Origin: Colwellia sp.
GTDB lineage: Bacteria; Pseudomonadota; Gammaproteobacteria; Enterobacterales; Alteromonadaceae
Reading direction: 5' to 3'
DNA: 64,000 nt
Assembly (NCBI GenBank): GCA_013215465.1
Contig: JABSOW010000002.1
Location: 394,026 to 458,025, forward strand
Part shown: one piece after another, positions 1-64,000 of the stretch
Layout of the letters: each line of letters starts with the position of its first letter
Numbering within the stretch: the first letter of the stretch is position 1
Program-made: the position numbers and the translations under genes
The notes under the pieces: model-generated
The model's database searches: none
Told to the model about the DNA's origin: nothing
Seen by the model: the letters and a program-made list of their open reading frames with translations, nothing else

Positions 1-858
1 GCTACTTTTCCAAAACAAATTCAAGCGATCAGCGAAAGTATTATGACTGAGCCAGTAATGGTAAAAGTGAGTGCCAGTGAAGATCAATCTAATATTAATC
101 AGCACTTTTTTCATGTTGAAGACGATACTCATCGATTTGCCGCGCTACGTTTATTATTACTCGCTAACCCTGTTGAATCGACTGCTATCTTTTGTAATAC
201 CAAAAAAGAAACGCAAGCAGTTTGCAATGCTTTACATGATGATGGTTTTAGTGTGTTAGCTTTACATGGTGATTTAGAGCAAAAAGATAGAGATCAAACG
301 CTATTACGTTTTGCTAATAAAAGTGTCGCTATTTTAGTTGCCACTGACGTTGCTTCTCGTGGTTTAGATATCGATGCCCTTGATTTAGTAGTTAATTATC
401 ATATTGCCCATGACAGCGAAGTTCATATTCATCGTATTGGTCGTACTGGCAGAGCCGGTGCTCAAGGTATGGCATTATCCTTATTTAGTGATAAAGAAAC
501 TTATAAGGTTGGTTTAATCGAAGACGTACTTGAGCAAACGATCAAGCCAGAATTATTGCCATCAACTGAGGTACTAAAAAATGCTCGGCATCAGGCTAAT
601 ATGGCAACCATTCAAATTGACGGCGGTAAAAAGCAAAAAGTTCGCCCTGGTGATATTTTGGGAGCACTAACCGCAAAAAGCTCAAATGAAAAAAATACCG
701 GTGCAGAAATTAGCGGTCAAGATATTGGTAAAATCAATGTACTTGATATTAAAGCCTATGTTGCCGTAAATAAAAAAGTATTGAAATCAGCATTACGAAA
801 ATTAACTAACGGTAAAATGAAAGGACGTAGTTTTAAAGTGCGCCATTTAACCGTATAA
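1..858 (+). CDS. dbpA: ATP-dependent RNA helicase DbpA, C-terminal part (5' end outside window)
   Basis: The reading frame is open from base 1, before the first ATG at 43. It begins just after the DEAD-box motif III (Ser-Ala-Thr: the window opens on Ala-Thr-Phe), so this is a 3' fragment of a longer gene. RecA-like domain 2 is complete, with the VATDVASRGLDID and HRIGRTGRAG motifs (IV-VI). The last ~75 residues form the small basic domain that in DbpA recognises 23S rRNA hairpin 92; its ending GRSFKVRHL is typical. DbpA is an RNA helicase of 50S subunit assembly. Helicase identity is certain; DbpA rather than another DEAD-box paralogue rests on this C-terminal domain. Confidence 0.9.
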   Translation, partial: ATFPKQIQAISESIMTEPVMVKVSASEDQSNINQHFFHVEDDTHRFAALRLLLLANPVESTAIFCNTKKETQAVCNALHDDGFSVLALHGDLEQKDRDQTLLRFANKSVAILVATDVASRGLDIDALDLVVNYHIAHDSEVHIHRIGRTGRAGAQGMALSLFSDKETYKVGLIEDVLEQTIKPELLPSTEVLKNARHQANMATIQIDGGKKQKVRPGDILGALTAKSSNEKNTGAEISGQDIGKINVLDIKAYVAVNKKVLKSALRKLTNGKMKGRSFKVRHLTV

Positions 859-871
859 AATAATTCATCCT

Positions 872-2071
872 TTGCTCGAAAAATATCAGCAATTACTCAG
901 ACAAAATGTGCTTTGTGAAGACAAAGCACAACATAATGCTGTTCAGGCTTTAGTAAAGTTATCTAAGCAGCTTGTTTCAGCTGAGCATAACAAAACAAAA
1001 AGCAAAAAACCTTCATTTGATTTTTTGTCAAAAATTACCACCAATAAAACTAAACCCATTGTTCGTGGACTCTATTTTCATGGTCGAGTAGGGCGTGGTA
1101 AAACCATGCTAATGGATTTGTTTTATAAAAACATTTCCCTAAAGAAGAAAAAACGTATTCATTTTCATCGTTTTATGGAAAGTATCCATCAAGAATTAAA
1201 ACAGTTATCGTTAACCAAATCAGCAATTGATAATCCGCTTGAGCATATTGCTAAACGCTGGGCTAGTGAAATTAACTTACTTTGCTTTGATGAATTTTTT
1301 GTTAGTGATATTGGTGATGCGATGTTACTTTCCGGATTATTTGAAGCGTTTTTTGCTTCAGGAATAACGCTAGTCACCACTTCTAATTGTCAACCAGAGC
1401 AACTTTACCGTAATGGTTTACAGCGAGAGCGATTTCTCCCAACCATTAATCTTATTAATCAATTTTGTCAGGTAATGTCTATCGATGGCGATATTGATCA
1501 TAGATTAACTAATCATAGTCAGCGTCATAAAAATTATTATTTTAGCCATCTAAATGGTGAACAGTTATTAGCTGATCGTTTTGTACAACTCAGTGCGATT
1601 AATACTGACGATACTACGTTGAAAGGTAATAACTTAGAAAGTGACACTCCAAAAAAAATCACAATCAATCACCGTGAAATTAGTTATCTAGGTAAAAGTA
1701 GCAAGCATATTTGGTTTGATTTTTTTTCCCTTTGTTCTGGCCCTCGCAGTCAACGAGATTATATGCAATTAGCCGATCTTTTTGATACGGTATTGATAAG
1801 TAATGTGCCAAAATTTGGCGGAAAGCTTATACCTGCAGTTTTTTCTGGTGTCGAAGATAGTTATCAACGAAGTGGTGTATTGATGGGGGGCCTACGACAA
1901 TTAGATGATGAAGCTCGACGCTTTATCGCTTTAGTTGATGAGTTTTATGATAGAAACATTCAATTAATTGTTAGTGCAGACGTTGATATAACAGAGCTTT
2001 ATCAAGGACAGCAACTTAGCTTTGAGTTTCAACGTTGTCAGTCTCGCTTGTTTGAAATGCAAAACTATTAA
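872..2071 (+). CDS. zapE: ZapE/AFG1-type AAA ATPase
   Basis: The protein has 399 residues, in the usual range for ZapE (about 375). The Walker A loop GRVGRGKT lies near residues 71-78 and Walker B LLCFDEF near 136-142, followed by the family's SDIGDAM segment and a conserved TSN sensor region. ZapE is a cell-division-associated ATPase that acts on FtsZ during oxidative or low-oxygen stress in E. coli; the mitochondrial homologue is AFG1/LACE1. The start is TTG at 872, 13 bases after the dbpA stop, with no strong Shine-Dalgarno sequence, so it is uncertain. The short gap suggests co-transcription with dbpA. A poorly conserved stretch around residues 225-270 looks like a lineage insertion. Confidence 0.85.
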   Translation: MLEKYQQLLRQNVLCEDKAQHNAVQALVKLSKQLVSAEHNKTKSKKPSFDFLSKITTNKTKPIVRGLYFHGRVGRGKTMLMDLFYKNISLKKKKRIHFHRFMESIHQELKQLSLTKSAIDNPLEHIAKRWASEINLLCFDEFFVSDIGDAMLLSGLFEAFFASGITLVTTSNCQPEQLYRNGLQRERFLPTINLINQFCQVMSIDGDIDHRLTNHSQRHKNYYFSHLNGEQLLADRFVQLSAINTDDTTLKGNNLESDTPKKITINHREISYLGKSSKHIWFDFFSLCSGPRSQRDYMQLADLFDTVLISNVPKFGGKLIPAVFSGVEDSYQRSGVLMGGLRQLDDEARRFIALVDEFYDRNIQLIVSADVDITELYQGQQLSFEFQRCQSRLFEMQNY

Positions 2072-2497
2072 TTTGTATTTAAACCTATATTGAATTGAAT
2101 CATTTTAACAACAAAATTTTTCCCACAGATTTCACAGATTTCACAGATTAGAGATAAAATACAAAAAATAAGCGCTGGTTTTCTATTACAACCCTAAGTC
2201 GAGGGTAAAGATCTCTTTATTGTCACGTGTTTGAATAATCTATGTTGAACACTAATTTTTAGTGATTTTAACCATATACGTTGTTGTTAAATTTAGTGTT
2301 GAACTTATCAGTTTATAAATATAGTAACTATTTACTTACCGCCATCCTAGTAGTTTCTTAATCGAGGAACTTGTCTTTAAAGCACTAAGGTTCCGGATTA
2401 AATGACTAGCGGAATGACTCACTATTAAATTAAAAAATTTATCAATGGACTCTGTAGTGTTATCATTGTGAAGTCTTATTTTTATATTTAACACTCC
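2072..2497. other. Intergenic region with a 9-bp triplet repeat
   Basis: No convincing gene is present. The one clear structure is a tandem triplet of the 9-mer CACAGATTT at 2124-2150 (the last copy ends in A). No confident promoter or terminator could be assigned. The promoter of the downstream tapT gene presumably lies in the last 100 bases. Confidence 0.6.
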
Positions 2498-3265
2498 ATG
2501 CACGCAGTTCATCGGTTACATCAATTTAGAAAAAGCCTCAGTACCACCACTTATAAAGCACGAGGACAGCGAGTAATACGCTGTGATTTGTGTCGATTAT
2601 CAACAACATTTTGTATTTGTGCTATTGCCCCTAAAAAGAGCTCTGTGAGTACTAATGCCGGATTTTTATTATTGATGTACGACACTGAAGTATTAAAACC
2701 AAGTAATACAGGCAAGTTAATCGCCGATTTAATTCCTGATACTTTTGCCTTTTTATGGTCTCGTACCACCAAAAATGAAGAATTACAGGCGGTGCTTGAT
2801 GATCCTCAATGGCAGCCTTTTGTGGTATTTCCTCAAGAATATGCTGATGATAACCGTCAAGTTCACTTGAATACAGTGGCATGTGAGCAGGGTAAAAGAC
2901 CATTATTTATTATGCTTGATGGTAGTTGGCGTGAAGCAAAAAAAATGTTTCGAAAAAGTCCTTATTTAGACAAATTTCCTTTAGTCTCTTTTGACCCGAA
3001 AATGTTGCTTGATAACATATCATCCCCCGTAGGCGCTGACTCTCGTTATACGGTAAGAAAAACCGAATTAGAGCATCAATTTTCAACTGCGGAAGTGGCT
3101 GCTAGGGTACTTGATATGTTCGGTGAAAAAGCTAACGGACAGTTACTTGATTTGTGGTTCGATGTTTTTAATTATCAATACCAGAAAAGTGTTTGTCAGC
3201 GTAATAAAGGCAATGTAAATGCGATTGAAAATTATCAGAATTTTTTAAATAAAAAAGAATTGTAG
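2498..3265 (+). CDS. tapT: DTW-domain tRNA-uridine aminocarboxypropyltransferase
   Basis: This is a DTW-domain protein of the TapT (E. coli YfiP) type, which transfers the 3-amino-3-carboxypropyl group of S-adenosylmethionine to U47 of tRNA (acp3U). The N-terminus carries a zinc-type cluster, Cys29, Cys32, Cys39 and Cys41, as expected. The signature appears as LDGSWREAKKM; Ser replaces the Thr of D-x-T-W, a common variant. A DSRYTVRKTE motif follows, also typical. Length 255 is slightly above E. coli TapT. The ATG at 2498 has no strong Shine-Dalgarno. It stands alone between two long intergenic stretches. Confidence 0.85.
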   Translation: MHAVHRLHQFRKSLSTTTYKARGQRVIRCDLCRLSTTFCICAIAPKKSSVSTNAGFLLLMYDTEVLKPSNTGKLIADLIPDTFAFLWSRTTKNEELQAVLDDPQWQPFVVFPQEYADDNRQVHLNTVACEQGKRPLFIMLDGSWREAKKMFRKSPYLDKFPLVSFDPKMLLDNISSPVGADSRYTVRKTELEHQFSTAEVAARVLDMFGEKANGQLLDLWFDVFNYQYQKSVCQRNKGNVNAIENYQNFLNKKEL

Positions 3266-3295
3266 CAAGAAACACAAGTTATAAATTTTGAGTGG

Positions 3296-3414
3296 CGAGT
3301 TACTAAAACCATACAGTTATCTTCGTAACTAGGAATTTTTAAGAGAATAAAATTATAGTAACGAGCTATTAGTTGCGAGTAACGAAAAAAGCATACTGCT
3401 ATCTTCGTTACTCG
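3296..3414. repeat. Two copies of a short hairpin repeat built on GTTACTCG
   Basis: The copy at 3376-3414 has perfect 11-bp arms, CGAGTAACGAA (3376-3386) and TTCGTTACTCG (3404-3414), around a 17-base loop. A diverged copy at 3296-3331 shares the loop sequence (CATAC.G.TATCTTCG) but keeps only 6 paired bases. A similar half-copy is at 58957-58983. This resembles a short palindromic element scattered between genes. It may also terminate tapT or mmsA transcription, which converge here. Confidence 0.6.
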
Positions 3415-3445
3415 AAACGTACATCATACTAGAAAATCGAAACTT

Positions 3446-4948
3446 TTACTTCATACTAATGGTCGAGTGAATTTCAGTACCATCTTGATGATCTGGTTCG
3501 AACCAACGAGTGGTCACAGACTTGGTATAAGTCCAAAAGCTGATCACTTGCTTGCCGTTAGGTCCTAAATCACCTAATTTAGAGCCGCGTGAACCGGTAA
3601 AGCTGAAGTAGGCTACAGGTACAGGAATTGGTACATTAATACCTACCTGACCAACATCTATATCATTTTCAAACTTACGTGCAGCCCAACCAGAAGAAGT
3701 AAACAAAGAAGTACCATTACCATTGGGATTAGCATTGATTATTTCAATTGCTTCATCTAATGTTTCGGCTTCTAATACGCATAAAGCAGGGCCAAAAATT
3801 TCTTGGGTGTAAATATCCATATCAGTTGTTACATCGGTAAATAATGTTGGTCCGACAAAGTTGCCATTTGGATAACCTTCAACTTGGCAATTTCGGCCAT
3901 CAACAAGTAAAGTAGCGCCTTGTTCAACACCAGAATCTAATAAACTAATAATACGTGCTTTAGCTTGTGGTGATACCACTGGGCCTAAATCTGCATCACG
4001 TTGTGTGCCAGGGCCAATTTTCATTTGTTTTGCTCGTTCAGCAATTTCAGGTAGCCAGTTTCGTGCTTCACCTACTAGAATTGTTACCGGGTTAGCCATA
4101 CAGCGCTGGCCTGCAGCACCAAATGCTGAGCCAAGTAAATCATTGATAGCACGATCTTTATTGGCATCAGGCATGATTACCATATGATTTTTTGCACCCA
4201 TCATCGCTTGAGCACGTTTACCATGTTTAGTAGCATGATTATAAACGTGGGTACCAACGCCAGTTGAACCAATAAATGAAACCGCTTTTATCGCATCGCT
4301 TTCAATTAATTGATTCACTACATCGGCGCCACCATGAACAACATTTAACACACCGGCAGGAATACCGGCTTTAAGTGCTAATTCAACCAGTAGGATTGTT
4401 GAAGAGGGAGCTTGCTCTGATGGTTTTAAAACAAAAGTATTACCACAAGCAATAGCAGGTGGGAACATAAACGATGGTAGCATCAGTGGAAAGTTGAATG
4501 CGGTGATACCTAAACCTACACCGAGTGGCTTATTCAATGTATAAGTGTCTATACCGGTTGCGGCGTTATTAGCCATTTCACCCAGCTGTAAGCGGGTAAT
4601 TGAACAAGCATTTTCAATCGCCTCTAATGAGCGTCCTACTTCGCCTTCAGCGTCAGGCAGTGTTTTACCATGCTCTAAAGTAACTAACTCAGCAAGCTCT
4701 TGGGTATTCTCTCTAACTAATTGTTGGAATTTCAACATAATACGCATACGGTTGGTTAAAGAGACCTTTGACCAAGATTTAAATGCTTCTGCTGCGCTTG
4801 CCACTGCTGCGGCAACTTCTTCTTTGGTTGCCACAGGCACACGTGCAACAACTTCTTGAGTAGCAGGGTTTAAAACATCTAACCAAGTATCTGTGGTTGA
4901 ACGAACTTTTTCACCATTAATGATCAGTGGAATTTCTTTGATTGTCAT
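3446..4948 (-). CDS. mmsA: Methylmalonate-semialdehyde dehydrogenase (CoA-acylating)
   Basis: Aldehyde dehydrogenase superfamily enzyme converting methylmalonate semialdehyde (or malonate semialdehyde) to propionyl-CoA (or acetyl-CoA) in valine and related catabolism. The catalytic Cys is in [10 protein letters not shown] (about residue 283 from the chosen start). The C-terminal block [19 protein letters not shown] is characteristic of MmsA rather than other aldehyde dehydrogenases. The frame is open to 5002, but ATG at 4948 is preferred: it gives the standard N-terminus [12 protein letters not shown] and has AAGG upstream. It is divergent from a LysR regulator, which probably controls it. 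Confidence 0.93.
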
Positions 4949-5018
4949 GACAAGCCTTAAATAGATGAGAATAGAATTAATAATAAAGTAGTCTTTTATC
5001 AATACTTGAGCAACACGT

Positions 5019-5044
5019 AAAAATGCAGCACCTATTGCATTTTT
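5019..5044. promoter_or_regulatory. Candidate LysR-type operator between mmsA and lysR
   Basis: A perfect 9-bp dyad, AAAAATGCA (5019-5027) and TGCATTTTT (5036-5044), with an 8-base spacer sits in the 129-bp divergent region. A further TTGCATTT overlaps the right edge. Position and symmetry fit an autoregulatory LysR site; binding is inferred. Confidence 0.45.
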
Positions 5045-5077
5045 GCATTTAGCTGGTGATATTGTTAATCTACCAAG

Positions 5078-5980
5078 ATGAATTGGAATGATATTAAATT
5101 ATTTTTAGAAGTTGCTCGTAGTGAGCGTCTATCGATTGCTGCTAAGCGCTTAACCATTGATGCCTCAACTTTATCGCGCCGTTTGCATAAACTTGAAGAA
5201 AGTTTAACGACTAAACTGTTTGAGCGCACCGTTGATGGTCATGTGTTAACGCCTGACGGCACCAAGCTATTACAATATGCTAGGCGAATGGAACTTGATG
5301 CTGGGCAAGCTTTTGATGACATAAAAGAGCAGAAAAATGAGAATAGTGGTCGAGTTCGTATAGGGGTTACTGAAGCCTTCGGCAGCTTTTTCATCGCTCC
5401 TCATTTAATGCCACTCAAGCAAGCATTCCCTAATATACAAATAGAGTTGGTTCATTTTTCCCGCGATGTGAAAATTAGTCGTAATGAAGCTGACATCGCT
5501 ATTGCGGTTGAAAAACCCAAAAGTACTTCTACTATTATTACTAAGCTTTGTGATTATCAGTTGCAATTATATGGTCATGCAAGTTACCTTGAAAACATTA
5601 ATAATGAAGTGGAGTTAGCTCAGCTAGCTAATTATCAGTGGGTTAGTTATGTCGACAATTTATTATTTACCGAACAACTGTCTTATTTAAAAGAACTTAG
5701 TGTCAAGTTGGGTGTAGAAATTGTACCTAGTTTTCAAAGTACCAGTATTACTAGTCAGTATAGTGCGATAAAAAGTGGCTTAGGGATCGGCATTTTGCCT
5801 TGCTTTTTAGCAGAGCAAGATGCTAGCTTAGTTAAACTATGCATTAATGATATTAAATTAGTACGTAGCTTTTATCTTGTTACTCACCCTGAAAGTAAAC
5901 GCTTATCGCAAGTGAATACTGTTTGGCAGTACTTGAAACAATTAACACAGCAAAAAACGCACTTACTCATGCCTAAGTAA
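5078..5980 (+). CDS. LysR-family transcriptional regulator
   Basis: The 300-residue protein has an N-terminal winged helix-turn-helix ([12 protein letters not shown]..., helix 3 around [15 protein letters not shown]) and a C-terminal periplasmic-binding-like effector domain starting near residue 88 ([12 protein letters not shown]). It is divergent from mmsA, the usual arrangement for a LysR regulator and its target, so control of valine or beta-alanine-type catabolism is the likely role. This is inferred from position only. The effector cannot be read from sequence. Confidence 0.88.
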
Positions 5981-6026
5981 CGATAGGCATGAATGAAGTA
6001 ATAAAATTAATAATGTATAGGTAAAC

Positions 6027-6959
6027 ATGGATAACTTAAATCAATCATTAGAGAAAAGAGCTCAGGCGAATCAAAATAAAGCGTCGTGGCCATTAATAGT
6101 TTTTATTATTTTAGTGATTATTGCTATCGGTATTGCATGGCAATTTACTGGCGATAAGTCTGAGCCAGTTGTTATTGTTGAGCCCGTACTCATAGTAGAA
6201 GAAATACCTGAAAAAGTGGTAGAGCTACCGGAACTAATTATTGAAATACCTGAAGTTGTTGTTGAAGAAATCATTGAGCCAATAGAGAATTTGTTACCTT
6301 TATTAGATGACAGTGATGATTGGCTAAAGATAAAATTACCCGAAATTACCTGGCGTAAAGAGTTACTAAAACTAATTATTGATGAAGACATGATTAGACG
6401 TTTTGTCGTTTTTACTGATAATTTTGCGCAAGGAATTATTGCTTATGAGCATAGCCCCTTTATTCTACCTAATACTAAATTCACACCTGATATTGATAGT
6501 GTTAGTTTTCAGAATATCGTTTATCAACCAGAACAAAATACTTCACAAAGTTCTTTGCCCGTAAAGCAGAATGTTTGGCAATGGAATGAAAATTCAAGTA
6601 GACGCTTTAGCTTATATGTTGATTTATTAAGATCAATGGACAGTGAAAACTTGGTGCAATGGTATAGTGAAATAAAGCCTTTAATTGATGAGGCTTATAG
6701 CGAACTAGGTTATGAAGATGACTTTACTAACACCTTGCAAGATGCCATAACCCGTGTTTTAGATATGGAGTTACCCAAATCATCGATGGCATTAATACAA
6801 CCGAGTGTGATGTATAAATTTGCTGATCCTGAACTTGAAGCGTTACCAGATACTGATAAGTTATTACTGCGTTTAGGAAAGGGTAACCTGTTAGTGATGA
6901 AATCTGTATTGCTAGAGCTTCATGAAAAGTTAGCTCAGCAAGAAAATGGTGTTCATTAA
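6027..6959 (+). CDS. DUF3014-family membrane-anchored protein
   Basis: The 310-residue protein has a short cytoplasmic N-terminus, one membrane helix (about residues 21-40, WPLIVFIILVIIAIGIAW), then a periplasmic part. A valine/glutamate/proline-rich spacer (about 47-92: repeated EIPE, VVEE and VEEI units) leads to the conserved domain, which includes the WRKELLKLIIDEDMIRRFVVFTDN segment typical of DUF3014. The family has no known function. It lies 46 bases after the LysR gene on the same strand; whether they share a transcript is unclear. Confidence 0.75.
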   Translation: MDNLNQSLEKRAQANQNKASWPLIVFIILVIIAIGIAWQFTGDKSEPVVIVEPVLIVEEIPEKVVELPELIIEIPEVVVEEIIEPIENLLPLLDDSDDWLKIKLPEITWRKELLKLIIDEDMIRRFVVFTDNFAQGIIAYEHSPFILPNTKFTPDIDSVSFQNIVYQPEQNTSQSSLPVKQNVWQWNENSSRRFSLYVDLLRSMDSENLVQWYSEIKPLIDEAYSELGYEDDFTNTLQDAITRVLDMELPKSSMALIQPSVMYKFADPELEALPDTDKLLLRLGKGNLLVMKSVLLELHEKLAQQENGVH

Positions 6960-7134
6960 TGGCGCTTTATCTAGGTAGTAACAAAGGAAATACTACTCTT
7001 TTGTGTAAAAAAACCACAAGCAGCGTGGCGTTATTCGAAAATAGCTAACTAGTGCTTGCATCCTAACGTTTGATTAGCGATAATCCGCCCGCTAGCCAAT
7101 ATAAATATTTTTTCTCTTTTGGTTAGACTTATTA

Positions 7135-7249
7135 TGGTGGCCTTTTCGGTCCCCTCGCAATGATACTCTGTGAACTCGGCCAGGTCCGGAAGGAAGCAAC
7201 CGCAGCAGACGACTCATGTGCCGAGGTGTGGCTGGTTAGGCTGCCACCC
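7135..7249 (+). ncRNA. ffs: 4.5S / signal recognition particle RNA (small bacterial type)
   Basis: The apical hairpin has the invariant Ffh-binding sequence CCAGGTCCGGAAGGAAGCA (7180-7198) and the matching strand GCAGCAGACGACTCATGTGCC. Outer strands GGTGGC (7136-7141) and GCCACC (7243-7248) close the ~114-nt hairpin. The layout follows E. coli 4.5S RNA throughout. It pairs with Ffh to target membrane proteins to FtsY and SecYEG. The ends are set from pairing and are accurate to a few bases. An integrase-like fragment follows immediately. Confidence 0.95.
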
Positions 7250-7309
7250 AATCTTTATCTTTCAATGATTTACACCAGATAAAGCGTAACTGCTACAATT
7301 GGTGCTACA

Positions 7310-7609
7310 ATGCTGTCAGCAAATATCCCCCATTTATACATCCGTAATGGTATTTATTACTATCGAAATAACTCCGTTTGGAAGTCACTAAGAACTCGTT
7401 GTAAAAAAGAAGCTTTCAGAAAAATCAGTCATATTTTGTTTAGTACCACGGCTGCAGCAAACGATAGTAAGATTTCACCTAATGACATCTTAGTTACCCC
7501 TTCAAAAGCTAAATTATCATCTTACGACTTTATAATTATACAGCCTAGTACCTATGAGCTAATCAAAGCCTATCTCGCAGAAAATAGGAGTAGGTGGTGT
7601 TCTAGGTAA
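7310..7609 (+). pseudogene. Truncated tyrosine-recombinase-like N-terminus next to ffs
   Basis: The first ~30 residues (PHLYIRNGIYYYR, then WKSLRTRCKKEA) look like the N-terminal arm-binding region of phage-type tyrosine integrases. The frame stops after 99 codons with no core-binding or catalytic (R..H-x-x-R..Y) domain, and none follows in any frame before 7728. The ATG overlaps a duplicated TGCTACAA (about 7280-7287 and 7302-7309). Lying 60 bases past ffs, it fits a remnant of an element integrated at the SRP RNA gene. The integrase assignment is by resemblance only. Confidence 0.5.
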
Positions 7610-7727
7610 TATACACTACATAGATAGCTTTGTATCAATGAAATAGTTCAACTATAATCTAGAAAGCTACGTTTTTTAAATAACGGATATCGTGTTAAAT
7701 GTCCATTGACATAAGTGAGTTGTGATT

Positions 7728-7934
7728 ATGGTTGAACTTAAGATACAAGCTGTCGGCTCTGGATTGGGGGTGGAATTACCACCTGAAGTGCTTAGCCATC
7801 TGAAAGCCTCAGAGGGAGAATGCATCTTCCTTGAGTATATGTTTAATGGCAGTTACCGATTGGCAAAACATGACGAAAAATCTATTGAGCAAATGATGTT
7901 GATCGATGGGCAGATGCATGAGGAAGATGCTTGA
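7728..7934 (+). CDS. AbrB/MazE-type antitoxin-like protein, orphan
   Basis: The 68-residue protein matches the swapped-hairpin AbrB pattern of Doc-type addiction-module antidotes: lysine-poor strand VELKIQAVGSGLGVELPPEVL, then SEGECIFLEYMFNGSYRLAKHDE, and an acidic C-terminal tail expected to contact the toxin. An upstream in-frame GTG exists at 7722, but ATG at 7728 has AAGTGAG about 8 bases before it. No toxin (Doc/Fic or MazF-like) follows: the next gene is on the other strand. It is probably a leftover of the mobile element that also left the integrase fragment. Confidence 0.6.
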   Translation: MVELKIQAVGSGLGVELPPEVLSHLKASEGECIFLEYMFNGSYRLAKHDEKSIEQMMLIDGQMHEEDA

Positions 7935-7992
7935 ATATTTAGCTGTTGTCTTGCCTCTAAGCCTTTTTATTATCGCTAAGTACTAATTTTAT

Positions 7993-8742
7993 TCAGAGTA
8001 ACCTGCGTTGCTGGTAATATTTGACGATTTTCAAATAGTCGCGATAAAGCATATCACTGGTAAAGTTTTTAATACCTAGTTTAGTTATTTCAGGTGAAAA
8101 AATCGCTTGTAGTTCAGCCTCTGGGTTTAATAAAAAAATGGCTAGTCCATGGTTAACCTGATAAAAACCTGCATTTTTTTTTGCTAAAATCACCTTTTCT
8201 CTATTATTAATATGCTTATCGTCATCATTGATATAACCGCGAATAATCTCAACTTTTATACCTAAACTTTGTTGAAATTTTTCTGCATTTATTAAATCGT
8301 CGGCTCGCATAGCAACAAACTTATCTGAAAAATAATGGATATATTGAGTAAGGATTGCTTGAGAGTCTCTATCTGGGTCAACGGTATAAAAAATAAATTG
8401 AGTATCGAGGCTATCATGATTGGCACTGAGTAAGTTGGCAAGCTGAGTTAAAGTAAATAAAGTGGTTGGACAGATGTCAGGGCAATGAGTATAGCCGTAA
8501 GTAATAAAATGCCAGCTCCCCAAGAAATAATCACGGTTAACAGCCTGTCCCTGATGGTCAGTTAATTGAATGCCTGCTAATTGTTGCGCATCCTTCAATA
8601 CTAGCCCTTGTATTATAGGCAATTCGAGATTGGTTCGATGATATGCATTTGCTGTAAAACGGTAAAAAAATACTGTCAAGGTAATGACAACTAAAATAGG
8701 CAGTAATATTAATACTTGTTGTGAAGTAGGTAAGGTTTTCAT
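7993..8742 (-). CDS. SCO1/SenC-family copper chaperone for cytochrome oxidase
   Basis: The protein has an N-terminal membrane anchor (about residues 9-27) and a thioredoxin-like periplasmic domain with the copper-binding CPDIC motif (Cys87 and Cys91). The expected distal His appears in VNHGLAIFLLNP. SCO proteins deliver or reduce copper for the CuA site of oxidase subunit II. The frame is open to 8802, but ATG at 8742 avoids overlap with the upstream gene. It is the last gene of the oxidase cluster, 7 bases after ctaB. Confidence 0.88.
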   Translation of the reverse strand: MKTLPTSQQVLILLPILVVITLTVFFYRFTANAYHRTNLELPIIQGLVLKDAQQLAGIQLTDHQGQAVNRDYFLGSWHFITYGYTHCPDICPTTLFTLTQLANLLSANHDSLDTQFIFYTVDPDRDSQAILTQYIHYFSDKFVAMRADDLINAEKFQQSLGIKVEIIRGYINDDDKHINNREKVILAKKNAGFYQVNHGLAIFLLNPEAELQAIFSPEITKLGIKNFTSDMLYRDYLKIVKYYQQRRLL

Positions 8743-8749
8743 TTTCGCT

Positions 8750-9658
8750 TTACCACCAGTAAACGACCATACGATCAAGTAATAAAGCGATAAACAGCGC
8801 AATTAAATAGTAAATTGAAACATGAAATGTTTTCAACGCTAATTGATTATTTACTGCCATCTTTAATCGCATGGCATAATAGCCAAACCATAGTCCCAAT
8901 AGTAAAACTAATGATAAATAAAGTTCGCCAGAATAGTTAAAAAAATACGGTAATAAACTGGCAATAATTGTTGCTAAGGTATAAATAACAATACAGGTCT
9001 TGGTATAGTCAACCCCTTTAATTACGGGCAACATAGGTACGTTAGCTTGTCGATAATCTTCAAGTCTGTCTATTGCTAAGGGCCAGAAATGCGCGGGCGT
9101 CCACAGAAAAATAATCAAGGTCAATAATAATGGCTCTAGGGCAATATTATTGGTGATACTTGTCCAGCCAAGTAATGGTGGTATAGCTCCGGCAAAGCCA
9201 CCATAAACAATATTTTGTGGTGTTTTATGTTTTAAAAAACAGGTATAAATTAAGGCATAACCAATAAAGCCAATTAAGGTCAGTAACGCGGTTAGGGTAT
9301 TAATATAATTTAATAACAAAAACATTGAGCTAGTTGCTAAACTAGCGGAAAAAAACAGCGCCTGTTTATTGCTAATACGTTGCTTAACTAAAGGCCGCCA
9401 TTGTGTTCTTTGCATTTTCGCATCAATATTAACGTCTATAACATGATTAATAACCGCAGCGGCACTAGCAGCAAAACCTATAGCGACATTGGCTATTAAC
9501 ATCAACTGAATATCAAAGCTATGCTCGCTAGCTAGGTACATGCCAACCATAGCGGTGATCAATATCATCAACACTACTTTCGGTTTACATAATGCAAGGT
9601 AATCTTGACAGGTAGCTATTTTAATTGAAATAACTGAAGTGTAGGCACTATTTTTCAT
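8750..9658 (-). CDS. ctaB: Protoheme IX farnesyltransferase (heme O synthase)
   Basis: This UbiA-superfamily prenyltransferase has 302 residues and about nine predicted membrane helices. The first Asp-rich motif is intact as NHVIDVNIDAKMQRTQWRPL, matching the N/D-x-x-D-x-x-x-D-x-x-M-x-R-T pattern of CtaB/CyoE. It adds a farnesyl chain to heme B, giving heme O for the oxidase encoded upstream. No heme A synthase (ctaA) is visible in the window. Its place between subunit IV and SCO1 makes it part of the oxidase operon. Confidence 0.92.
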   Translation of the reverse strand: MKNSAYTSVISIKIATCQDYLALCKPKVVLMILITAMVGMYLASEHSFDIQLMLIANVAIGFAASAAAVINHVIDVNIDAKMQRTQWRPLVKQRISNKQALFFSASLATSSMFLLLNYINTLTALLTLIGFIGYALIYTCFLKHKTPQNIVYGGFAGAIPPLLGWTSITNNIALEPLLLTLIIFLWTPAHFWPLAIDRLEDYRQANVPMLPVIKGVDYTKTCIVIYTLATIIASLLPYFFNYSGELYLSLVLLLGLWFGYYAMRLKMAVNNQLALKTFHVSIYYLIALFIALLLDRMVVYWW

Positions 9659-9687
9659 CTGCTATTCTTAACAGCATGGCTGTAATA

Positions 9688-10038
9688 TTAAGGATTAAAA
9701 AACGATAAAATGCGATTAATAAATACATAATCGGCCTCCTTCGACATTAATGCGATAAAAATTAAAATAGCAATAGGGGGCACCAATAATAATAATTTAA
9801 CAGCCATACGCTCCCAAGCTAAGTGCATAAATACCATGATAATTAAGCCGGCTTTTAAAAACATAAAAGTTAATATAAGTGTCCATCTGAGTAAGCCTTG
9901 AAATTGAAAATAATCTACCATGTAAGAGCAAGCACTTAAGACAAAAAGTAATAACCATACTTTAAGGTACATTGAAATTGGGTGTTGCTGCTCAGACTGT
10001 GCGGTAACACTCTGTGTTTCGCTATGCTGTGTCATCAT
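9688..10038 (-). CDS. Cytochrome c oxidase subunit IV-like protein
   Basis: A small hydrophobic protein of 116 residues with three predicted helices and a C-terminus like prokaryotic subunit IV (CtaF/CoxQ type): LKAGLIIMVFMHLAWERMAVK is the typical second helix. The frame is open to 10068, overlapping subunit III. ATG at 10038 (with a second ATG beside it) is preferred because GGTGAGG precedes it and no overlap is needed. Subunit IV is accessory to oxidase stability. Confidence 0.82.
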   Translation of the reverse strand: MMTQHSETQSVTAQSEQQHPISMYLKVWLLLFVLSACSYMVDYFQFQGLLRWTLILTFMFLKAGLIIMVFMHLAWERMAVKLLLLVPPIAILIFIALMSKEADYVFINRILSFFNP

Positions 10039-10045
10039 ATTGGCC

Positions 10046-10735
10046 TCACCATAAATAGAAAAATGCAAAAATGAATACCCAAACTAAATCAACAAAGTGC
10101 CAATATAGTCCGGTAATTTCAACGATGTGATACCCCTTATGGTCGTACTTTCCTTGAGAAATTCGTTTGGCAATTACGCTAAGATAAATAACCCCAGCAC
10201 TGACATGTAAACCATGGAAACCTGTGATCATAAAAAAGGCCGCGCCAAATTGATTCGCTCCCATTGGATTTCCCCAAGGCCGTACACCTTCTTCTACTAT
10301 TAATTTGGTCCATTCAAAGGCTTGCATACCAACAAAGCTAGCACCTAATAATGCCGTAGCCACCATTAAATAGACGGTGTTTTTCTTATTTCCTTGGTAG
10401 GCATAATTAACCGCCATTGCCATAGTGCCGCTGCTAGTGATTAAAATAAAAGTCATAATGGCTATTAATACTAAGGGGATGTGATGGCCGGCAATAGTTA
10501 AGGCAAAAACTTCACTGGGATTAGGCCAAGCAGCGGTTGCTGACATACGTACATTCATATAACTGGTAAGAAAAACACTAAAAATAAAGGTGTCGCTTAA
10601 TAAAAATAGCCACATCATTAACTTGCCCCATGGCATGTCAAAAGACTGTTTATCTGCGCTCCAATCGTTCACTACACTTTGCCAAGGCGAGGACTTGTTA
10701 GTTTGATTGTTTTTTTGATGTTCATTATTTGCCAT
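10046..10735 (-). CDS. ctaE: Cytochrome c oxidase subunit III
   Basis: This 229-residue membrane protein of the heme-copper oxidase subunit III family has about five to six helices. FHGLHVSAGVIYL and the ending YWHFVDLVWVFIFAFFYLW are family signatures. The ATG has AGGAGG-like sequence upstream on the minus strand. It follows a second, more diverged subunit-III-like gene by 9 bases, so the cluster encodes two paralogues, as in CoxO/CoxP of coxMNOP-type oxidases. Confidence 0.9.
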   Translation of the reverse strand: MANNEHQKNNQTNKSSPWQSVVNDWSADKQSFDMPWGKLMMWLFLLSDTFIFSVFLTSYMNVRMSATAAWPNPSEVFALTIAGHHIPLVLIAIMTFILITSSGTMAMAVNYAYQGNKKNTVYLMVATALLGASFVGMQAFEWTKLIVEEGVRPWGNPMGANQFGAAFFMITGFHGLHVSAGVIYLSVIAKRISQGKYDHKGYHIVEITGLYWHFVDLVWVFIFAFFYLW

Positions 10736-10744
10736 AAATCCTCC

Positions 10745-11428
10745 TTAGAAGCCACAAATTAAAGCAATATTTTTGAAAGTATTGGCATCACTGGTTAACA
10801 AAAAAAATAAAAATAGCCAAATGAAAAATAAATAGTGCCAATAAATTGCACACAACTTAAGACGGGAGGCGAGCTGTTGATAAGATAGGTTAAAAGAGAA
10901 TAGCCAAATACAACGCATAAATACCAATACGCCTCCAATAATATGTAAGGCATGCACTCCAGTAAGTAAAAAATAATAGCTGTTAGCGGGGTTAGTATAA
11001 ATATAAAAACCAGACTGATTCAGCTGTTGCCAAACTTGAACTTGGCCATTGATAAACAGCAAAGTAAAGGACGCTGTAGCGGTTAATGAAATAATAATGG
11101 CATATAGGCTCTGCTGTTTAGCAAATTTTTTCGCTAAAATAATACTAATGCTGGCCAATAATAAATAAGCACTGTTTTGCCATAACATGTAGGCATTGGT
11201 AAACGGTAACCATGGCTCTCCTGATAATGCTTGGAAATCAAAAGATTGGGTGCGTTGCAAAAAAGTGATGGTAAATAATAAAAATATCACCGTGATTACG
11301 GCTAAGAAAAATCGTAATGCTGTACTGGCGGCGCTTTCTTTGTCTGAAGCATAATAGGCCAGGCTAGTTTGTTGGGCTAACGTTATTGGCAACCAAGGTT
11401 TTTCTTGTAAGGATTTGAAAAGTTGCAT
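10745..11428 (-). CDS. Second subunit III-like protein of the oxidase (CoxO type)
   Basis: The 227-residue membrane protein has the subunit III signatures LLTGVHALHIIGGVLVF and CAIYWHYLFFIWLFLF, but is otherwise diverged from its neighbour. Its ATG shares one base with the ctaD stop (TAATG arrangement), indicating translational coupling. Two tandem subunit III genes are known from coxMNOP-type clusters, and this is the more diverged copy. Acidic residues important in canonical subunit III could not be aligned with certainty here. Confidence 0.82.
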   Translation of the reverse strand: MQLFKSLQEKPWLPITLAQQTSLAYYASDKESAASTALRFFLAVITVIFLLFTITFLQRTQSFDFQALSGEPWLPFTNAYMLWQNSAYLLLASISIILAKKFAKQQSLYAIIISLTATASFTLLFINGQVQVWQQLNQSGFYIYTNPANSYYFLLTGVHALHIIGGVLVFMRCIWLFSFNLSYQQLASRLKLCAIYWHYLFFIWLFLFFLLTSDANTFKNIALICGF

Positions 11429-13209
11429 TACTTATCTCCCTTATTTTTTTCTGACTCATTGGGAAGATATTCAACCTCTGCAGCGGATAAATTTTGTGGA
11501 ATAAAATCATCTTTAACCTTAGGTACACTATAATCGTATGCCCAACGATAAACCTGAGGTAGCTGCTTGCCCCAATTACCATGTCCAGGAGGAAACTCTG
11601 CTGTTTGCCATTCTAGTGATGTCGCCTGCCATGGATTTCGCCCCGACTTTTTACCCTTAAAAGTACTCCAAATGACATTGACGATAAAAACTAATTGCAC
11701 TAAACCAACGATAATGGCAGCAACAGTAATACCCGCATTAAGCGTTTGGGCGGATGCCGGAATAAAGTCGGTATCTCCCATGGCATAATACCGACGAGGT
11801 ACTCCTAAAAAGCCTAAATAATGCATGGGTAGATAGATAGCATAAGTGCCTAAAAAGGTGCCCCAAAAATGAAATTGTCCGAGCTTATTATTTAAAAACC
11901 GCCCGGTTAATAATGGAAACCAATGATAAATGGCCGCAAATAACACCATTATTGGTGATACCCCCATCACCATATGAAAATGGGCAACAACAAAAAAAGT
12001 GTCAGACAAGGGTAAGTCTATTACCACATTACCTAACATCAGCCCAGTTAAGCCACCATGGGTGAAGGTAAAAATAAAACCAATAGCAAATAACATTGGC
12101 ACCGTCAGGTGTATATTTCCGCGCCATAACGTTAGCAGCCAGTTATAAACTTTCAAAGCCGTTGGAATGGCAATAATGAGGGTAGTGGTGGCAAAGAAGA
12201 AGCCAAAATACGGGTTCATACCACTGACATACATATGGTGTGCCCAAACAACAAAACTCAAACCGCCAATGGCGATAATGGCCCAAACCATCATGCGATA
12301 ACCAAAAATATTTTTTCGAGCGTGTATAGCTATGACGTCAGAAACCATGCCAAAAGCAGGTAAGGCAACTATGTATACTTCAGGGTGGCCAAAAAACCAA
12401 AACAAGTGTTGAAACAATATTGGGCTGCCACCGCTATGATCTAATGTTTCTCCTAATGATAAAATGGCCGGCATAAAAAAGCTGGTGCCAATGACTTTAT
12501 CAAAAATCATCATAATGGCGCTAACTAGCAAAGCAGGAAAAGCTAATAGGCCCAAAATTGTCGCGACAAAAATTCCCCAAATAGTTAAAGGCATGCGCAT
12601 TAAGGTCATGCCTTTAGTTCTGGCTTGTAAAATGGTGGTGACATAATTTAATCCCCCCATAGTAAAAGCGACAATAAAAATAGCCAAAGAGGTAAGCATC
12701 AACAAAATTCCCGCATCAGCACCGGGAGTACCGCTTAAAATTGCTTGGGGTGGATATAAAGTCCAACCAGCGCCTGTGGGACCGCCACTAACAAAAAAAC
12801 TGGCGAGTAATACCACAACGGCTAGTAGATAGGTCCAATAACTCAGCATATTCAAATAAGGGAAAACCATATCTCTGGCGCCAATCATTAGAGGGATCAA
12901 ATAATTACCAAAACCTCCTAACAATAAAGCGGTTAATAAATAAATGACCATGATCATGCCGTGCATAGTGACAAATTGTAGATAAGAAGATGGATCAATA
13001 AATGAAAATTCATTAGGAAAACCAAGTTGTAAGCGCATCATGCCTGACAATACCAAGGCAACTAAGCCTACCGCTATTGCTGTGATTGAATATTGAATAG
13101 CGATAATTTTATGATCTTGGCTCCAAATATACTTGGTTAAAAAAGTACTAGGATGGCTTGAATGATCCACTTGATCCGCAATCGCTACATTTTTTATTTT
13201 TGTCACCAC
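11428..13209 (-). CDS. ctaD: Cytochrome c oxidase subunit I
   Basis: This catalytic subunit has 593 residues and about 12 helices. Heme and copper ligand motifs are visible: FVTMHGMIMV (low-spin heme His), LFWFFGHPEVYI (CuB His and the cross-linked Tyr, typical of A-type oxidases), WAHHMYVSG (two CuB His), and VVAHFHMVMG (heme a and a3 His). It reduces oxygen to water and pumps protons. Coupled to the following gene by a one-base overlap. Confidence 0.96.
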   Translation of the reverse strand: MVTKIKNVAIADQVDHSSHPSTFLTKYIWSQDHKIIAIQYSITAIAVGLVALVLSGMMRLQLGFPNEFSFIDPSSYLQFVTMHGMIMVIYLLTALLLGGFGNYLIPLMIGARDMVFPYLNMLSYWTYLLAVVVLLASFFVSGGPTGAGWTLYPPQAILSGTPGADAGILLMLTSLAIFIVAFTMGGLNYVTTILQARTKGMTLMRMPLTIWGIFVATILGLLAFPALLVSAIMMIFDKVIGTSFFMPAILSLGETLDHSGGSPILFQHLFWFFGHPEVYIVALPAFGMVSDVIAIHARKNIFGYRMMVWAIIAIGGLSFVVWAHHMYVSGMNPYFGFFFATTTLIIAIPTALKVYNWLLTLWRGNIHLTVPMLFAIGFIFTFTHGGLTGLMLGNVVIDLPLSDTFFVVAHFHMVMGVSPIMVLFAAIYHWFPLLTGRFLNNKLGQFHFWGTFLGTYAIYLPMHYLGFLGVPRRYYAMGDTDFIPASAQTLNAGITVAAIIVGLVQLVFIVNVIWSTFKGKKSGRNPWQATSLEWQTAEFPPGHGNWGKQLPQVYRWAYDYSVPKVKDDFIPQNLSAAEVEYLPNESEKNKGDK

Positions 13210-13247
13210 ATACTCCTAAAATATTTCAGAGATATATTTACCCGACA

Positions 13248-14606
13248 TTAGTTGGTTAGTGAGTCGATATAACTTACTACATCATTAACCGTTCGCTCGT
13301 CATGTAAACTTTTTGACATTAATATCATTTGTTTACCATAGAGATCAGCAGGATGTGCGCCCCTAATGCCCTGCTGAAAATAACTAATTTGTCGCTTCAA
13401 ATACCAAGGGTGTTGTCCAGCTAATTTTGGCGCGTTCATCGCGTAATTTCCTTGAGCATGTTCACCGTGGCAATAGGAGCAGTTTTTATAAAACGACTTG
13501 CCTTTAATGACATCTCCTGTACTCGCTGCAGTGTTTTTTAGAGCAGCTAAAGAATTAATGTAGGCGCTAACGTCTTCAATCGCTTTTTCATCAGGTAATA
13601 AAGCCGACATGGCGGCCATTTGTTGACCATATAAATCATTACTATTTTGACCTCTGATCTTTTGTTTGAAATAACTTAGTTGTCGATGTAGATACCAACG
13701 ACTTAAACCGGCTAATTTAGGCGCATTCATCGCCTCATTGCCTTGGCCATCGATGCCATGACACGAGGCACAGCCAGCATAATGTTGTTTGCCTTGGGTT
13801 ATATTTGCGGGATCACGAGTTAATGTCTGGGTAAAGGTAGGTAAATTGGCTAGCCAGGTTTGATAGTCTTTAGCAGAGTCGACTTTAACATAGCCACGCA
13901 TGGTAAAATGAGCAATACCACAGAGTTCTTCACACAGTAATTCGTAGCGCCCTAATTTAGTTGGGGTAAACCAAACAAAGGTAACGGCTCCGGGCACTAA
14001 ATCCATTTTTACTCGAAATTGAGGTACCGCAAAATTATGCAATACATCTTTTGAACGTAATAACACCTTGACGGGTTGATCAATAAGTAGATGTAATTCA
14101 TTGCTTTTTATCAGTAAGTCATCAGCACCGTTAATGTCATTAACATTAATACCAAATGGATTATCTTCGGTAACTAGCTTGATTGATGTTTTCCCTAACT
14201 TGCCATCCTTACCGGGTAGGCGATAGCTCCAATGCCATTGTTGACCAACCACTTCTACGATTACACTATTTTCAGGTACTGAAATAAACTGCCCCCAAAC
14301 AACAAGACCAGGAGCTAACATTGCCGCCACGCCAAGGGTAGTAACTATAGTCAGCCAGCCTTCTAGTTTGCCATTTTCGGGCTCATAGTCAGCGCGTCTA
14401 TTTTTATTATGACGAAATTTAAAAATAACGAAGGCAAGAAATAGGCTTACCGCGACAAATACTATACCGACAACCCAAAGAGAAATATTAATAGTGTCAT
14501 CAATCGCTTGCCAATTAGACGCTAATGGGGTGAACCACCAAGGGCTGATAAAATGAAAAGCTAATGTTGCAATAACTAATAAAATAATAACAATGGCTAT
14601 CGTCAT
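13248..14606 (-). CDS. ctaC: Cytochrome c oxidase subunit II with two fused cytochrome c domains
   Basis: The 452-residue protein has two N-terminal membrane helices (about 4-22 and 38-64, with a further hydrophobic stretch near 85-105), then the CuA cupredoxin domain with His190, Cys225, Glu227, Cys229, His233 and Met236. It continues with two c-type heme domains, C279-x-x-C-H283 and C376-x-x-C-H380. The two heme domains share NAPKLAG and the PADLYGKQM-type block, so they arose by duplication. Diheme subunit II makes this a caa3-like (cbaa3) oxidase accepting electrons from soluble or membrane cytochromes. ATG is preceded by AGAGGA. It starts the operon. Confidence 0.94.
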   Translation of the reverse strand: MTIAIVIILLVIATLAFHFISPWWFTPLASNWQAIDDTINISLWVVGIVFVAVSLFLAFVIFKFRHNKNRRADYEPENGKLEGWLTIVTTLGVAAMLAPGLVVWGQFISVPENSVIVEVVGQQWHWSYRLPGKDGKLGKTSIKLVTEDNPFGINVNDINGADDLLIKSNELHLLIDQPVKVLLRSKDVLHNFAVPQFRVKMDLVPGAVTFVWFTPTKLGRYELLCEELCGIAHFTMRGYVKVDSAKDYQTWLANLPTFTQTLTRDPANITQGKQHYAGCASCHGIDGQGNEAMNAPKLAGLSRWYLHRQLSYFKQKIRGQNSNDLYGQQMAAMSALLPDEKAIEDVSAYINSLAALKNTAASTGDVIKGKSFYKNCSYCHGEHAQGNYAMNAPKLAGQHPWYLKRQISYFQQGIRGAHPADLYGKQMILMSKSLHDERTVNDVVSYIDSLTN

Positions 14607-14635
14607 AAGGCATCCTCTCTCATTATTAACATAGA

Positions 14636-14653
14636 CTACTTTTTATAAAGTAG
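14636..14653. promoter_or_regulatory. Inverted repeat upstream of the oxidase operon
   Basis: CTACTTTTTATAAAGTAG is a perfect 7-bp dyad with a 4-base loop, 30 bases upstream of the ctaC start. It could be a protein-binding site or a leader hairpin. No known regulator consensus was recognised. Confidence 0.35.
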
Positions 14654-14775
14654 CGAAATGTAGATTAAGGAAGGTGAACAAGTGAAGTTGATTTGGTTTT
14701 TGATAAAAGCAAGCATAAAACCTTAAATACGGGTATAAGATTTTATGCTGCAACTACTGTAGATACCGTAATGCG

Positions 14776-15333
14776 CTAAGGCATGGTTTTCATAAAACGT
14801 TTAAAGCTGTCTTGCGCTCGAATAACCCAATTAGGCGTAGATTCACCAAAACCTGAAGCGTTAACATTTGGATGTGTTTTCATTATGGTGGCTAACGTGA
14901 GTTCTTGATTAGGCTCAGCATCAACAAATAAGATATGTTTACCATTATGCAACATTTCTTGGAAACGTTTAAAGTTTACATTGGGTTGCTGAATACCAAT
15001 AAAACCACCTTCCCATGTGCAAAAGCCTAAGATAATAACCGCTAGAAATACAAATGGTACCCAACCAGCTGCGGATAGATGCCAATTTAATAAGTAGGTA
15101 AGCAAGAGCAGTGCACAAGCACCGACTACGCCAACAGCCGCACCTAATTCAGTAGAGTGCACCACATCCTGTTTTAATACTGCAGCAACTTCATGTAAAT
15201 GATGATTTTCTACATCAGTATCATTTTCACTTAATACATGAATTTGTGGCTCTGTGAACCCTAGCTGCTCTAATTCATTTTCAACTTTTTCCAACTCATC
15301 AAGATCATTGGAAACAAAATAATGCCTTAACAT
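14776..15333 (-). CDS. Uncharacterised inner-membrane protein
   Basis: The family was not named with confidence. The 185-residue protein has a soluble N-terminal part (1-60) that begins like a ferredoxin-fold stress domain (RHYFVSNDLDELEKVENELEQLGF), two membrane helices (about 64-82 and 90-108), and a soluble C-terminus with PNWVIRAQDSFKRFM. The layout resembles small gammaproteobacterial magnesium-stress or general-stress membrane proteins. It is a stand-alone gene on the minus strand, upstream of the oxidase operon. Confidence 0.6.
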   Translation of the reverse strand: MLRHYFVSNDLDELEKVENELEQLGFTEPQIHVLSENDTDVENHHLHEVAAVLKQDVVHSTELGAAVGVVGACALLLLTYLLNWHLSAAGWVPFVFLAVIILGFCTWEGGFIGIQQPNVNFKRFQEMLHNGKHILFVDAEPNQELTLATIMKTHPNVNASGFGESTPNWVIRAQDSFKRFMKTMP

Positions 15334-15520
15334 AATAAACCTCGCTTAAGCTACTTATTATCAAATGAAATATTACGGCTCCTTGTATCAAGTCAATTCA
15401 CTGATGACTTATTAAAGCTAAGTATAGCAAAATTTCAAAAACTGCCATAGTTAATGAATATCATGCTGTCAATTGGTAACTTTAAAAAGATTAGCTAAGG
15501 GAAAGTTTTATATTGTTATT

Positions 15521-16588
15521 TTAAACGTCAATCACCGCACTATTAGGCTCTGCTTGGTATCTGGCTAACATGCTGGCTAGGTTTTCATGATCAATGATAA
15601 TCTGTTTTTCTTTTAAGAAAGTTGGATTATAAAGTTTGCTATAAGAGCGCTCTGCCAAGTCACAGCAAAAGGTGACGATAGTCTTCCCTGGGCCCATTTT
15701 TGCAGCAGCATATAAAGCGCCAGCAACGTTTAAGGCTGAACTACTGCCTAGTAATATTCCATCTAGCTGGCTGATCTCCCGGGAAATAGTCACCAAATCT
15801 TGATCCGGTAAGCTGATGGCCTTGTTTATCCTCGCCTGACGGAAATTCTCGACACTACGCATAATGCCAATACCTTCGGTAAATGAACTGCCGCTTGCTT
15901 GATAGTTGCCCGTTTTTAAGTAGTGGTAGATACCTGAGCCGTGGGGATCAACCAGCCAAGTTTGTAATTGAGGGTTCTGCTCTGATAAATACCATGAGTT
16001 ACCTGCTATAGTACCGCCAGTACCGACGACAGAAACCAGTGCGTCAATATTGCCTTGGGTTTGTTGCCAAATTTCTGGCCCGGTATTGAGGTAATGAGCT
16101 TTACAATTACTGGTGTTTTCAAATTGATCGGCCCACCAATAATCAGCATGCTGTTCACCAAGATGTTTGGCGGTATGATAAAAATGCTTTGGATCAGCAA
16201 AGGGGCAGGCATCAACTAGCAACAATTGCGCATTATACAAAGCGATCATTTGCTCTTTCTCTTTAGCTTGTCCTTTAGGCATTACTACTAGCATATTAAA
16301 ACCATACGCTTTGGCAACTAGCGCTAAGCCAATGCCAGTATTGCCGGCAGTGCCCTCGACTATGGTCATACCGGTTTTCAATTGACCACTTTCTACTGCG
16401 TCTTTTACTAACTGTAAGGCTGCTCGGTCTTTAATAGAGCCTCCGGGGTTTTGCTGTTCACACTTTAATAATATTTCACAACCAGTTAAGTTACTCAAGC
16501 TATTGATGCGTAATAAATCGGTATTACCGATCAATTCAGTGATGTTATTAGCAATATTATCGCTAGTGGTGAAGGGGATTTTAGTCAT
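15521..16588 (-). CDS. Cysteine synthase-family PLP enzyme
   Basis: A fold-type II PLP enzyme of 355 residues. The PLP lysine is in GGSIKDRAA (near residue 54), the substrate loop is EGTAGNTGIGLA, and the phosphate-binding loop is GTGGT. These match the cysteine synthase and cystathionine beta-synthase family. At 355 residues it is about 35 longer than CysK, with an extended C-terminus, and fits the CysK-like subgroup common in marine gammaproteobacteria. The substrate is probably O-acetylserine plus sulfide, but this was not proved. It stands alone. Confidence 0.8.
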   Translation of the reverse strand: MTKIPFTTSDNIANNITELIGNTDLLRINSLSNLTGCEILLKCEQQNPGGSIKDRAALQLVKDAVESGQLKTGMTIVEGTAGNTGIGLALVAKAYGFNMLVVMPKGQAKEKEQMIALYNAQLLLVDACPFADPKHFYHTAKHLGEQHADYWWADQFENTSNCKAHYLNTGPEIWQQTQGNIDALVSVVGTGGTIAGNSWYLSEQNPQLQTWLVDPHGSGIYHYLKTGNYQASGSSFTEGIGIMRSVENFRQARINKAISLPDQDLVTISREISQLDGILLGSSSALNVAGALYAAAKMGPGKTIVTFCCDLAERSYSKLYNPTFLKEKQIIIDHENLASMLARYQAEPNSAVIDV

Positions 16589-16820
16589 GGCAGGTACAAA
16601 GTCACTAAGTGTAAGTAAAGCGTAGACCCAGCTAAGACTAAGTCAAGGTTTTGTTATTTATCCATTTCACTAACATTATTTTCTATAGGTTTTCAGTAGA
16701 GTATTTGGGGGATATTAAGCGTAATAATATTGCCATAAACAGCTTGGTGAAAATTAATCATAGTTTTTATATTCGACTATACTGATAGGGTAGTTGAATT
16801 ATAAATTACAGGAGTAGGCG

Positions 16821-17033
16821 ATGTTTTTAAAAAGTAGAAACAACGGCGATATGATTGATGTTAGCAGGATTCGAGATCTTACCAATTTGTATCACGATAA
16901 AGTAGTAGGTTGCTATCAAACCGGTGAGGAGTTACAAGATCCGCAAGAGTTTAATAAATCTGAACTTGTCTTTCTTTCGGGGGAAGATTTACCTAAGTGT
17001 TGGACAGATCCAAAGTATCGGGTGCATGGCTAA
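16821..17033 (+). CDS. Small conserved protein of unknown function
   Basis: This 70-residue soluble protein has no signal peptide. Conserved-looking blocks are VSRIRDLTNLYHDKVVG, GEELQDPQEF and LVFLSGEDLPKCW. A strong Shine-Dalgarno (AGGAG) lies 9 bases upstream of ATG. I associate this pattern with a short Alteromonadales family sometimes annotated as acetyltransferase, but no catalytic domain is visible. It is followed after two bases by a thioredoxin-like gene, so both are probably translated from one message. Confidence 0.65.
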   Translation: MFLKSRNNGDMIDVSRIRDLTNLYHDKVVGCYQTGEELQDPQEFNKSELVFLSGEDLPKCWTDPKYRVHG

Positions 17034-17035
17034 TC

Positions 17036-17260
17036 ATGAATGTTCAATTGTTGGTAACTCATACTGATTTTTGTTTACCTAATCTTGAATGTGAATTACA
17101 AAATGCTGGTATAAATTATCGCATAACTTATATAGAAGATAATCCAGATTTAGTGGCAACTTATCACCTTCGACATTCACCTAATATCTTTGTTAATGAT
17201 AAATTAGTGTTTAGGCATCAACCTAGTCAGGCTGAGTTAGAAGCATATTTCCATGGATAA
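17036..17260 (+). CDS. Thioredoxin-fold-like small protein without a CxxC motif
   Basis: A 74-residue protein whose strand-helix pattern (VQLLVTHTDFCLPNLECELQ ... SPNIFVNDKLVFRHQPSQAELEAYF) fits a minimal thioredoxin or glutaredoxin-like fold; SPNIFVND replaces the usual cis-Pro segment. Only single cysteines are present (CLPN, LEC), so no dithiol redox site is visible. The frame is open upstream to 16997, but ATG at 17036 directly after the previous stop is the natural start. Function unknown. Confidence 0.55.
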   Translation: MNVQLLVTHTDFCLPNLECELQNAGINYRITYIEDNPDLVATYHLRHSPNIFVNDKLVFRHQPSQAELEAYFHG

Positions 17261-17275
17261 TTGATAAATACTACG

Positions 17276-17692
17276 ATGCCTTGCTTTACTCATATTGCCT
17301 TACATGTTGAAGATGTTGATAAATGCGTAGACTTTTACCAACAATACGCAGGATTAATTTTGGTTCGTGAACGTCATGTTCATGGAAAACGTATTATTTG
17401 GTTAGCTGAACCGGGCAAAGAGTCATGTTTCATTTTTGTTATTTTACCCGGCGGCCCAGGGCATCAACAAGCTGACAATGATTTTTCACATTTGGGGTTT
17501 GCGTTATCAAACAAAAAACGGGTGGATGATATTGCAAAAAAAGCAACACAAGCAGGTATTTTATTATGGCCCCCTAAACAAGAGCCTTTTCCTGTTGGTT
17601 ATTATTGTGGTGTTTTAGATCCTGATGGTAATCGTGTGGAGTTTAGCTACGGGCAACCCTTAGGGGGCAATGCTACCGACCGTGAGAAGTAA
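17276..17692 (+). CDS. VOC-superfamily (glyoxalase-like) protein
   Basis: The protein has two beta-alpha-beta-beta-beta modules. Candidate metal ligands are His in FTHIALHVEDVDKCVDFY, the His of FSHLGFAL and the Glu of DPDGNRVEFSYG. It is close to the glyoxalase I/bleomycin-resistance fold. An in-frame TTG at 17261 directly abuts the previous stop, but ATG at 17276 begins the conserved sequence and is preferred. It is the third gene of a plus-strand run. Substrate unknown. Confidence 0.72.
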   Translation: MPCFTHIALHVEDVDKCVDFYQQYAGLILVRERHVHGKRIIWLAEPGKESCFIFVILPGGPGHQQADNDFSHLGFALSNKKRVDDIAKKATQAGILLWPPKQEPFPVGYYCGVLDPDGNRVEFSYGQPLGGNATDREK

Positions 17693-17820
17693 GCTAATCT
17701 TCTTATCGATTTTTAATGATAAAATATTACCTTTAACTTTGATATAAGGTAAAGGGTAACTCTCACTATTGAGTGTTTTACCTATAGACACTATTCAATT
17801 TCGTACTAAGACAGCGACAA

Positions 17821-18237
17821 ATGATAGAAATTACCGCCATTGATCATCTGGTATTAAGAACAACCAAACACAATGAAATGTTATATTTCTATTGTCAAAT
17901 TCTAGGTTGTAATATTGAGCGTAAAACATCTACTGAACTAGGTTTAACGCAATTACGAGCGGGATCAGCTTTAATTGACCTAGTAGAGGTAGATAGTCAA
18001 CTAGGTAAGTTAGGCGGCGGCCCACCATCACCATATAATAATAACCTTGATCATTTTTGTTTGCAGCTAAAAGCAATTTCAAATGAAGATATACTCAGCT
18101 ATTTATCAAGTTTTGGTTTGAAACTTGAAAGTTTTGAAAAACGTTATGGTGCGCAGGGATTTGGTGATTCATTATATATTAAAGATCCAGAAGGTAATGT
18201 CATTGAACTAAAACCTCAAAATAACAGCCAACAATAA
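17821..18237 (+). CDS. VOC-family protein
   Basis: A 138-residue VOC protein starting IDHLVLRTTKHNEMLYFYCQILG, with His in NNLDHFCLQLKA and a C-terminal Glu in DPEGNVIELKP that together can form a divalent-metal site. This resembles small virulence-protein-like glyoxalases (GloA/FosA relatives). It is unlike the neighbouring VOC protein at 17276, so the pair is not a recent duplication. It lies 62 bases before the phhB start. Confidence 0.78.
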   Translation: MIEITAIDHLVLRTTKHNEMLYFYCQILGCNIERKTSTELGLTQLRAGSALIDLVEVDSQLGKLGGGPPSPYNNNLDHFCLQLKAISNEDILSYLSSFGLKLESFEKRYGAQGFGDSLYIKDPEGNVIELKPQNNSQQ

Positions 18238-18299
18238 CAGGGCAGTATCTTTGCCCCAAAAAAGGCTATGTGTCAAATAGCAGTATTAAGGAAAATATT

Positions 18300-18638
18300 A
18301 TGACTCAATTATCATCACAACAGTGTGTAGTATGTAAAAAAGACTCAACGCCAATTAAAGACACGCTAATAAGTAAATATTTACTCGATATTCCACAATG
18401 GCAACTAAATAGTGCAGATGATATTCAATGTTTACAACGTGTATATAAGGTTAGTAATTTTGCTAGCGCAATATTACTAACTAATAAAATAGCTGAATTA
18501 GCGGAACTACAAGGTCATCACCCAGCCATATTAACCGAATGGGGTAAAGTAACGGTACGCTGGTGGACTCATACCATTGGCGGTTTACATATCAATGATT
18601 TTATTATGGCCGCAAAAACAGAACAACTCTGTGCTTGA
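18300..18638 (+). CDS. phhB: Pterin-4a-carbinolamine dehydratase
   Basis: The enzyme recycles the 4a-hydroxy-tetrahydropterin formed by phenylalanine hydroxylase. The signature GHHPAILTEWGKVTVRWWTHTI (given here in two halves: HHP at 73-75, WWTH at 88-91) is intact. Length 112 is normal. ATG at 18300 is chosen over GTG at 18270 because AAGGA precedes it at the right spacing. No phenylalanine hydroxylase gene is present in the window. Confidence 0.93.
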   Translation: MTQLSSQQCVVCKKDSTPIKDTLISKYLLDIPQWQLNSADDIQCLQRVYKVSNFASAILLTNKIAELAELQGHHPAILTEWGKVTVRWWTHTIGGLHINDFIMAAKTEQLCA

Positions 18639-18706
18639 ATGTAGCATTAACGTTTTATTAAAGAACATCTTCGAGCTGTATTGCCATAAAACACAGGCTA
18701 TCACGA

Positions 18707-19489
18707 CTATTTGTTTTTTTCACTGTCCATTTTAAATAGCCCTTTCATCAGCTCCATCGGCAGAGGGAATAAAATAGTTGAGTTTTTTTCACCGGCGATT
18801 TCGGTCAATGTTTGTAAATACCTTAATAAAATGGCATTGGGCTCGGTTGCTAATTTGTTAGCGGCTTCAACAAGTTGATCTGATGCTTCTTTTTCTCCAG
18901 CAGCATGAATTACTTTTGCCCGTCGGGTTCGCTCGGCTTCAGCTTGCTTGGCAATTGCCCTGATCATACTTTCATTCAGATCAACATGTTTAATTTCGAC
19001 ATTAGAAACTTTAATACCCCAACCATCGGTGCGTGCATCAAGAATACTTTGAATATCTGAATTGAGCATGTCACGGTTGGCAAGCATTTCGTCTAACTCG
19101 TGTTGACCTAACACTGACCTAAGCGTTGTTTGCGCTAATTGTGACGTTGCCTGCAAAAAATTTTCGACATTAATTATCGCTTTTTGCGAGTCGATAACAC
19201 GAAAATAGATTACCGCATTAACCCGAACTGAAACATTGTCACGACTTATGACATCTTGACTCGGGACATCCATTACCACGGTGCGTAAATCTACCCGCAC
19301 CATTTGCTGAATTATAGGAATAACAATAATCAAACCTGGTCCTTTTACTCTCTCAAAACGACCGAGAAAGAAGATCACCCCGCGCTCATACTCTCTCAGC
19401 ACTCGAAACATGCTAATAGCAACAACAAGTATTAAGATCACAACGGCACTTGGCATTAACATATTGCTCGTAATTAGAAAATCAACCAT
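18707..19489 (-). CDS. Slipin (stomatin-like SPFH/band 7 protein)
   Basis: The 260-residue protein has one N-terminal membrane helix (about 12-28) followed by the SPFH domain ([46 protein letters not shown]) and a C-terminal oligomerisation helix with [19 protein letters not shown]. Slipins form large membrane assemblies and commonly pair with NfeD proteases, as here: the nfeD gene lies 18 bases upstream on the same strand. The pair probably acts in membrane-protein quality control. Confidence 0.93.
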
Positions 19490-19507
19490 CTGCTACTCCT
19501 CATTATT

Positions 19508-20866
19508 TTATTTACGGTAATTACCTTTTTCACCCGAGACTAAAAGCGTTAAGCCGGTAACGGCATTAATAGTGACAATTTGCCCTTGAATCAGCTGTTG
19601 TCGACTGATCGCGGCCCAGCGTTCGCCATTAAATAACACAAAACCTTGTTTAGAAAAACTGTCTATTACCTCTGCATTCGCACCAATAATAGCTTCTGCG
19701 CCACTTACCACTTTATTTTGACGTACTCGCCAGAAATAACCTAAAATAAAGACAGTAAATAAAGTCGATGTTATCGCGATAAAGAAGATCAACTTACGTG
19801 ATATTTGAAAGTACTCTTGTTGTGTATCGATGAGAAAGATTGATCCTATGATGAAAGCCACTAGGCCCCCAAAGCCAAACACCCCAAAGCTAGGCACTAA
19901 TGACTCAAGCACTAACAAACTGATCCCAAAAATTAATAATGCCAAGCCCGCATAATTTATCGGTAATAACTGGAAGGCATATAAAGCGACTAATAAACAA
20001 ATTGCCCCAGTAACCCCTGCAACACCAATGCCCGGACTATAAAATTCCAACAATAAACCATAAATACCGAGCAACATTAAAATATAAGCAATATTGGGGT
20101 CGGTAATAGTGGCAATAAACTGATTACGCCAGTCAGGTGTTCGATACTCTAATTCAGCAGCAGTTAACCTAAGGACAAGCGGGTGTTCATCTATGGTAAT
20201 GCTAGTACCGTCAAGCGCCAGCAATAATTCCTCTGGGTTTTGCGCAATTAAATTAATTACATTAGCTGCCAGAGCTTCTTGCGCCGACATTGTTGCCGCT
20301 TCAGTTACTGCTAGCTCGGCCCACTCTTCATTACGACCACGTAATTGTGCTAAAGAGCGAATGTAAGCGACCGAATCATTTAACACTTTTTTTTCCATTG
20401 CCGTCGGCTCTGATGGTTGTTCTGGCGCTTTTTTACCGCCAGGAAAACCGCCACCAATCATCACCGGGGTTGCCGCCCCTAGTGTGGTTGCTGAAGCCAT
20501 AGCGGCAATATGACAAGCATAAAGAATATAGGTGCCAGCACTAGCCGCTCGGGCACCTTGTGGATAAACCAAGCACAGTATTGGGATATTAGAGCTGAGA
20601 ATTTGTTGATTTATCACCCGTAAGCTGGAACTGAGACCGCCGGGTGTATCTAGCGTTAAAATAATGGCTATGACTTGTGGTTTATTGTTAGCGAGGATGA
20701 TTTCTTGACTAATATAATCGCTGACCGCTGGTCCTATAGCGCCCTTAATTGATAAAACAGGCACTTGTATTTTGGCCGCACTGGGCACTGATGTTTGCGC
20801 AGTCATTAATTGTGTGCTGAACATCAAGGGCAATAATAAAACTATCCGATATATCCAGTGAAACAT
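19508..20866 (-). CDS. NfeD-type membrane-bound ClpP-class serine protease
   Basis: The 452-residue protein has a signal peptide (residues 1-23), a ClpP-like protease domain with the nucleophile Ser109 in GARAASAGTYI, a Lys in the MEKKVLNDSVAYIRS helix as probable dyad partner, several membrane helices (about 270-375), and a C-terminal OB-fold NfeD domain. It is the long NfeD1b form. It is operonic with the slipin gene and in other species cleaves the hydrophobic C-terminus of the partner stomatin. Confidence 0.92.
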   Translation of the reverse strand: MFHWIYRIVLLLPLMFSTQLMTAQTSVPSAAKIQVPVLSIKGAIGPAVSDYISQEIILANNKPQVIAIILTLDTPGGLSSSLRVINQQILSSNIPILCLVYPQGARAASAGTYILYACHIAAMASATTLGAATPVMIGGGFPGGKKAPEQPSEPTAMEKKVLNDSVAYIRSLAQLRGRNEEWAELAVTEAATMSAQEALAANVINLIAQNPEELLLALDGTSITIDEHPLVLRLTAAELEYRTPDWRNQFIATITDPNIAYILMLLGIYGLLLEFYSPGIGVAGVTGAICLLVALYAFQLLPINYAGLALLIFGISLLVLESLVPSFGVFGFGGLVAFIIGSIFLIDTQQEYFQISRKLIFFIAITSTLFTVFILGYFWRVRQNKVVSGAEAIIGANAEVIDSFSKQGFVLFNGERWAAISRQQLIQGQIVTINAVTGLTLLVSGEKGNYRK

Positions 20867-20952
20867 GTCAATAATCCATTTTGAGCTACCATCTTAGTGT
20901 AGCTCAAAAACCAAGACTATGCTGACTGGATAGACTAGTTTACTCGCCTTAC

Positions 20953-21225
20953 TTATTCACTCGTTGCTCGATGAATTTTCATGAACGCTACCGATTTACC
21001 AATTGCTTTTTTGACTTTTTCTTCCATTTCAAAACGCTCTGAAGCTGGCAAGTAAAAAGCCATATCCACTTCGTGACGAATATAGCGAGTTGGCAGTTGA
21101 TTTAAGACTACGCAGGTTAAATCAGCTAAATAATCTTCATCATATTTTTCGTTAAATTTACCTAAAGCAAAGTAATGTATGACCAATTTTTCATAGTAAT
21201 TATGAATGTCATCAGAAATTTTCAT
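20953..21225 (-). CDS. ComFB-family protein
   Basis: A 90-residue protein with the ComFB pattern: N-terminal helix IHNYYEKLVIHYFA, DYLADLTCVVLNQLPTRYIRHEVDMAFY and a C-terminal helix. ComFB was named from a Bacillus competence operon; homologues have been linked to cyclic dinucleotide binding. In gammaproteobacteria its role is unknown. The Shine-Dalgarno AAGGA abuts a hexanucleotide repeat at 21235-21263. Confidence 0.75.
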   Translation of the reverse strand: MKISDDIHNYYEKLVIHYFALGKFNEKYDEDYLADLTCVVLNQLPTRYIRHEVDMAFYLPASERFEMEEKVKKAIGKSVAFMKIHRATSE

Positions 21226-21234
21226 ATATATCCT

Positions 21235-21263
21235 TCAAAATCAAAATCAAAATCAAAATCAAT
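21235..21263. repeat. Hexanucleotide microsatellite in the comFB-like leader
   Basis: Four perfect copies of TCAAAA plus a partial fifth (TTTTGA on the gene strand) lie immediately upstream of the Shine-Dalgarno of the ComFB-like gene. Its closeness to the ribosome-binding site would let slippage alter expression; this is inferred. Confidence 0.8.
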
Positions 21264-21404
21264 ATTCAGGTGATATTTTAAGCTAGAATATTGGTAGTTT
21301 AGCTAAAGATCCTCAACTTGACACCTCAAGGATGATATAAGAGAATCGTTAAACAGATCAAATAGTAACGCTAGTTTAGGTGAAATTATAATATTTATTT
21401 AATA

Positions 21405-22037
21405 TTAACGTTTTTCAGCTAGCTCAATATCACGTTCAATAGTCGAAATAGCTTTACGGCAACGGCCAAGGCGTTGGTGTAGCGTTAATACTTCAACAGA
21501 TAACTTTTCATTTTCATGTTTTTTACATTGTAGTCTTTGTCGCTCTTTTTCCATGAGCATATCCATTAGGCGTTTTTCAAATACGTGATGTTCTGTTAGC
21601 TTTTGATATAGCTGGTGACTACTCAAAACTAATTTTCTGGCCAAATCTTGATATTTATTAATTTGTTTAGCTTTGGCTTTTTTAATTCTAACTTTTTTAT
21701 TAGCATCAAAGCTTAGCTTTGCTGCTTGATGCATGGTTGAATTCGCCTGTAAAGCATTTGATATTGCAGATATTTGTTGTTCTAAGCGTTGTAACAATAC
21801 TTTTGATAATTCTATTTTATTGGCTGCGACTAAGCGGGTAAATTCAGTCAGTCTGCGTTCAATCTCCTCCACATAAGGGAGATAACGATCACTTTGGCTA
21901 ACAAATAAAGTGGCGGAAAATAAATTGTTATTTTCAATTAATCGATGTGATTTGTTTTTGTTGTTTATGGTATCAATTTGTTTCGCTTCTATCGCTAAAC
22001 GTATCAATATTTCAGTTAAACGCTCGATTGAATTCAC
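21405..22037 (-). CDS. priC: Primosomal replication protein N'' (PriC)
   Basis: The 210-residue basic, all-helical protein matches PriC by its N-terminal layout (two helices ending near LFSATLFVSQSDRYLPYVEEIERRL) and by the C-terminal block YQKLTEHHVFEKRLMDMLMEKERQ that is diagnostic. PriC loads DnaB at stalled forks lacking PriA structures. The C-terminus is longer than E. coli PriC (175 residues), with an extra coiled-coil-prone helix. It stands alone. Confidence 0.82.
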   Translation of the reverse strand: MNSIERLTEILIRLAIEAKQIDTINNKNKSHRLIENNNLFSATLFVSQSDRYLPYVEEIERRLTEFTRLVAANKIELSKVLLQRLEQQISAISNALQANSTMHQAAKLSFDANKKVRIKKAKAKQINKYQDLARKLVLSSHQLYQKLTEHHVFEKRLMDMLMEKERQRLQCKKHENEKLSVEVLTLHQRLGRCRKAISTIERDIELAEKR

Positions 22038-22665
22038 TTAATATCCTACAAGATTCAATAGAAAATAGGGTTACTATCTTAACGTTATTATAGGTAAATA
22101 TCCTTAGCCTTTGTCTATTTTTACGTAAAAATTTACCTATACAGAATAAATGTTACAAGAATGTTAATATTTAAAGTGAGTTATTCGTAATCTTATCTTT
22201 ACGATAGAAGACCTGTGTATTTTAACTTAATGATAACTAAGGTTTTTTATTTTTATTGTTTTGTATCAAGTTAATGTTAAATAAATAAAAAATTCAACGG
22301 TGACATTTTAACTCATTGTTTATTATGGATTATTTTTAACTTATTATGTTATTACAATGTAAATAAAGATAAGTTAAGTTGTTAAATTAAAATAGGTCAA
22401 TATTATAATGGCAGAGATACAAACATATAATTTTTATGTATATCAATTAGTTATAAGTCTTATTATTTTTTGTAAATGTTACATTATGTTTCTATTTGTT
22501 AAGAAGTTTTCCAAATGGTGTTGACGATGTACTCTGATCCCGTCTAGTATTGTTGTTGACAGATCAGGTCTGATGACCCGTTCAAAAAAGTTTACAAGGC
22601 AAGATAGTCTTGAAACGAAAGTGTATAAATAATAACCAATCACAAATGTGATCCAGGGAGTAAAC
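22038..22665. other. Long AT-rich regulatory region before the first TonB-dependent receptor
   Basis: No gene is seen. A sigma-70-like promoter can be proposed at 22521-22550. Downstream is a short dyad, ATCAG-GT-CTGAT (22563-22574), and CTGATC at 22534-22539 could pair with GATCAG at 22562-22567. The upstream 400 bases are very AT-rich without further recognisable sites. Confidence 0.5.
22521..22550 (+). promoter_or_regulatory. Candidate sigma-70 promoter for the TonB-dependent receptor
   Basis: -35 TTGACG at 22521-22526, an 18-base spacer, and -10 TAGTAT at 22545-22550. It would give a leader of about 105 nt with dyads that might be regulatory. Confidence 0.4.
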
Positions 22666-25374
22666 ATGTATAACAATAGTAAAGTAGCTAAGAGCATTCG
22701 CTTAGCACTTATGATAGGTGCTGCTTCAACTGCAGCTATATCTACTTCTGCATTTTCAGCAGATGAAGTAGAAGAAGTAGAAAGAATTGAAGTGACGGGT
22801 TCACGTATTAAACGTACTGATTTAGAATCAGCAAGTCCAATTACAGTCTTTACTTCAGAAGATTTAGCTAGTACAGGAGCTGTAACGTTAGAAGAGTTTA
22901 TTCAAAATATACCAGCAATCACAGGTGCAGCAGAAGGTTCAAGCACAAACAACGGTAGCCGAGGATATGCAACTGCATCATTACGTGGCTTAGGTGCAGG
23001 ACGTACATTAGTATTAATTAACGGTCGTCGTTTCGCTTCAGGTGATTTGAATTCAATTCCTGTTGCATATATTGAACGTGTTGAAGTGTTACGTGATGGT
23101 GCGTCTACTTCATATGGTTCTGATGCTATTGCGGGTGTTATTAACTTTATCACTAAGAAAGATTTTGAAGGTATAGAGATTGTCGCTCAATATGACGAAA
23201 CATCTGAAGGTGATGGCGAAACTGCTCATTTTTCAATTACTACAGGCGCATCTAGTGATAAAGGTAATATTGTTTTTTCATTAGGCTACACTAAGCGTAA
23301 TAAAATTATGCAAGGCGCTCGTTCTTTTTCTGATTGTCCTATTCGCGAAAATGATGATGGTAAATTCTGTGGTGGTTCAGGCACTATCCCTTACGGTCAA
23401 TTCTTTAATGATAACTATGATGGTCATGTAGTTGATCCAACTAGTGGTGTTGTTCGTCCTTTTGAAGCTGAAAAAGATGCATTTAACTTCTCAACAACTT
23501 CATATTTAGTTACTCCACAAGAAGTCTTCACAATTAATGCAGCGGCAATATATGAAATTTCTGATGAAATCACTCTATTTACTGAAGGTGGTTTCACTAA
23601 TCGTAAATCTGATCAGCAAATGGCACCTGAAGGTACATTCTGGGCGCCAGCAGTACCTGCTGCAAATCCATATAACCCAGTTGGCGAAGAAGTGTTTGTT
23701 GTGCGTCGTTTAAGAGAAACAGCTGGTCGTGCGTTTGCTCAAGATTTTTCTGACTATCGTATGGTTTTCGGTTTAGAAGGCATGGTGTTTGATGAATATT
23801 CTTGGGACATGTCATATAATTACAGCCGTTATGTTGATACACGTTTAGACACTGGTCGTGTAAATCCTAAACGTATTGAAACTTTGCTTGATCCTGCTTT
23901 GTGTGATGCTGATGGCGGTTGTCCTGAAGTTTGGGATGTATTCCATGCGGGTACACTTTCTCAAGAAATGATCGACTATGCTTTTGTTAATAATTCACCG
24001 GTTCTTAACGGTACAACTAAACAGTTCATGGCGAATATTTCTGGCGATATTATGGAATTACCTGCCGGTGCTGCTATGTTTGCTTTTGGTATTGAAAAAC
24101 GCTGGGAAGAATATAACAAAACTCCAGATGGTGCGGCTGCTTTAGGTCAAATCTATTCTGTAGCTGGTGATCCAACGTCTGGTGCATATAACCTTGAAGA
24201 AGCGTATATAGAAGTTAGTGTTCCTGTATTAGCTGATTTACCAATGGTTGAATCTTTGAATTTTAGCGCTGCTGCGCGTTATTCTGACTTTTCAAATTCA
24301 AGTAAATCTGCTACTAACACTAAATTTGGTATTGAGTGGACACCAGTTGATGGTTTATTGATTCGAGCAACACAAGCTCAAGGCTTCCGTGCTCCTAGTA
24401 TCAAAGAATTATTTGAACCTCAACAAGAAACTAATTTAGCCTATAACGAACCATGTATTGACTGGGGAAATAGTACAAACGCAAATGTTCGTGCTAACTG
24501 TGCTGCCGATGGCTTACCTGAAGACTTTAATTTGTCGTCTGACCAATCAACCTCAATTACTGGTGGTAACCCAGATCTTTCTCCTGAAGAGTCAGACAGC
24601 TTTACTGCTGGTTTTGTTTATACGCATGATTCAGGCTTCACTGCTAGCGTAGATTATTTTGATATTGAAATTACGAATGGTGTAGGTACTGCGGGTACAA
24701 ACAATGTAATTACCACATGTTATGAAAGTGCTAATTTTTCAGATCCTTTATGTGAATTCTTAAAAGGTGCTGCAATTACTGAAGATACGCCACATTCAAC
24801 AGCAGCAAACCGCTCTGTATTGGGTTCTATTTCTGGTGTGTTATTAACAAATGCTAACTTAGGTCAATTCAATACTTCTGGTGTTGATTTCGATATGGCA
24901 CAGAGCTTTGAAGTGACAGGTGGTACGTTACGTTTATCAGTAAATGGTACTTATTTGAATGAATATTCCTATACACCTTTACCAGGCTCAGACAAAGTTA
25001 GCTTAGCGGGTAAGTTTGCCGAAGATCAGTGGGAAACCAATTTGGCAACATACTCTCGTATTCGTGCAAATATGACTGTTGGTTATTCTGCAGATGACTG
25101 GTCAGTTAACTGGGTTTCTCATTACCAATCAGCTACAGATGATTTAGCGGGTAAAGTAGGTGATGGTAACTTAGATAATGTTGCTGACAGTGTATGGTAT
25201 CATGATATTCAAGGTAGCTATTTCTTAGATAACTACACATTTACATTAGGTGCTCGTAATGTAACTGATATTGATGCTCCTTATACTACTAACAACCAAG
25301 ATGCGAATACGATCCCTGCATCGTATGATACAGCTGGTCGTTATATGTATGCTAAAGTTGCGGTTAAGTTTTAA
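22666..25374 (+). CDS. TonB-dependent outer-membrane receptor
   Basis: The 902-residue protein has a signal peptide ending ISTSAFSA, a TonB-box region ERIEVTGSRI, a plug domain (residues about 45-165, with LRGLGAGRTLVLINGRR and YGSDAIAGVINFI), and a 22-strand barrel ending in the terminal Phe typical of BamA substrates. ATG at 22666 is chosen over GTG at 22648 because GGGAG precedes it by 5 bases. No STN signalling domain is present. The substrate is not readable. It is followed by a terminator, then by two TPR-enzyme genes on the same strand. Confidence 0.93.
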   Translation: MYNNSKVAKSIRLALMIGAASTAAISTSAFSADEVEEVERIEVTGSRIKRTDLESASPITVFTSEDLASTGAVTLEEFIQNIPAITGAAEGSSTNNGSRGYATASLRGLGAGRTLVLINGRRFASGDLNSIPVAYIERVEVLRDGASTSYGSDAIAGVINFITKKDFEGIEIVAQYDETSEGDGETAHFSITTGASSDKGNIVFSLGYTKRNKIMQGARSFSDCPIRENDDGKFCGGSGTIPYGQFFNDNYDGHVVDPTSGVVRPFEAEKDAFNFSTTSYLVTPQEVFTINAAAIYEISDEITLFTEGGFTNRKSDQQMAPEGTFWAPAVPAANPYNPVGEEVFVVRRLRETAGRAFAQDFSDYRMVFGLEGMVFDEYSWDMSYNYSRYVDTRLDTGRVNPKRIETLLDPALCDADGGCPEVWDVFHAGTLSQEMIDYAFVNNSPVLNGTTKQFMANISGDIMELPAGAAMFAFGIEKRWEEYNKTPDGAAALGQIYSVAGDPTSGAYNLEEAYIEVSVPVLADLPMVESLNFSAAARYSDFSNSSKSATNTKFGIEWTPVDGLLIRATQAQGFRAPSIKELFEPQQETNLAYNEPCIDWGNSTNANVRANCAADGLPEDFNLSSDQSTSITGGNPDLSPEESDSFTAGFVYTHDSGFTASVDYFDIEITNGVGTAGTNNVITTCYESANFSDPLCEFLKGAAITEDTPHSTAANRSVLGSISGVLLTNANLGQFNTSGVDFDMAQSFEVTGGTLRLSVNGTYLNEYSYTPLPGSDKVSLAGKFAEDQWETNLATYSRIRANMTVGYSADDWSVNWVSHYQSATDDLAGKVGDGNLDNVADSVWYHDIQGSYFLDNYTFTLGARNVTDIDAPYTTNNQDANTIPASYDTAGRYMYAKVAVKF

Positions 25375-25392
25375 TTTAGTTTGAAACTATAA

Positions 25393-25419
25393 AAACCAGC
25401 CAAATGGCTGGTTTTTTTT
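25393..25419 (+). terminator. Rho-independent terminator after the receptor
   Basis: Stem AAACCAGCC / GGCTGGTTT with a 4-base loop AAAT, then a run of eight T. It separates the receptor from the TPR-oxygenase gene. Confidence 0.9.
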
Positions 25420-25456
25420 ACCTGAAATTTTGATTGGATGAGAAAGTAATACTGAC

Positions 25457-27268
25457 ATGCAAAAAATTGTCAAAGCGATTAATCAATGCGTAAGTTTGTA
25501 TTCAAAGCAACAATATCAAGATGTGGCAGACAAGCTTCCTCCGTTATTAACTAAAATCCCGTTTAATGGTCAGCTTATATATTTACTTGCTATGTCTGAG
25601 AGGTTTATTGGAAATAATGAAAAATCTGAACATTACTTCAAGATATTAATAAAGAAAGATCCAAATAATTGTGCATATTTATGTGGCTATGCAAATTTAT
25701 TTATTGCAATGAATAGTCATAATAAAGCTCAACAGCTTTTTGAAAAATCACTGGTAATTGATAAAAGTCATTTTGATACAAACTATAATTTAGCGCGGTT
25801 ATTCACATTAAAGAAAAATTTTGTGGAGGCAAATAAATATTATCAAGCATCCGTATTAATTAATCCTCATAGCCAATCAGCTCACTTAGGAATAATTGAT
25901 TGTCAAAGTCAGTTGATGATGAAGGAAGAGGCAATAGGTGCTTGTCTAACGTTTATTCAAAATAATGAGCAGAATAAACAAATAAAGCATAAGTTGGCTT
26001 TGTTGTATAAAGAGCAGGGTGAGGTAACCTTATCTATTGATATATATAAGGAATTGTTATCCGCATTCCCTAATGATTACAGTGTTAATAGGTCATACGC
26101 ACTTTCCTGTGCCTCTCTAGGTATTTTTGATGGTTTAGCCGAGCGTTTGGGTGAACTTTTAATGAAAAACCCTAATGATTTTGAACTCCATGAATGTTAT
26201 TTCTATCTACTTTGGAATCAGGAAAAACAAGGCTATTTTACTTATTATGAAAGACTTTATAAAAAAATTACCAATGTAGATATTCTTTATGCGTTTTGTA
26301 AAAAGTTGATTAAAGAAGATTCTTTAATACAAGCATTAGACGTTATTGAATATGCATTTTTATTAAATATTAAGGTTGAAAATGCCTATTTAATAAAAGG
26401 ACATGTGTTGAGAGAGTTGGGGGATTTTGGGCCGTCTTTAGCTATATTACTGGAAGGAAACCAGCGTTTTTCAGAACATACCGATTTAACCTATGAACTA
26501 GCGATAACTTATTTGTGTTTGGAAGAATATGAGAATGCATTAAAACTTTCAAAAAAAATGACTGAAATATCTCCTTGGCATCAAGGATGTTGGGCTCTGT
26601 ATGCTAGCACGCTTCGTTATAACGGCCATGAAGGTGAATATCATAAACTATATAACTATAATGATTTTGTAAAAATATATTCGGTTCCACCTCCTGCACG
26701 TTATGATAGTGTGGCTGCATATCATTTAGATTTGTTAGATGAATTAGAAAGGCAACATAAAAATAAACGACACCCAATAGAACAATCAGTGAGAAATGGC
26801 AGTCAGACACCCAACCATTTGTTTTCTAATGCTTCGCCATTAATTAAAGAGTTTGAGCTTTCATTGACTTCAATTATAGATCAACATATAAAAGAACTAA
26901 GTAAACTAGAAAATAAAGTAGTAGAGCATCCTCTTTTAGCTCATTTGAATAGTCATTATTTTTTCTCCGGTGCATGGTCTATCAATATGAATAACAAGGG
27001 CTACCATAAAAATCACTATCACCATAAAGGCTGGATAAGTGGACCTTATTATGTAGTAGTTCCAGACGCGGTAAATTCTCAAGGAGAAGGCTGGTTAAAG
27101 GTGGGACAAGCAGAATTAAGCCGTTGGCTCGAACAGGAAGCCGATTATTATATAAAACCATCTGTAGGGGATGTCATATTATTTCCTTCTTATATGTGGC
27201 ATGGAACTGTTCCTCTTACGAAAAATCAGCAAAGAGTAACCGTTGCATTCGATGTTACACCTCAATAA
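25457..27268 (+). CDS. TPR protein with C-terminal 2OG-Fe(II) oxygenase domain
   Basis: The 603-residue cytoplasmic protein lacks a signal peptide. About 10 TPR-like helix pairs cover residues 1-400. The C-terminal ~190 residues match the putative 2OG-Fe(II) oxygenase family (2OG-FeII_Oxy_5): HKNHYHHKGWISGPYYV with candidate iron ligands among His517-His523, a distal His582 in WHGTVPL, and Arg593 in QQRVTVAF to bind 2-oxoglutarate. It probably hydroxylates a peptide or protein presented by the TPR arch. It sits between a TonB-dependent receptor and a TPR-sulfotransferase gene, which suggests a shared substrate. Substrate unknown. Confidence 0.82.
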   Translation: MQKIVKAINQCVSLYSKQQYQDVADKLPPLLTKIPFNGQLIYLLAMSERFIGNNEKSEHYFKILIKKDPNNCAYLCGYANLFIAMNSHNKAQQLFEKSLVIDKSHFDTNYNLARLFTLKKNFVEANKYYQASVLINPHSQSAHLGIIDCQSQLMMKEEAIGACLTFIQNNEQNKQIKHKLALLYKEQGEVTLSIDIYKELLSAFPNDYSVNRSYALSCASLGIFDGLAERLGELLMKNPNDFELHECYFYLLWNQEKQGYFTYYERLYKKITNVDILYAFCKKLIKEDSLIQALDVIEYAFLLNIKVENAYLIKGHVLRELGDFGPSLAILLEGNQRFSEHTDLTYELAITYLCLEEYENALKLSKKMTEISPWHQGCWALYASTLRYNGHEGEYHKLYNYNDFVKIYSVPPPARYDSVAAYHLDLLDELERQHKNKRHPIEQSVRNGSQTPNHLFSNASPLIKEFELSLTSIIDQHIKELSKLENKVVEHPLLAHLNSHYFFSGAWSINMNNKGYHKNHYHHKGWISGPYYVVVPDAVNSQGEGWLKVGQAELSRWLEQEADYYIKPSVGDVILFPSYMWHGTVPLTKNQQRVTVAFDVTPQ

Positions 27269-27310
27269 GCTATGTGCTCTATATAATAGAGTAATGATTG
27301 GATAGTGTTG

Positions 27311-29083
27311 ATGAACTTTAATCCGAAAAAATCGATGGATCGAACGGTCCATTTTTATTCAGCTCAGCAGTTCGATAAAGCCTTAAAAGAAATACAGCCC
27401 CTCTTAAAAGCATTTCCTAATGATGGCAGTGTAAATCATCTTTATGCATGCATTCTAAAGTCTGATAATAAACATTTGACGGCAATTGAGTATTTTAATA
27501 AATCACTCTTTGCAAATTCAAAAAATATAAATGCTTGGAATGATTTAGGTTGTTTATATAAGGATATGAAAAATTATGATGAAGCTATCAATTGCTTTGA
27601 AAAAGCGTTAGAGATTAAGAAAAATCACCCTCAAGCAATAATGAACTTGGGAAATGTGTACCATAAACAGCAGCGTTATGATTTAGCAATAGAGTACTTA
27701 AATAAAGGGATTGAAATTCAGCCAAATAACTCAATGGCGCAATTTTCTTTAGGCAATGTGTATAAAAGTACAAATCAAATTGAATTGGCTGTATTGAGTT
27801 ATAAAAAGTCAATAGCCGTTAGCGCTAAAAATTACAAAGCACATTATAACTTAGCACTTACGTTAAAAGGTTCTGGGGATTTAACCTCAGCATTGAAACA
27901 TTGCCAACAAGCTATTCAATTAAATCCGAACTATTTTGTTGCAGTAATGCTTATGGGGGAATTGCATGAGTATATTGGTAATATAGAGACTGCTAAATCT
28001 TGTTATCGTAAATCTTTAGCGTTATCACCTTCGTTTACTGAAGCGTATTGGAGTTTAGCAAATCTTGGTAGTAATAACTTAACAGCTTCAGATCTAAAGA
28101 CAATGAAAGCTTTGGAAACTAGCAATTTAACTGATAAATCAAAAATATATTTATTCTTTTCTTTAGCTAAATTTTTAGAGGAACAAAATGATTTTTCTAA
28201 TGCTTTTCACTATCTAAAAGAAGGGAATGAGCTAAAAAGAAAATATATTTATTATCAAAGTGAACAAACGTTATCTTTATTTAATGAATTACGATGTTTG
28301 TTTAATAATGAATTGTTTTCAAAATCTTTTTCTGTAGAAAATGATGATATATCGCCAATTTTTATTATTGGAATGCCCCGTTCAGGTACTAGCTTAGTAG
28401 AACAGATTTTAGCGAGTCATAGTAGTATAACTGGAGGTGGAGAATTAGAAACATCTTTACAATTGCTATTTGATGAGTTGCCTAAATTGACTAAGGTTAG
28501 TTGGCAAAAAAGTATATCCATGTTAGAACCAAGTATTATTAGATATTTAAAAAATATCTATATAGAAAAACATGCCAGCTTAATAAATACAACACAATAT
28601 TTTACGGATAAATTACCATTCAACTTTGCTCTTGTTGGCTTTTTAATGTTGATATTTCCAAAAGCAAAATTTATTCATATATATAAACATCCCTTAGATT
28701 CTTGTTTAAGTTGCTACAAACAACTTTTCACCGGCGGTCAAGAGTATAGTTATCAACTTGATGAGCTAGCCTTATATTATAAAGAATATGTAAAAATGAT
28801 AAAGCATTGGAATTCCATCAATTCTGATAACATTTTAAATATTAGTTATGAAAACTTGGTTGAATTTCCTGAAAAAAATATATCATCAATTTTAAATTTC
28901 TTAAATCTTCCTTGGCAAAAAGAGTGTTTACAATTCCAAAACAGCAGACGAATTGTTAAAACTGCCAGTTCAGGACAAGTTAGACAAGGACTATATAAGA
29001 ACTCGATTACTCGTTGGAAAAATTACGAAAAAGATTTATTACCATTAATTGATATATTATCTGAAGATTCAATTTGTTTTTAG
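27311..29083 (+). CDS. TPR protein with C-terminal sulfotransferase domain
   Basis: The 590-residue protein carries about eight TPR units (residues 15-270; NAWNDLGCLYKDMKNYDEAINCFEKALEI is a textbook repeat, given here in part) followed by a Sulfotransfer_3 domain. The 5'-phosphosulfate loop is G354-M-P-R-S-G-T360 in FIIGMPRSGTSLVEQIL, and the DKLPFNFALVGF and HIYKHPLDSCLSCYKQ blocks complete the PAPS site. ATG at 27311 is preferred over GTG at 27305. It would transfer sulfate from PAPS to an acceptor selected by the TPR part. It lies 42 bases after the oxygenase gene. Confidence 0.88.
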   Translation: MNFNPKKSMDRTVHFYSAQQFDKALKEIQPLLKAFPNDGSVNHLYACILKSDNKHLTAIEYFNKSLFANSKNINAWNDLGCLYKDMKNYDEAINCFEKALEIKKNHPQAIMNLGNVYHKQQRYDLAIEYLNKGIEIQPNNSMAQFSLGNVYKSTNQIELAVLSYKKSIAVSAKNYKAHYNLALTLKGSGDLTSALKHCQQAIQLNPNYFVAVMLMGELHEYIGNIETAKSCYRKSLALSPSFTEAYWSLANLGSNNLTASDLKTMKALETSNLTDKSKIYLFFSLAKFLEEQNDFSNAFHYLKEGNELKRKYIYYQSEQTLSLFNELRCLFNNELFSKSFSVENDDISPIFIIGMPRSGTSLVEQILASHSSITGGGELETSLQLLFDELPKLTKVSWQKSISMLEPSIIRYLKNIYIEKHASLINTTQYFTDKLPFNFALVGFLMLIFPKAKFIHIYKHPLDSCLSCYKQLFTGGQEYSYQLDELALYYKEYVKMIKHWNSINSDNILNISYENLVEFPEKNISSILNFLNLPWQKECLQFQNSRRIVKTASSGQVRQGLYKNSITRWKNYEKDLLPLIDILSEDSICF

Positions 29084-29645
29084 TTCATCTGTATACCCAT
29101 CTTACCTCAAGATGTAGGATTCAGCTGGAATTAGAAACGCCTTTAGGCAAGATATTGATTGAATAGAATGGTTATTCCCTTGTTGAAATTAGTATAGAAG
29201 TTGGTTTAAATCCCCGTCTTTAGACTGTGGCTGTTGAGTGTAATTTGATGTCAATTGGCTAAACCTGGTGTGAAGCTAAAATAGAAAATCACCAATTAAT
29301 AGCAAATAAATTTGACTTACTACGAAAGAATTAGTAAAACATAAGGTAACAAAATATTTAAGTCATTATTTGGCTATTTTGTACAAGTAATAATCAAAAA
29401 AGACCATGGTAAGTTAATTAAACATTTTTATACTGACTTGTTTCAATTTTTAACATGATATTTTTTATTTACTACTAAAAGCGAACAAAATAACTTTATT
29501 ACTCTCAACTTGACAGCTTGTTTGTCATTTGGGATTATTAATTAGTTGTATATATAAAAGTTACACATAAAAAAACGACAGATTTTTATATTTACGGTAA
29601 CAAAAATTTTTGTTATCAAAATTTAAATAGCAATGGTTGGGAACT
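29084..29645. other. Intergenic region with a repeat-like segment
   Basis: No gene is seen. The first 200 bases are less AT-rich and include the short hairpin core GTCTTTAGAC (29217-29226 region) beside CCCC/GTGG, which resembles a decayed IS200/IS605 end, and GAATA..TATTC (29161-29177). They may be a MITE-like repeat. The last 60 bases contain a near-perfect 22-bp palindrome before the TonB operon. Confidence 0.4.
29596..29617. promoter_or_regulatory. Near-perfect palindrome upstream of the TonB operon
   Basis: Ten of eleven base pairs match around the centre AAAAATTTTT, flanked by GGTAAC and GTTATC. It ends 28 bases before the DUF3450 ATG and could be an operator or a leader hairpin. It does not match the Fur consensus. 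Confidence 0.45.
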
Positions 29646-30425
29646 ATGTCCAAAGTAAGTAAGAAAAGCCTCATCGCCACGGCGATGGTTGGCGCATTAG
29701 CACTAGCAGGTAGCAATATTGCTGCTGCAAATGCATTAACAGATCTTCAAAAAGCTGAAGCGAAAATTTTTAAACAGTCAGCTAAATCACAATCTAAAAT
29801 CGACACTATATACGAGCAAACGCAAGATCTTCTTGCTGAATATCGTAATACTGTCGATGAAGGTGACGTCCTTAGTGGTTATAACGACCATGTGCAACGT
29901 ATGGTTGATGATCAAAAATTAAACATTGCCTCATTGCAAAAGCAAATTGATGGTATCGATAAAATCAAACAAGGTGTTGTACCGTTAATGTACAAAATGA
30001 TAGACACCTTAGAAAAGTTTATAGAATTAGATGTGCCAATGAACATCGAACGTCGTAAAGAGCGCGTAGCTAATTTACGTGACGTAATGACTGACTCAAA
30101 CGTAACAACGTCTGAGCAGTTTCGTTTAGTACTTGAAGCATATGAAATTGAAGCGGGTTACGGTACAATTTTTGACGCTTACCAAGCTGAAATTGATTTT
30201 GGTGGCACTACATTAACAGCCGATTTCGTTCACATGGGACGTATCGCCTTTGTTGCTCAGTCTTTAGACGGCAAACACTCTTGGTTATGGAATAACCAAA
30301 ACCGTGCATGGGAAGAGTTAGGTGATGAGTACTTAAAACCTATTAAAGATGCAATCGCTATGGCGCGTAAGCAGCTTCCAATGGATCTAACTAAATTACC
30401 AGTATTTGCAGCAGGAGCAAAATAA
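29646..30425 (+). CDS. DUF3450 protein of the TonB energising operon
   Basis: This 259-residue exported protein has a signal peptide ending SNIAAANA and then a long helical, coiled-coil-prone region (about 30-130), then a C-terminal part with FVHMGRIAFVAQSLDG and WLWNNQNRAWEEL, as in DUF3450. The family almost always precedes the long-armed ExbB of TonB2-type systems and is thought to support it in the periplasm. ATG at 29646 gives a normal signal peptide. Its stop overlaps the next ATG (TAATG). Confidence 0.85.
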   Translation: MSKVSKKSLIATAMVGALALAGSNIAAANALTDLQKAEAKIFKQSAKSQSKIDTIYEQTQDLLAEYRNTVDEGDVLSGYNDHVQRMVDDQKLNIASLQKQIDGIDKIKQGVVPLMYKMIDTLEKFIELDVPMNIERRKERVANLRDVMTDSNVTTSEQFRLVLEAYEIEAGYGTIFDAYQAEIDFGGTTLTADFVHMGRIAFVAQSLDGKHSWLWNNQNRAWEELGDEYLKPIKDAIAMARKQLPMDLTKLPVFAAGAK

Positions 30426-31774
30426 TGAGAAAATTTATTAATTTTGTAACGATAGCCGCAATAATGACTGCTGGCTTAGTAGCAACCACACAAGCAAATC
30501 AGTTAGATGATTTACTTAAGCAAGTTAAAGCTGATCGTGTATCAGAAGCTAAACTTGATAAAAAACGTGAAGCTGAATTTAAAAGTGCTCGTAGCGACAA
30601 GCAAGCATTGTTAAACAAAGCGAAAAAAGAATTAGTGAACCAAGAAGCACGTAACAAACGTTTAACTAGCGAATATGCAGCTAATGAAATTAAATTAGCG
30701 CAAAAAGAAGTTGAATTAGATAATGCTACTGGCACTTTAGGCGAAATGTTCGGCGTAAGTCGTGCTGCTGCAGCGGGTGCTTACGGTCAAATCGCTACTT
30801 CAATTGTAAGTGCTGAATTTCCAGGTCGTGGCGAAGCGTTAAACCGTATCGCTAACGCCAAGGCAATTCCTAGCTTAGAAGATCTTGAAGAGTTATGGTT
30901 TGCCTTACAAACAGAAATGACTCAATCAGGTAAAATCTCTAAATTTACTGTTGAAGTGACTAAGCTTGATGGCTCTAAGTCAACTGAAACCATTACTCGT
31001 ATCGGTACTTTTAACTTAGTATCTGATAATGGTTACTTAACTTATAACGATGAAGTGGGTCAAGTTCAGCCTTTACCTAAGCAACCAGCGGGTTATATTG
31101 CTGGAACTGCTGCAGACTTCTTTAATAGCAATTCTGGCTATAGTGCTGTTTATGTCGATCCTTCACGTGGTGGTATCTTATCACTTGAAACACGTAAGAA
31201 AACGTTAGAAGAATTCTTCCATGAAGGTGCAGAAGTTGGTTATGCCATCACAGCATTATTCATTATTGGTTGTTTAATTGCTCTTGAACGTATGATTGTT
31301 TTAGGTAGCATGAGCTCTAAAATTAAAGCACAAGAGAAAAACCTTGAAGTGCCAAATGAAAACAACCCGTTAGGACGTTTACTTAAAATTTATCATAATA
31401 ACAAGAACATTGATGCCGAAACATTAGAGCTTAAACTTGATGAAGGTATCTTACGTGAAACACCTCAAGTAGACCGTGGCGTTAACTTGATCAAAATGTT
31501 CGCTGCTATCGCTCCACTGATGGGCTTATTAGGTACGGTTATCGGTATGATCATGACTTTCCAAACGATTACCTTATTTGGTACTGGTGATCCGAAAATC
31601 ATGGCGGGTGACATATCTCTTGCTCTTGTTACTACTGCTTTAGGTTTGATTTGTGCATTGCCATTGATTCTTATCCACTCAGTTGTTGCAGGTAAAGCTA
31701 AATCTATTTTACAAAAGCTTGATGAACAAAGCGCAGGCTTAATTGCTTCTCTTGCAGAGAAGGAGTCTAAATAA
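30425..31774 (+). CDS. ExbB/TolQ-like protein with periplasmic coiled-coil arm (TtpC type)
   Basis: The 449-residue protein has a signal peptide (1-24), a periplasmic coiled coil (about 27-100), a further periplasmic domain to ~265, then the MotA/TolQ/ExbB channel with three helices (about 277-297, 360-382, 398-420) and the signature MFAAIAPLMGLLGTVIGMI. Such long forms are TtpC, required by the TonB2 system in vibrios. Translationally coupled at both ends by one-base overlaps. Confidence 0.9.
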   Translation: MRKFINFVTIAAIMTAGLVATTQANQLDDLLKQVKADRVSEAKLDKKREAEFKSARSDKQALLNKAKKELVNQEARNKRLTSEYAANEIKLAQKEVELDNATGTLGEMFGVSRAAAAGAYGQIATSIVSAEFPGRGEALNRIANAKAIPSLEDLEELWFALQTEMTQSGKISKFTVEVTKLDGSKSTETITRIGTFNLVSDNGYLTYNDEVGQVQPLPKQPAGYIAGTAADFFNSNSGYSAVYVDPSRGGILSLETRKKTLEEFFHEGAEVGYAITALFIIGCLIALERMIVLGSMSSKIKAQEKNLEVPNENNPLGRLLKIYHNNKNIDAETLELKLDEGILRETPQVDRGVNLIKMFAAIAPLMGLLGTVIGMIMTFQTITLFGTGDPKIMAGDISLALVTTALGLICALPLILIHSVVAGKAKSILQKLDEQSAGLIASLAEKESK

Positions 31775-32298
31775 TGTTATTCCTGATAGAGCTTTGGGAA
31801 TCTGTCAGGGGTTTTCTTGCGACTGGCGGTAACGTACTTTATGCTGTCGCCTTCGCACTCTTATTGATGTGGGTATTGATGATAGAACGTTTTTGGTTCT
31901 TAACATCGGTTTATCCAAAAATGAGAGATGATATCATCTCTCGTTGGGATGCACGCTCAGACACTACGTCTTGGTACGCACATCGCATTAGAGAAACTTG
32001 GATCTCCGAAGCAGCAGAGTTACTTGAGCAACATATGATTACCATTAAAACCTTAGTGGCAATGTGTCCTCTTATCGGTTTACTGGGAACAGTAACCGGC
32101 ATGATTGGCGTGTTTGAAACAATGGCAGAACAAGGTACAGGTAATCCGCGTTTAATGGCCGCTGGTATATCACAAGCTACTATTCCGACGATGGCGGGTA
32201 TGGTAGCAGCGTTATCCGGTGTGTTTTTTAGTACTAAACTAGACGCAAAACTTAAACTAGCAAAGGCTAAACTGGTTGACAGTTTACCTCATCACTAG
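31774..32298 (+). CDS. exbB: ExbB proton-channel protein (TonB2 type)
   Basis: The 174-residue short ExbB has three helices and the channel motif MCPLIGLLGTVTGMIGVF (about 90-107) and ATIPTMAGMVAALSG. It forms the proton channel with ExbD to energise TonB. Its ATG overlaps the stop of the long ExbB by one base. Confidence 0.92.
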   Translation: MLFLIELWESVRGFLATGGNVLYAVAFALLLMWVLMIERFWFLTSVYPKMRDDIISRWDARSDTTSWYAHRIRETWISEAAELLEQHMITIKTLVAMCPLIGLLGTVTGMIGVFETMAEQGTGNPRLMAAGISQATIPTMAGMVAALSGVFFSTKLDAKLKLAKAKLVDSLPHH

Positions 32299-32310
32299 AG
32301 AGATATTTTC

Positions 32311-32715
32311 ATGACACGTAGAAAGATTCGTGAGGACGAAGAAGCGGTAATTGATATGACACCGATGCTTGACATCGTATTTATCATGCTGATTTTCTTC
32401 ATCGTAACCACTTCTTTTGTTAAAGAAGCTGGTATTGAAGTAAATAAACCAAAAGCGGCCAATCAATCTAAACAAAAAAATGCCAATATCTTTATTGCAA
32501 TTAAAGATAATGGTGAAATTTGGTTAGATAAAGGTCGTGTTGACATCGAACGTGTTGGTGCAAGAATTGAAAAATTACTTGCTGAGCAACCGACCGATGT
32601 TGTAATTATCCAAGCAGACAAAGACGCTAAACATGGTGTTGTTGTAAAAGTAATGGATGCAATCAAAGAAGCAGGAAGTGGTCTTAGAATATCCATTGCT
32701 GCAGCGAAGGGGTAG
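32311..32715 (+). CDS. exbD: ExbD biopolymer transport protein
   Basis: The 134-residue protein has one N-terminal membrane helix (about 20-40) that starts with the essential Asp in VIDMTPMLDIVFIMLIFF, then a periplasmic domain. It pairs with ExbB. It starts 12 bases after exbB and ends 3 bases before tonB. Confidence 0.94.
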   Translation: MTRRKIREDEEAVIDMTPMLDIVFIMLIFFIVTTSFVKEAGIEVNKPKAANQSKQKNANIFIAIKDNGEIWLDKGRVDIERVGARIEKLLAEQPTDVVIIQADKDAKHGVVVKVMDAIKEAGSGLRISIAAAKG

Positions 32716-32718
32716 AAT

Positions 32719-33333
32719 ATGGGACGCTTTTTAGTATCATTACTACTAGGCGCTGCGGTTACCTTTGGTCTATTTGCTTTTATGGCTTTCCTTGTATCCA
32801 CTGGTGATAGAAGAAAGGATGAGGCACAAGACAATATAATCGTAGAGGTGAATACTACGCCGCCGAAGTCTTCAACAGAGACTCGCCGACGGGTACCACC
32901 GCCGCCGCCGCCGCCGCCTAAAGCACCGCCAAAGCAACAAGCTCCTGAGCCTGAAGCAAGTAACGACAGTGCAGGGTTGCAATTTAATATGCCAGGTGTT
33001 CAGATATCTGGTGCATCAACGGGATTATCTGCACCTGGTGCAGGCTTTGGCCGAGATGGCGATGCCACACCAATTGTTCGAATAGAACCTAAATATCCTA
33101 TTCAAGCCGCACGTGATGGTAAAGAAGGTTGGGTTAAACTTTCATTTACTATCAATGAGATTGGTGGTGTTGAAGATGTTAAAGTTCTTGAAGCAAAACC
33201 TAAACGTGTTTTTGATAAAGAAGCTAAACGCGCACTTAGGAAGTGGAAATACAAGCCAAAAGTTGTTGATGGTAAACCAATGAAGCAACCAGGTTTAACT
33301 GTTCAATTAGACTTTAAAATGGACGGAGGTTAA
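32719..33333 (+). CDS. tonB: TonB energy transducer
   Basis: The 204-residue protein has an N-terminal membrane helix (about 5-28), a short proline-rich spacer (eight consecutive Pro after RRRV, then PKAPPK) and the C-terminal TonB domain beginning PKYPIQAARDGKEGWVKLSF and ending in LDFKMDGG. The spacer is much shorter than in E. coli TonB, a TonB2 trait that may be compensated by the TtpC arm and the downstream TPR protein. The operon presumably serves the three receptors in this window and others. Confidence 0.95.
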   Translation: MGRFLVSLLLGAAVTFGLFAFMAFLVSTGDRRKDEAQDNIIVEVNTTPPKSSTETRRRVPPPPPPPPKAPPKQQAPEPEASNDSAGLQFNMPGVQISGASTGLSAPGAGFGRDGDATPIVRIEPKYPIQAARDGKEGWVKLSFTINEIGGVEDVKVLEAKPKRVFDKEAKRALRKWKYKPKVVDGKPMKQPGLTVQLDFKMDGG

Positions 33334-33338
33334 TAATT

Positions 33339-34631
33339 ATGTTTAGCAATACTATTTTTACAACAGTTACGTTGAAAAAATTATCTACTTCTTTAGTTGT
33401 TATCGCTTCACTTTTAGTTGTTCAAGCTCCATTTGCAGATAATGCGATGGCTGCAGCAGCTAAAAAAGAGCAAAAAAAGAAACGTCCTACGCAACTCGTT
33501 GGTCAATCAGTTGGTAAAAAAGTAGCTAAAGCTTTTGATGCTTATACTGCTGATGATATCGACGGTGCGTTAGTAATTTTAAAAGACATTAATGTCAAGA
33601 AAGATTACGACAAAGCTTATGTTGCTCGTTTTATTGCGGTTATGTACGCCACCAAAGGTGATCATGAAAAAGAAGCTATTTCTTACTTGAAAAAAGCTGT
33701 TGCGCCAGACATCTTAAATGAAGTCGACCACGGTGAAGCCATAAAGTTATTGGGTGATTTGCAAATGCAAACCAAAGACTATAAAGGTGCTTTAGGTAAT
33801 TTCTATGCTTGGATGAAGTTTACCGGGAAAGATGATGGTAATACTTGGGTTAAAATAGCCCAAGCTCATTATGAGTTGCAACAATTGGATAAAATGATTG
33901 TTCCTGCTGATAAAGCCATTGCTGCTTTTGGCGATAAACCGAACTCAAACCCTTATATTTTAAAGCTTACTTCTTATTATGAACGTAAAAAATATAAAGA
34001 AGCAATTAAGGTGTTAGAAACGGTTATCTTAATTTTTCCTGAAAATAAAACATGGTGGACACAGTTACCTATGTTTTATTTGTTAGTTGAAAATTATCCT
34101 AAAGCAGTGCAAACACTTGATTTGGCTTATAAACAGGGGTTTCTTGATAAAGAGTCACAAATTAAAACGTTAGCAAACTTGTATTCTTCGACAGAGGCTC
34201 ATTTTAAGGCGGCTCGGTTATTAGAGAAACATATTGCTTCTGGTTTAGTTAAACGTGATGACAAGAATATTTCAACGTTAGCTAATGCATGGCATGCAGC
34301 ACAACATGTTGATATAGCTGCCAAGTATTATGGTGAGCTAGCTAAAATGACCAATGAAGCTAAGCATTACCGTAAGCAAGGTATGTTGTTAAAGCAAGAT
34401 GAGCAATTTTCAAAAGCAATTCCAGCACTACAAAAAGCGTTGGAGCTTGGTGTTAAAAATAAAGGACGCATTTACATGAGTATTGCAGAATCTTATTTTT
34501 ATCTTGAAAAATATAAAAAAGCTTATATAGCGATAAATAATGCAATGAAAGATCCTAAGTCGCGTAAAGCTGCTAAAGGTTGGAAAGGTTTTATTGTTAA
34601 CACAGCCAAACGTAAGAAAGTTTCAATTTAG
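33339..34631 (+). CDS. TPR protein of the TonB2 operon
   Basis: The 430-residue protein has a signal peptide-like N-terminus ending FADNAMAAA and TPR-type helical repeats across the remainder (for example IPALQKALELGVKNKGRIYM). It corresponds to the last gene of TonB2 clusters and is probably periplasmic. The ATG follows tonB by 5 bases. A terminator follows. Confidence 0.86.
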   Translation: MFSNTIFTTVTLKKLSTSLVVIASLLVVQAPFADNAMAAAAKKEQKKKRPTQLVGQSVGKKVAKAFDAYTADDIDGALVILKDINVKKDYDKAYVARFIAVMYATKGDHEKEAISYLKKAVAPDILNEVDHGEAIKLLGDLQMQTKDYKGALGNFYAWMKFTGKDDGNTWVKIAQAHYELQQLDKMIVPADKAIAAFGDKPNSNPYILKLTSYYERKKYKEAIKVLETVILIFPENKTWWTQLPMFYLLVENYPKAVQTLDLAYKQGFLDKESQIKTLANLYSSTEAHFKAARLLEKHIASGLVKRDDKNISTLANAWHAAQHVDIAAKYYGELAKMTNEAKHYRKQGMLLKQDEQFSKAIPALQKALELGVKNKGRIYMSIAESYFYLEKYKKAYIAINNAMKDPKSRKAAKGWKGFIVNTAKRKKVSI

Positions 34632-34669
34632 TTGAGTATCCTACTTAGCTTTTGAATTTCTTAAATATA

Positions 34670-34696
34670 AAAACCAGTTTAAACGCTGGTTTTTTT
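34670..34696 (+). terminator. Terminator of the TonB operon
   Basis: Stem AAAACCAG / CTGGTTTT with an 8-base loop, followed by T residues. It ends the six-gene operon and separates it from the Cys-rich peptide gene. Confidence 0.85.
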
Positions 34697-34827
34697 ATGT
34701 GTAAATTTTAGTGTTTTATAGAACTTAAATGTGTAAAATTGTTATATCTTGATGATGCTATCAAAGGATAATAGATTGATCATTATTTGTGATAAAAAAC
34801 TATTTAAAGTGAAATTTTTTTTAAAAC

Positions 34828-34856
34828 TTGATGGTCTGTGTACACAGTCATATAAC
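34828..34856 (+). promoter_or_regulatory. Promoter with embedded palindrome for the Cys-rich peptide
   Basis: -35 TTGATG (34828-34833), a 17-base spacer, -10 TATAAC (34851-34856). The perfect 12-bp palindrome CTGTGTACACAG (34836-34847) lies inside the spacer, a classic repressor-operator position. No known metal-regulator consensus was recognised. Confidence 0.5.
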
Positions 34857-34901
34857 TAATACGTACAGGTATTAATAATTAAATAATAAAGGAAATGTAT
34901 T

Positions 34902-35231
34902 ATGAATTTACTTAAAAAATCTGCTTTGACGGCGATAATGGGATTATTAGTATTCTCTATTTTTGCAAGTAATGTTGCTAAAGCTGAAACTAACCCGTTT
35001 GCAACTCAAGACTTAATTACTTTTGCCCAAGAAAGTGCCAGTGAAGGTAAATGCGGCGAGAGCAAAGCCAAAGGCAAGTGTGGCGAAGGTAAATGCGGTG
35101 AAAGCAAAGCCAAAGGAAAATGTGGCGAAGGAAAATGCGGCGAGAGTAGAGCCAACGCTAAAGGTAAGTGTGGCGAAGACAAAGCCAAAGGAAAATGTGG
35201 TGAAGGTAAAAGTAAAAAGTGTGGTGGTTAA
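34902..35231 (+). CDS. Exported Cys-rich GKCGE-repeat peptide, HvfA-like RiPP precursor candidate
   Basis: The 109-residue product has a signal peptide cleaved after AKA (residue 28), a short leader to residue 47, then a repeat region with eight Cys (51, 60, 65, 74, 79, 90, 99, 107), seven of them in GKCGE-type motifs spaced by SKAK or RANAK. A 14-residue (42-bp) unit is tandemly duplicated. EGKCG motifs after a signal peptide define HvfA-type peptides whose Cys are modified by MNIO (DUF692) enzymes with a partner protein and which are linked to copper. No DUF692/HvfB or HvfC gene occurs in the window, so it is an orphan. It could alternatively be an unmodified metallothionein-like protein. 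Good Shine-Dalgarno (AAAGGA) and own promoter. Confidence 0.65.
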   Translation: MNLLKKSALTAIMGLLVFSIFASNVAKAETNPFATQDLITFAQESASEGKCGESKAKGKCGEGKCGESKAKGKCGEGKCGESRANAKGKCGEDKAKGKCGEGKSKKCGG

Positions 35232-35264
35232 TTACTAACTAAGCAAAACACAAATAAAATAATT

Positions 35265-35288
35265 AACGAGCTTTTAAGCTCGTTTATT
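35265..35288. terminator. Bidirectional terminator hairpin
   Basis: AACGAGCTTTTAAGCTCGTT is a perfect 8-bp stem with a 4-base loop between two converging genes, with a moderate T tract on the plus side. Confidence 0.7.
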
Positions 35289-35321
35289 ATAATTTTTGAA
35301 GACGAATTAAGATAAAGGCAA

Positions 35322-35840
35322 CTAATTAGGATTACCTATATAATAATAAATAGTCCATTTTTTACCAAATAAACTATCAGAAGGAATAATATGAGTTGAT
35401 AAGGAAACTTGTTTGTTAGGTGCAGAAAAAGTGCTTTTACGCCCTTTATCAGCCACTCTAGGTGTTTCAGTCATCAACCAGGCATCACCTAAGCATTGCT
35501 GAATAGTTTGTTGTGCATTGTTATAATAACGTTCAGCGGTATCTTTATCGTCGGCTGTTATGTTACAAGCATAAGTGGTTTTTGAGCTACCCCAACTCCA
35601 AATATGACAGTTTTCGCCGATGATATTATATTTTGCTGTCCATGTATTACTGATTCTAGCTTTAATTTTTGTCATTTTTACTTGTTCAAAACCATCATCA
35701 TAAGCACTGATCAACATCGAAATTTTTTGGCATGGATTGGTGACGGTTGTTAACTTATTCTGCGCTATAGTATTTTGATTTACACAAGCATTGAGTAGTA
35801 AAGGTGAAATAACTAAAGATAATTTTTTCAAACTATTCAT
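35322..35840 (-). CDS. Putative lipoprotein of unknown function
   Basis: The 172-residue protein has a lipoprotein signal with the lipobox LLNAC (Cys19). The mature part contains a Cys pair (CHIWSWG, YACNI) that may form a disulfide, and the C-terminus IIPSDSLFGKKWTIYYYIG. The family was not recognised. It is convergent with the Cys-rich peptide gene and shares its terminator; no functional link is shown. Confidence 0.65.
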   Translation of the reverse strand: MNSLKKLSLVISPLLLNACVNQNTIAQNKLTTVTNPCQKISMLISAYDDGFEQVKMTKIKARISNTWTAKYNIIGENCHIWSWGSSKTTYACNITADDKDTAERYYNNAQQTIQQCLGDAWLMTETPRVADKGRKSTFSAPNKQVSLSTHIIPSDSLFGKKWTIYYYIGNPN

Positions 35841-36012
35841 ATATAGCCTCCTGCTATCAAAAAGGTATCAATTAGTTAAATAATACAAAATTATGTATCA
35901 TTTTCATATAAAAAACCTCGATTTTAATAGTAACCAAAAAATGTTAAAATGTTTTAAATAAATCTTAACCATTTATTTTGTTCACAAAGTATCGTCATTT
36001 AGTCAGTTTCTG

Positions 36013-36090
36013 ATAAGGAATATTATGCACCAATGCACAGATCCTTATTTAGATATCATGAGGGTGATTATTTTTGAGCAAATACAATGA
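36013..36090 (+). other. Possible leader hairpin and 21-codon ORF before the YehS homologue
   Basis: ATAAGGA (36013-36019) and TCCTTAT (36042-36048) are complementary around an inner TGCA-CCAA-TGCA stem. The left arm holds AAGGA, the Shine-Dalgarno of a 21-codon ORF (36025-36090), so the hairpin would mask it. It is about 30 bases upstream of the next start. Weak evidence for a real peptide. Confidence 0.3.
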
Positions 36091-36123
36091 CTATTGTAAA
36101 AATTTTTAACATAGGAAAGCCTT

Positions 36124-36834
36124 TTGAATAATAATGACGTGCTACGACGCATACGCTATACCTTTAATTATAATGATAAGCAAATGATTGCTTTGTTTGC
36201 CTCTGCTGGATTGCAGGTAAGCAGAGAGCAAGTGAGTCAGTGGCTAAAAAAAGACAATGATACCGATTTTGTAAGCTGTATTGATAGTGAGCTAGCCTAT
36301 TTTTTAAATGGTTTTATTAATGAAAAGCGTGGCAAGAAGGCAGGGCCAAATGCGGTTGCTGAAAAGCGCCTTAGCAATAATATTGTTTTGACCAAGTTGA
36401 AAATAGCACTTAATTTAAAGGCGGAAGAATTAATTGCTTTACTTGCCAGCGTTGACTTTAAGTTAAATAAGCCAGAGCTAAGTGCTTTTTCGCGAAAAAC
36501 TGATCATAAACATTACCGTGAGTGTAAAGATCAAGTGTTGCGTAATCTATTACAAGCCATTGATAAAAAATATCATGTGGTGAGAACAGCTAAGCTTATC
36601 AAAGAACCTGCTGACAAGGTTGGAAATACAGCTCATAAAACAAGTTATAAAGGCAAGAGTACAGGTAAAACTAAAGGCCAAAAACAAGAACCATTTGTTG
36701 AAGGGGCTAGGCCTAATGCCAGTGCTATATATGTGAACCCGAAGAAGCAACAAAGTGCTGAGAATAAATCTTCGCGTAAGGTACTAAAACTTAAGCCAGA
36801 AGATATTTATAAGCAACCAAGTAATAAATCTTAA
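36124..36834 (+). CDS. DUF1456 (YehS-like) protein
   Basis: The 236-residue soluble protein has two DUF1456 modules, NNNDVLRRIRYTFNYND... and LSNNIVLTKLKIALNLKAEEL..., each ending in a conserved Arg/Lys-rich segment (FSRKTDHKHYRECKDQ). It starts at TTG (36124), supported by AGGAAAG 7 bases upstream and by the canonical N-terminus. The basic C-terminal tail (about 160-236) is longer than in E. coli YehS and of low complexity. The function is unknown. Confidence 0.85.
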   Translation: MNNNDVLRRIRYTFNYNDKQMIALFASAGLQVSREQVSQWLKKDNDTDFVSCIDSELAYFLNGFINEKRGKKAGPNAVAEKRLSNNIVLTKLKIALNLKAEELIALLASVDFKLNKPELSAFSRKTDHKHYRECKDQVLRNLLQAIDKKYHVVRTAKLIKEPADKVGNTAHKTSYKGKSTGKTKGQKQEPFVEGARPNASAIYVNPKKQQSAENKSSRKVLKLKPEDIYKQPSNKS

Positions 36835-36836
36835 GC

Positions 36837-37172
36837 ATGAATAAACCATTAAAAGCAGCTTTATTTTCAGCGTTAATATTTCCCGGAGCTGGGCAGTTAT
36901 TGCTAAAGAAATATATATCGGCTTGTTACTTTGCGGCTTTTGCTGGTGTCGGTTTATATTTATTATTTTCTAACTTGATGACAAGAGCCCAAAAAATTCT
37001 TGAACAAGTCCAAAGTGGCGAAGTTTCGGCGGACCTAGCGACTATTCTGGCGCTAGTTCATCAGCAGTCAGATAGTGCTGCAGAGTCTTTCAGTCCTGCT
37101 TTGATCATTTTGTTAGTGGCTTGGCTAGTGAGCGTAGTGGAAGCTTATCGTATAGGTAAGAAAGAAGCTTAG
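36837..37172 (+). CDS. Small membrane protein
   Basis: The 111-residue protein has a hydrophobic N-terminal hairpin (about 5-47, FPGAGQLLLKKYISACYFAAFAGVGLYLLF, given for its TM2-like Gly-x-Gly-Gln signature) and a C-terminal helix (87-104). The family resembles short DUF6677/TM2-like membrane proteins. It starts 2 bases after the previous stop, so it is probably co-translated with the YehS homologue. Confidence 0.6.
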   Translation: MNKPLKAALFSALIFPGAGQLLLKKYISACYFAAFAGVGLYLLFSNLMTRAQKILEQVQSGEVSADLATILALVHQQSDSAAESFSPALIILLVAWLVSVVEAYRIGKKEA

Positions 37173-37176
37173 TTGT

Positions 37177-37199
37177 AGGTCGGGCCTTTAGCCCGACAC
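37177..37199. repeat. REP-like palindrome between convergent genes
   Basis: GTCGGGC (37179-37185), loop CTTTA, GCCCGAC (37191-37197). GTCGGGC..GCCCGAC hairpins of this type are widespread as intergenic repeats in proteobacteria. It may also act as a weak terminator. Confidence 0.65.
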
Positions 37200-37227
37200 T
37201 ATTAAATTTGAAGATGTTTGCCTAGGT

Positions 37228-38964
37228 TTACCAGTTAGCTCTTTTAGCCGCTTGCAATTTCTCATAACCTGCAAGTAATTTAGCGTGAGTTTCAAAGCCA
37301 GCTAAATTTAAACCCGGGCAATGTAAACCATCAAAAATCACCTTACCCTCAACAATATCTAAACATTTGTTAACCATTTTTTTACCGTACATTAGGCCAA
37401 GAGAATTTAAATAAGGTTTATATTCTTTATCTTCACTCCACTTTATTTCTAATAAGGCTTGTAAACAACGATATTTACGGGTGTTTTCTTCATTGTTTTG
37501 ATCAAGATGTAAGGCCCAGTTAACCCAATCAATTGCTTGCTCGTCTTGAGCGGCAAGGGCTAGCATAGCCTTTACTTCACCAAGGCGTAGATCAAACCAA
37601 GTGGTGTTAGCATCGGGGGCTAAACCTATAAATTCTGCGGCTGCCATCGCATCGTTATAGCCACCTTGATCAAGGCCATCAAGAATATCTAACCAATCAT
37701 CTCTAGCTAAATCTTTTAAGGTTAAAAATGCTTCACGAAATAAAGCGCCATCATTATTATTATTCCAAACAATTTCATCTACAGGATAAATGTCAGACAT
37801 GCCGGGCACTAAAATACGACAAGCATAGACATTGAGGTGATTATAATCTGAGATATATATATCGAAGTCCAACTCGTGAATTACCTTAACTAAGTTGTCA
37901 TATTCGGTGCCAGTATCGGCATCAAAATCCCAGTCAACAAAATCATAATCTGCGGTGTCTTTAAAAAAGTCATAAGAGATAAAGCCACTAGAATCGATAA
38001 AATGTAATTCAAGGTTATGAGGCGAAGCAATTTCTTCTTCATCAAAGCTTGGCGGTTGAAAAACATCAAGTTGATCAAGGCTTCTACCTTGTAGTAACTC
38101 GGTTACTGTTCGTTCTAGCGCTACTTCAAAACTAGGATGAGCACCAAAAGAAGCAAAAACACTGCCGTCTTTAGGATTGATCAAGGTTACGCTTATTACT
38201 GGGTATAAACCGCCTAATGAAGCATCACAAACTCTTAAATGGTAGCCATGGCTTTCTAGTTCACGAATATCGGCTAATATAGTAGGGAAGCGTTCTAAAA
38301 CTGACACTGGAATTTCAGGTAAACAAATACCTTCGGCAATAATTTTATTTTTTATATAGCGTTCAAAGACTTCAGATAAACTCTGTACTCGTGCTTCATT
38401 TTTTGTGTTACCCGCCGACATGCCATTACTAACAAAAACATTGGCAATAACGCTCACTGGAATGTAAACATCCTGCTGATCGCGCTCTCTCGTATAAGGT
38501 AGTGCACAAATACCACGTTCACCAACGCCAGAATTCATGTCATAAAGTTTGTCGACGGTGATCTCATGGTTAGGATCAAAATACTGCCATAAACTATCGT
38601 CCATAATGCCAGTAGGCATAGAATCGTCTTCGCTAAAAAACCACTTTTCATTTGGGTAATGAACAAACTCACTTTGACTTATTTTATCGCCTAAATAAAA
38701 GTCGGCAAAAAAATAGTTACAGCTTAAGCGTTCGAAATATTCACCTAAGGCACTAGCTAAGCAAGATTTAGCCGTTGAGCCTTTACCATTGGTAAACATT
38801 AATCCACAGCTACTGTCTTTGATGTGTACGGAAAAGCAGTTTTTAACTGGGTTCAACCAAGAAGCTTCTTCAATATCAAAACCAAATGATTTTAATTTTT
38901 CTTGCATGGTGGCAATAGTGGTTTCTAAGTCAGAATCTTTGCCTTTAATAAAGGTTTTTTCCAT
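37228..38964 (-). CDS. ycaO: YcaO (ribosomal protein S12 methylthiolation factor type)
   Basis: The ~578-residue protein aligns with E. coli YcaO along its whole length: KTFIKGKDSDLE, FGFDIEEASWLNPVKNCFSVHI, FTNGKGSTAKSCLASALGEYFERLSCNYFFADF. YcaO domains bind ATP; the E. coli protein assists RimO in beta-methylthiolation of S12 Asp88. A C-terminal TPR-like region follows. Starts at 38964 or 38976 (both ATG, neither with a good Shine-Dalgarno). Divergent from a DGC-domain gene around an FNR-type box. RiPP-making YcaO enzymes are relatives, but no RiPP partner genes occur here. Confidence 0.92.
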   Translation of the reverse strand: MEKTFIKGKDSDLETTIATMQEKLKSFGFDIEEASWLNPVKNCFSVHIKDSSCGLMFTNGKGSTAKSCLASALGEYFERLSCNYFFADFYLGDKISQSEFVHYPNEKWFFSEDDSMPTGIMDDSLWQYFDPNHEITVDKLYDMNSGVGERGICALPYTRERDQQDVYIPVSVIANVFVSNGMSAGNTKNEARVQSLSEVFERYIKNKIIAEGICLPEIPVSVLERFPTILADIRELESHGYHLRVCDASLGGLYPVISVTLINPKDGSVFASFGAHPSFEVALERTVTELLQGRSLDQLDVFQPPSFDEEEIASPHNLELHFIDSSGFISYDFFKDTADYDFVDWDFDADTGTEYDNLVKVIHELDFDIYISDYNHLNVYACRILVPGMSDIYPVDEIVWNNNNDGALFREAFLTLKDLARDDWLDILDGLDQGGYNDAMAAAEFIGLAPDANTTWFDLRLGEVKAMLALAAQDEQAIDWVNWALHLDQNNEENTRKYRCLQALLEIKWSEDKEYKPYLNSLGLMYGKKMVNKCLDIVEGKVIFDGLHCPGLNLAGFETHAKLLAGYEKLQAAKRANW

Positions 38965-39139
38965 GAGAATATCCATTGTATAGGGTGGCTACTAAATTAT
39001 GATGATGATTATAGCTGAAATAGTCATTTTTATAATGAATTAAATAACATAAAATATTATCAAATTAAATATTTTATAAACTATGAGATTTTCATGGAGT
39101 AATAAAAATAGATAAATTATTAGGTGATTGCTACAAACA

Positions 39140-39153
39140 TTGATTTAAATCAA
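39140..39153. promoter_or_regulatory. Perfect FNR/CRP-family box between ycaO and the DGC gene
   Basis: TTGATTTAAATCAA is an exact TTGAT-N4-ATCAA dyad, the consensus for FNR/EtrA. It lies 176 bases from the ycaO start and 114 bases from the DGC start and could activate either. Anaerobic control is inferred. Confidence 0.65.
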
Positions 39154-39266
39154 ATTATGCTTATTTTGCCTTGCTAGAATCAGATGTTCGACATTCGGTA
39201 TAGCTGCTATTATTTCATTTAATATCAAAGGCTATACCTCCAATAAGTTAAGAGAGAAATAGTCCA

Positions 39267-39680
39267 GTGTCTGACAATATAAAAATTGAACAAGTTGAGC
39301 AACTAAAAAAACCGATTGTTTACTCTTGCTCTGGTTGTTCTAATTTAGCGCAAATGGCGCATAATATCTCATTAAATCTTGATGGTGATGGTATTGCTGA
39401 AATGTCTTGTATTTCAGGTGTTATTGGTAAAGTCGGCCCTATTATGGATCTGGCTAAATCAGGGCGACCAATCATTGCTATTGATGGTTGTAGCTTGTCT
39501 TGTACAAAATCTTGTCTTGAAGCAAGTGATTTAAAGGCAGATTATTATTATCTAATTAGTGATTTAGGTTTTGAAAAACGCAGTAAATGGAATGATTCAT
39601 TAACTGAAAATACTATAGCAATGAAAAGTATTTATAAGCAGTTATTTGAAGCAGGTATTGGTTTTAATCAAGAAAAATAA
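39267..39680 (+). CDS. DGC-domain putative zinc-binding protein
   Basis: The 137-residue soluble protein has the DGC-domain cysteines: SCSGCSNLAQ near residue 21, MSCISG, the eponymous IDGCSLSC (about residue 74) and TKSCLEAS. The start is GTG at 39267 with AAGAGAG upstream. The family is a predicted zinc or redox protein of unknown role. It is divergent from ycaO around an FNR-type box, suggesting oxygen-controlled expression. Confidence 0.82.
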   Translation: MSDNIKIEQVEQLKKPIVYSCSGCSNLAQMAHNISLNLDGDGIAEMSCISGVIGKVGPIMDLAKSGRPIIAIDGCSLSCTKSCLEASDLKADYYYLISDLGFEKRSKWNDSLTENTIAMKSIYKQLFEAGIGFNQEK

Positions 39681-39709
39681 TCTTTCAGTTGGGCCTATCC
39701 AACTACTGC

Positions 39710-39756
39710 GCTCAGGTCAAACGAAACTACCAGTGCATCCTGAGCTTGTCGAAGGG
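39710..39756. repeat. Dispersed CTTCGACAAGCTCAGG-type repeat, copy 1
   Basis: On the minus strand it reads CCTTCGACAAGCTCAGGATG (39737-39756 region). GCTCAGG (39710-39716) and CCTGAGC (39739-39745) can pair. A second copy is at 48811-48850. The sequence is a common intergenic repeat in diverse bacteria; no encoded function. Confidence 0.6.
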
Positions 39757-40902
39757 CTAATACTCAACCCAGTCCGTATACTGTTTATGCTTTCCTAAAG
39801 CCGCTTGGCTACCTTTTAGTGAAAAATTATAGCCACATAAAGAAAAGCTACCGCGAAATGCTAGCGCCTGGATTAGTGCTCTACTATCAAGCGGTGAGAA
39901 GCTAGCAAAGTAATTATTGTAAACACCGTTAGCGACAGTGGTATTATTTTCTACTTGTACCTTCAAAGTTCTAATTGGTTTACCTTTATTAAAGCTAATT
40001 TGCTGACAACTGTTATCGCCTTGTGCGCTCAATTGCGACCATAATAATGGGGTGCTTACTTCATCTGCTTGCCAGTTAATAATAATACCTTGATGCTGAG
40101 ATAAAAATAGTGAAAAATTATCAGGCATGGCCAAATAGTGCTTACGCTCAAGAATATTTTGCGTACTTTTAGTTACCTTATTAGACTCTTGTACAGTTTG
40201 TACTTGTTCATTGTTTGATAAATATTTCATAAGCCAAGATGCACAAACACTGACTAACGCTATTGTTAATATTATTGCTATGGCTAGTTGAGCTTTTTTA
40301 TTATTGACCAATTTTAAACGAATTATTTCACCTAAATCTATGCGCTGTTCATTTTTATCATAGGGTGATGTGGTTTCGTCTATGCTCAACACGGCTTGAT
40401 CATCGTTATTAAGGTTTGCAGCATTGTCACAGGCTAAGGTTGGCTCAATACGAAACTTTGCTTGTTTACCTTGGTGGGTTATTTGCTGATATTCGCTCAT
40501 ATCAACAGGACCACAATAGCCAAGTATATAGTTTAGTGGTGCTGAATTTTTATTGTTTACACTAGGGTAGGTTAATAACACCGCTAAGCAAAATGCAGAA
40601 ATAATAAGTAGGTAATAACTACTACTGTACTCTGAAAATATAATAATTAAGGCTGTTAGTACGAATATTACATTAGGTACCAATAACCAATTTTTATTGA
40701 GTTTTGCATCTTTTAGTCGGCGTAAACTAGTCAACACAAGTATTGAAGTAAAGAGTGCTAATATGGCAAGAGAGATAATAGCTTTGCCAGTGAAAGCAGA
40801 TGTTAGCATGATGAAAACTAGATAAACCGCACCACAAATAGCAAAAAACCGGCTTCGGTTATCAAGCCCCTGCACACAAAAAAGTGACTTTAAAAACTGC
40901 AC
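39757..40902 (-). CDS. Membrane protein with DUF805-like N-terminus
   Basis: The 381-residue protein has an N-terminal hydrophobic region of about four helices (18-36, 38-58, 70-90, 92-110; NRSRFFAICGAVYL and LRRLKDAKLNKNWLL recall DUF805), a cytoplasmic stretch, one more helix (about 205-225) and a periplasmic C-terminal domain of ~150 residues with two Cys (ending FRGSFSLCGYNFSLKGSQAAL). The function is unknown. It stands between repeat copy 1 and a DUF3301 gene. Confidence 0.55.
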   Translation of the reverse strand: MQFLKSLFCVQGLDNRSRFFAICGAVYLVFIMLTSAFTGKAIISLAILALFTSILVLTSLRRLKDAKLNKNWLLVPNVIFVLTALIIIFSEYSSSYYLLIISAFCLAVLLTYPSVNNKNSAPLNYILGYCGPVDMSEYQQITHQGKQAKFRIEPTLACDNAANLNNDDQAVLSIDETTSPYDKNEQRIDLGEIIRLKLVNNKKAQLAIAIILTIALVSVCASWLMKYLSNNEQVQTVQESNKVTKSTQNILERKHYLAMPDNFSLFLSQHQGIIINWQADEVSTPLLWSQLSAQGDNSCQQISFNKGKPIRTLKVQVENNTTVANGVYNNYFASFSPLDSRALIQALAFRGSFSLCGYNFSLKGSQAALGKHKQYTDWVEY

Positions 40903-41088
40903 TGTATCTCCCTCGGAAAATGGAAAAAAAGTATTATTTACAATAAAGCAACAAGTTAACTAAAAAGCAGTCATTCACTACTGGCTATCCTTATGCAGCC
41001 TTAATTTAGATTACTGCCTTTTAAACTTCTCAATTTAAGGTTAACAGCTTAGCAGCATTATTTAATAATAGACTCTTAAGGTATCGAT

Positions 41089-41391
41089 TTAATTTACTCG
41101 ATAGGGTGGAATATCAATATTATCTAATTTCAATCCATACAAGCTTACTATAGCATTATTGCTAGACTCACCGTCACCACTAAACTCAAAATCGAATAAG
41201 CTAAACCAAACTAAACCGTACTTTTTGTTAAAGGTTAATCGGCTCGACCGTCTAGCGATAGCAATAAATTGTAACTGACTTTGCTGACAATAGTTTTTGG
41301 CGTGGGCAAGTGCCGCTTCAGATACTTTTCTCAAATAAATAAAGTACCAAAAAACCAAACAAACGAGTAATAAATAATAAATGTTTTCCAT
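41089..41391 (-). CDS. DUF3301 small membrane protein
   Basis: The 100-residue protein has one N-terminal helix (about 4-20) and then the DUF3301 pattern: ALAHAKNYCQQSQLQFI, then RRSSRLTFNKKYGLVWFSLFDFEFSGDGE (shown for its family signature FDFEFSxDG). The function is unknown. It lies 22 bases after the DUF3549 gene, in a pair conserved across Alteromonadales and Vibrionales. Confidence 0.85.
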   Translation of the reverse strand: MENIYYLLLVCLVFWYFIYLRKVSEAALAHAKNYCQQSQLQFIAIARRSSRLTFNKKYGLVWFSLFDFEFSGDGESSNNAIVSLYGLKLDNIDIPPYRVN

Positions 41392-41413
41392 GAATGATTT
41401 TGACCTTAATTAC

Positions 41414-42466
41414 TTAGTTAAATAATTGTCCTATTGCTTTTGATAATACGGCGCTGCGCTCAGGGCTGCGCATACACTGAAAAACAATAGGGCGGATAGC
41501 TGGTATAGAGACAATATCTTTAAAAACACTATTAAATAGTGCTTGATCGTCAGATGCAACTAAGTGCTCTAAAAATGCCATTAATTGTTCATTATTAGCA
41601 AGTGTTAGCCAGCAACGACCTGAAATCGTGATCAATAGCTCACTAGCGACCTGTTGTTGCTGTAATAATTGTGCAACTAATTTTTCTACATGCAAGTGTT
41701 GACAGTTACTCGCTAAACTACGTAGTAAATGTTGTTGTAATGACACGTTAGCTCCAGTTTTAGCTGAAAGTTTACATTTTTCTTTAAATAAACTTATTAA
41801 AGCATTTATTAAGTCGACAGAAAAAGTTTCATTCTCTAGTGCGCCACATAGCGGTAATAACACTTCACTAGGCAAGTGAGGAAGAGCGTTAACTAAAAGT
41901 TTACTGTAATTTTCTGTTGATGTTTTTGTTTTTATGCGTACAGCAAAATCGGTAATTCCTTGCACACCAACTGCCTGCCAATTATCCCAACCATTTTTAC
42001 CAGTAATATAGCTTACAAAGGGTGATAAATATTCGCTTGGTGTTTGTTTTAATTCAAACTTTATTTTGCTATTTAGTGCGGCTAACTTGTATTGCGCAGG
42101 TGTATACAAATAAGGGTTATTTTTTAATAGCTCTTCTTGTTGCTCATTTACACTTTGGGTTAAATCAGCACCGAGTGCCTCAACAATAATCGCAATAAAG
42201 TGATTTCTTGCCCCTTGATTGAGTAAACCACGCTCATCAAGTGGTAACTTTAATAACCATAAAAAAGGCTGTGGAGATTGTTTTTGCCAAAAAGCAATCG
42301 CAATACAGGCATGTCCTTGTGATGGTGTTGGGTAGGGTAGTTGATTTAATTCAATTTTTTCAAATAGCTCTTTCGATATTTTTTCTATTTTCCGACCTAT
42401 ATCATAAATACGAAATTGAGAATTTGAAGAGTGTAAAAGTTGTGAGATGGTATCGATAGTATCCAT
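41414..42466 (-). CDS. DUF3549 protein
   Basis: The 350-residue soluble protein starts MDTIDTISQLLHSSNSQFRIYDIGRKIEKIS and has FWQKQSPQPFLWLLKLPLDERGLL; both blocks are typical of DUF3549. The C-terminal half is helical repeats. No catalytic motif is seen. It is operonic with DUF3301 and divergent from yqcC-truC, the usual neighbourhood. Confidence 0.86.
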   Translation of the reverse strand: MDTIDTISQLLHSSNSQFRIYDIGRKIEKISKELFEKIELNQLPYPTPSQGHACIAIAFWQKQSPQPFLWLLKLPLDERGLLNQGARNHFIAIIVEALGADLTQSVNEQQEELLKNNPYLYTPAQYKLAALNSKIKFELKQTPSEYLSPFVSYITGKNGWDNWQAVGVQGITDFAVRIKTKTSTENYSKLLVNALPHLPSEVLLPLCGALENETFSVDLINALISLFKEKCKLSAKTGANVSLQQHLLRSLASNCQHLHVEKLVAQLLQQQQVASELLITISGRCWLTLANNEQLMAFLEHLVASDDQALFNSVFKDIVSIPAIRPIVFQCMRSPERSAVLSKAIGQLFN

Positions 42467-42576
42467 AGGTGCGCTAAACTGTTGAAGCCTTATAGGAAAA
42501 TAAATAGGGGATTGTATTGAGATACTATTATAAGGATAATAGTGCCATCTAGCAAAATAATCCTTATTCAGTTGAT

Positions 42577-42912
42577 ATGAGACTAACTAAAGCACAGCAA
42601 ACATTAATCTTGCTAGCTCAATTAAGCCAAGAATTAAAAGCATTAACTTTATGGCAAAGTTGTCGGCCTACTATAGAGCAAATGGCCAGCACAGCACCTT
42701 TTCATTATGACACTTTAACCTTTGAACAATGGTTGCAGTTTGTCTTTATTGAACGTATCAGTTTAATGATTGAAAAAAAACAGCCGTTGCCAAGTGAAAT
42801 GTCGCTATTGCCTATGGCAACAGAGTCATTTATCAGCCTTGGCAATAAAGCGAATAAGCTTGTTGGCGTTATCGGTCAACTTGATTGTTTACTTTCCGGC
42901 AGAAACCTTTAA
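42577..42912 (+). CDS. yqcC: YqcC-family protein (DUF446)
   Basis: The 111-residue helical protein contains FHYDTLTFEQWLQFVFIERISLMI, the DUF446 signature. Its stop overlaps the truC start by one base (TAATG), as in enterobacteria, where yqcC precedes truC. The function is unknown; it may modulate tRNA modification. Confidence 0.88.
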   Translation: MRLTKAQQTLILLAQLSQELKALTLWQSCRPTIEQMASTAPFHYDTLTFEQWLQFVFIERISLMIEKKQPLPSEMSLLPMATESFISLGNKANKLVGVIGQLDCLLSGRNL

Positions 42913-43736
42913 TGGCAGATCTCACTAATACAATAGAAATTCAACCAACGATACCTGAAAAACCGATACTGACTATTCTTTATCAAGATGAATATTTAGT
43001 CGCTATAGATAAACCAGCGGGCTTGTTTGTGCACCGAAGCTTTATGGATAAAGATGAAATATATTTTGCTTTACAGCTAGTACGCGATCAAATTGGTAAA
43101 TATGTATACCCAGTGCATCGATTAGACCGACCTACTTCGGGAGTATTATTATTTGCATTAAGTAAAGAAGTAGCCCAAAAACTCAATGAAGCTTTCGCCA
43201 ATAAATCCAGTAGTTACGGCGCGGATGAAAAAAATAGTGATACAGACCTCTGCAAATCCTATTATGCGCTAGTCCGAGGGCATTTACCTACAACTAAGCA
43301 AACTGAATTGATAGATTATCCTCTAAAAGAAAAATTAGACAAACTAGGCGATAAAAATGTTAGTCGTGATAAAGCTCCACAATCAGCACAAACCTATTAT
43401 CAAGTAATTAAACAAGCAAGTTTACCAATCGCTCTGGGGAAGTTTGATAGTGTTCGTTATTCTTTAGTTAAACTTTTGCCGATAACGGGGCGACGTCATC
43501 AAATTCGTCGACATCTAGCGCACTTGCGTAATCCTATTATTGGCGATATTAATTATGGTGATAATAAACAGAATCCTTTTTTTATTCAGCACTTTGGTTT
43601 TAAGCGATTAATGCTAATTGCGAAATCTTTAAGCTTCACTCATCCTATAACGAATAACAAAGTAATTATTACTGCTGAGTTTGATCAACAATGGCAGCAT
43701 GTTTTTACTGAGCTTGATTGGTTGGTTGACGATTAA
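42912..43736 (+). CDS. truC: tRNA pseudouridine(65) synthase
   Basis: The RluA-family enzyme makes pseudouridine 65 in some tRNAs. The catalytic Asp72 is in VHRLDRPTSG. The substrate loops LLPITGRRHQIRRHLAHLRNPIIGD are intact. Length 274 exceeds E. coli TruC (260) because of an insertion around residues 102-115 (SSYGADEKNSDTD). ATG at 42912 overlaps the yqcC stop; the upstream extension to 42885 is disregarded. Confidence 0.93.
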   Translation: MADLTNTIEIQPTIPEKPILTILYQDEYLVAIDKPAGLFVHRSFMDKDEIYFALQLVRDQIGKYVYPVHRLDRPTSGVLLFALSKEVAQKLNEAFANKSSSYGADEKNSDTDLCKSYYALVRGHLPTTKQTELIDYPLKEKLDKLGDKNVSRDKAPQSAQTYYQVIKQASLPIALGKFDSVRYSLVKLLPITGRRHQIRRHLAHLRNPIIGDINYGDNKQNPFFIQHFGFKRLMLIAKSLSFTHPITNNKVIITAEFDQQWQHVFTELDWLVDD

Positions 43737-43739
43737 ACT

Positions 43740-44183
43740 TTATTGCGGCGCACGAATTGATACCGCATTCATGTCTTGGGAAATTTGCAGAGCATACGCA
43801 TGTAGGGTTCTGCTGCTGGAATTACCTGATGCTTTACCACCTTTTATAGTAACGCCGTTGTGGGCATAATTAGCAAAGGTGTTAGCATAACTTGTTCTTT
43901 CTTGTTCGAGGGCTAACATCATTGCTTGATCTGCGGTCATCGGTCTATTTAAAAGTGATATCATTAATTGATGATCTGAATTTAATGGCTTTTTGATACT
44001 TGCTTTGTTTATCGGGGTAAATCGGCTATGAAAAAAATTAGTGCCGACATAACCTTGAGCATAGCCATTGTCTGATAATAGATTATTATTAATCTGCTCG
44101 GTCGAGCTACAGGAAAATAAAGTTAAGCAAAGTAGTAAACAAACACTTTTTTTTATAGTCGTTAAGTTTAAGGGGTACATCAT
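43740..44183 (-). CDS. Putative lipoprotein
   Basis: The ~147-residue protein has a lipobox LFSCSS preceded by a hydrophobic signal. The mature part has a helix-forming block MTADQAMMLALEQERTSYANTFANYAH, then a Gly/Ser-rich stretch and HAYALQISQDMNAVSIRAPQ. The family was not recognised. The stop is only 3 bases from the truC stop (convergent). Start is ATG at 44183 or 44180; AAGG lies just upstream. Confidence 0.6.
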   Translation of the reverse strand: MMYPLNLTTIKKSVCLLLCLTLFSCSSTEQINNNLLSDNGYAQGYVGTNFFHSRFTPINKASIKKPLNSDHQLMISLLNRPMTADQAMMLALEQERTSYANTFANYAHNGVTIKGGKASGNSSSRTLHAYALQISQDMNAVSIRAPQ

Positions 44184-44186
44184 CAA

Positions 44187-44528
44187 CCTTCATAGCATAA
44201 AAACTTTCTATAACCATGAAAAAGCAAATGTTATGCCAAGTGATTTTTTGACACTAGTTGTAATCAATTACAGTACTGCAACACCTTGTAAATAAATAAA
44301 AAACATCATAACTTTATATTTAAAAAAAAGAAACTAATGGCTGCTTGCTATTTTTATATTGTATTCTCAAAATAGGTTTGTTTATTTTATAAGCGTCAAT
44401 ATTTTGGTGTTTTCTCTTTGACTCAAATTTATTTTAAGCCTCTTTGAAAAGAAACAATAGCAGCGTATCTAGCTTTAAATTAAGGGCAACTAAATAATAA
44501 GCCAGTTTAGTGACCGGCACTTTCATTT
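44187..44528. other. Intergenic region
   Basis: About 340 AT-rich bases. A poly-A run lies at 44322-44332. No gene, convincing promoter or terminator was identified. Confidence 0.5.
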
Positions 44529-45329
44529 CTACCACTGGGCTATTGTATCAGCGATAAGTTTTGCCGTGTCTTCGGGGCGCTCAAGGGGAAACATATGACC
44601 ACCTTGAGTTACTTTAAGGTCAATAGTTTTATTTAATTTAACAAATCTTTTAAAATAAACATGTGGAAAAACATTAGTTTGATCGGCATAAATTAAGCTA
44701 GCGGGTAGTTTAAGTTTGTTTTTATAACTCGAAAGGTTCACAGCTAAGTTTCTAAAAACATCGGCTTCTACCTGTGCCGAAAATACTAGCTCAAGTTGAT
44801 TATTTCGTTCAATAACGCCATGACTAATATAATCATCTAAACAGCGCTTATCGAAATTTTTGAATAAACTTCTAGAGGAAAATAACTTAGCTATATCAGT
44901 ACCTAATGGCCAATTTGTGCGCCTAGATTTTGCTTTACCTGCAGGGCTAAACTTATCCATTAACCGCGTTTTTTTTACTAGCTTTATTGCTAAGGCAGTG
45001 CTGCCAGTTACCACCGGTGGATCTAACATAATCAAACTTTTAAATAACTGTGGCTGCTGGCAAGCTGCAATAAAGGCGATAACCCCACCAAAAGAATGGC
45101 CAACATTAATAACTTGCTGTTGATTATTGATGAGCAGTTGTTGCTTAACAAAACTAATTAGCTCATCAACTAAAGGCTGCCAATTATTTTCTACTGGGTA
45201 CTGTGTATCGTGGCCGTATTTTTCGTGAGATATTACTTGATACTTTTTTGGCAAATAATTAAATAAGGCTTGATAGCTTCCTGCAGGAAAGCCGTTAGCA
45301 TGGACAAAATTAATAAGTGTTTTGGTCAT
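44529..45329 (-). CDS. Alpha/beta hydrolase
   Basis: The 266-residue protein starts MTKTLINFVHANGFPAGSY (oxyanion HANGFP segment). The nucleophile elbow is GHSFGG with Ser near residue 93; the catalytic acid is probably the Asp in IYADQTNVF and the His is in VTQGGHMFPLERPE near the end. The frame is open to 45392, but ATG at 45329 gives the canonical start. The substrate is unknown; serine hydrolases of this kind are often esterases. Confidence 0.82.
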   Translation of the reverse strand: MTKTLINFVHANGFPAGSYQALFNYLPKKYQVISHEKYGHDTQYPVENNWQPLVDELISFVKQQLLINNQQQVINVGHSFGGVIAFIAACQQPQLFKSLIMLDPPVVTGSTALAIKLVKKTRLMDKFSPAGKAKSRRTNWPLGTDIAKLFSSRSLFKNFDKRCLDDYISHGVIERNNQLELVFSAQVEADVFRNLAVNLSSYKNKLKLPASLIYADQTNVFPHVYFKRFVKLNKTIDLKVTQGGHMFPLERPEDTAKLIADTIAQW

Positions 45330-45437
45330 TAAATCGCAAATGTAAATATACTGAATAACAAGGAAGTTAAACGCTTGTTTGAATTTTGTCAATGCTGAAC
45401 GTTGAGGGAAGCACTTTATTTTTTATTTAGGCATTAA

Positions 45438-45460
45438 AAAACCCAGCTTGGCTGGGTTTT
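45438..45460 (-). terminator. Terminator of the DUF3545 gene
   Basis: AAAACCCAGC-TTG-GCTGGGTTTT, a 10-bp stem with a T-run on the minus strand. Confidence 0.9.
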
Positions 45461-45493
45461 AAATAACGAACAAATTGTCTAAAAGTAAATAGT

Positions 45494-45667
45494 TTAGAAA
45501 TCTTCCAACATATATTCTAATGAGTCTTCATATATTTTTAATTCTTTTTCAAGTTGAAACTTATCTCTTATTTGTTCTATTTCACGCCATTTCATTTTTT
45601 TACTAGACGCTGACTTACCTTTTGCTGGTTGACTAATTGATCCTACAACTCGGTTTAAATTATCCAT
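45494..45667 (-). CDS. DUF3545 small protein
   Basis: The 57-residue protein MDNLNRVVGSISQ... ends KWREIEQIRDKFQLEKELKIYEDSLEYMLEDF, the helical DUF3545 block (key residues W38-R-E-I at its start by my count of the chosen frame). ATG at 45667 is preferred over the upstream ATG at 45709 because AAGGGG lies 7 bases before it. The function is unknown. A strong terminator follows. Confidence 0.85.
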   Translation of the reverse strand: MDNLNRVVGSISQPAKGKSASSKKMKWREIEQIRDKFQLEKELKIYEDSLEYMLEDF

Positions 45668-46198
45668 AAAGTACCCCTTAATAGATTTTATTTGAAAAAC
45701 ACAAATCAACTGCCTCTTTTAATATCATATTTTTTAACCAATGCAAATAAAAAACGTACATTTAGTGTGAAAAGCAGGCTAATTAAACGGTGGAAACTAT
45801 AGAAAAAGGTATTTGCTTTTATTAATTAAAAATAATTTGTGAGTAGATATGAAAAAAAGTGTTTTTTTCTTTTTTCTAAGTAATTTATATGAAAGCTTTT
45901 TAAAGTTATTGTCATAAAACTGTAATAAATAATTATGCAAAAAAACGTATTAATTCACTACGTGTCATATATATAAGGCGTTCAAGATGAAATTTAGCGA
46001 CAATAGCGGTTAAATATGAGATCCTGATTCTGTATTTTTTATTATTAGTTACCTACGTTTTTATGATAAATAAGAGCAAATGTGTACAGCTAAGGTTCTT
46101 CCCTTATTGAGTGCACTTAGTGGTAGAAATGAATGAAAAATAATAGAAACGAATAAAAAATAGTAGAAATAAATAAAAACTATACACAGGGGAAATAA
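45668..46198. other. AT-rich regulatory region of the second receptor
   Basis: No gene. The last 80 bases contain three imperfect 20-bp tandem repeats (46121-46180) directly before the Shine-Dalgarno AGGGGAA. No clear -35/-10 pair could be assigned with confidence; TATACA at 46180-46185 may be a -10. Confidence 0.5.
46121..46180. repeat. Three 20-bp tandem repeats upstream of a TonB-dependent receptor
   Basis: Units at 46121-46140, 46141-46160 and 46161-46180 all follow T-R-R-TAGAAAY-RAATRAAAAM and differ at a few positions each. The unit phase is exact. They end 18 bases before the ATG. Confidence 0.85.
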
Positions 46199-48688
46199 AT
46201 GAGAATCCATACTAAACAGACTTTTAAAAAATCTGTGCTTTGTTTGGCGTTAAGTTCGGCTTTTACGGCAAATGGCTACGTTTTAGCAGAAGAAGCTCAA
46301 AGCAAAGCGGGTGGCATTGAGCGTATTGAAGTGACAGGCTCGCGCCGTGCTTCAACGGTACAAGAAGCGCCAATGAATATCACAGCACTTGATGGCGATG
46401 TGATGAAAGATCAAAATATCACCCAATTAGCTGACGTGGCTCGTTGGGTTCCGGGGTTAACGGTTCAGGATCAAGGTGGTCGCGATAGCTCACCTATTAT
46501 TGTCCGTGGTTTAAATACCAACTCTTCTGGTCCGGCCTCTGATGGTGGCACAGTGGCCACTTATGTTGGTGAAATTCCATTATTTGTCGATATGAAAGTT
46601 ATTGATGTTGAACGGGTTGAAGTGCTTATTGGTCCTCAAGGTACTTTATACGGTGCTGGTTCATTAGGTGGCGCCATACGTTATCTACCAAATAAACCTA
46701 TTTTAGATGAAACCTCAGGCTCTATTTACGGTGACGTTTTTAACATCGCCCATAGTGAAGATGCCGGTGGTGAAGCAGGTTTTGTTTTTAATACACCATT
46801 AATTGATGACACCTTAGGCTTACGAATAGCGTTTAATTATTTAGATGAACCTGGTTATGTAGATTATGCTTATACCGTTAAAGAAGGTGGTGTTTCCTTA
46901 GCTGATCCTGACTGGTCTGACTCTGCTGCTGTTGAACAAAATATTAAACGTGTTAATGATGTCAATAGCGAGCAAGCCACTACTGCACGTATAATGTTAC
47001 GTTGGCAGCCAAACGATATTATTGATAGCACCTTATCGTATTTTTATCAGAAGCAAAAAATTGGCGGTCGCTCTATAGTGCACGCGAATAGCTTAAGCAG
47101 TAACAATCCGTTATCAACTATTATCGGCGATTATGACTCTGCCTATCGTTACCTTGAGCCGGCTGAAGCTGAAGACTCTTTATTAAGTTTAGAGATTACC
47201 GCCGACTTAGGCTTTGCTGAATTAACTTCAGCTACAGGCTTTTCTAAATCAGAAACCAGTGGCGTACGTGATCAAAGTGATCTGTTAATTCGTTTAGATT
47301 ATGGCTATGAAGAGTTTCCAGCTTTTTCTGCTTTTACCCGTGATGCGGATGAAACAGAGACTATTACCCAAGAAATACGTTTAGTGTCTACTGGTGATTC
47401 GGCATTATCTTGGATTGTTGGCGGTTTTTATAATAAATATAAAGAAAGTAGTTTTTCAAAAGAATTTACTCCAAGTTATTCGGAATATGCACTTGAAAAT
47501 GGTGTCCCATGGTATGTAGATGAAGATACTGGTGAGAGATTACAGCTTCTAGGTGAAGTAAGGCCTGATAGCTTAGAATATATTCAGGTGAATAGTACCG
47601 AAATCACCGAAACGGCCTTATTTGGTGAGCTAAGCTATCAAGCAACGGAGCAATTATCTTTTACTGTTGGTGCGCGTTTTTATCAGTATGATGTCAAGTC
47701 ATCATCAGCTTTTGATGTACCACTATCTAACACTATTCTGGGTGACTATACTGCTGATGAAATTAATATCGATTTAGAAAAATTGTCAGCAGATGATGAT
47801 GGTAGTATATTTAAGTTCAATGCTAGCTATCAATTTAATGATGATATTTTAGCTTATGCGACAGTAAGCGAAGGCGTTAGAATTGGTGGTGCAAATGGTG
47901 TTCCTGCTTGTACTGATGAAGATCTTAACGGCGGGAAACAAGCGCTTTGTGCACTACCGCATGAGGTGATATATACTGCTGATACTACTACCAATTACGA
48001 GTTAGGTTTTAAAAGCACTTGGTTTGCTAATAAATTTCACTTTAATGCCGCGTTATTCTTAGTTGAATGGAATGATGCGCAAGTAAGTGGTGCAACGGCC
48101 AATGGTCAACTACCTATTACTTCAAATGCCGCCTCGGCAGAATCGAAAGGCATTGAAATATCTACTCGTGCGATGTTAGCAGATAGTTTGACTGCTTATG
48201 CCACTTATGCCTATACCCAAGCTGAATTAACCGATGATGCCCAGTATTTATTTGGTGTGCCGGACGATGTTGAAGATACCTCTTTTGATGCTTTTTCTGG
48301 TGACCGTTTACCTGGTTCGCCAGAACAACAAGTATCTGTTGGTTTAACTTATAGCACTGAAGTTTTTGATGATAAGCTGCTTGATATCAATTACGGATTA
48401 ACTTACCAAAGTGATATTTACTCTAAAATAGGTTTGCGTGATTATGGTGAAAAACTACCAGGTTATGCCTTAAATAACATGTCTGCACGGGTATCAGGTG
48501 ATGAATGGTCAGTTACCTTGTATGTTGATAACATGTTTGATAAATATGCTTACACCTCGGTACGCCACAATGTCGGTATCATTACTGATGGCGTAACAAA
48601 CGGTGCTGACATTCAACGTAATTATGGTCACTACTTGTTAACACCACGTAAAATTGGGTTACGTTTTGATTATATGTTTGATATGTAA
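46199..48688 (+). CDS. TonB-dependent outer-membrane receptor
   Basis: The 829-residue receptor has a signal peptide ending ANGYVLAEE, a TonB box region ERIEVTGSRR, a plug (LADVARWVPGLTVQDQGG, VIDVERVEVLIGPQGTLYGAGSLGGAIRYL) and a barrel ending LRFDYMFDM. The final Phe-x-Met is unusual because most end in Phe or Trp. ATG has AGGGGAA upstream. Of the CirA/FyuA-like class, unlike the other two receptors here. It is followed by a terminator and a TPR-sulfotransferase gene. Confidence 0.93.
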   Translation: MRIHTKQTFKKSVLCLALSSAFTANGYVLAEEAQSKAGGIERIEVTGSRRASTVQEAPMNITALDGDVMKDQNITQLADVARWVPGLTVQDQGGRDSSPIIVRGLNTNSSGPASDGGTVATYVGEIPLFVDMKVIDVERVEVLIGPQGTLYGAGSLGGAIRYLPNKPILDETSGSIYGDVFNIAHSEDAGGEAGFVFNTPLIDDTLGLRIAFNYLDEPGYVDYAYTVKEGGVSLADPDWSDSAAVEQNIKRVNDVNSEQATTARIMLRWQPNDIIDSTLSYFYQKQKIGGRSIVHANSLSSNNPLSTIIGDYDSAYRYLEPAEAEDSLLSLEITADLGFAELTSATGFSKSETSGVRDQSDLLIRLDYGYEEFPAFSAFTRDADETETITQEIRLVSTGDSALSWIVGGFYNKYKESSFSKEFTPSYSEYALENGVPWYVDEDTGERLQLLGEVRPDSLEYIQVNSTEITETALFGELSYQATEQLSFTVGARFYQYDVKSSSAFDVPLSNTILGDYTADEINIDLEKLSADDDGSIFKFNASYQFNDDILAYATVSEGVRIGGANGVPACTDEDLNGGKQALCALPHEVIYTADTTTNYELGFKSTWFANKFHFNAALFLVEWNDAQVSGATANGQLPITSNAASAESKGIEISTRAMLADSLTAYATYAYTQAELTDDAQYLFGVPDDVEDTSFDAFSGDRLPGSPEQQVSVGLTYSTEVFDDKLLDINYGLTYQSDIYSKIGLRDYGEKLPGYALNNMSARVSGDEWSVTLYVDNMFDKYAYTSVRHNVGIITDGVTNGADIQRNYGHYLLTPRKIGLRFDYMFDM

Positions 48689-48763
48689 CTTTTGATAGTT
48701 ACCTATTGATCGGTAATGTCTTCGACATTTATTGATTAACAGGTCATTATTAACAGGTAAAGT

Positions 48764-48800
48764 AAAAAAGGCATTGAATGGTTCGTTCAATGCCTTTTTT
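48764..48800 (+). terminator. Strong terminator after the second receptor
   Basis: A perfect 15-bp stem (AAAAAAGGCATTGAA / TTCAATGCCTTTTTT) with a 7-base loop. Confidence 0.95.
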
Positions 48801-48810
48801 GATATGTTTT

Positions 48811-48850
48811 CCCTTCGACTGCTTCCTCGACAAGCTCAGGACGAACGGAA
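48811..48850. repeat. Dispersed CTTCGACAAGCTCAGG-type repeat, copy 2
   Basis: Contains CCCTTCGACTGC and TCGACAAGCTCAGGACGAACGG. It shares GACAAGCTCAGGA with the minus strand of 39710-39756. Confidence 0.6.
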
Positions 48851-48964
48851 TAAAGCTAGATGAATAATTATTATTTTGTCGTTAAATTCGCTCAAAGTAC
48901 ACTTGTTCAAGGTATATTAATCTAAGGCTTAAGCTTTAAGACTTAGGCTTTAAGGTAGAAGTAA

Positions 48965-50553
48965 ATGACAAACAATATTAAGCAGCTACATAAACAGGCA
49001 CAACAAGCTCTTAATCAAGGGCAATACCAGCAGGCACATCAACTTATCATTAGTATTTTGTCACAAGATAAATATTTCGCCGATGGCTATTTTTTACTAG
49101 GGATAATTGCTAGCGCTCACCACAACGCAGCTAAGGCGATAGAGTTAATAAAACAAGCAATATGCTGGCACCAAAACAAGTGGAATATATTGCCCAATTA
49201 GCAAAGCATTATGCGCTTGTTAATGATCATGTCCAAGCATTACATCATGCCAACATTGCTGCTAAATTAATGACTAAATCGGCATTAACTTTAGATACTA
49301 TTGGTGTAGCTTATAGTCAAATTGGTTTGCATCAACAAGCGGTACCTTTTTTTAAACAAGCGGTAGCGGCTAATAAACATAATGGACTTTTCTTTTTTAA
49401 CTTAGGTGCCTCATTAAAGTTTACCGGTGATTTTATCGGTGCTCGCAATGCTTACCAACAAACAATTAGGTTAATGCCTAACTATTGTAAGGCTCATGCT
49501 GCCTTAACTAGTTTAGGGGATATAACCGCTGCTAATAATCATATTGAAAGGTTAAATAAACTTTATTCGCAGTTAACACAATCAGATGATTTACTTTATA
49601 TCGGCCATGCATTAGCAAGAGAATATGAAGCGCTTGCTGATTATGATAAAGCGTATCAATATCTTAGCCAAAGTAAGCAAACTAAGTTGGCACAATTTAA
49701 TTATCAATTTTCTGATGATAAAGAAATGTTTAACGCGCTAACCGAGCTTTTTAATAGCCCAGCAATAAACAATTCAACTGAAGATGTGCTCAACGCAGGC
49801 TACGACTCAGACGAAGCCTTATTTGTGGTTGGCATGCCTAGAACGGGCACTACCTTAGTAGAGCGAATATTATCGAAACACACAGCTGTTAGCAGTGCTG
49901 GTGAATTACAACACTTTGGTTTATTACTAAAAGAATTATCTAAAACAACCACCAATAAAGTGATCGATAAAGCAACGGTAATGGCGGCGGCATCAATTAA
50001 TTTTAGTAAATTAGGCAAAGCTTATATTGATAGTACGCGGGCAATCACCGGCAGTAGTGCTAAGTTTGTCGATAAAATGCCGTTAAATGTTCTATATGCG
50101 GGCTTCATCATTAAGGCGCTGCCAAAAGCGAAAATAATTTGTTTAGATAGAGGCCCTTTAGACACTATTGTTAGTAATTACCGACAATTATTTGCGGTGA
50201 ACTTTTCTTATTATAACTACGCTTACGATCTACAAACTACTGCACAATTTTATCAGCAATTTAAACAGTTAACACAATTATGGTTAACGTTATTTCCTGA
50301 TAATTTTTATGTGGTTAATTATGAAAAACTGGTAAATAACTCGGAAGAAGAAGCAAAGAAAATCATTAATTTTTGTGGTTTAGATTGGCAAGCGCAATGT
50401 CTAGAGATTGATAAAAATTCAGCGCCAGTAGCAACAGCAAGTGCGGTGCAGGTAAGACAACCTATTAATAATAAATCAGTGGGTAATTGGCAAAAGTATC
50501 AAGGGCAGTTAACAGAGGTTATTCGTTATTTAACTGAACAAGGTTTATTGTAA
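48965..50553 (+). pseudogene. TPR-sulfotransferase gene with a frameshift near codon 66
   Basis: The N-terminal TPR segment (48965-49201 frame, ending ELIKQAICWHQN) and the remainder (49162-50553 frame, MLAPKQVEYIAQLAKHYALV...) are in different frames. They join smoothly as KQAI/LAPKQVEYIAQL if one base is restored near 49160-49162. The main frame has TPR repeats and a Sulfotransfer_3 domain with the PAPS loop VVGMPRTGTTLVERI and DKMPLNVLYAGF. No standard slippery heptamer is seen. The second frame could be made by reinitiation at ATG 49162, but this has no Shine-Dalgarno. It may also be a sequencing error. Confidence 0.75.
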
Positions 50554-50558
50554 ACAGT

Positions 50559-50594
50559 CGGCCGTTATAATTATATTGTCAATTATAACGGCCG
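50559..50594. terminator. Bidirectional terminator between sulfotransferase and transaldolase genes
   Basis: A perfect 14-bp stem CGGCCGTTATAATT / AATTATAACGGCCG with an 8-base loop, then TTTTATT on the plus side. Confidence 0.9.
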
Positions 50595-50599
50595 TTTTA

Positions 50600-51562
50600 T
50601 TACAGCATTTCTGCTAATTGCTGTTCAAGTTTAACTTGATCAATAGCAAAGTTTTTGATGCCTTCAGCGAGTTTTTCTGTCGCCATGGCATCTTCATTCA
50701 TTTGCCAGCGAAACATGGCTTCTGTCAACGGTGTTTCTTGGCTCGGTTGCACGCTACCGGCCTTAAGTTTTTGCTCAATAGTGTCAGTGTTACTTGCTAA
50801 TTCATCCATTAACGCAGGGCTAATAGTAAGTCGATCACAGCCAGCTAATGCTAATATTTCACCGGTATTTCTAAAGCTAGCACCCATTACCACGGTGTTA
50901 AAACCTCTGCTTTTGTAATAGTTATAAATACTTGTTACTGAAACTACGCCAGGATCTTCATCACTCGGGTAATCAGTACGGCCGGTATCTTTTTTAAACC
51001 AATCAAGAATACGACCCACAAAAGGAGAAATAAGATAAGTACCCGCTTCAGCGCAGGCTCTTGCTTGAGTAAAACTAAATAATAAGGTTAGGTTACAGTT
51101 AATGCCTTCTTTTTCTAGAACTTCAGCGGCTTTAATACCTTCCCATGTAGAAGCTAATTTGATCAAAATACGATCATTACTAATACCTGCTCCGTTGTAC
51201 ATTGCTATTAATTTATGTGCTTTAGTAATTGATGCGCTAGTGTCGAATGAAAGACGGGCATCAACTTCAGTAGAAATACGACCAGGAACAGTTTTTAATA
51301 TTTCTAAGCCAATTAATACCGATAGTTTATCTGCCGCATCAATTACTTGCTGACTAGCATCTGTTGATTGCGCTTTTGCCCACGTTACCGCTTTAGTTAA
51401 TAGCGGTTGATACAAAGGTAAGGCAGCGGCTTTTAATAATAAAGAAGGATTAGTTGTTGCATCTTGTGGCTGAAATTTAGCAATCGCTTCAATGTCGCCA
51501 GTATCGGCAACAACAGTGGTCATTTGCTTTAATTGTTCAAGTTGAGAAAGTGAGTTTGTCAT
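50600..51562 (-). CDS. tal: Transaldolase
   Basis: The 320-residue class I transaldolase of the pentose phosphate pathway moves a dihydroxyacetone unit between sugar phosphates. The Schiff-base Lys135 is in [20 protein letters not shown] (34-41) and the C-terminal [22 protein letters not shown] are standard. It is of the TalB subfamily (317 residues in E. coli). It stands alone. Confidence 0.96.
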
Positions 51563-51808
51563 GGCAGTACCTAAGCATTTTGCTAAAAATAAAAAAAGAT
51601 GAATTTAGTTGGTAAAATATTACTACATAAAAGTAGAAAAGTATGGATTTAAGCGGTATTTTACCCAAGTTTTACTGTTTTTATTAAATAACCATTTCCT
51701 TCAGTACCGTGTTGATAAGTTTAAGGTGATAATGCGCTATGATTGCATTTATCCTATGATATAGTGATGTTATAAAAATGTAATCCATATAAAGAATAGA
51801 TAAATATT

Positions 51809-52591
51809 ATGCTACTTGTTGTTTCTCCTGCGAAAAAATTAGACTTTGAATCTCCTTTAGCTACCACAAAAACCAGCCAAGCAAGTTTACTTGCTCACAG
51901 TGAAGTACTGATTGAGCGTTGCCTTAAGCTTTCACCGGATCAAATTGCCTCATTAATGAAATTAAGTGATAAATTAGCAGGGTTAAATGCAGCACGATTC
52001 GGTGAATGGTCATTACCTTTCACCCCTAAAAATTCTCGTCAAGCGGTATTAGCTTTTAATGGCGATGTCTATTCAGGTTTAGATGCTAACTCTTTTAGTG
52101 AAGATGATTTTAATTTTGCTCAACAACATTTTCGTATTCTATCTGGTCTATATGGCTTATTAAAACCCCTTGATTTAATGCAAGCTTATCGTCTTGAAAT
52201 GGGGATAAAACTTGATAATGTTCGCGGTGCTAATTTGTATCAATTTTGGGGAAATATCATTACCAATGAATTAAATCAAACATTAGCCGAGCAAGGTGAT
52301 GATGTACTGATTAACTTAGCCTCAAATGAATATTTTAAGGCTGTTAAGCAAAAATCGTTAAACGCGACAATTATCACTCCACAATTTAAAGATTGGAAAA
52401 ATGGTCAATATAAAATCATCAGTTTTTTTGCGAAAAAGGCACGTGGTTTAATGGCTCGTTACATTATTCAGAACAAAATAAATAATGTTGAACAAGTGAA
52501 AGACTTTGATTTAGCTGGTTATCAATTTAGTCGTGATTTAAGCCAAGGTAATGAACTGGTTTTTACCCGTAAAATAAACATTAATGAATGA
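51809..52591 (+). CDS. yaaA: Peroxide stress protein YaaA (UPF0246)
   Basis: The 260-residue protein begins [17 protein letters not shown] and contains [38 protein letters not shown] and [15 protein letters not shown], all diagnostic. YaaA lowers free intracellular iron under peroxide stress in E. coli and has a DNA-binding fold. In E. coli yaaA and talB are also close (thrABC-yaaA-yaaJ-talB), so this pairing is ancestral. Confidence 0.95.
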
Positions 52592-52715
52592 TAATATGGT
52601 GAACAACGAGTCATTAGTCGCCAGTTACTATGACCAAGTTTTTTCAGTACTTAATTTAGCTAGCTCGTTCAGACAAATTACCTAGTACCAACTGAATAGG
52701 TCAATAGTTATAATA

Positions 52716-52749
52716 AAAAGCCTATAACTAAAGTTAGTTTCAGGCTTTT
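52716..52749. terminator. Bidirectional terminator after yaaA / third receptor
   Basis: AAAAGCCT / AGGCTTTT outer arms with an inner ACTAA / TTAGT stem, between converging genes. Confidence 0.8.
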
Positions 52750-52786
52750 GGGTTTTTATTATGCACTATAAGATTATAGTATTACC

Positions 52787-55360
52787 CTAGAACTTATATT
52801 CGGCTCCAGCGTAGTAGAATGCACCATTAAAGCCAAACGGTGCAGAGCGACGAGAATAGGTAAATACTCCTGGGCTATCAACAATAACGTTACCGTTACT
52901 ATCTACAATAGTGCCACTACGTGAGTTACCTATTTCGTTTTTGTCTGGGTAAACATCAAACAAATTATTACCACCAATATTAAATGCTAAACTATCAGTT
53001 AATTGATAACTAACCCGTAAATCAGTTAATATTTCTGCGCCATAAGTCTGTTTATCACCATCGGTGATAGTGTATTCACCATAACGGTTAAAAGCTAAGT
53101 TGATGGTGAAATCACCAATTTTGTATAAACCACTTAAACTAATTCTGTCTTGTGGTTGCCATTCTTCAATAATAGAAATAGCTTGGTCGTTAAAAATTTT
53201 CTCTGGAGCAATACCACTTAAACTACTATCTTCTGGTGCAAAAATACTGACCACATCGGTTTCAGTGAAGTTAGCAGCAAAAGTTAAGTCTAAATCACCA
53301 CCCATCATTTCGGTATTCCAAGTGGCAATAATATCAATACCGGTGGTTTCAGTATCCGCGCCATTTAAGAAAAATTGGCCACCGCCAGCGCCAGAAGCTT
53401 TTAACTTAGCATCTAGTACGGGTGATAAACCGGTCCCTAATGAATCACTTAATACGATACGATCATCAATATCAATAGAGTACCAATCTATGGTTAAATT
53501 GATATTATCGCTAACTTGAATAACAGTACCAATACTAAAATTAGTTGCCTCTTCTTCTTTAAGTTGTGGAATACCTATCGCTTTTGCTAACGTAGAGTCA
53601 TTACGGAAGGTGCCTATTTGTACGGCAATTTGATCACCATCAGGATCGTCTGGATTAGTTTTAAACTGGGTACCAATGTTATTAAAATACAACTGTTGCA
53701 TTGAAGGCGCTCTAAAGCCAGTACTCATCGCGCCACGAATGGCAATATCTTCAGTAATTGACCAATTAGCCGCTAGTTTAAAGTTAGTACTATCACCAAA
53801 ACCGTCATAGTCATCGTAACGAACCGCACCACTGACAATTAAATCTTCAGTTACTTCCATTTCGGCATCGGCATAAAAAGAAATGACATTTCGAGTTTCA
53901 TCAACAGTCGATACTGGGCCTATGCCGGGAAAGCCCTGAATAGCAGCATCAGTATTAGTATCATATAAATTTTCACCTTCAACTGTGTCGTAATCACGAT
54001 AAGAATATTCCTCACCGGGTGTTACTTTATAAATATCGGTACGGATTTCAGCGCCCATGGCTAATGAAAATAGATCGAAGTTTTGAGTATAATCAATATT
54101 TAAGGTTGATAAGGCTAACTCTAGGCCGTAAGCATAAGCCTCACGAGGAACAGAGTTTCGAATTTGCTCAGGGGTTATATCAGCAAGCGAGCCATCGGCA
54201 TTATATTGTAAGGCATTAGCAAAAGATGAGTTGATGCTGTCACTGGTGGTGTAGTCAATATTATTTTGACCATAAGTATAAGAGAAGTCTAAACTTGCAC
54301 CATTATCAAATTCGGTTTGATAACCAAAGTTATAAGAGACATCTTTAATATCAGAATTGATTTTAGGTAAAAAACCCGCAGGAATAGTGGCATCGCCATC
54401 TTGTAATGTTGCATTACCACCATCATTAGCATTATGACGGAAGAAGGCGGCAGATTGGTTATCACGCTTTGAATAAGTGATAAAGCCATAAAGTTCACCA
54501 TCTCCTAGCTCATAACCGGTATTAATGGTTAAACCAAATTGGCTTGAGTCGGCATCTCCAATTCTAAAGGTATTACGTGTAGCGGTCGCTTCACGAGGAT
54601 CACCCAGTAATTGAGCGCCATTAGCTGCATCAGTACAACCAGGAAACTGACAAGAGCCGTGTAAGCCAGCACGATTGGTGAAGCCACGGTCACGGAAGTT
54701 TAAGGTGGTATTTAAATAACCACTGTTCCCCAAAGCAAAGCCTTTAGAAATATCAATGTTAGTGATTTCGCCGTCACCTTCGGAATATTCCCCATAAGAA
54801 ACCGCTACTTTACCACCTTCATCAGCGTCATTTAAGACGATATTAATAACACCCGCAATAGCATCCGAGCCATATTGTGCTGCTGCGCCATCACGTAATA
54901 CTTCAATACGTTTAATAGCTGCCGCAGGAATAGCATTCATATCAGTGCCTGCCGTACCACGACCAACTGAAGTGTTTATATGAATTAAACTTGCTTGATG
55001 ACGACGTTTACCGTTAATGAGTACTAAGGTTTGATCGGGTCCTAGACCACGCAAAGTGGCAGGACGTAAGGCATCAGTACCGTCACTAATTGATGAGCTA
55101 GAAAAGTTAAAAGAAGGGGCTATTGCTTGTAACATTCGGCCAACTTCTGTTTGACCAGTGTTAGCTAAAGCTTCTGCTGAAAGAATATCAACTGGCACAG
55201 GAAGGTCGTCGGCAGAGCGACCTGCCACACGGCTACCAATAATGGATATTTTTTCTATTTCTTGCTCGGTGACTTGCGCAGGCTCTTGAGCAAGGGCTGT
55301 TTGGCTAGCGGCACCTAGTATCATAGGTACTAGTATTGCTTTCATGGTTTTATTGTTCAT
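52787..55360 (-). CDS. TonB-dependent receptor of a decayed FecIRA-type locus
   Basis: The 857-residue receptor starts MNNKTMKAILVPMILG, has its own signal peptide ending TALAQ, a TonB box region IEKISIIGSR, a plug (VLINGKRRHQASL, VLRDGAAAQYGSDAIAGVINI) and a barrel ending FYYAGAEYKF. Start 55360 has GAGG upstream. The frame continues upstream of the start for 57 codons, to 55531 and beyond, encoding an STN domain in frame with the receptor (see next feature). The upstream sigma and FecR genes indicate it was once a signalling receptor. Confidence 0.9.
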   Translation of the reverse strand: MNNKTMKAILVPMILGAASQTALAQEPAQVTEQEIEKISIIGSRVAGRSADDLPVPVDILSAEALANTGQTEVGRMLQAIAPSFNFSSSSISDGTDALRPATLRGLGPDQTLVLINGKRRHQASLIHINTSVGRGTAGTDMNAIPAAAIKRIEVLRDGAAAQYGSDAIAGVINIVLNDADEGGKVAVSYGEYSEGDGEITNIDISKGFALGNSGYLNTTLNFRDRGFTNRAGLHGSCQFPGCTDAANGAQLLGDPREATATRNTFRIGDADSSQFGLTINTGYELGDGELYGFITYSKRDNQSAAFFRHNANDGGNATLQDGDATIPAGFLPKINSDIKDVSYNFGYQTEFDNGASLDFSYTYGQNNIDYTTSDSINSSFANALQYNADGSLADITPEQIRNSVPREAYAYGLELALSTLNIDYTQNFDLFSLAMGAEIRTDIYKVTPGEEYSYRDYDTVEGENLYDTNTDAAIQGFPGIGPVSTVDETRNVISFYADAEMEVTEDLIVSGAVRYDDYDGFGDSTNFKLAANWSITEDIAIRGAMSTGFRAPSMQQLYFNNIGTQFKTNPDDPDGDQIAVQIGTFRNDSTLAKAIGIPQLKEEEATNFSIGTVIQVSDNINLTIDWYSIDIDDRIVLSDSLGTGLSPVLDAKLKASGAGGGQFFLNGADTETTGIDIIATWNTEMMGGDLDLTFAANFTETDVVSIFAPEDSSLSGIAPEKIFNDQAISIIEEWQPQDRISLSGLYKIGDFTINLAFNRYGEYTITDGDKQTYGAEILTDLRVSYQLTDSLAFNIGGNNLFDVYPDKNEIGNSRSGTIVDSNGNVIVDSPGVFTYSRRSAPFGFNGAFYYAGAEYKF

Positions 55361-55700
55361 TGTTGTAATTCCTCTATCATGTTTATCAACTTGGATGCTC
55401 AGTTGACCAGAGTTATTAACAACAGCAATTAAGCCAGAGCCCTTTAATATTTTTTTTAGGCCTGAATGTGCTGAATGATAACCTTTTAGCGTATTTGCTT
55501 GATGTTTCTTGGTTAAATCAAACGAAAACACAATGGTTTGATTAGCCTTTTGAACAAATGCAATTAAAGCTTTGTCAGCTCGTTGTTTGGTTGTTTGTTA
55601 ATATCAAACCATCAGCGTTAGCATTGAGTGTAACTAGCATCATTAACACAGTTGTGAAAACGTTGAGTAACCACTTAGGCTTAGCTGATATTTTAAACAG
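55361..55700 (-). pseudogene. STN signalling domain remnant, frameshifted from its signal peptide
   Basis: The frame of the receptor runs back to a stop at 55598-55600 and encodes QRADKALIAFVQKANQTIVFSF...LKKILKGSGLIAVV...LSIQV, a good STN domain (used by FecA-type receptors to signal to FecR). Before it, in another frame, is a signal-peptide-like stretch LNVFTTVLMMLVTLNANA (55611-55665 region). A one-base indel near 55580-55600 separates them. No normal start remains for the STN part, so it is probably not made. Confidence 0.7.
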
Positions 55701-55872
55701 ACGAAATTTCTTTCGCCAACTGCGCAGTATTAATAGACAGGTGAGCAGGAGGAATCCTCTATATTATTTAATATTTTTGTGTTAAACAACAGTAAATAGC
55801 CAGTAATAAATACTGTCTATTTACTTAATAAAGATCAGAGAAAGTCTCTGTACTTTATTGATGAATAAAGGG

Positions 55873-56761
55873 TTATTTTGTTGGAGTTATTAAAGTAGTA
55901 TTATTAGCACTTTTACGATAACTGATATTAAAATTACTACTAAGTGAAGCTAATAAACCATCGACATCATTGGCTTTAAAATAACCAGACACTTTAACGT
56001 TGGCAATTTCAGCATCAAGTATTTTAAATTGACTAGAAGTATATCTGCTGATCTCAAGTAGTGCTTGCGATAGCGGTTCGCCATCAAAATCAGCATACCT
56101 TGTTACCATGCTAAATCACCTTGTACCTGATCAAGATATTTTTTTTACTGGCGTTTTTATCTGATTGGTAATGACTGATTTTTCGCCTGAAATAACTAAA
56201 ATCCCAGGTGAATTTTCAGCTTGAGTATTTTTATTTGAAGTTAATAATATTTGTTTTATTACTGATAAAGCTGCAGTAGCTTTAGTGATCAATACTCGGC
56301 CTTCGGTAACCATTAATTCTATTTTTTGATGGTCACTTTTTTGGACATTAAAGGTGGTACCTAACGCGGTAAAATATTTATTTGATCTTCCCCCGATAAA
56401 ACGGACACATTTAATGAAGGTAAAAATGACTCATGCATTAGAGATTAGTGCCAAGTAATTAGATGATAGCAACGCTAGCTGCAAGCGATATTACAGCAAA
56501 TTTAGAGGGTGGTTTTTTTACTCTTTCCAGTGGAAATAAACCGCTTAGTTCATTTAATACAGAAATATCATCCCAATAGGAAGCCATTTCAAGTAATGTA
56601 GCGTGATGTTTGGTATTTTGATTACACCAAATAACCAACTCTTTTTGTTCTATATTCGTTAATCCGCGATCGATGCGGCTGATCCAAAGACAAGCGAGCT
56701 CTTGAATTTTTTCTTTAGTATTTAATTGACTTATATTACTCATGGGCTTGTTCATATTCAT
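55873..56761 (-). pseudogene. FecR-type anti-sigma/sensor pseudogene
   Basis: Three remnants in order on the minus strand make up a FecR: N-terminal DUF4880-like cytoplasmic part with a membrane helix (56459-56761: ACLWISRIDRGLTNIEQKEL), a central FecR domain (YFTALGTTFNV, VTEGRVLITK) and a C-terminal domain (EISRYTSSQFKILDAEIANVKVSGYF, key residues only). They are in different frames, with stops between. Part of the FecR domain after the helix is missing. An A-run gained a base (56139-56146 region), a W-Q-Q became W-stop, and a T-run lost one. FecR relays receptor occupancy to the sigma factor. Confidence 0.8.
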
Positions 56762-56808
56762 TATTTATTGGCAATAATTTTAGCGACAGTTACAGGTTTA
56801 TTTGACTT

Positions 56809-57363
56809 TTATTTTTCAGCACCAGTAGAGCTTCGACCGACGTTATAGTTCATTCGTTCCATATATTGCACACTTTTTAATAAGCCCCTTGCTACGTGCT
56901 TTTCAACAGTACTTTCACTTAACTGTAAATATTGGGCTATCTCTTTTTGGCTAAGACCATACACTTTTTTTAAAATGAAACATTTACGTATTGAGCCTGA
57001 TAATTGATCGGTAGCACGACAAAAAAATAAAAAACGCTCTTTAGATTCGTAATCATCTTCAAAGTTGGCGCTACTTAATTCGACAGGTGGCTCGACAAAA
57101 TCCTCTATAGAATCATTAAATTTGTTATCCCACTTAGCATTATGATTTAAAGCAAGGTTTTTGGCTGTTTTTAGCATGTAACTGCGAGCATACTTAATTT
57201 CTTGTTTTAAATTTGCTTCATAGCAGCGTACAAATGTTTCTTGTACTATGTCATCTATTTCGTCTGGCTTTACAATTAGACTAATAAAGCCTCGTATTGT
57301 GCTTTGATAACTGATAAAAATATCGCTAAGTGTACTCTTATTTATTTTATTATGCATTTTCAT
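56809..57363 (-). CDS. ECF sigma factor (FecI-like)
   Basis: The ~184-residue sigma-70-family protein has region 2 (IDDIVQETFVRCYEA near residue 38) and region 4 (LKKVYGLSQKEIAQYLQLSESTVEKHVARGL near 140). It appears intact. Start at ATG 57363 or 57357; the longer GTG at 57369 has no ribosome site. It normally would be controlled by the adjoining FecR, which is a pseudogene. No strong promoter was seen. Confidence 0.85.
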   Translation of the reverse strand: MKMHNKINKSTLSDIFISYQSTIRGFISLIVKPDEIDDIVQETFVRCYEANLKQEIKYARSYMLKTAKNLALNHNAKWDNKFNDSIEDFVEPPVELSSANFEDDYESKERFLFFCRATDQLSGSIRKCFILKKVYGLSQKEIAQYLQLSESTVEKHVARGLLKSVQYMERMNYNVGRSSTGAEK

Positions 57364-57570
57364 TAACACGAAAAATATTAAGTAACCTTAGTCTAGTCAT
57401 TAATCAGGTTTTTTTTCAATAAATTTGTTTATGCTTATGCTTATGTTGATGTGATGGTTTTAGGTAAAATGGAAATGTTTGCTTCCCTTTGCGCTAATTG
57501 ATTTGGTAATACTTTAAGGTTGGTTCTATTATCGTCAATAATAATAAAATACTTGGTACTATTTGATACA

Positions 57571-57600
57571 AAAACGCCAACGATTTACAAACGTTGGCAT
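57571..57600 (-). terminator. Terminator of srmB
   Basis: GCCAACG / CGTTGGC stem with a 9-base loop and a T-run on the minus strand, after the srmB stop. Confidence 0.8.
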
Positions 57601-57623
57601 TAGTTTTATTTTATTTTATTTTA

Positions 57624-58877
57624 CTATTTTTTAGCTTTCGTTTTTTTTGTTTTTTTCTTGGCTTGTTTTTTTACTTTTGCTTTTTTTTGTGCTGTCGAGA
57701 GTTTTACTTTCGCTTTTTTATTAGCAACGCGAGATTCTTTATGCTGTGGACGTAATTCTTCAATAATTCGACGTGATAAACGCTCTTTAGTATAACGCTC
57801 TATTTTACCAATGACAGCCATGTCGTGAGCTTCAACTAATGAAATAGCCGTACCTTTATTACCCGCTCGACCAGTACGACCAATGCGGTGTATGTATATA
57901 TCTACTTTACGTGGCATATCAAAATTAATTACATGGGTGATATTGACGATATCTAAGCCCCGTGCGGCAACATCAGTTGCTACTAATACCTTAATTTCAC
58001 CACTTTTAAAACGCTCAATGGCTTTATTACGTTTATCTTGCGGCATTTTTCCTTCAAGCCAAACACAAGGTAATTCTTCGGCGTATAACTTGCCCGAAAG
58101 GTATTGCACGGTTTCGCGTTTATTGGCAAAAACAACCGTTCGTTCAACACCTTCTTGTTTTAGAAGATTTACCAATAATTTAAGTTTGTGCTGACTGTTA
58201 TCACTAATATGCATCCATTGGTGAATAACAGCTTTTTCTTTGCGTGATGGATTCGACTCTAAAAATACTGCCTCATCAAGCACTTCTTTAGCAAAACGTA
58301 ATACGCCAGCGCCCTCTAAAGTGGCTGAGAATAACATAGTTTGTTTACGCCAGCGTGCTTCAGCAACAATGCGGTTGATGGTTTCAACAAAGCCCATATC
58401 AAGCATTCTGTCGGCCTCATCTAAGACTAAAATTTCAATCTCACGGGCATCAAACTGTTCATTTTCAATATACTCTAATAAGCGACCTGGGGTAGCGACT
58501 AAAATATCTGTAGTACTGGTGAGTATATCGGTATGACTACCATAATTAACTCCGCCAGTAATAACGCCTGTTTTAATGTTGGTTAATTTGGTTAACTGCT
58601 CGCTGTCTGCACCAATTTGAATAGCAAGCTCGCGTGTAGGAGTTAAAATTAATACCCGTGGAAAACCCGGTTTAGTGCGAGGGTAATCCAATAAATGTTG
58701 AGCAATAGGTAATAAAAAGGCAGCGGTTTTACCCGTACCTGTTGGCGCAGAGGCCATAATATTATTGCCTTTCATCGCCTGTGGAATAACTAAGTCTTGA
58801 ATAGAGGTCGGTTTTTTGTAGCCTAGTTCTTTAATACTGGCTAATAATTCAGAGTCGAGATCAAATTGCTCAAACAT
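57624..58877 (-). CDS. srmB: ATP-dependent RNA helicase SrmB
   Basis: The 417-residue DEAD-box helicase has the full motif set: Q-motif PTSIQ, APTGTGKT, PTRELA, DEAD, SAT, VATDVAARGLDI, HRIGRTGRAG. TRWRKQTLLFSATLEG-like sequence (here ARWRKQTMLFSATLEG), INFDMPRKVDIYIHRIGR and IEELRP identify SrmB, which aids early 50S assembly. The basic Lys-rich tail (380-417) is likely RNA-binding. Together with DbpA at the left edge, the window holds two ribosome-assembly helicases. Confidence 0.94.
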   Translation of the reverse strand: MFEQFDLDSELLASIKELGYKKPTSIQDLVIPQAMKGNNIMASAPTGTGKTAAFLLPIAQHLLDYPRTKPGFPRVLILTPTRELAIQIGADSEQLTKLTNIKTGVITGGVNYGSHTDILTSTTDILVATPGRLLEYIENEQFDAREIEILVLDEADRMLDMGFVETINRIVAEARWRKQTMLFSATLEGAGVLRFAKEVLDEAVFLESNPSRKEKAVIHQWMHISDNSQHKLKLLVNLLKQEGVERTVVFANKRETVQYLSGKLYAEELPCVWLEGKMPQDKRNKAIERFKSGEIKVLVATDVAARGLDIVNITHVINFDMPRKVDIYIHRIGRTGRAGNKGTAISLVEAHDMAVIGKIERYTKERLSRRIIEELRPQHKESRVANKKAKVKLSTAQKKAKVKKQAKKKTKKTKAKK

Positions 58878-58949
58878 AAGGGATTTTCACTAAGTTGGGA
58901 GTTTTCTATAGATGGCGACAATTATAGTGGTTTTAAAGACAGCTGTAAC

Positions 58950-58985
58950 TATTTTATCTCGTTACTCGAAATCAATAACTCGATA
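58950..58985. repeat. Partial GTTACTCG hairpin repeat
   Basis: TATCTCGTTACTCGAAA followed by TAACTCG resembles the right arm of the repeat at 3376-3414. It lies between srmB and fldB. Confidence 0.4.
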
Positions 58986-58988
58986 ATC

Positions 58989-59504
58989 TTAACTTTCACT
59001 ATACTCAATTAAAATTTGTTCACACCAATGTTCAATACGATCTTCACTAAGATCATATTGATTATCTTCATCAAGAGACAAGCCAACAAAGTGACTTTTA
59101 TCTTCAGTTAAAGCCTTTGATGCGGCAAAATCATAGCCTTGGTTTGGCCAATAGCCAATCAGTTGTGCACCTTGTGCTATTACCTGCTCATGCAGCATAC
59201 CCAGTGCGTCTTGAAACCAGTCGGTGTAACCTATTTGATCGCCCATGCCATATAAGGCTATAGTTTTACCACTGAGGTTAAGTTCATTAATATCGAGCCA
59301 AATAGATTCCCAGTCTTCTTGAAGTTCGCCGTAGTCCCAAGTAGAAATGCCGAAAATAATAAAATTATAATCAAGACAGTTGGCAAGTGCCACCTCTTTA
59401 ATGTTGTGTAATTCAACCAATTCGGCGCCAATGATTGTTTGAATTTTTTCAGCTGCCATTTCGGTATAACAAGTGGTGGAGCCGTAGAATAAACCAATTT
59501 TCAT
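58989..59504 (-). CDS. fldB: Flavodoxin 2
   Basis: The 171-residue long-chain flavodoxin has the FMN phosphate loop GSTTCYTE, with GISTWDYGELQEDWE and YGMGDQIGYTDWFQDAL for isoalloxazine contacts and GLSLDEDNQYDLSEDRIEHWCEQIL near the end. It is closest to E. coli FldB. It is divergent from dsbC-recJ. In E. coli, fldB is divergent from xerD-dsbC-recJ, so only xerD is missing here. Confidence 0.93.
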   Translation of the reverse strand: MKIGLFYGSTTCYTEMAAEKIQTIIGAELVELHNIKEVALANCLDYNFIIFGISTWDYGELQEDWESIWLDINELNLSGKTIALYGMGDQIGYTDWFQDALGMLHEQVIAQGAQLIGYWPNQGYDFAASKALTEDKSHFVGLSLDEDNQYDLSEDRIEHWCEQILIEYSES

Positions 59505-59685
59505 GAAAGTTTGCCTAAAAACAATAGAAGTAGATAATTATTAAAGATTTTAACAAAATCATTTAGTACAATTCAATTTAATGTTACAAAATTTCAGCAA
59601 CGACTGTAATATCATCGTTATTAAAACGGTCAGTCTTATATAATATATCCCCGATAGTCGTTAATTAAAAATTTAGGAAGTAAGT

Positions 59686-60489
59686 ATGTTTAAAAAGGTT
59701 TTGATTGTTAGTAGTTTGATCATTACGGCAATGAGCGTGTTCTTCGCTATCAATGAGCAAGCTATTGCGAAGGACTCACAAGTACCAAGTACTATCGCTA
59801 AAGCAGCTGAATTAGATCCCACAAAGCTAAATGTTGATTTACTAAAAGCAAAAATTAAAGCTAAGTTGGGTTTAATTGTTGATAAAGTGGAAAAAACGCC
59901 TATTCCAGGAATTGCTTTATTGATAACAGATCAAGGCTTATTTTACGCAAGCTATAATGGCGATTACTTTATTCAAGGTAAGGTTTATAGCTTAGTAAAT
60001 GCTGTCACTGATCTAGCGGAACAGAGTTTAGCTAAAGTGCGTCTAGCAGGCATGGAAAAGTTTAAAGATGACATGATTGTCTATAAGGCCAAAGATGAAA
60101 AATATGTAGTAACGGTTTTTACTGATATTACTTGCGGCTATTGTCGTAAAATGCACAAACAAATGGATGATTACAATGCTCGTGGTATCACTTTTCGGTA
60201 TTTAGCTTATCCTCGTTCAGGTATTAAAGACAGGCTTGGTAATTATACAGAAGGTTTTAAAGACTTACGTTCGGTATGGTGTAGTGAAGATCCCAATCAA
60301 GCGATGACCAATGCTAAAAACAGTCAAGGAATTGGTTATCGTGTCTGTGATAAACCTATTGAAGCAGAGTTTGATTTTGGCCGTCAAGTTGGTGTTAATG
60401 GCACGCCTGCTATTATTTTATCAACGGGTATGATGGTGCCAGGTTATCAACCTCCTGCTCAATTAGAACAATTATTAAAGAACCTTTAA
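59686..60489 (+). CDS. dsbC: Thiol:disulfide interchange protein DsbC
   Basis: This periplasmic disulfide isomerase has a signal peptide ending NEQAIAKD, an N-terminal dimerisation domain (about 45-110) and a thioredoxin domain with the active site C150-G-Y-C153. Two further Cys (VWCSED and YRVCDKP) form the structural disulfide. GVNGTPAIIL holds the cis-Pro. It corrects wrong disulfides and is kept reduced by DsbD. The Shine-Dalgarno is GGAAGTAAG. It precedes recJ by 23 bases. Confidence 0.95.
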   Translation: MFKKVLIVSSLIITAMSVFFAINEQAIAKDSQVPSTIAKAAELDPTKLNVDLLKAKIKAKLGLIVDKVEKTPIPGIALLITDQGLFYASYNGDYFIQGKVYSLVNAVTDLAEQSLAKVRLAGMEKFKDDMIVYKAKDEKYVVTVFTDITCGYCRKMHKQMDDYNARGITFRYLAYPRSGIKDRLGNYTEGFKDLRSVWCSEDPNQAMTNAKNSQGIGYRVCDKPIEAEFDFGRQVGVNGTPAIILSTGMMVPGYQPPAQLEQLLKNL

Positions 60490-60512
60490 GCCATCAAAGA
60501 AAATATTGACCT

Positions 60513-62291
60513 ATGAGTAAACAAATAATTCGCCGTGAAAAAGTGGCTACCGAGTATTTACCTGATACTTTCCCTGAAATTATTAAGCAAATTTATGCTA
60601 GCAGAGGCGTTGAATCCTCGCAGCAACTTGAGCTTAAGGTCAGCAATTTACAAGGCCTTAATTTACAAAAAAATAGTAATGATGACAGGTTAAAAGGCTT
60701 AGATGATGCTTGTCAGTTATTACATGCGGCCTTAATTAATAATAGAAATATTATTATCGTTGGCGATTTTGACGCTGACGGCGCAACTAGTACAGCGTTG
60801 ATGATGGTAGCATTGACTTTAATGGGCAGTGTTAATCATTCTTTTTTAGTCCCTAATCGCTTTGAATATGGTTATGGCTTAACACCTGAAATAGTGGATG
60901 TTGCCGCTAAGCAAGGCGCACAATTGTTAGTAACTGTTGATAATGGTATTAGCTGCGTTGCCGGTGTGAATAGAGCGAAAGAGCTTGGTTTACAAGTACT
61001 CGTTACTGATCACCATTTACCTGGTCATGAACTACCTAAAGCCGATGCTATTGTTAATCCTAACCAAGACGGCTGTCCATTTCCTAGTAAATCTCTTGCC
61101 GGTGTTGGTGTTGCTTTTTATTTGATGTTAGCACTTAGAAGCTACCTTAGAGATAAAAATTTCTTTGTTGAGCACAATATTGCTGAACCTAATATTGCAC
61201 AATTACTTGATTTAGTTGCCTTAGGTACAGTCGCTGATGTGGTGTCACTTGATGCTAATAATCGCATTTTAGTTGATCAAGGTCTAAAACGTATTCGCGC
61301 AGGAAAAACGCGCCCTGGTATCCAGGCGCTAATAGAAGTTGCCAATAAAAATCAACAGCGCTTAGTCGCTTCAGATTTTGGCTTTGCTTTAGGGCCAAGA
61401 ATAAATGCTGCTGGGCGTTTAGATGATATGTCGTACGGTATTAATTGTTTACTGGCTCCTGATTTAGCGAGTGCCCGTGTTATGGCCGCTGATCTTGATG
61501 ATTTAAATAAAGCACGTCGTGAAATAGAGCAGGGCATGCAAGCTGAGGCTGAAACTATTTTTCAACAGCTTAATTTTTCATTAGATAATTTACCTAATGC
61601 TATTACTTTATATCAACAAGACTGGCATCAAGGTGTCATTGGTATTGTTGCCGGACGGTTAAAAGAAAAATTTCATCGTCCCTGCATTGTTTTTGCTAAA
61701 GGTAGCATTGATGACTCGGTTAATGTTGAGCAACAAGAAATTAAAGGCTCGGCTCGTTCAATACCCGGTTTACATATTCGTGACTTGTTGGAGCGTATTG
61801 ACAGTCAACATCCGAACCTCATTCTCAAATTTGGCGGTCATGCCATGGCCGCTGGTTTGTCAATTAAACAGCAACATTTTGAAAAATTCCAAACATTGTT
61901 TAATGACTTAGCAGGCAAGTGGCTCAAAGTAGAAGATTTACAAAGCATCATATTATCGGATGGTGAACTCGCCCTTAACCATTTAACGCTGGCTTTTGCC
62001 GAGCAATTACGTGATGCCGGCCCTTGGGGACAGAATTTCCCTGAGCCGTTATTTGATGACGCCTTTACTTTAGTGCAGCAACGTATAGTTGGCGAAAAAC
62101 ATCTAAAATTGGTGGTAGAAAAACAAGGGTCTGTATTTGATGGTATTGCCTTTAATGTTGATGTAAACGTTTGGCCAAATTCACGAGTAAAGCAAGTGCA
62201 TTTAGCTTATCGATTAGATGTTAATGAATTTCGTGGTAAACGCACGGTGCAATTAATGGTTGAAGATATCACCGCTATTGAGCCCTTTTAG
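60513..62291 (+). CDS. recJ: Single-stranded-DNA exonuclease RecJ
   Basis: The 592-residue DHH-family 5'-3' nuclease has the metal site G84-D-F-D-A-D-G90, DNG near 143, DHH166-168, DLVALGTVADVV and GGHAMAAGLS (DHHA1). RecJ acts in recombination and mismatch repair. Its ATG follows dsbC by 23 bases in the usual dsbC-recJ order. Confidence 0.96.
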   Translation: MSKQIIRREKVATEYLPDTFPEIIKQIYASRGVESSQQLELKVSNLQGLNLQKNSNDDRLKGLDDACQLLHAALINNRNIIIVGDFDADGATSTALMMVALTLMGSVNHSFLVPNRFEYGYGLTPEIVDVAAKQGAQLLVTVDNGISCVAGVNRAKELGLQVLVTDHHLPGHELPKADAIVNPNQDGCPFPSKSLAGVGVAFYLMLALRSYLRDKNFFVEHNIAEPNIAQLLDLVALGTVADVVSLDANNRILVDQGLKRIRAGKTRPGIQALIEVANKNQQRLVASDFGFALGPRINAAGRLDDMSYGINCLLAPDLASARVMAADLDDLNKARREIEQGMQAEAETIFQQLNFSLDNLPNAITLYQQDWHQGVIGIVAGRLKEKFHRPCIVFAKGSIDDSVNVEQQEIKGSARSIPGLHIRDLLERIDSQHPNLILKFGGHAMAAGLSIKQQHFEKFQTLFNDLAGKWLKVEDLQSIILSDGELALNHLTLAFAEQLRDAGPWGQNFPEPLFDDAFTLVQQRIVGEKHLKLVVEKQGSVFDGIAFNVDVNVWPNSRVKQVHLAYRLDVNEFRGKRTVQLMVEDITAIEPF

Positions 62292-62311
62292 TTTAAAAAT
62301 AATGAAGACTG

Positions 62312-63043
62312 ATGATAGAGAAAACATTAGCAATAATTGAGTTACCACGGTTAGCTTTCGCTTTTATTCCGGTGCTAGTGGTTTTATTTATTCAGTTTAA
62401 TTGGTTGTTACCACAAAAAAGAACACTACATGCACTGGCTCGTATGTTGGTGCAATTATTGTTAGTGGGCTTTTTCCTCGGCTATATATTTGAGTCAAGC
62501 AGCGCTTGGTTAGTGCTACTATTGCTGATTATTATGGTGCTGTTTTCTAGTTGGATCGCATTAAATAACATTGAGGCACCTAAAAGGCAACTTTTCCAAC
62601 GCGCTGTATCAGCTATTTCAGTTAGTGGTCTTTTAACCTTATTTATTATCAGTCAAGGTGTTTTACAACTATCTCCCTGGTATCATGCACAAACACTAAT
62701 ACCTCTTGCCGGTATGGTATTCGCTAGCAGTATGAATAGTGTTAGTTTATCTGGTGAGCGTTTTTATGCTGAGCTAGCTAATAAGGCTAGTTATGATCAG
62801 GCTCGAAATACCGCTTTTCAAGCATCAATGATCCCCAATGTAAATGCACTTTTAGCGGTTGGCATTGTTTCTTTACCCGGTATGATGACTGGACAAATTC
62901 TTTCCGGGGTTTCGCCTTTTATTGCCGCAAGGTATCAAATTATGGTGATGTGTATGATTTTTGCCTCGGCAGGCATTTCATCCGCTTACTTTCTTCATTT
63001 AGCTAAGCCTAAAGATAGGCCTATAGTTAAGCCGAAAAGCTAG
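62312..63043 (+). CDS. fetB: FetB/YbbM-family ABC transporter permease
   Basis: The 243-residue membrane protein has about seven helices. MVFASSMNSVSLSGERFYAEL, QASMIPNVNALLAVGIVSLPGMMTGQILSG (key residues SLPGMMTGQ) and YQIMVMCMIFASAGIS are characteristic of UPF0014 permeases. E. coli FetAB exports iron and resists peroxide stress. The FetA ATPase is not in the window, so the subunit stands without its partner here. The start lacks a strong Shine-Dalgarno. Confidence 0.85.
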   Translation: MIEKTLAIIELPRLAFAFIPVLVVLFIQFNWLLPQKRTLHALARMLVQLLLVGFFLGYIFESSSAWLVLLLLIIMVLFSSWIALNNIEAPKRQLFQRAVSAISVSGLLTLFIISQGVLQLSPWYHAQTLIPLAGMVFASSMNSVSLSGERFYAELANKASYDQARNTAFQASMIPNVNALLAVGIVSLPGMMTGQILSGVSPFIAARYQIMVMCMIFASAGISSAYFLHLAKPKDRPIVKPKS

Positions 63044-63351
63044 CTCGAAACCTTCATAAAAAATTCATAAAGTTACTCTTCTGGCTTATTTAACCTGAAC
63101 TCTGCTTAAAAAATGTTTATCTAGCAGCTATTTTTACTAACTTCTACGTTAAATTCGTTTGCAATAGGCTAGCTATTGGCGCGAAAATTTATCCTCATTA
63201 ATATTTGATCACTAACTTATTGGTATTACTACGTGGGTTGGCTAGGTTTTCTGATTCAATCGTTAAATTTTGATTAGTTTAGCAATAAAAAACGCAGATG
63301 ATTGCTCATCTACGTTAATAATATAAAAGTTATCTTACGATACTTTTATAT
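63044..63351. other. Intergenic region containing the reductase terminator
   Basis: No gene. 63291-63316 (AACGCAGATGA / TCATCTACGTT with one mismatch) followed on the minus strand by TTTTTT forms the terminator of the phaB-like gene. Confidence 0.75.
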
Positions 63352-64000
63352 TTAGTACATGTGCTGACCACCGTTAATTGATAAAGTCGAGCCAGTAACA
63401 AAACCTGCCTCATCAGCGACTAAAAACAGTACAGAACGAGCAATATCTTCTGGTTGGCCTAGACGTCCTACCGGTATTGTTTTAACAATTTTTGCTAAAA
63501 CTTCTTCAGGCACTGCGCGCACCATATCGGTTTCAACATAACCTGGTGCAATCGCATTTACGGTAATGCCTTTTGCTGCACCTTCTTGTGCTAATGCTTT
63601 GGTAAAACCATGGATACCAGATTTAGCTGCCGCATAGTTTACTTGACCATATTGGCCGGCTTGACCATTAACAGAGCCTATATTAACAATACGCCCAAAT
63701 GAGCGTTCTCTCATACCTTCGATAACAGCACGAGAAGTATTGAAACAAGAGGATAAATTGGTCTGAATAACGGCATTCCATTTTTCAAAATCCATTCTGT
63801 GCATGGTACCATCTCTGGTAATTCCTGCATTATTGACCAGAATATCGACAGGGCCAATTTCAGATTCTATATCACTAATACTTCTACTTACGCTTTCAAA
63901 ATCACTCACATCAAATTTAGCAGTTCGGATACCTGTTCGCTCTGTAAACTCTTGAGCTGCTTGATCATTACCAGCATAGTTCGCGATGACAGTATAACCG
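63352..64000 (-). CDS. phaB: Acetoacetyl-CoA reductase-like SDR (5' end outside window)
   Basis: This SDR has NNAGITRDGTMHRMDFEKW, SSVNGQ-like IGSVNGQAGQYGQVNYAAAKSG (catalytic Ser, Tyr and Lys) and the ending STLSINGGQHMY. These are PhaB signatures: NADPH-dependent reduction of acetoacetyl-CoA to 3-hydroxybutyryl-CoA. The frame is open to the window edge (GYTVIANYAG region), so the N-terminal TGGTxGIG cofactor site is beyond 64000. FabG is a close relative, but the Ile-Thr-Arg-Asp-Gly-Thr and HM(Y) ending favour PhaB. Confidence 0.86.
   Translation of the reverse strand, partial: GYTVIANYAGNDQAAQEFTERTGIRTAKFDVSDFESVSRSISDIESEIGPVDILVNNAGITRDGTMHRMDFEKWNAVIQTNLSSCFNTSRAVIEGMRERSFGRIVNIGSVNGQAGQYGQVNYAAAKSGIHGFTKALAQEGAAKGITVNAIAPGYVETDMVRAVPEEVLAKIVKTIPVGRLGQPEDIARSVLFLVADEAGFVTGSTLSINGGQHMY

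What the first reader, a model, noticed from the sequence alone, without database searches (positions are those of the whole stretch)
34902..35231. Orphan HvfA-like Cys-repeat peptide beside a TonB operon
A signal peptide, short leader and eight Cys mostly in GKCGE motifs, with a 42-bp tandem unit, match the logic of HvfA-type RiPP precursors whose EGKCG cysteines are oxidatively modified by DUF692/MNIO enzymes for copper handling. Known HvfA genes sit beside HvfB and HvfC; none is within 29 kb on either side. Either the enzymes act in trans, or this is a new unmodified metal-binding repeat protein.
Basis: partly seen in the sequence, partly recalled or inferred. Interest (0 to 1): 0.8.

Follow-up and report, generated by a model that had tools for sequence, protein, structure and literature searches.

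The report
HvfA-like repeat peptide lacking its maturase
A small exported, cysteine-rich protein related to copper-binding modified peptides has been kept by Colwellia bacteria without the enzymes that modify its relatives, and its sequence suggests it now works unmodified.

Summary
The ORF is real (109 aa, 8 Cys, 42-bp repeat) and passes NCBIfam's HvfA-repeat cut-off. It is not a stray orphan: in Colwellia it lies behind the DUF3450-ExbB-ExbB-ExbD-TonB-TPR operon in 35 of 35 peptide-bearing genomes. In 12 genomes of other genera of its GTDB family the same slot holds hvfA, MNIO and partner.

In Colwellia the enzymes are missing from this locus. 19 of 39 genomes lack any MNIO, and all 19 keep the peptide. 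This genome has one MNIO, bufferin type, with DUF2282 precursors; it lacks two specificity residues found in 81 of 81 distinct MNIOs from EGKCG loci.

Non-adjacent precursors have lost the 'xGY' leader motif (1 of 71, against 74 of 81 MNIO-adjacent) and the Glu before the first Cys of each run (17 of 317, against 143 of 143). In Colwellia they keep Cys under purifying selection and share an ECF-like promoter with MNIO-linked hvfA genes.

Best reading: a former RiPP precursor emancipated from its maturase, probably an unmodified periplasmic thiol metal or redox buffer. The uncoupling is well supported by sequence; the function is inferred. PMC12452194 calls EGKCG precursors without MNIO rare; here they characterise a lineage.

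The parts
34902..35231 (+). EGKCG-repeat (HvfA-like) protein, 109 aa, 8 Cys
   Evidence: (NF050137 43.8 bits, cut-off 19.5).
34902..34985 (+). Sec-type signal peptide (residues 1-28, AKA|E)
   Evidence: Sequence inspection; A28-E29 and N31-P32-F33 invariant in 14 Colwellia proteins.
34986..35042 (+). Leader after the signal peptide (ETNPFATQDLITFAQESAS); lacks the xGY motif of MNIO-linked precursors
35043..35228 (+). Cys-repeat core (7 GKCGE, 1 KKCGG), 42-bp tandem unit
34810..34837 (+). ECF-sigma-like promoter TGAAAT-N17-GGTCT
   Evidence: GAAAT-N17-GGTC upstream of 30 of 33 Colwellia orphans and 22 of 27 distinct MNIO-adjacent hvfA of the family.
34889..34894 (+). Ribosome-binding-site-like AAGGAA
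   Evidence: Sequence; AAAGGAAA is the consensus just before the ATG in 35 Colwellia loci.
34669..34694 (+). Intrinsic-terminator-like stem-loop behind the TPR gene, suggesting a separate transcription unit for the peptide
35265..35284 (+). Intrinsic-terminator-like stem-loop behind the peptide gene
29637..30425 (+). DUF3450 protein, first gene of the TonB operon
   Evidence: PF11932.
30425..31774 (+). Long MotA/TolQ/ExbB-family protein
   Evidence: PF01618.
31774..32298 (+). ExbB
   Evidence: PF01618.
32311..32715 (+). ExbD
   Evidence: PF02472.
32719..33333 (+). TonB
   Evidence: PF03544.
33339..34631 (+). TPR protein, last gene of the TonB operon; conserved neighbour of the peptide
   Evidence: TPR families; 186-869 bp upstream of the peptide on the same strand in 35 of 35 peptide-bearing Colwellia genomes.

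Best explanation
The gene is a former HvfA-type RiPP precursor that has outlived its modification enzymes. In the ancestor of this GTDB family it formed TonB operon-TPR-hvfA-hvfB-hvfC; on the branch leading to Colwellia, Thalassotalea and relatives hvfB and hvfC disappeared from this locus while hvfA stayed. The protein still has the old ECF-type promoter and a Sec signal, and its Lys-Cys-Gly repeats are still selected. It has shed the leader motif and the first-position Glu that accompany MNIO processing. It most likely works unmodified in the periplasm as a flexible thiol-rich scavenger or redox buffer for soft metals, copper first. Shown by sequence: synteny, enzyme absence, motif loss, selection on Cys, promoter conservation. 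Inferred: direction of the change, no modification in the cell, metal or redox role, identity of the sigma factor.
For: (1) 35 of 39 Colwellia genomes carry the gene (33, plus G006 and G030); 20 of 39 carry an MNIO; all 19 MNIO-less genomes carry the gene, and none has an intact DUF2063 match (G023 has a broken piece). (2) Same slot: 13 loci (12 genomes) of related genera have TPR-hvfA-MNIO-DUF2063, e.g. Aliiglaciecola, Lacimicrobium, Bowmanella, Neptunicella; all 13 fall in a clade of 20 loci (support 1.0), while the clade of 104 loci (support 1.0) has 55 with the peptide alone, 44 with no peptide at this slot, 5 undecided, and none with an MNIO. (3) 'xGY' leader motif: 25 of 27 MNIO-adjacent precursors in the family and 49 of 54 outside it, against 1 of 71 non-adjacent in the family and 1 of 5 outside. 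(4) Residue 3 before the first Cys of each run: Glu 143 of 143 in MNIO-adjacent, 17 of 317 in non-adjacent, which have Lys 262 of 317; outside the family all such positions in MNIO-adjacent precursors are Glu 519 and Asp 6 of 525. (5) The RR pair and the Phe of EGKCG-locus MNIOs (91 of 91 loci, 81 of 81 distinct) are absent from all 30 Colwellia MNIOs examined, this genome's included. (6) Cys retained in pairs of MNIO-less genomes: 8 replacements against 93 synonymous changes in 269 aligned Cys columns; repeat pN/pS 0.24. (7) Shared ECF-like promoter.
Against: No wet evidence of modification state, metal binding or expression. FonB Ala variants at Arg15, Arg16 and Phe250 still made product (PMC13097082, section 14), so a bufferin-type MNIO could still act on the peptide in genomes that have one. 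The promoter pattern was relaxed after looking at all groups and is found in only 21 of 53 MNIO-adjacent genes outside the family. The xGY motif is also missing from 5 of 54 MNIO-adjacent precursors outside the family, so its absence is not proof. Four non-adjacent peptides outside the family lack xGY yet keep mostly acidic residues before Cys. G022 and G028 have lost the gene. The periplasm oxidises free thiols (recalled). The family's MNIO-adjacent set came mostly from top-scoring repeat hits and leans toward perfect EGKCG repeats; the outside set was placed mostly by MNIO position. The tree does not polarise the change.
Confidence: 0.6

Rival explanations
1. Modification in trans: this genome's single MNIO-DUF2063 pair, encoded near two DUF2282 bufferin precursors on another contig, also converts Cys of the EGKCG peptide to thiooxazoles.
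For: The genome has one MNIO and one DUF2063 match; FonBC tolerates several variant motifs in vitro (PMC13097082); PMC12452194 notes genomes with several precursors and one enzyme pair.
Against: 19 of 19 MNIO-less congeners keep the gene; the enzyme is of BufB type (369.2 bits, cut-off 310; HvfB model 230.6, cut-off 360) with His and Thr where EGKCG-locus enzymes have Arg and Phe; leader motif and first-position Glu are largely gone. A test peptide with Arg at position 1 of both repeats was not fully processed by wild-type FonB (PMC13097082).
Confidence: 0.17
2. The repeat protein is ancestral and the MNIO/partner genes were recruited to it later in other genera; orphans were never modified.
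For: The TonB-operon tree is a two-way split under midpoint rooting and does not polarise the change.
Against: Outside this GTDB family 80 of 84 peptide-bearing genomes sampled have an MNIO, and MNIO-adjacent precursors are common there (54 peptides, from regions mostly placed by MNIO position); loss on one branch is simpler.
Confidence: 0.12
3. A different enzyme has replaced the MNIO, for example the YcaO protein encoded 2 kb downstream.
For: YcaO enzymes modify Cys in other RiPPs (recalled); a YcaO gene lies at 37228-38976.
Against: It has the YcaO_C domain PF18381 (typical of the E. coli-type protein, recalled) and a homologue lies in only 7 of the 120 loci (L174, L175, L197, L198, L199, L202, L209).
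Confidence: 0.06
4. A decaying relic with no function.
For: Repeat number varies widely (6 to 19 Cys); G022 and G028 keep the TPR gene but have lost the peptide.
Against: Cys and repeats under purifying selection, also between MNIO-less genomes; promoter and ribosome site conserved; the -3 change is patterned, not random.
Confidence: 0.05

Closest known systems
HvfA / Buf_EGKCG-oxazolin / captophorin precursors (oxazolin, fontiphorin, gonophorin)
   Same: Sec signal peptide, NPF segment shared with many MNIO-linked relatives of the family (17 of 27), KCGE repeats, ECF-like promoter, and the same TonB-TPR slot as hvfABC in related genera.
   Different: No hvfB/hvfC at the locus, no xGY leader motif, Lys instead of Glu before most first Cys of runs, below the NF050188 HvfA equivalog cut-off; persists where no MNIO exists.
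Stand-alone Buf_EGKCG genes noted by Antoine et al. 2025 (PMC12452194)
   Same: EGKCG gene without MNIO beside it; 67 of 2583 genomes with the precursor lacked MNIO in their Table 3.
   Different: There described as rare, with possible explanations left open; here a lineage-wide, syntenic and selected state with diagnostic sequence changes. TonB, ExbB and Colwellia (as word starts) occur 0 times in that main text; Cognaticolwellia is named there for a Buf2 protein.
Bufferins (DUF2282, Buf1)
   Same: This genome's only MNIO system is a bufferin cluster; also exported Cys peptides tied to metal stress.
   Different: Different motif; the window gene has no DUF2282 match.
Metallothionein-like thiol proteins
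   Same: Proposed mode of action: many unmodified Cys in a flexible Lys/Gly-rich chain.
   Different: No Pfam match at all; exported, whereas bacterial metallothioneins are cytoplasmic (recalled); unproven.

Membership tests
HvfA / EGKCG captophorin precursor | EGKCG/KCGExKCG repeat domain (NF050137) | tested here: met
   43.8 bits, cut-off 19.5.
HvfA / EGKCG captophorin precursor | HvfA equivalog model NF050188 | tested here: not met
   27.5 bits, cut-off 95.
HvfA / EGKCG captophorin precursor | Sec signal peptide | tested here: met
   By inspection and conservation only; no signal-peptide program.
HvfA / EGKCG captophorin precursor | MNIO (HvfB) gene next to the precursor | tested here: not met
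   Only MNIO is on another contig. In the genus, peptide and MNIO positions share a contig only in G010, hundreds of kb apart.
HvfA / EGKCG captophorin precursor | EGKCG-type MNIO (HvfB) anywhere in the genome | tested here: not met
   The single MNIO passes the BufB model (369.2 vs 310) and fails the HvfB model (230.6 vs 360); specificity residues differ.
HvfA / EGKCG captophorin precursor | Leader features of MNIO-linked precursors (xGY motif; Glu before first Cys of each run) | tested here: not met
   No GY in the leader; residues 3 before the 8 Cys are E,K,E,K,E,K,K,S.
HvfA / EGKCG captophorin precursor | Cys converted to copper-binding 5-thiooxazole | not testable with these tools
   Needs mass spectrometry.
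Bufferin (DUF2282) | PF10048 domain | tested here: not met
   No Pfam match for the window protein.
Metallothionein | Match to a metallothionein family | tested here: not met
   No Pfam match up to E 1.
Metallothionein | Binds metal through unmodified thiols | not testable with these tools
   Needs purified protein.

The most novel reading that the evidence does not exclude
A RiPP precursor has been converted in a whole bacterial lineage into a stand-alone, unmodified functional protein: the substrate of a lost maturation pathway became the active product. It kept its stress promoter and Cys array but lost the recognition features, and a second, possibly independent, case exists in another family of the order.
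Probability: 0.5. Interest if true: 0.72.

Novelty: new variant of a known kind. Interest (0 to 1): 0.6.

Why it matters
NCBI's repeat model names such proteins 'oxazolone/thioamide-modified RiPP metallophore', yet in this lineage the modifying enzyme is often absent from the genome, so such names may be wrong here. If the unmodified repeat binds metal or buffers redox by itself, it separates what the peptide does from what the thiooxazole adds, and gives natural unmodified variants to compare with oxazolin and fontiphorin. It also offers a sequence test (xGY leader motif, Glu before the first Cys of each run) for whether an orphan precursor is still an MNIO substrate, and raises the question whether hvf systems work together with a TonB energy-transduction operon.

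Tried and rejected
Modification in trans was tested by genome co-occurrence, enzyme typing and precursor motifs and is disfavoured, not excluded. YcaO as a replacement enzyme was set aside because it lies near the gene in few loci.

Within-array codon test: anchoring on CG makes Cys and the following Gly invariant by construction, so its zero Cys replacements and low ratios are not used as evidence; (4 pairs) and 92 are the fair tests. One search used 28 of 153 pairs (identity at least 70%, at most 25 gap positions); the pairs are not independent, and alignment of repeats is uncertain.

Structure prediction gave mean pLDDT 46.1; only the signal-peptide helix (residues 3-28) reached moderate confidence. 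No fold claim is made and no fold search was run. A scan of 873,026 bases of this genome (about 19%) found GAAAT-N17-GGTC 4 times; one of the other three lies 173 bp before an ORF in L002, two have no ORF listed downstream, and only the site before the peptide has the full form TGAAAT-N17-GGTCT. No further regulon member and no sigma factor were identified. Searches for bufferin with Colwellia and oxazolin with TonB listed papers that, by title, look unrelated; the search for the repeat string found three papers and listed two, both on HvfA or FonA.

Corrections to my notebook: entry 7 gives 13 of 30 loci for the lipoprotein-like ORF, the count is 11 of 30; entry 5 says only the peptide's promoter site lies before a gene, which the L002 site contradicts.

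Rows dropped: one search left out peptides touching a locus end, with unknown residues in the first 60, or with fewer than 4 motifs or 4 Cys; 22 of its 71 non-adjacent peptides have under 1,500 bases on one side, so an MNIO just beyond could be missed there. Five of 129 loci were left out of the tree. L281 had an MNIO but no peptide. One search used 121 of 133 loci.

Full report
OBSERVATION. The window (contig C12 of an 80-contig, 4.68-Mb genome) encodes at 34902-35231 a 109-aa protein with a Sec-type N-terminus, 7 GKCGE and 1 KKCGG motifs, on a 42-bp tandem unit. It matches NCBIfam NF050137 (HvfA-family repeat, 43.8 bits, cut-off 19.5) but not the HvfA equivalog NF050188 (27.5, cut-off 95), and no Pfam family. 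Terminator-like stem-loops stand between it and the upstream TPR gene (34669-34694) and behind it (35265-35284), which suggests its own transcription unit.

THE GENOME. PF05114 (MNIO) finds one gene, on contig C13, followed by the genome's only DUF2063 match. The MNIO passes the bufferin-maturase model (369.2 bits, cut-off 310) and fails the HvfB model (230.6, cut-off 360). Two DUF2282 precursors are encoded in the same fetched stretch, L002. No other peptide of the repeat family passes the cut-off in this genome. The partner protein misses the HvfC cut-off (47.3 against 142).

THE GENUS. Of 39 genomes, 33 have the peptide by NF050137; two more (G006, missed by the family search; G030, cut by a contig end) were found behind the TPR gene, giving 35 of 39. 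Of the other four, G022 and G028 have the TPR gene without the peptide; G012 and G036 lack an intact match to the TPR gene in draft assemblies. MNIO is present in 20 of 39. All 19 MNIO-less genomes have the peptide; 16 of 20 MNIO-bearing ones do. DUF2063 follows MNIO, except for a broken fragment with two stops in G023. The peptide lies 186-869 bp behind the TPR gene on the same strand in 35 of 35 genomes; only in L012 does the gap hold an ORF of 80 aa or more. Of 33 MNIO matches in the genus I held 30 loci; all 30 MNIOs stand behind 4-Cys DUF2282-like or 13-Cys Buf2-like precursors (judged by eye; Pfam was run only on this genome's two), none behind an EGKCG peptide.

RELATED GENERA. In 13 loci (12 genomes; L140 and L276 are the same) from other genera of the GTDB family the order is DUF3450-ExbB-ExbB-ExbD-TonB-TPR-hvfA-MNIO-DUF2063 partner, including named Aliiglaciecola, Lacimicrobium, Bowmanella and Neptunicella. 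In Thalassotalea-like genera the peptide lies 1.2-1.7 kb behind TPR, with an antisense dusC-like gene (my reading of the sequence) between in the five loci examined. In Cognaticolwellia and several other genera it lies elsewhere in the genome. A tree of six concatenated TonB-operon proteins (124 of 129 loci; some genomes counted twice) puts all 13 loci with MNIO into one clade of 20 (support 1.0). The other clade of 104 (support 1.0) has 55 loci with peptide alone, 44 without a peptide at this slot, 5 undecided and none with MNIO. One further 'peptide alone' locus, L271, sits in the first clade, but its contig ends with the peptide. The tree is midpoint-rooted and does not show direction. In a sample of 246 genomes of the family, 143 have both peptide and MNIO, 37 peptide only, 34 MNIO only, 32 neither (family-search hits only). 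In the order outside the family, 84 of the sampled genomes have the peptide and 4 of these lack MNIO. Having an MNIO is therefore the common state, and loss on the Colwellia side the simplest history. Antoine et al. 2025 (PMC12452194; I read the abstract, Results parts 1-3 of 4, section 20 and the Discussion) report 67 of 2583 EGKCG genomes without MNIO and call such cases rare; TonB, ExbB and Colwellia occur 0 times in its main text as word starts.

PRECURSOR FEATURES. Among 27 distinct MNIO-adjacent and 71 distinct non-adjacent precursors in the family, a leader motif of the form L..GY occurs in 25 of 27 against 1 of 71. The exception, L089, is in genome G074, whose MNIO lies about 59 kb away. 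With the same pattern, precursors outside the family gave 49 of 54 MNIO-adjacent; the five without it (L285, L300, L313, L319, L331) are built differently, without NPF. These came from 60 regions (of 84 peptide genomes), mostly placed at a listed MNIO, so adjacency there is partly by choice: 58 regions are from genomes with an MNIO, 2 (L323, L334) from genomes without; 59 gave a peptide, 54 adjacent and 5 not (L291, L323, L328, L334, L336). Four of those five lack the motif; L291, whose genome has three MNIOs, has it. The residue three before the first Cys of each run is Glu in 143 of 143 (MNIO-adjacent, family) and in 17 of 317 non-adjacent, where Lys takes 262. Outside the family all such positions in adjacent precursors are Glu 519 and Asp 6 of 525, and in the five non-adjacent ones Glu 40, Asp 5, Lys 2. 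Work on HvfA and bufferin indicates that the signal peptide acts as a leader (PMC13419390, abstract and passages). In FonB work a peptide with Arg at position 1 of both repeats was not fully processed by the wild type, and Arg15, Arg16 and Phe250 shape selectivity, though their Ala variants remained active (PMC13097082; abstract, section 6 part 1, sections 13-14 and passages). The corresponding RR and F are present in the MNIOs of 91 of 91 EGKCG loci (81 of 81 distinct) and 0 of 30 Colwellia MNIOs; that these columns are FonB's is my inference from the motif, since I did not have the FonB sequence.

SELECTION AND REGULATION. In four gap-free Colwellia pairs the repeats have pN/pS 0.117 with no Cys replaced; one of the four pairs (L068-L069) is between two MNIO-less genomes. 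In 28 pairs of MNIO-less genomes (of 153 possible) the ratio is 0.24, with 8 of 269 aligned Cys columns replaced against 93 changed synonymously. Upstream, TGAAAT-N17-GGTCT is conserved. In the form GAAAT-N17-GGTC it precedes 30 of 33 Colwellia orphans, 23 of 28 orphans of other MNIO-less genomes, 22 of 27 distinct MNIO-adjacent hvfA of the family and 21 of 53 outside it; two shifted spacings give 0 to 2 per group. The pattern was simplified after viewing the sequences. It resembles an ECF-sigma promoter: the Neisseria operon NMB2140-2145, under sigma-E control, has -35 GTMAGBWTT and -10 CGTCTAAH (PMC2893595, passages). The gonococcal counterpart contains NGO1945, an MNIO partner protein.

MECHANISM. 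Shown: a syntenic, selected Cys-repeat gene with an export signal and a conserved promoter that persists without MNIO. Inferred: it is not modified and acts through free thiols, binding soft metals or buffering redox. The model is of low confidence (mean pLDDT 46.1), so it neither supports nor excludes a flexible metallothionein-like chain. Whether the neighbouring TonB system supplies or uses the same metal is open; the terminator-like element between them and the genera in which the gene has moved away argue against a strict operon function.

VERDICT. As a member of the HvfA family it passes the repeat model but fails the tests that concern MNIO processing, so I file it as an HvfA-derived, MNIO-uncoupled variant. 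The pre-filing recount changed several counts slightly; none required a change of odds.

Noticed in passing
37228-38976 (-): YcaO gene (PF02624 plus PF18381) 2 kb behind the peptide; a homologue lies near the peptide only in close Colwellia relatives, 7 of 120 loci.
   Followed up: partly
35322-35840 (-): Lipoprotein-like ORF without Pfam match, next to the peptide in 11 of 30 Colwellia loci (one of them a short match).
   Followed up: no
L323, L328, L334, L336: A second group of non-adjacent EGKCG peptides in another family of the order; two of the four genomes lack MNIO. They lack the GY motif but keep mostly Glu before Cys and carry a TGTAAC-type upstream element: parallel emancipation or gene transfer is unresolved.
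   Followed up: partly
G023:C16:61344-61466: DUF2063 fragment with two in-frame stops in an MNIO-less Colwellia genome: probable relic of a lost MNIO cluster.
   Followed up: no
L002:270-551 and 6685-6972: Two DUF2282 precursors near this genome's single MNIO, one of them about 6.6 kb before it beside a DoxX-like gene.
   Followed up: partly
L137-L144, L159, L270, L274-L276: hvfA-MNIO-partner placed directly behind a DUF3450-ExbB-ExbB-ExbD-TonB-TPR operon in several genera, hinting at a functional tie between captophorins and a TonB system.
   Followed up: partly
27305-29083 (+): TPR protein with a C-terminal sulfotransferase domain upstream of the TonB operon.
   Followed up: no
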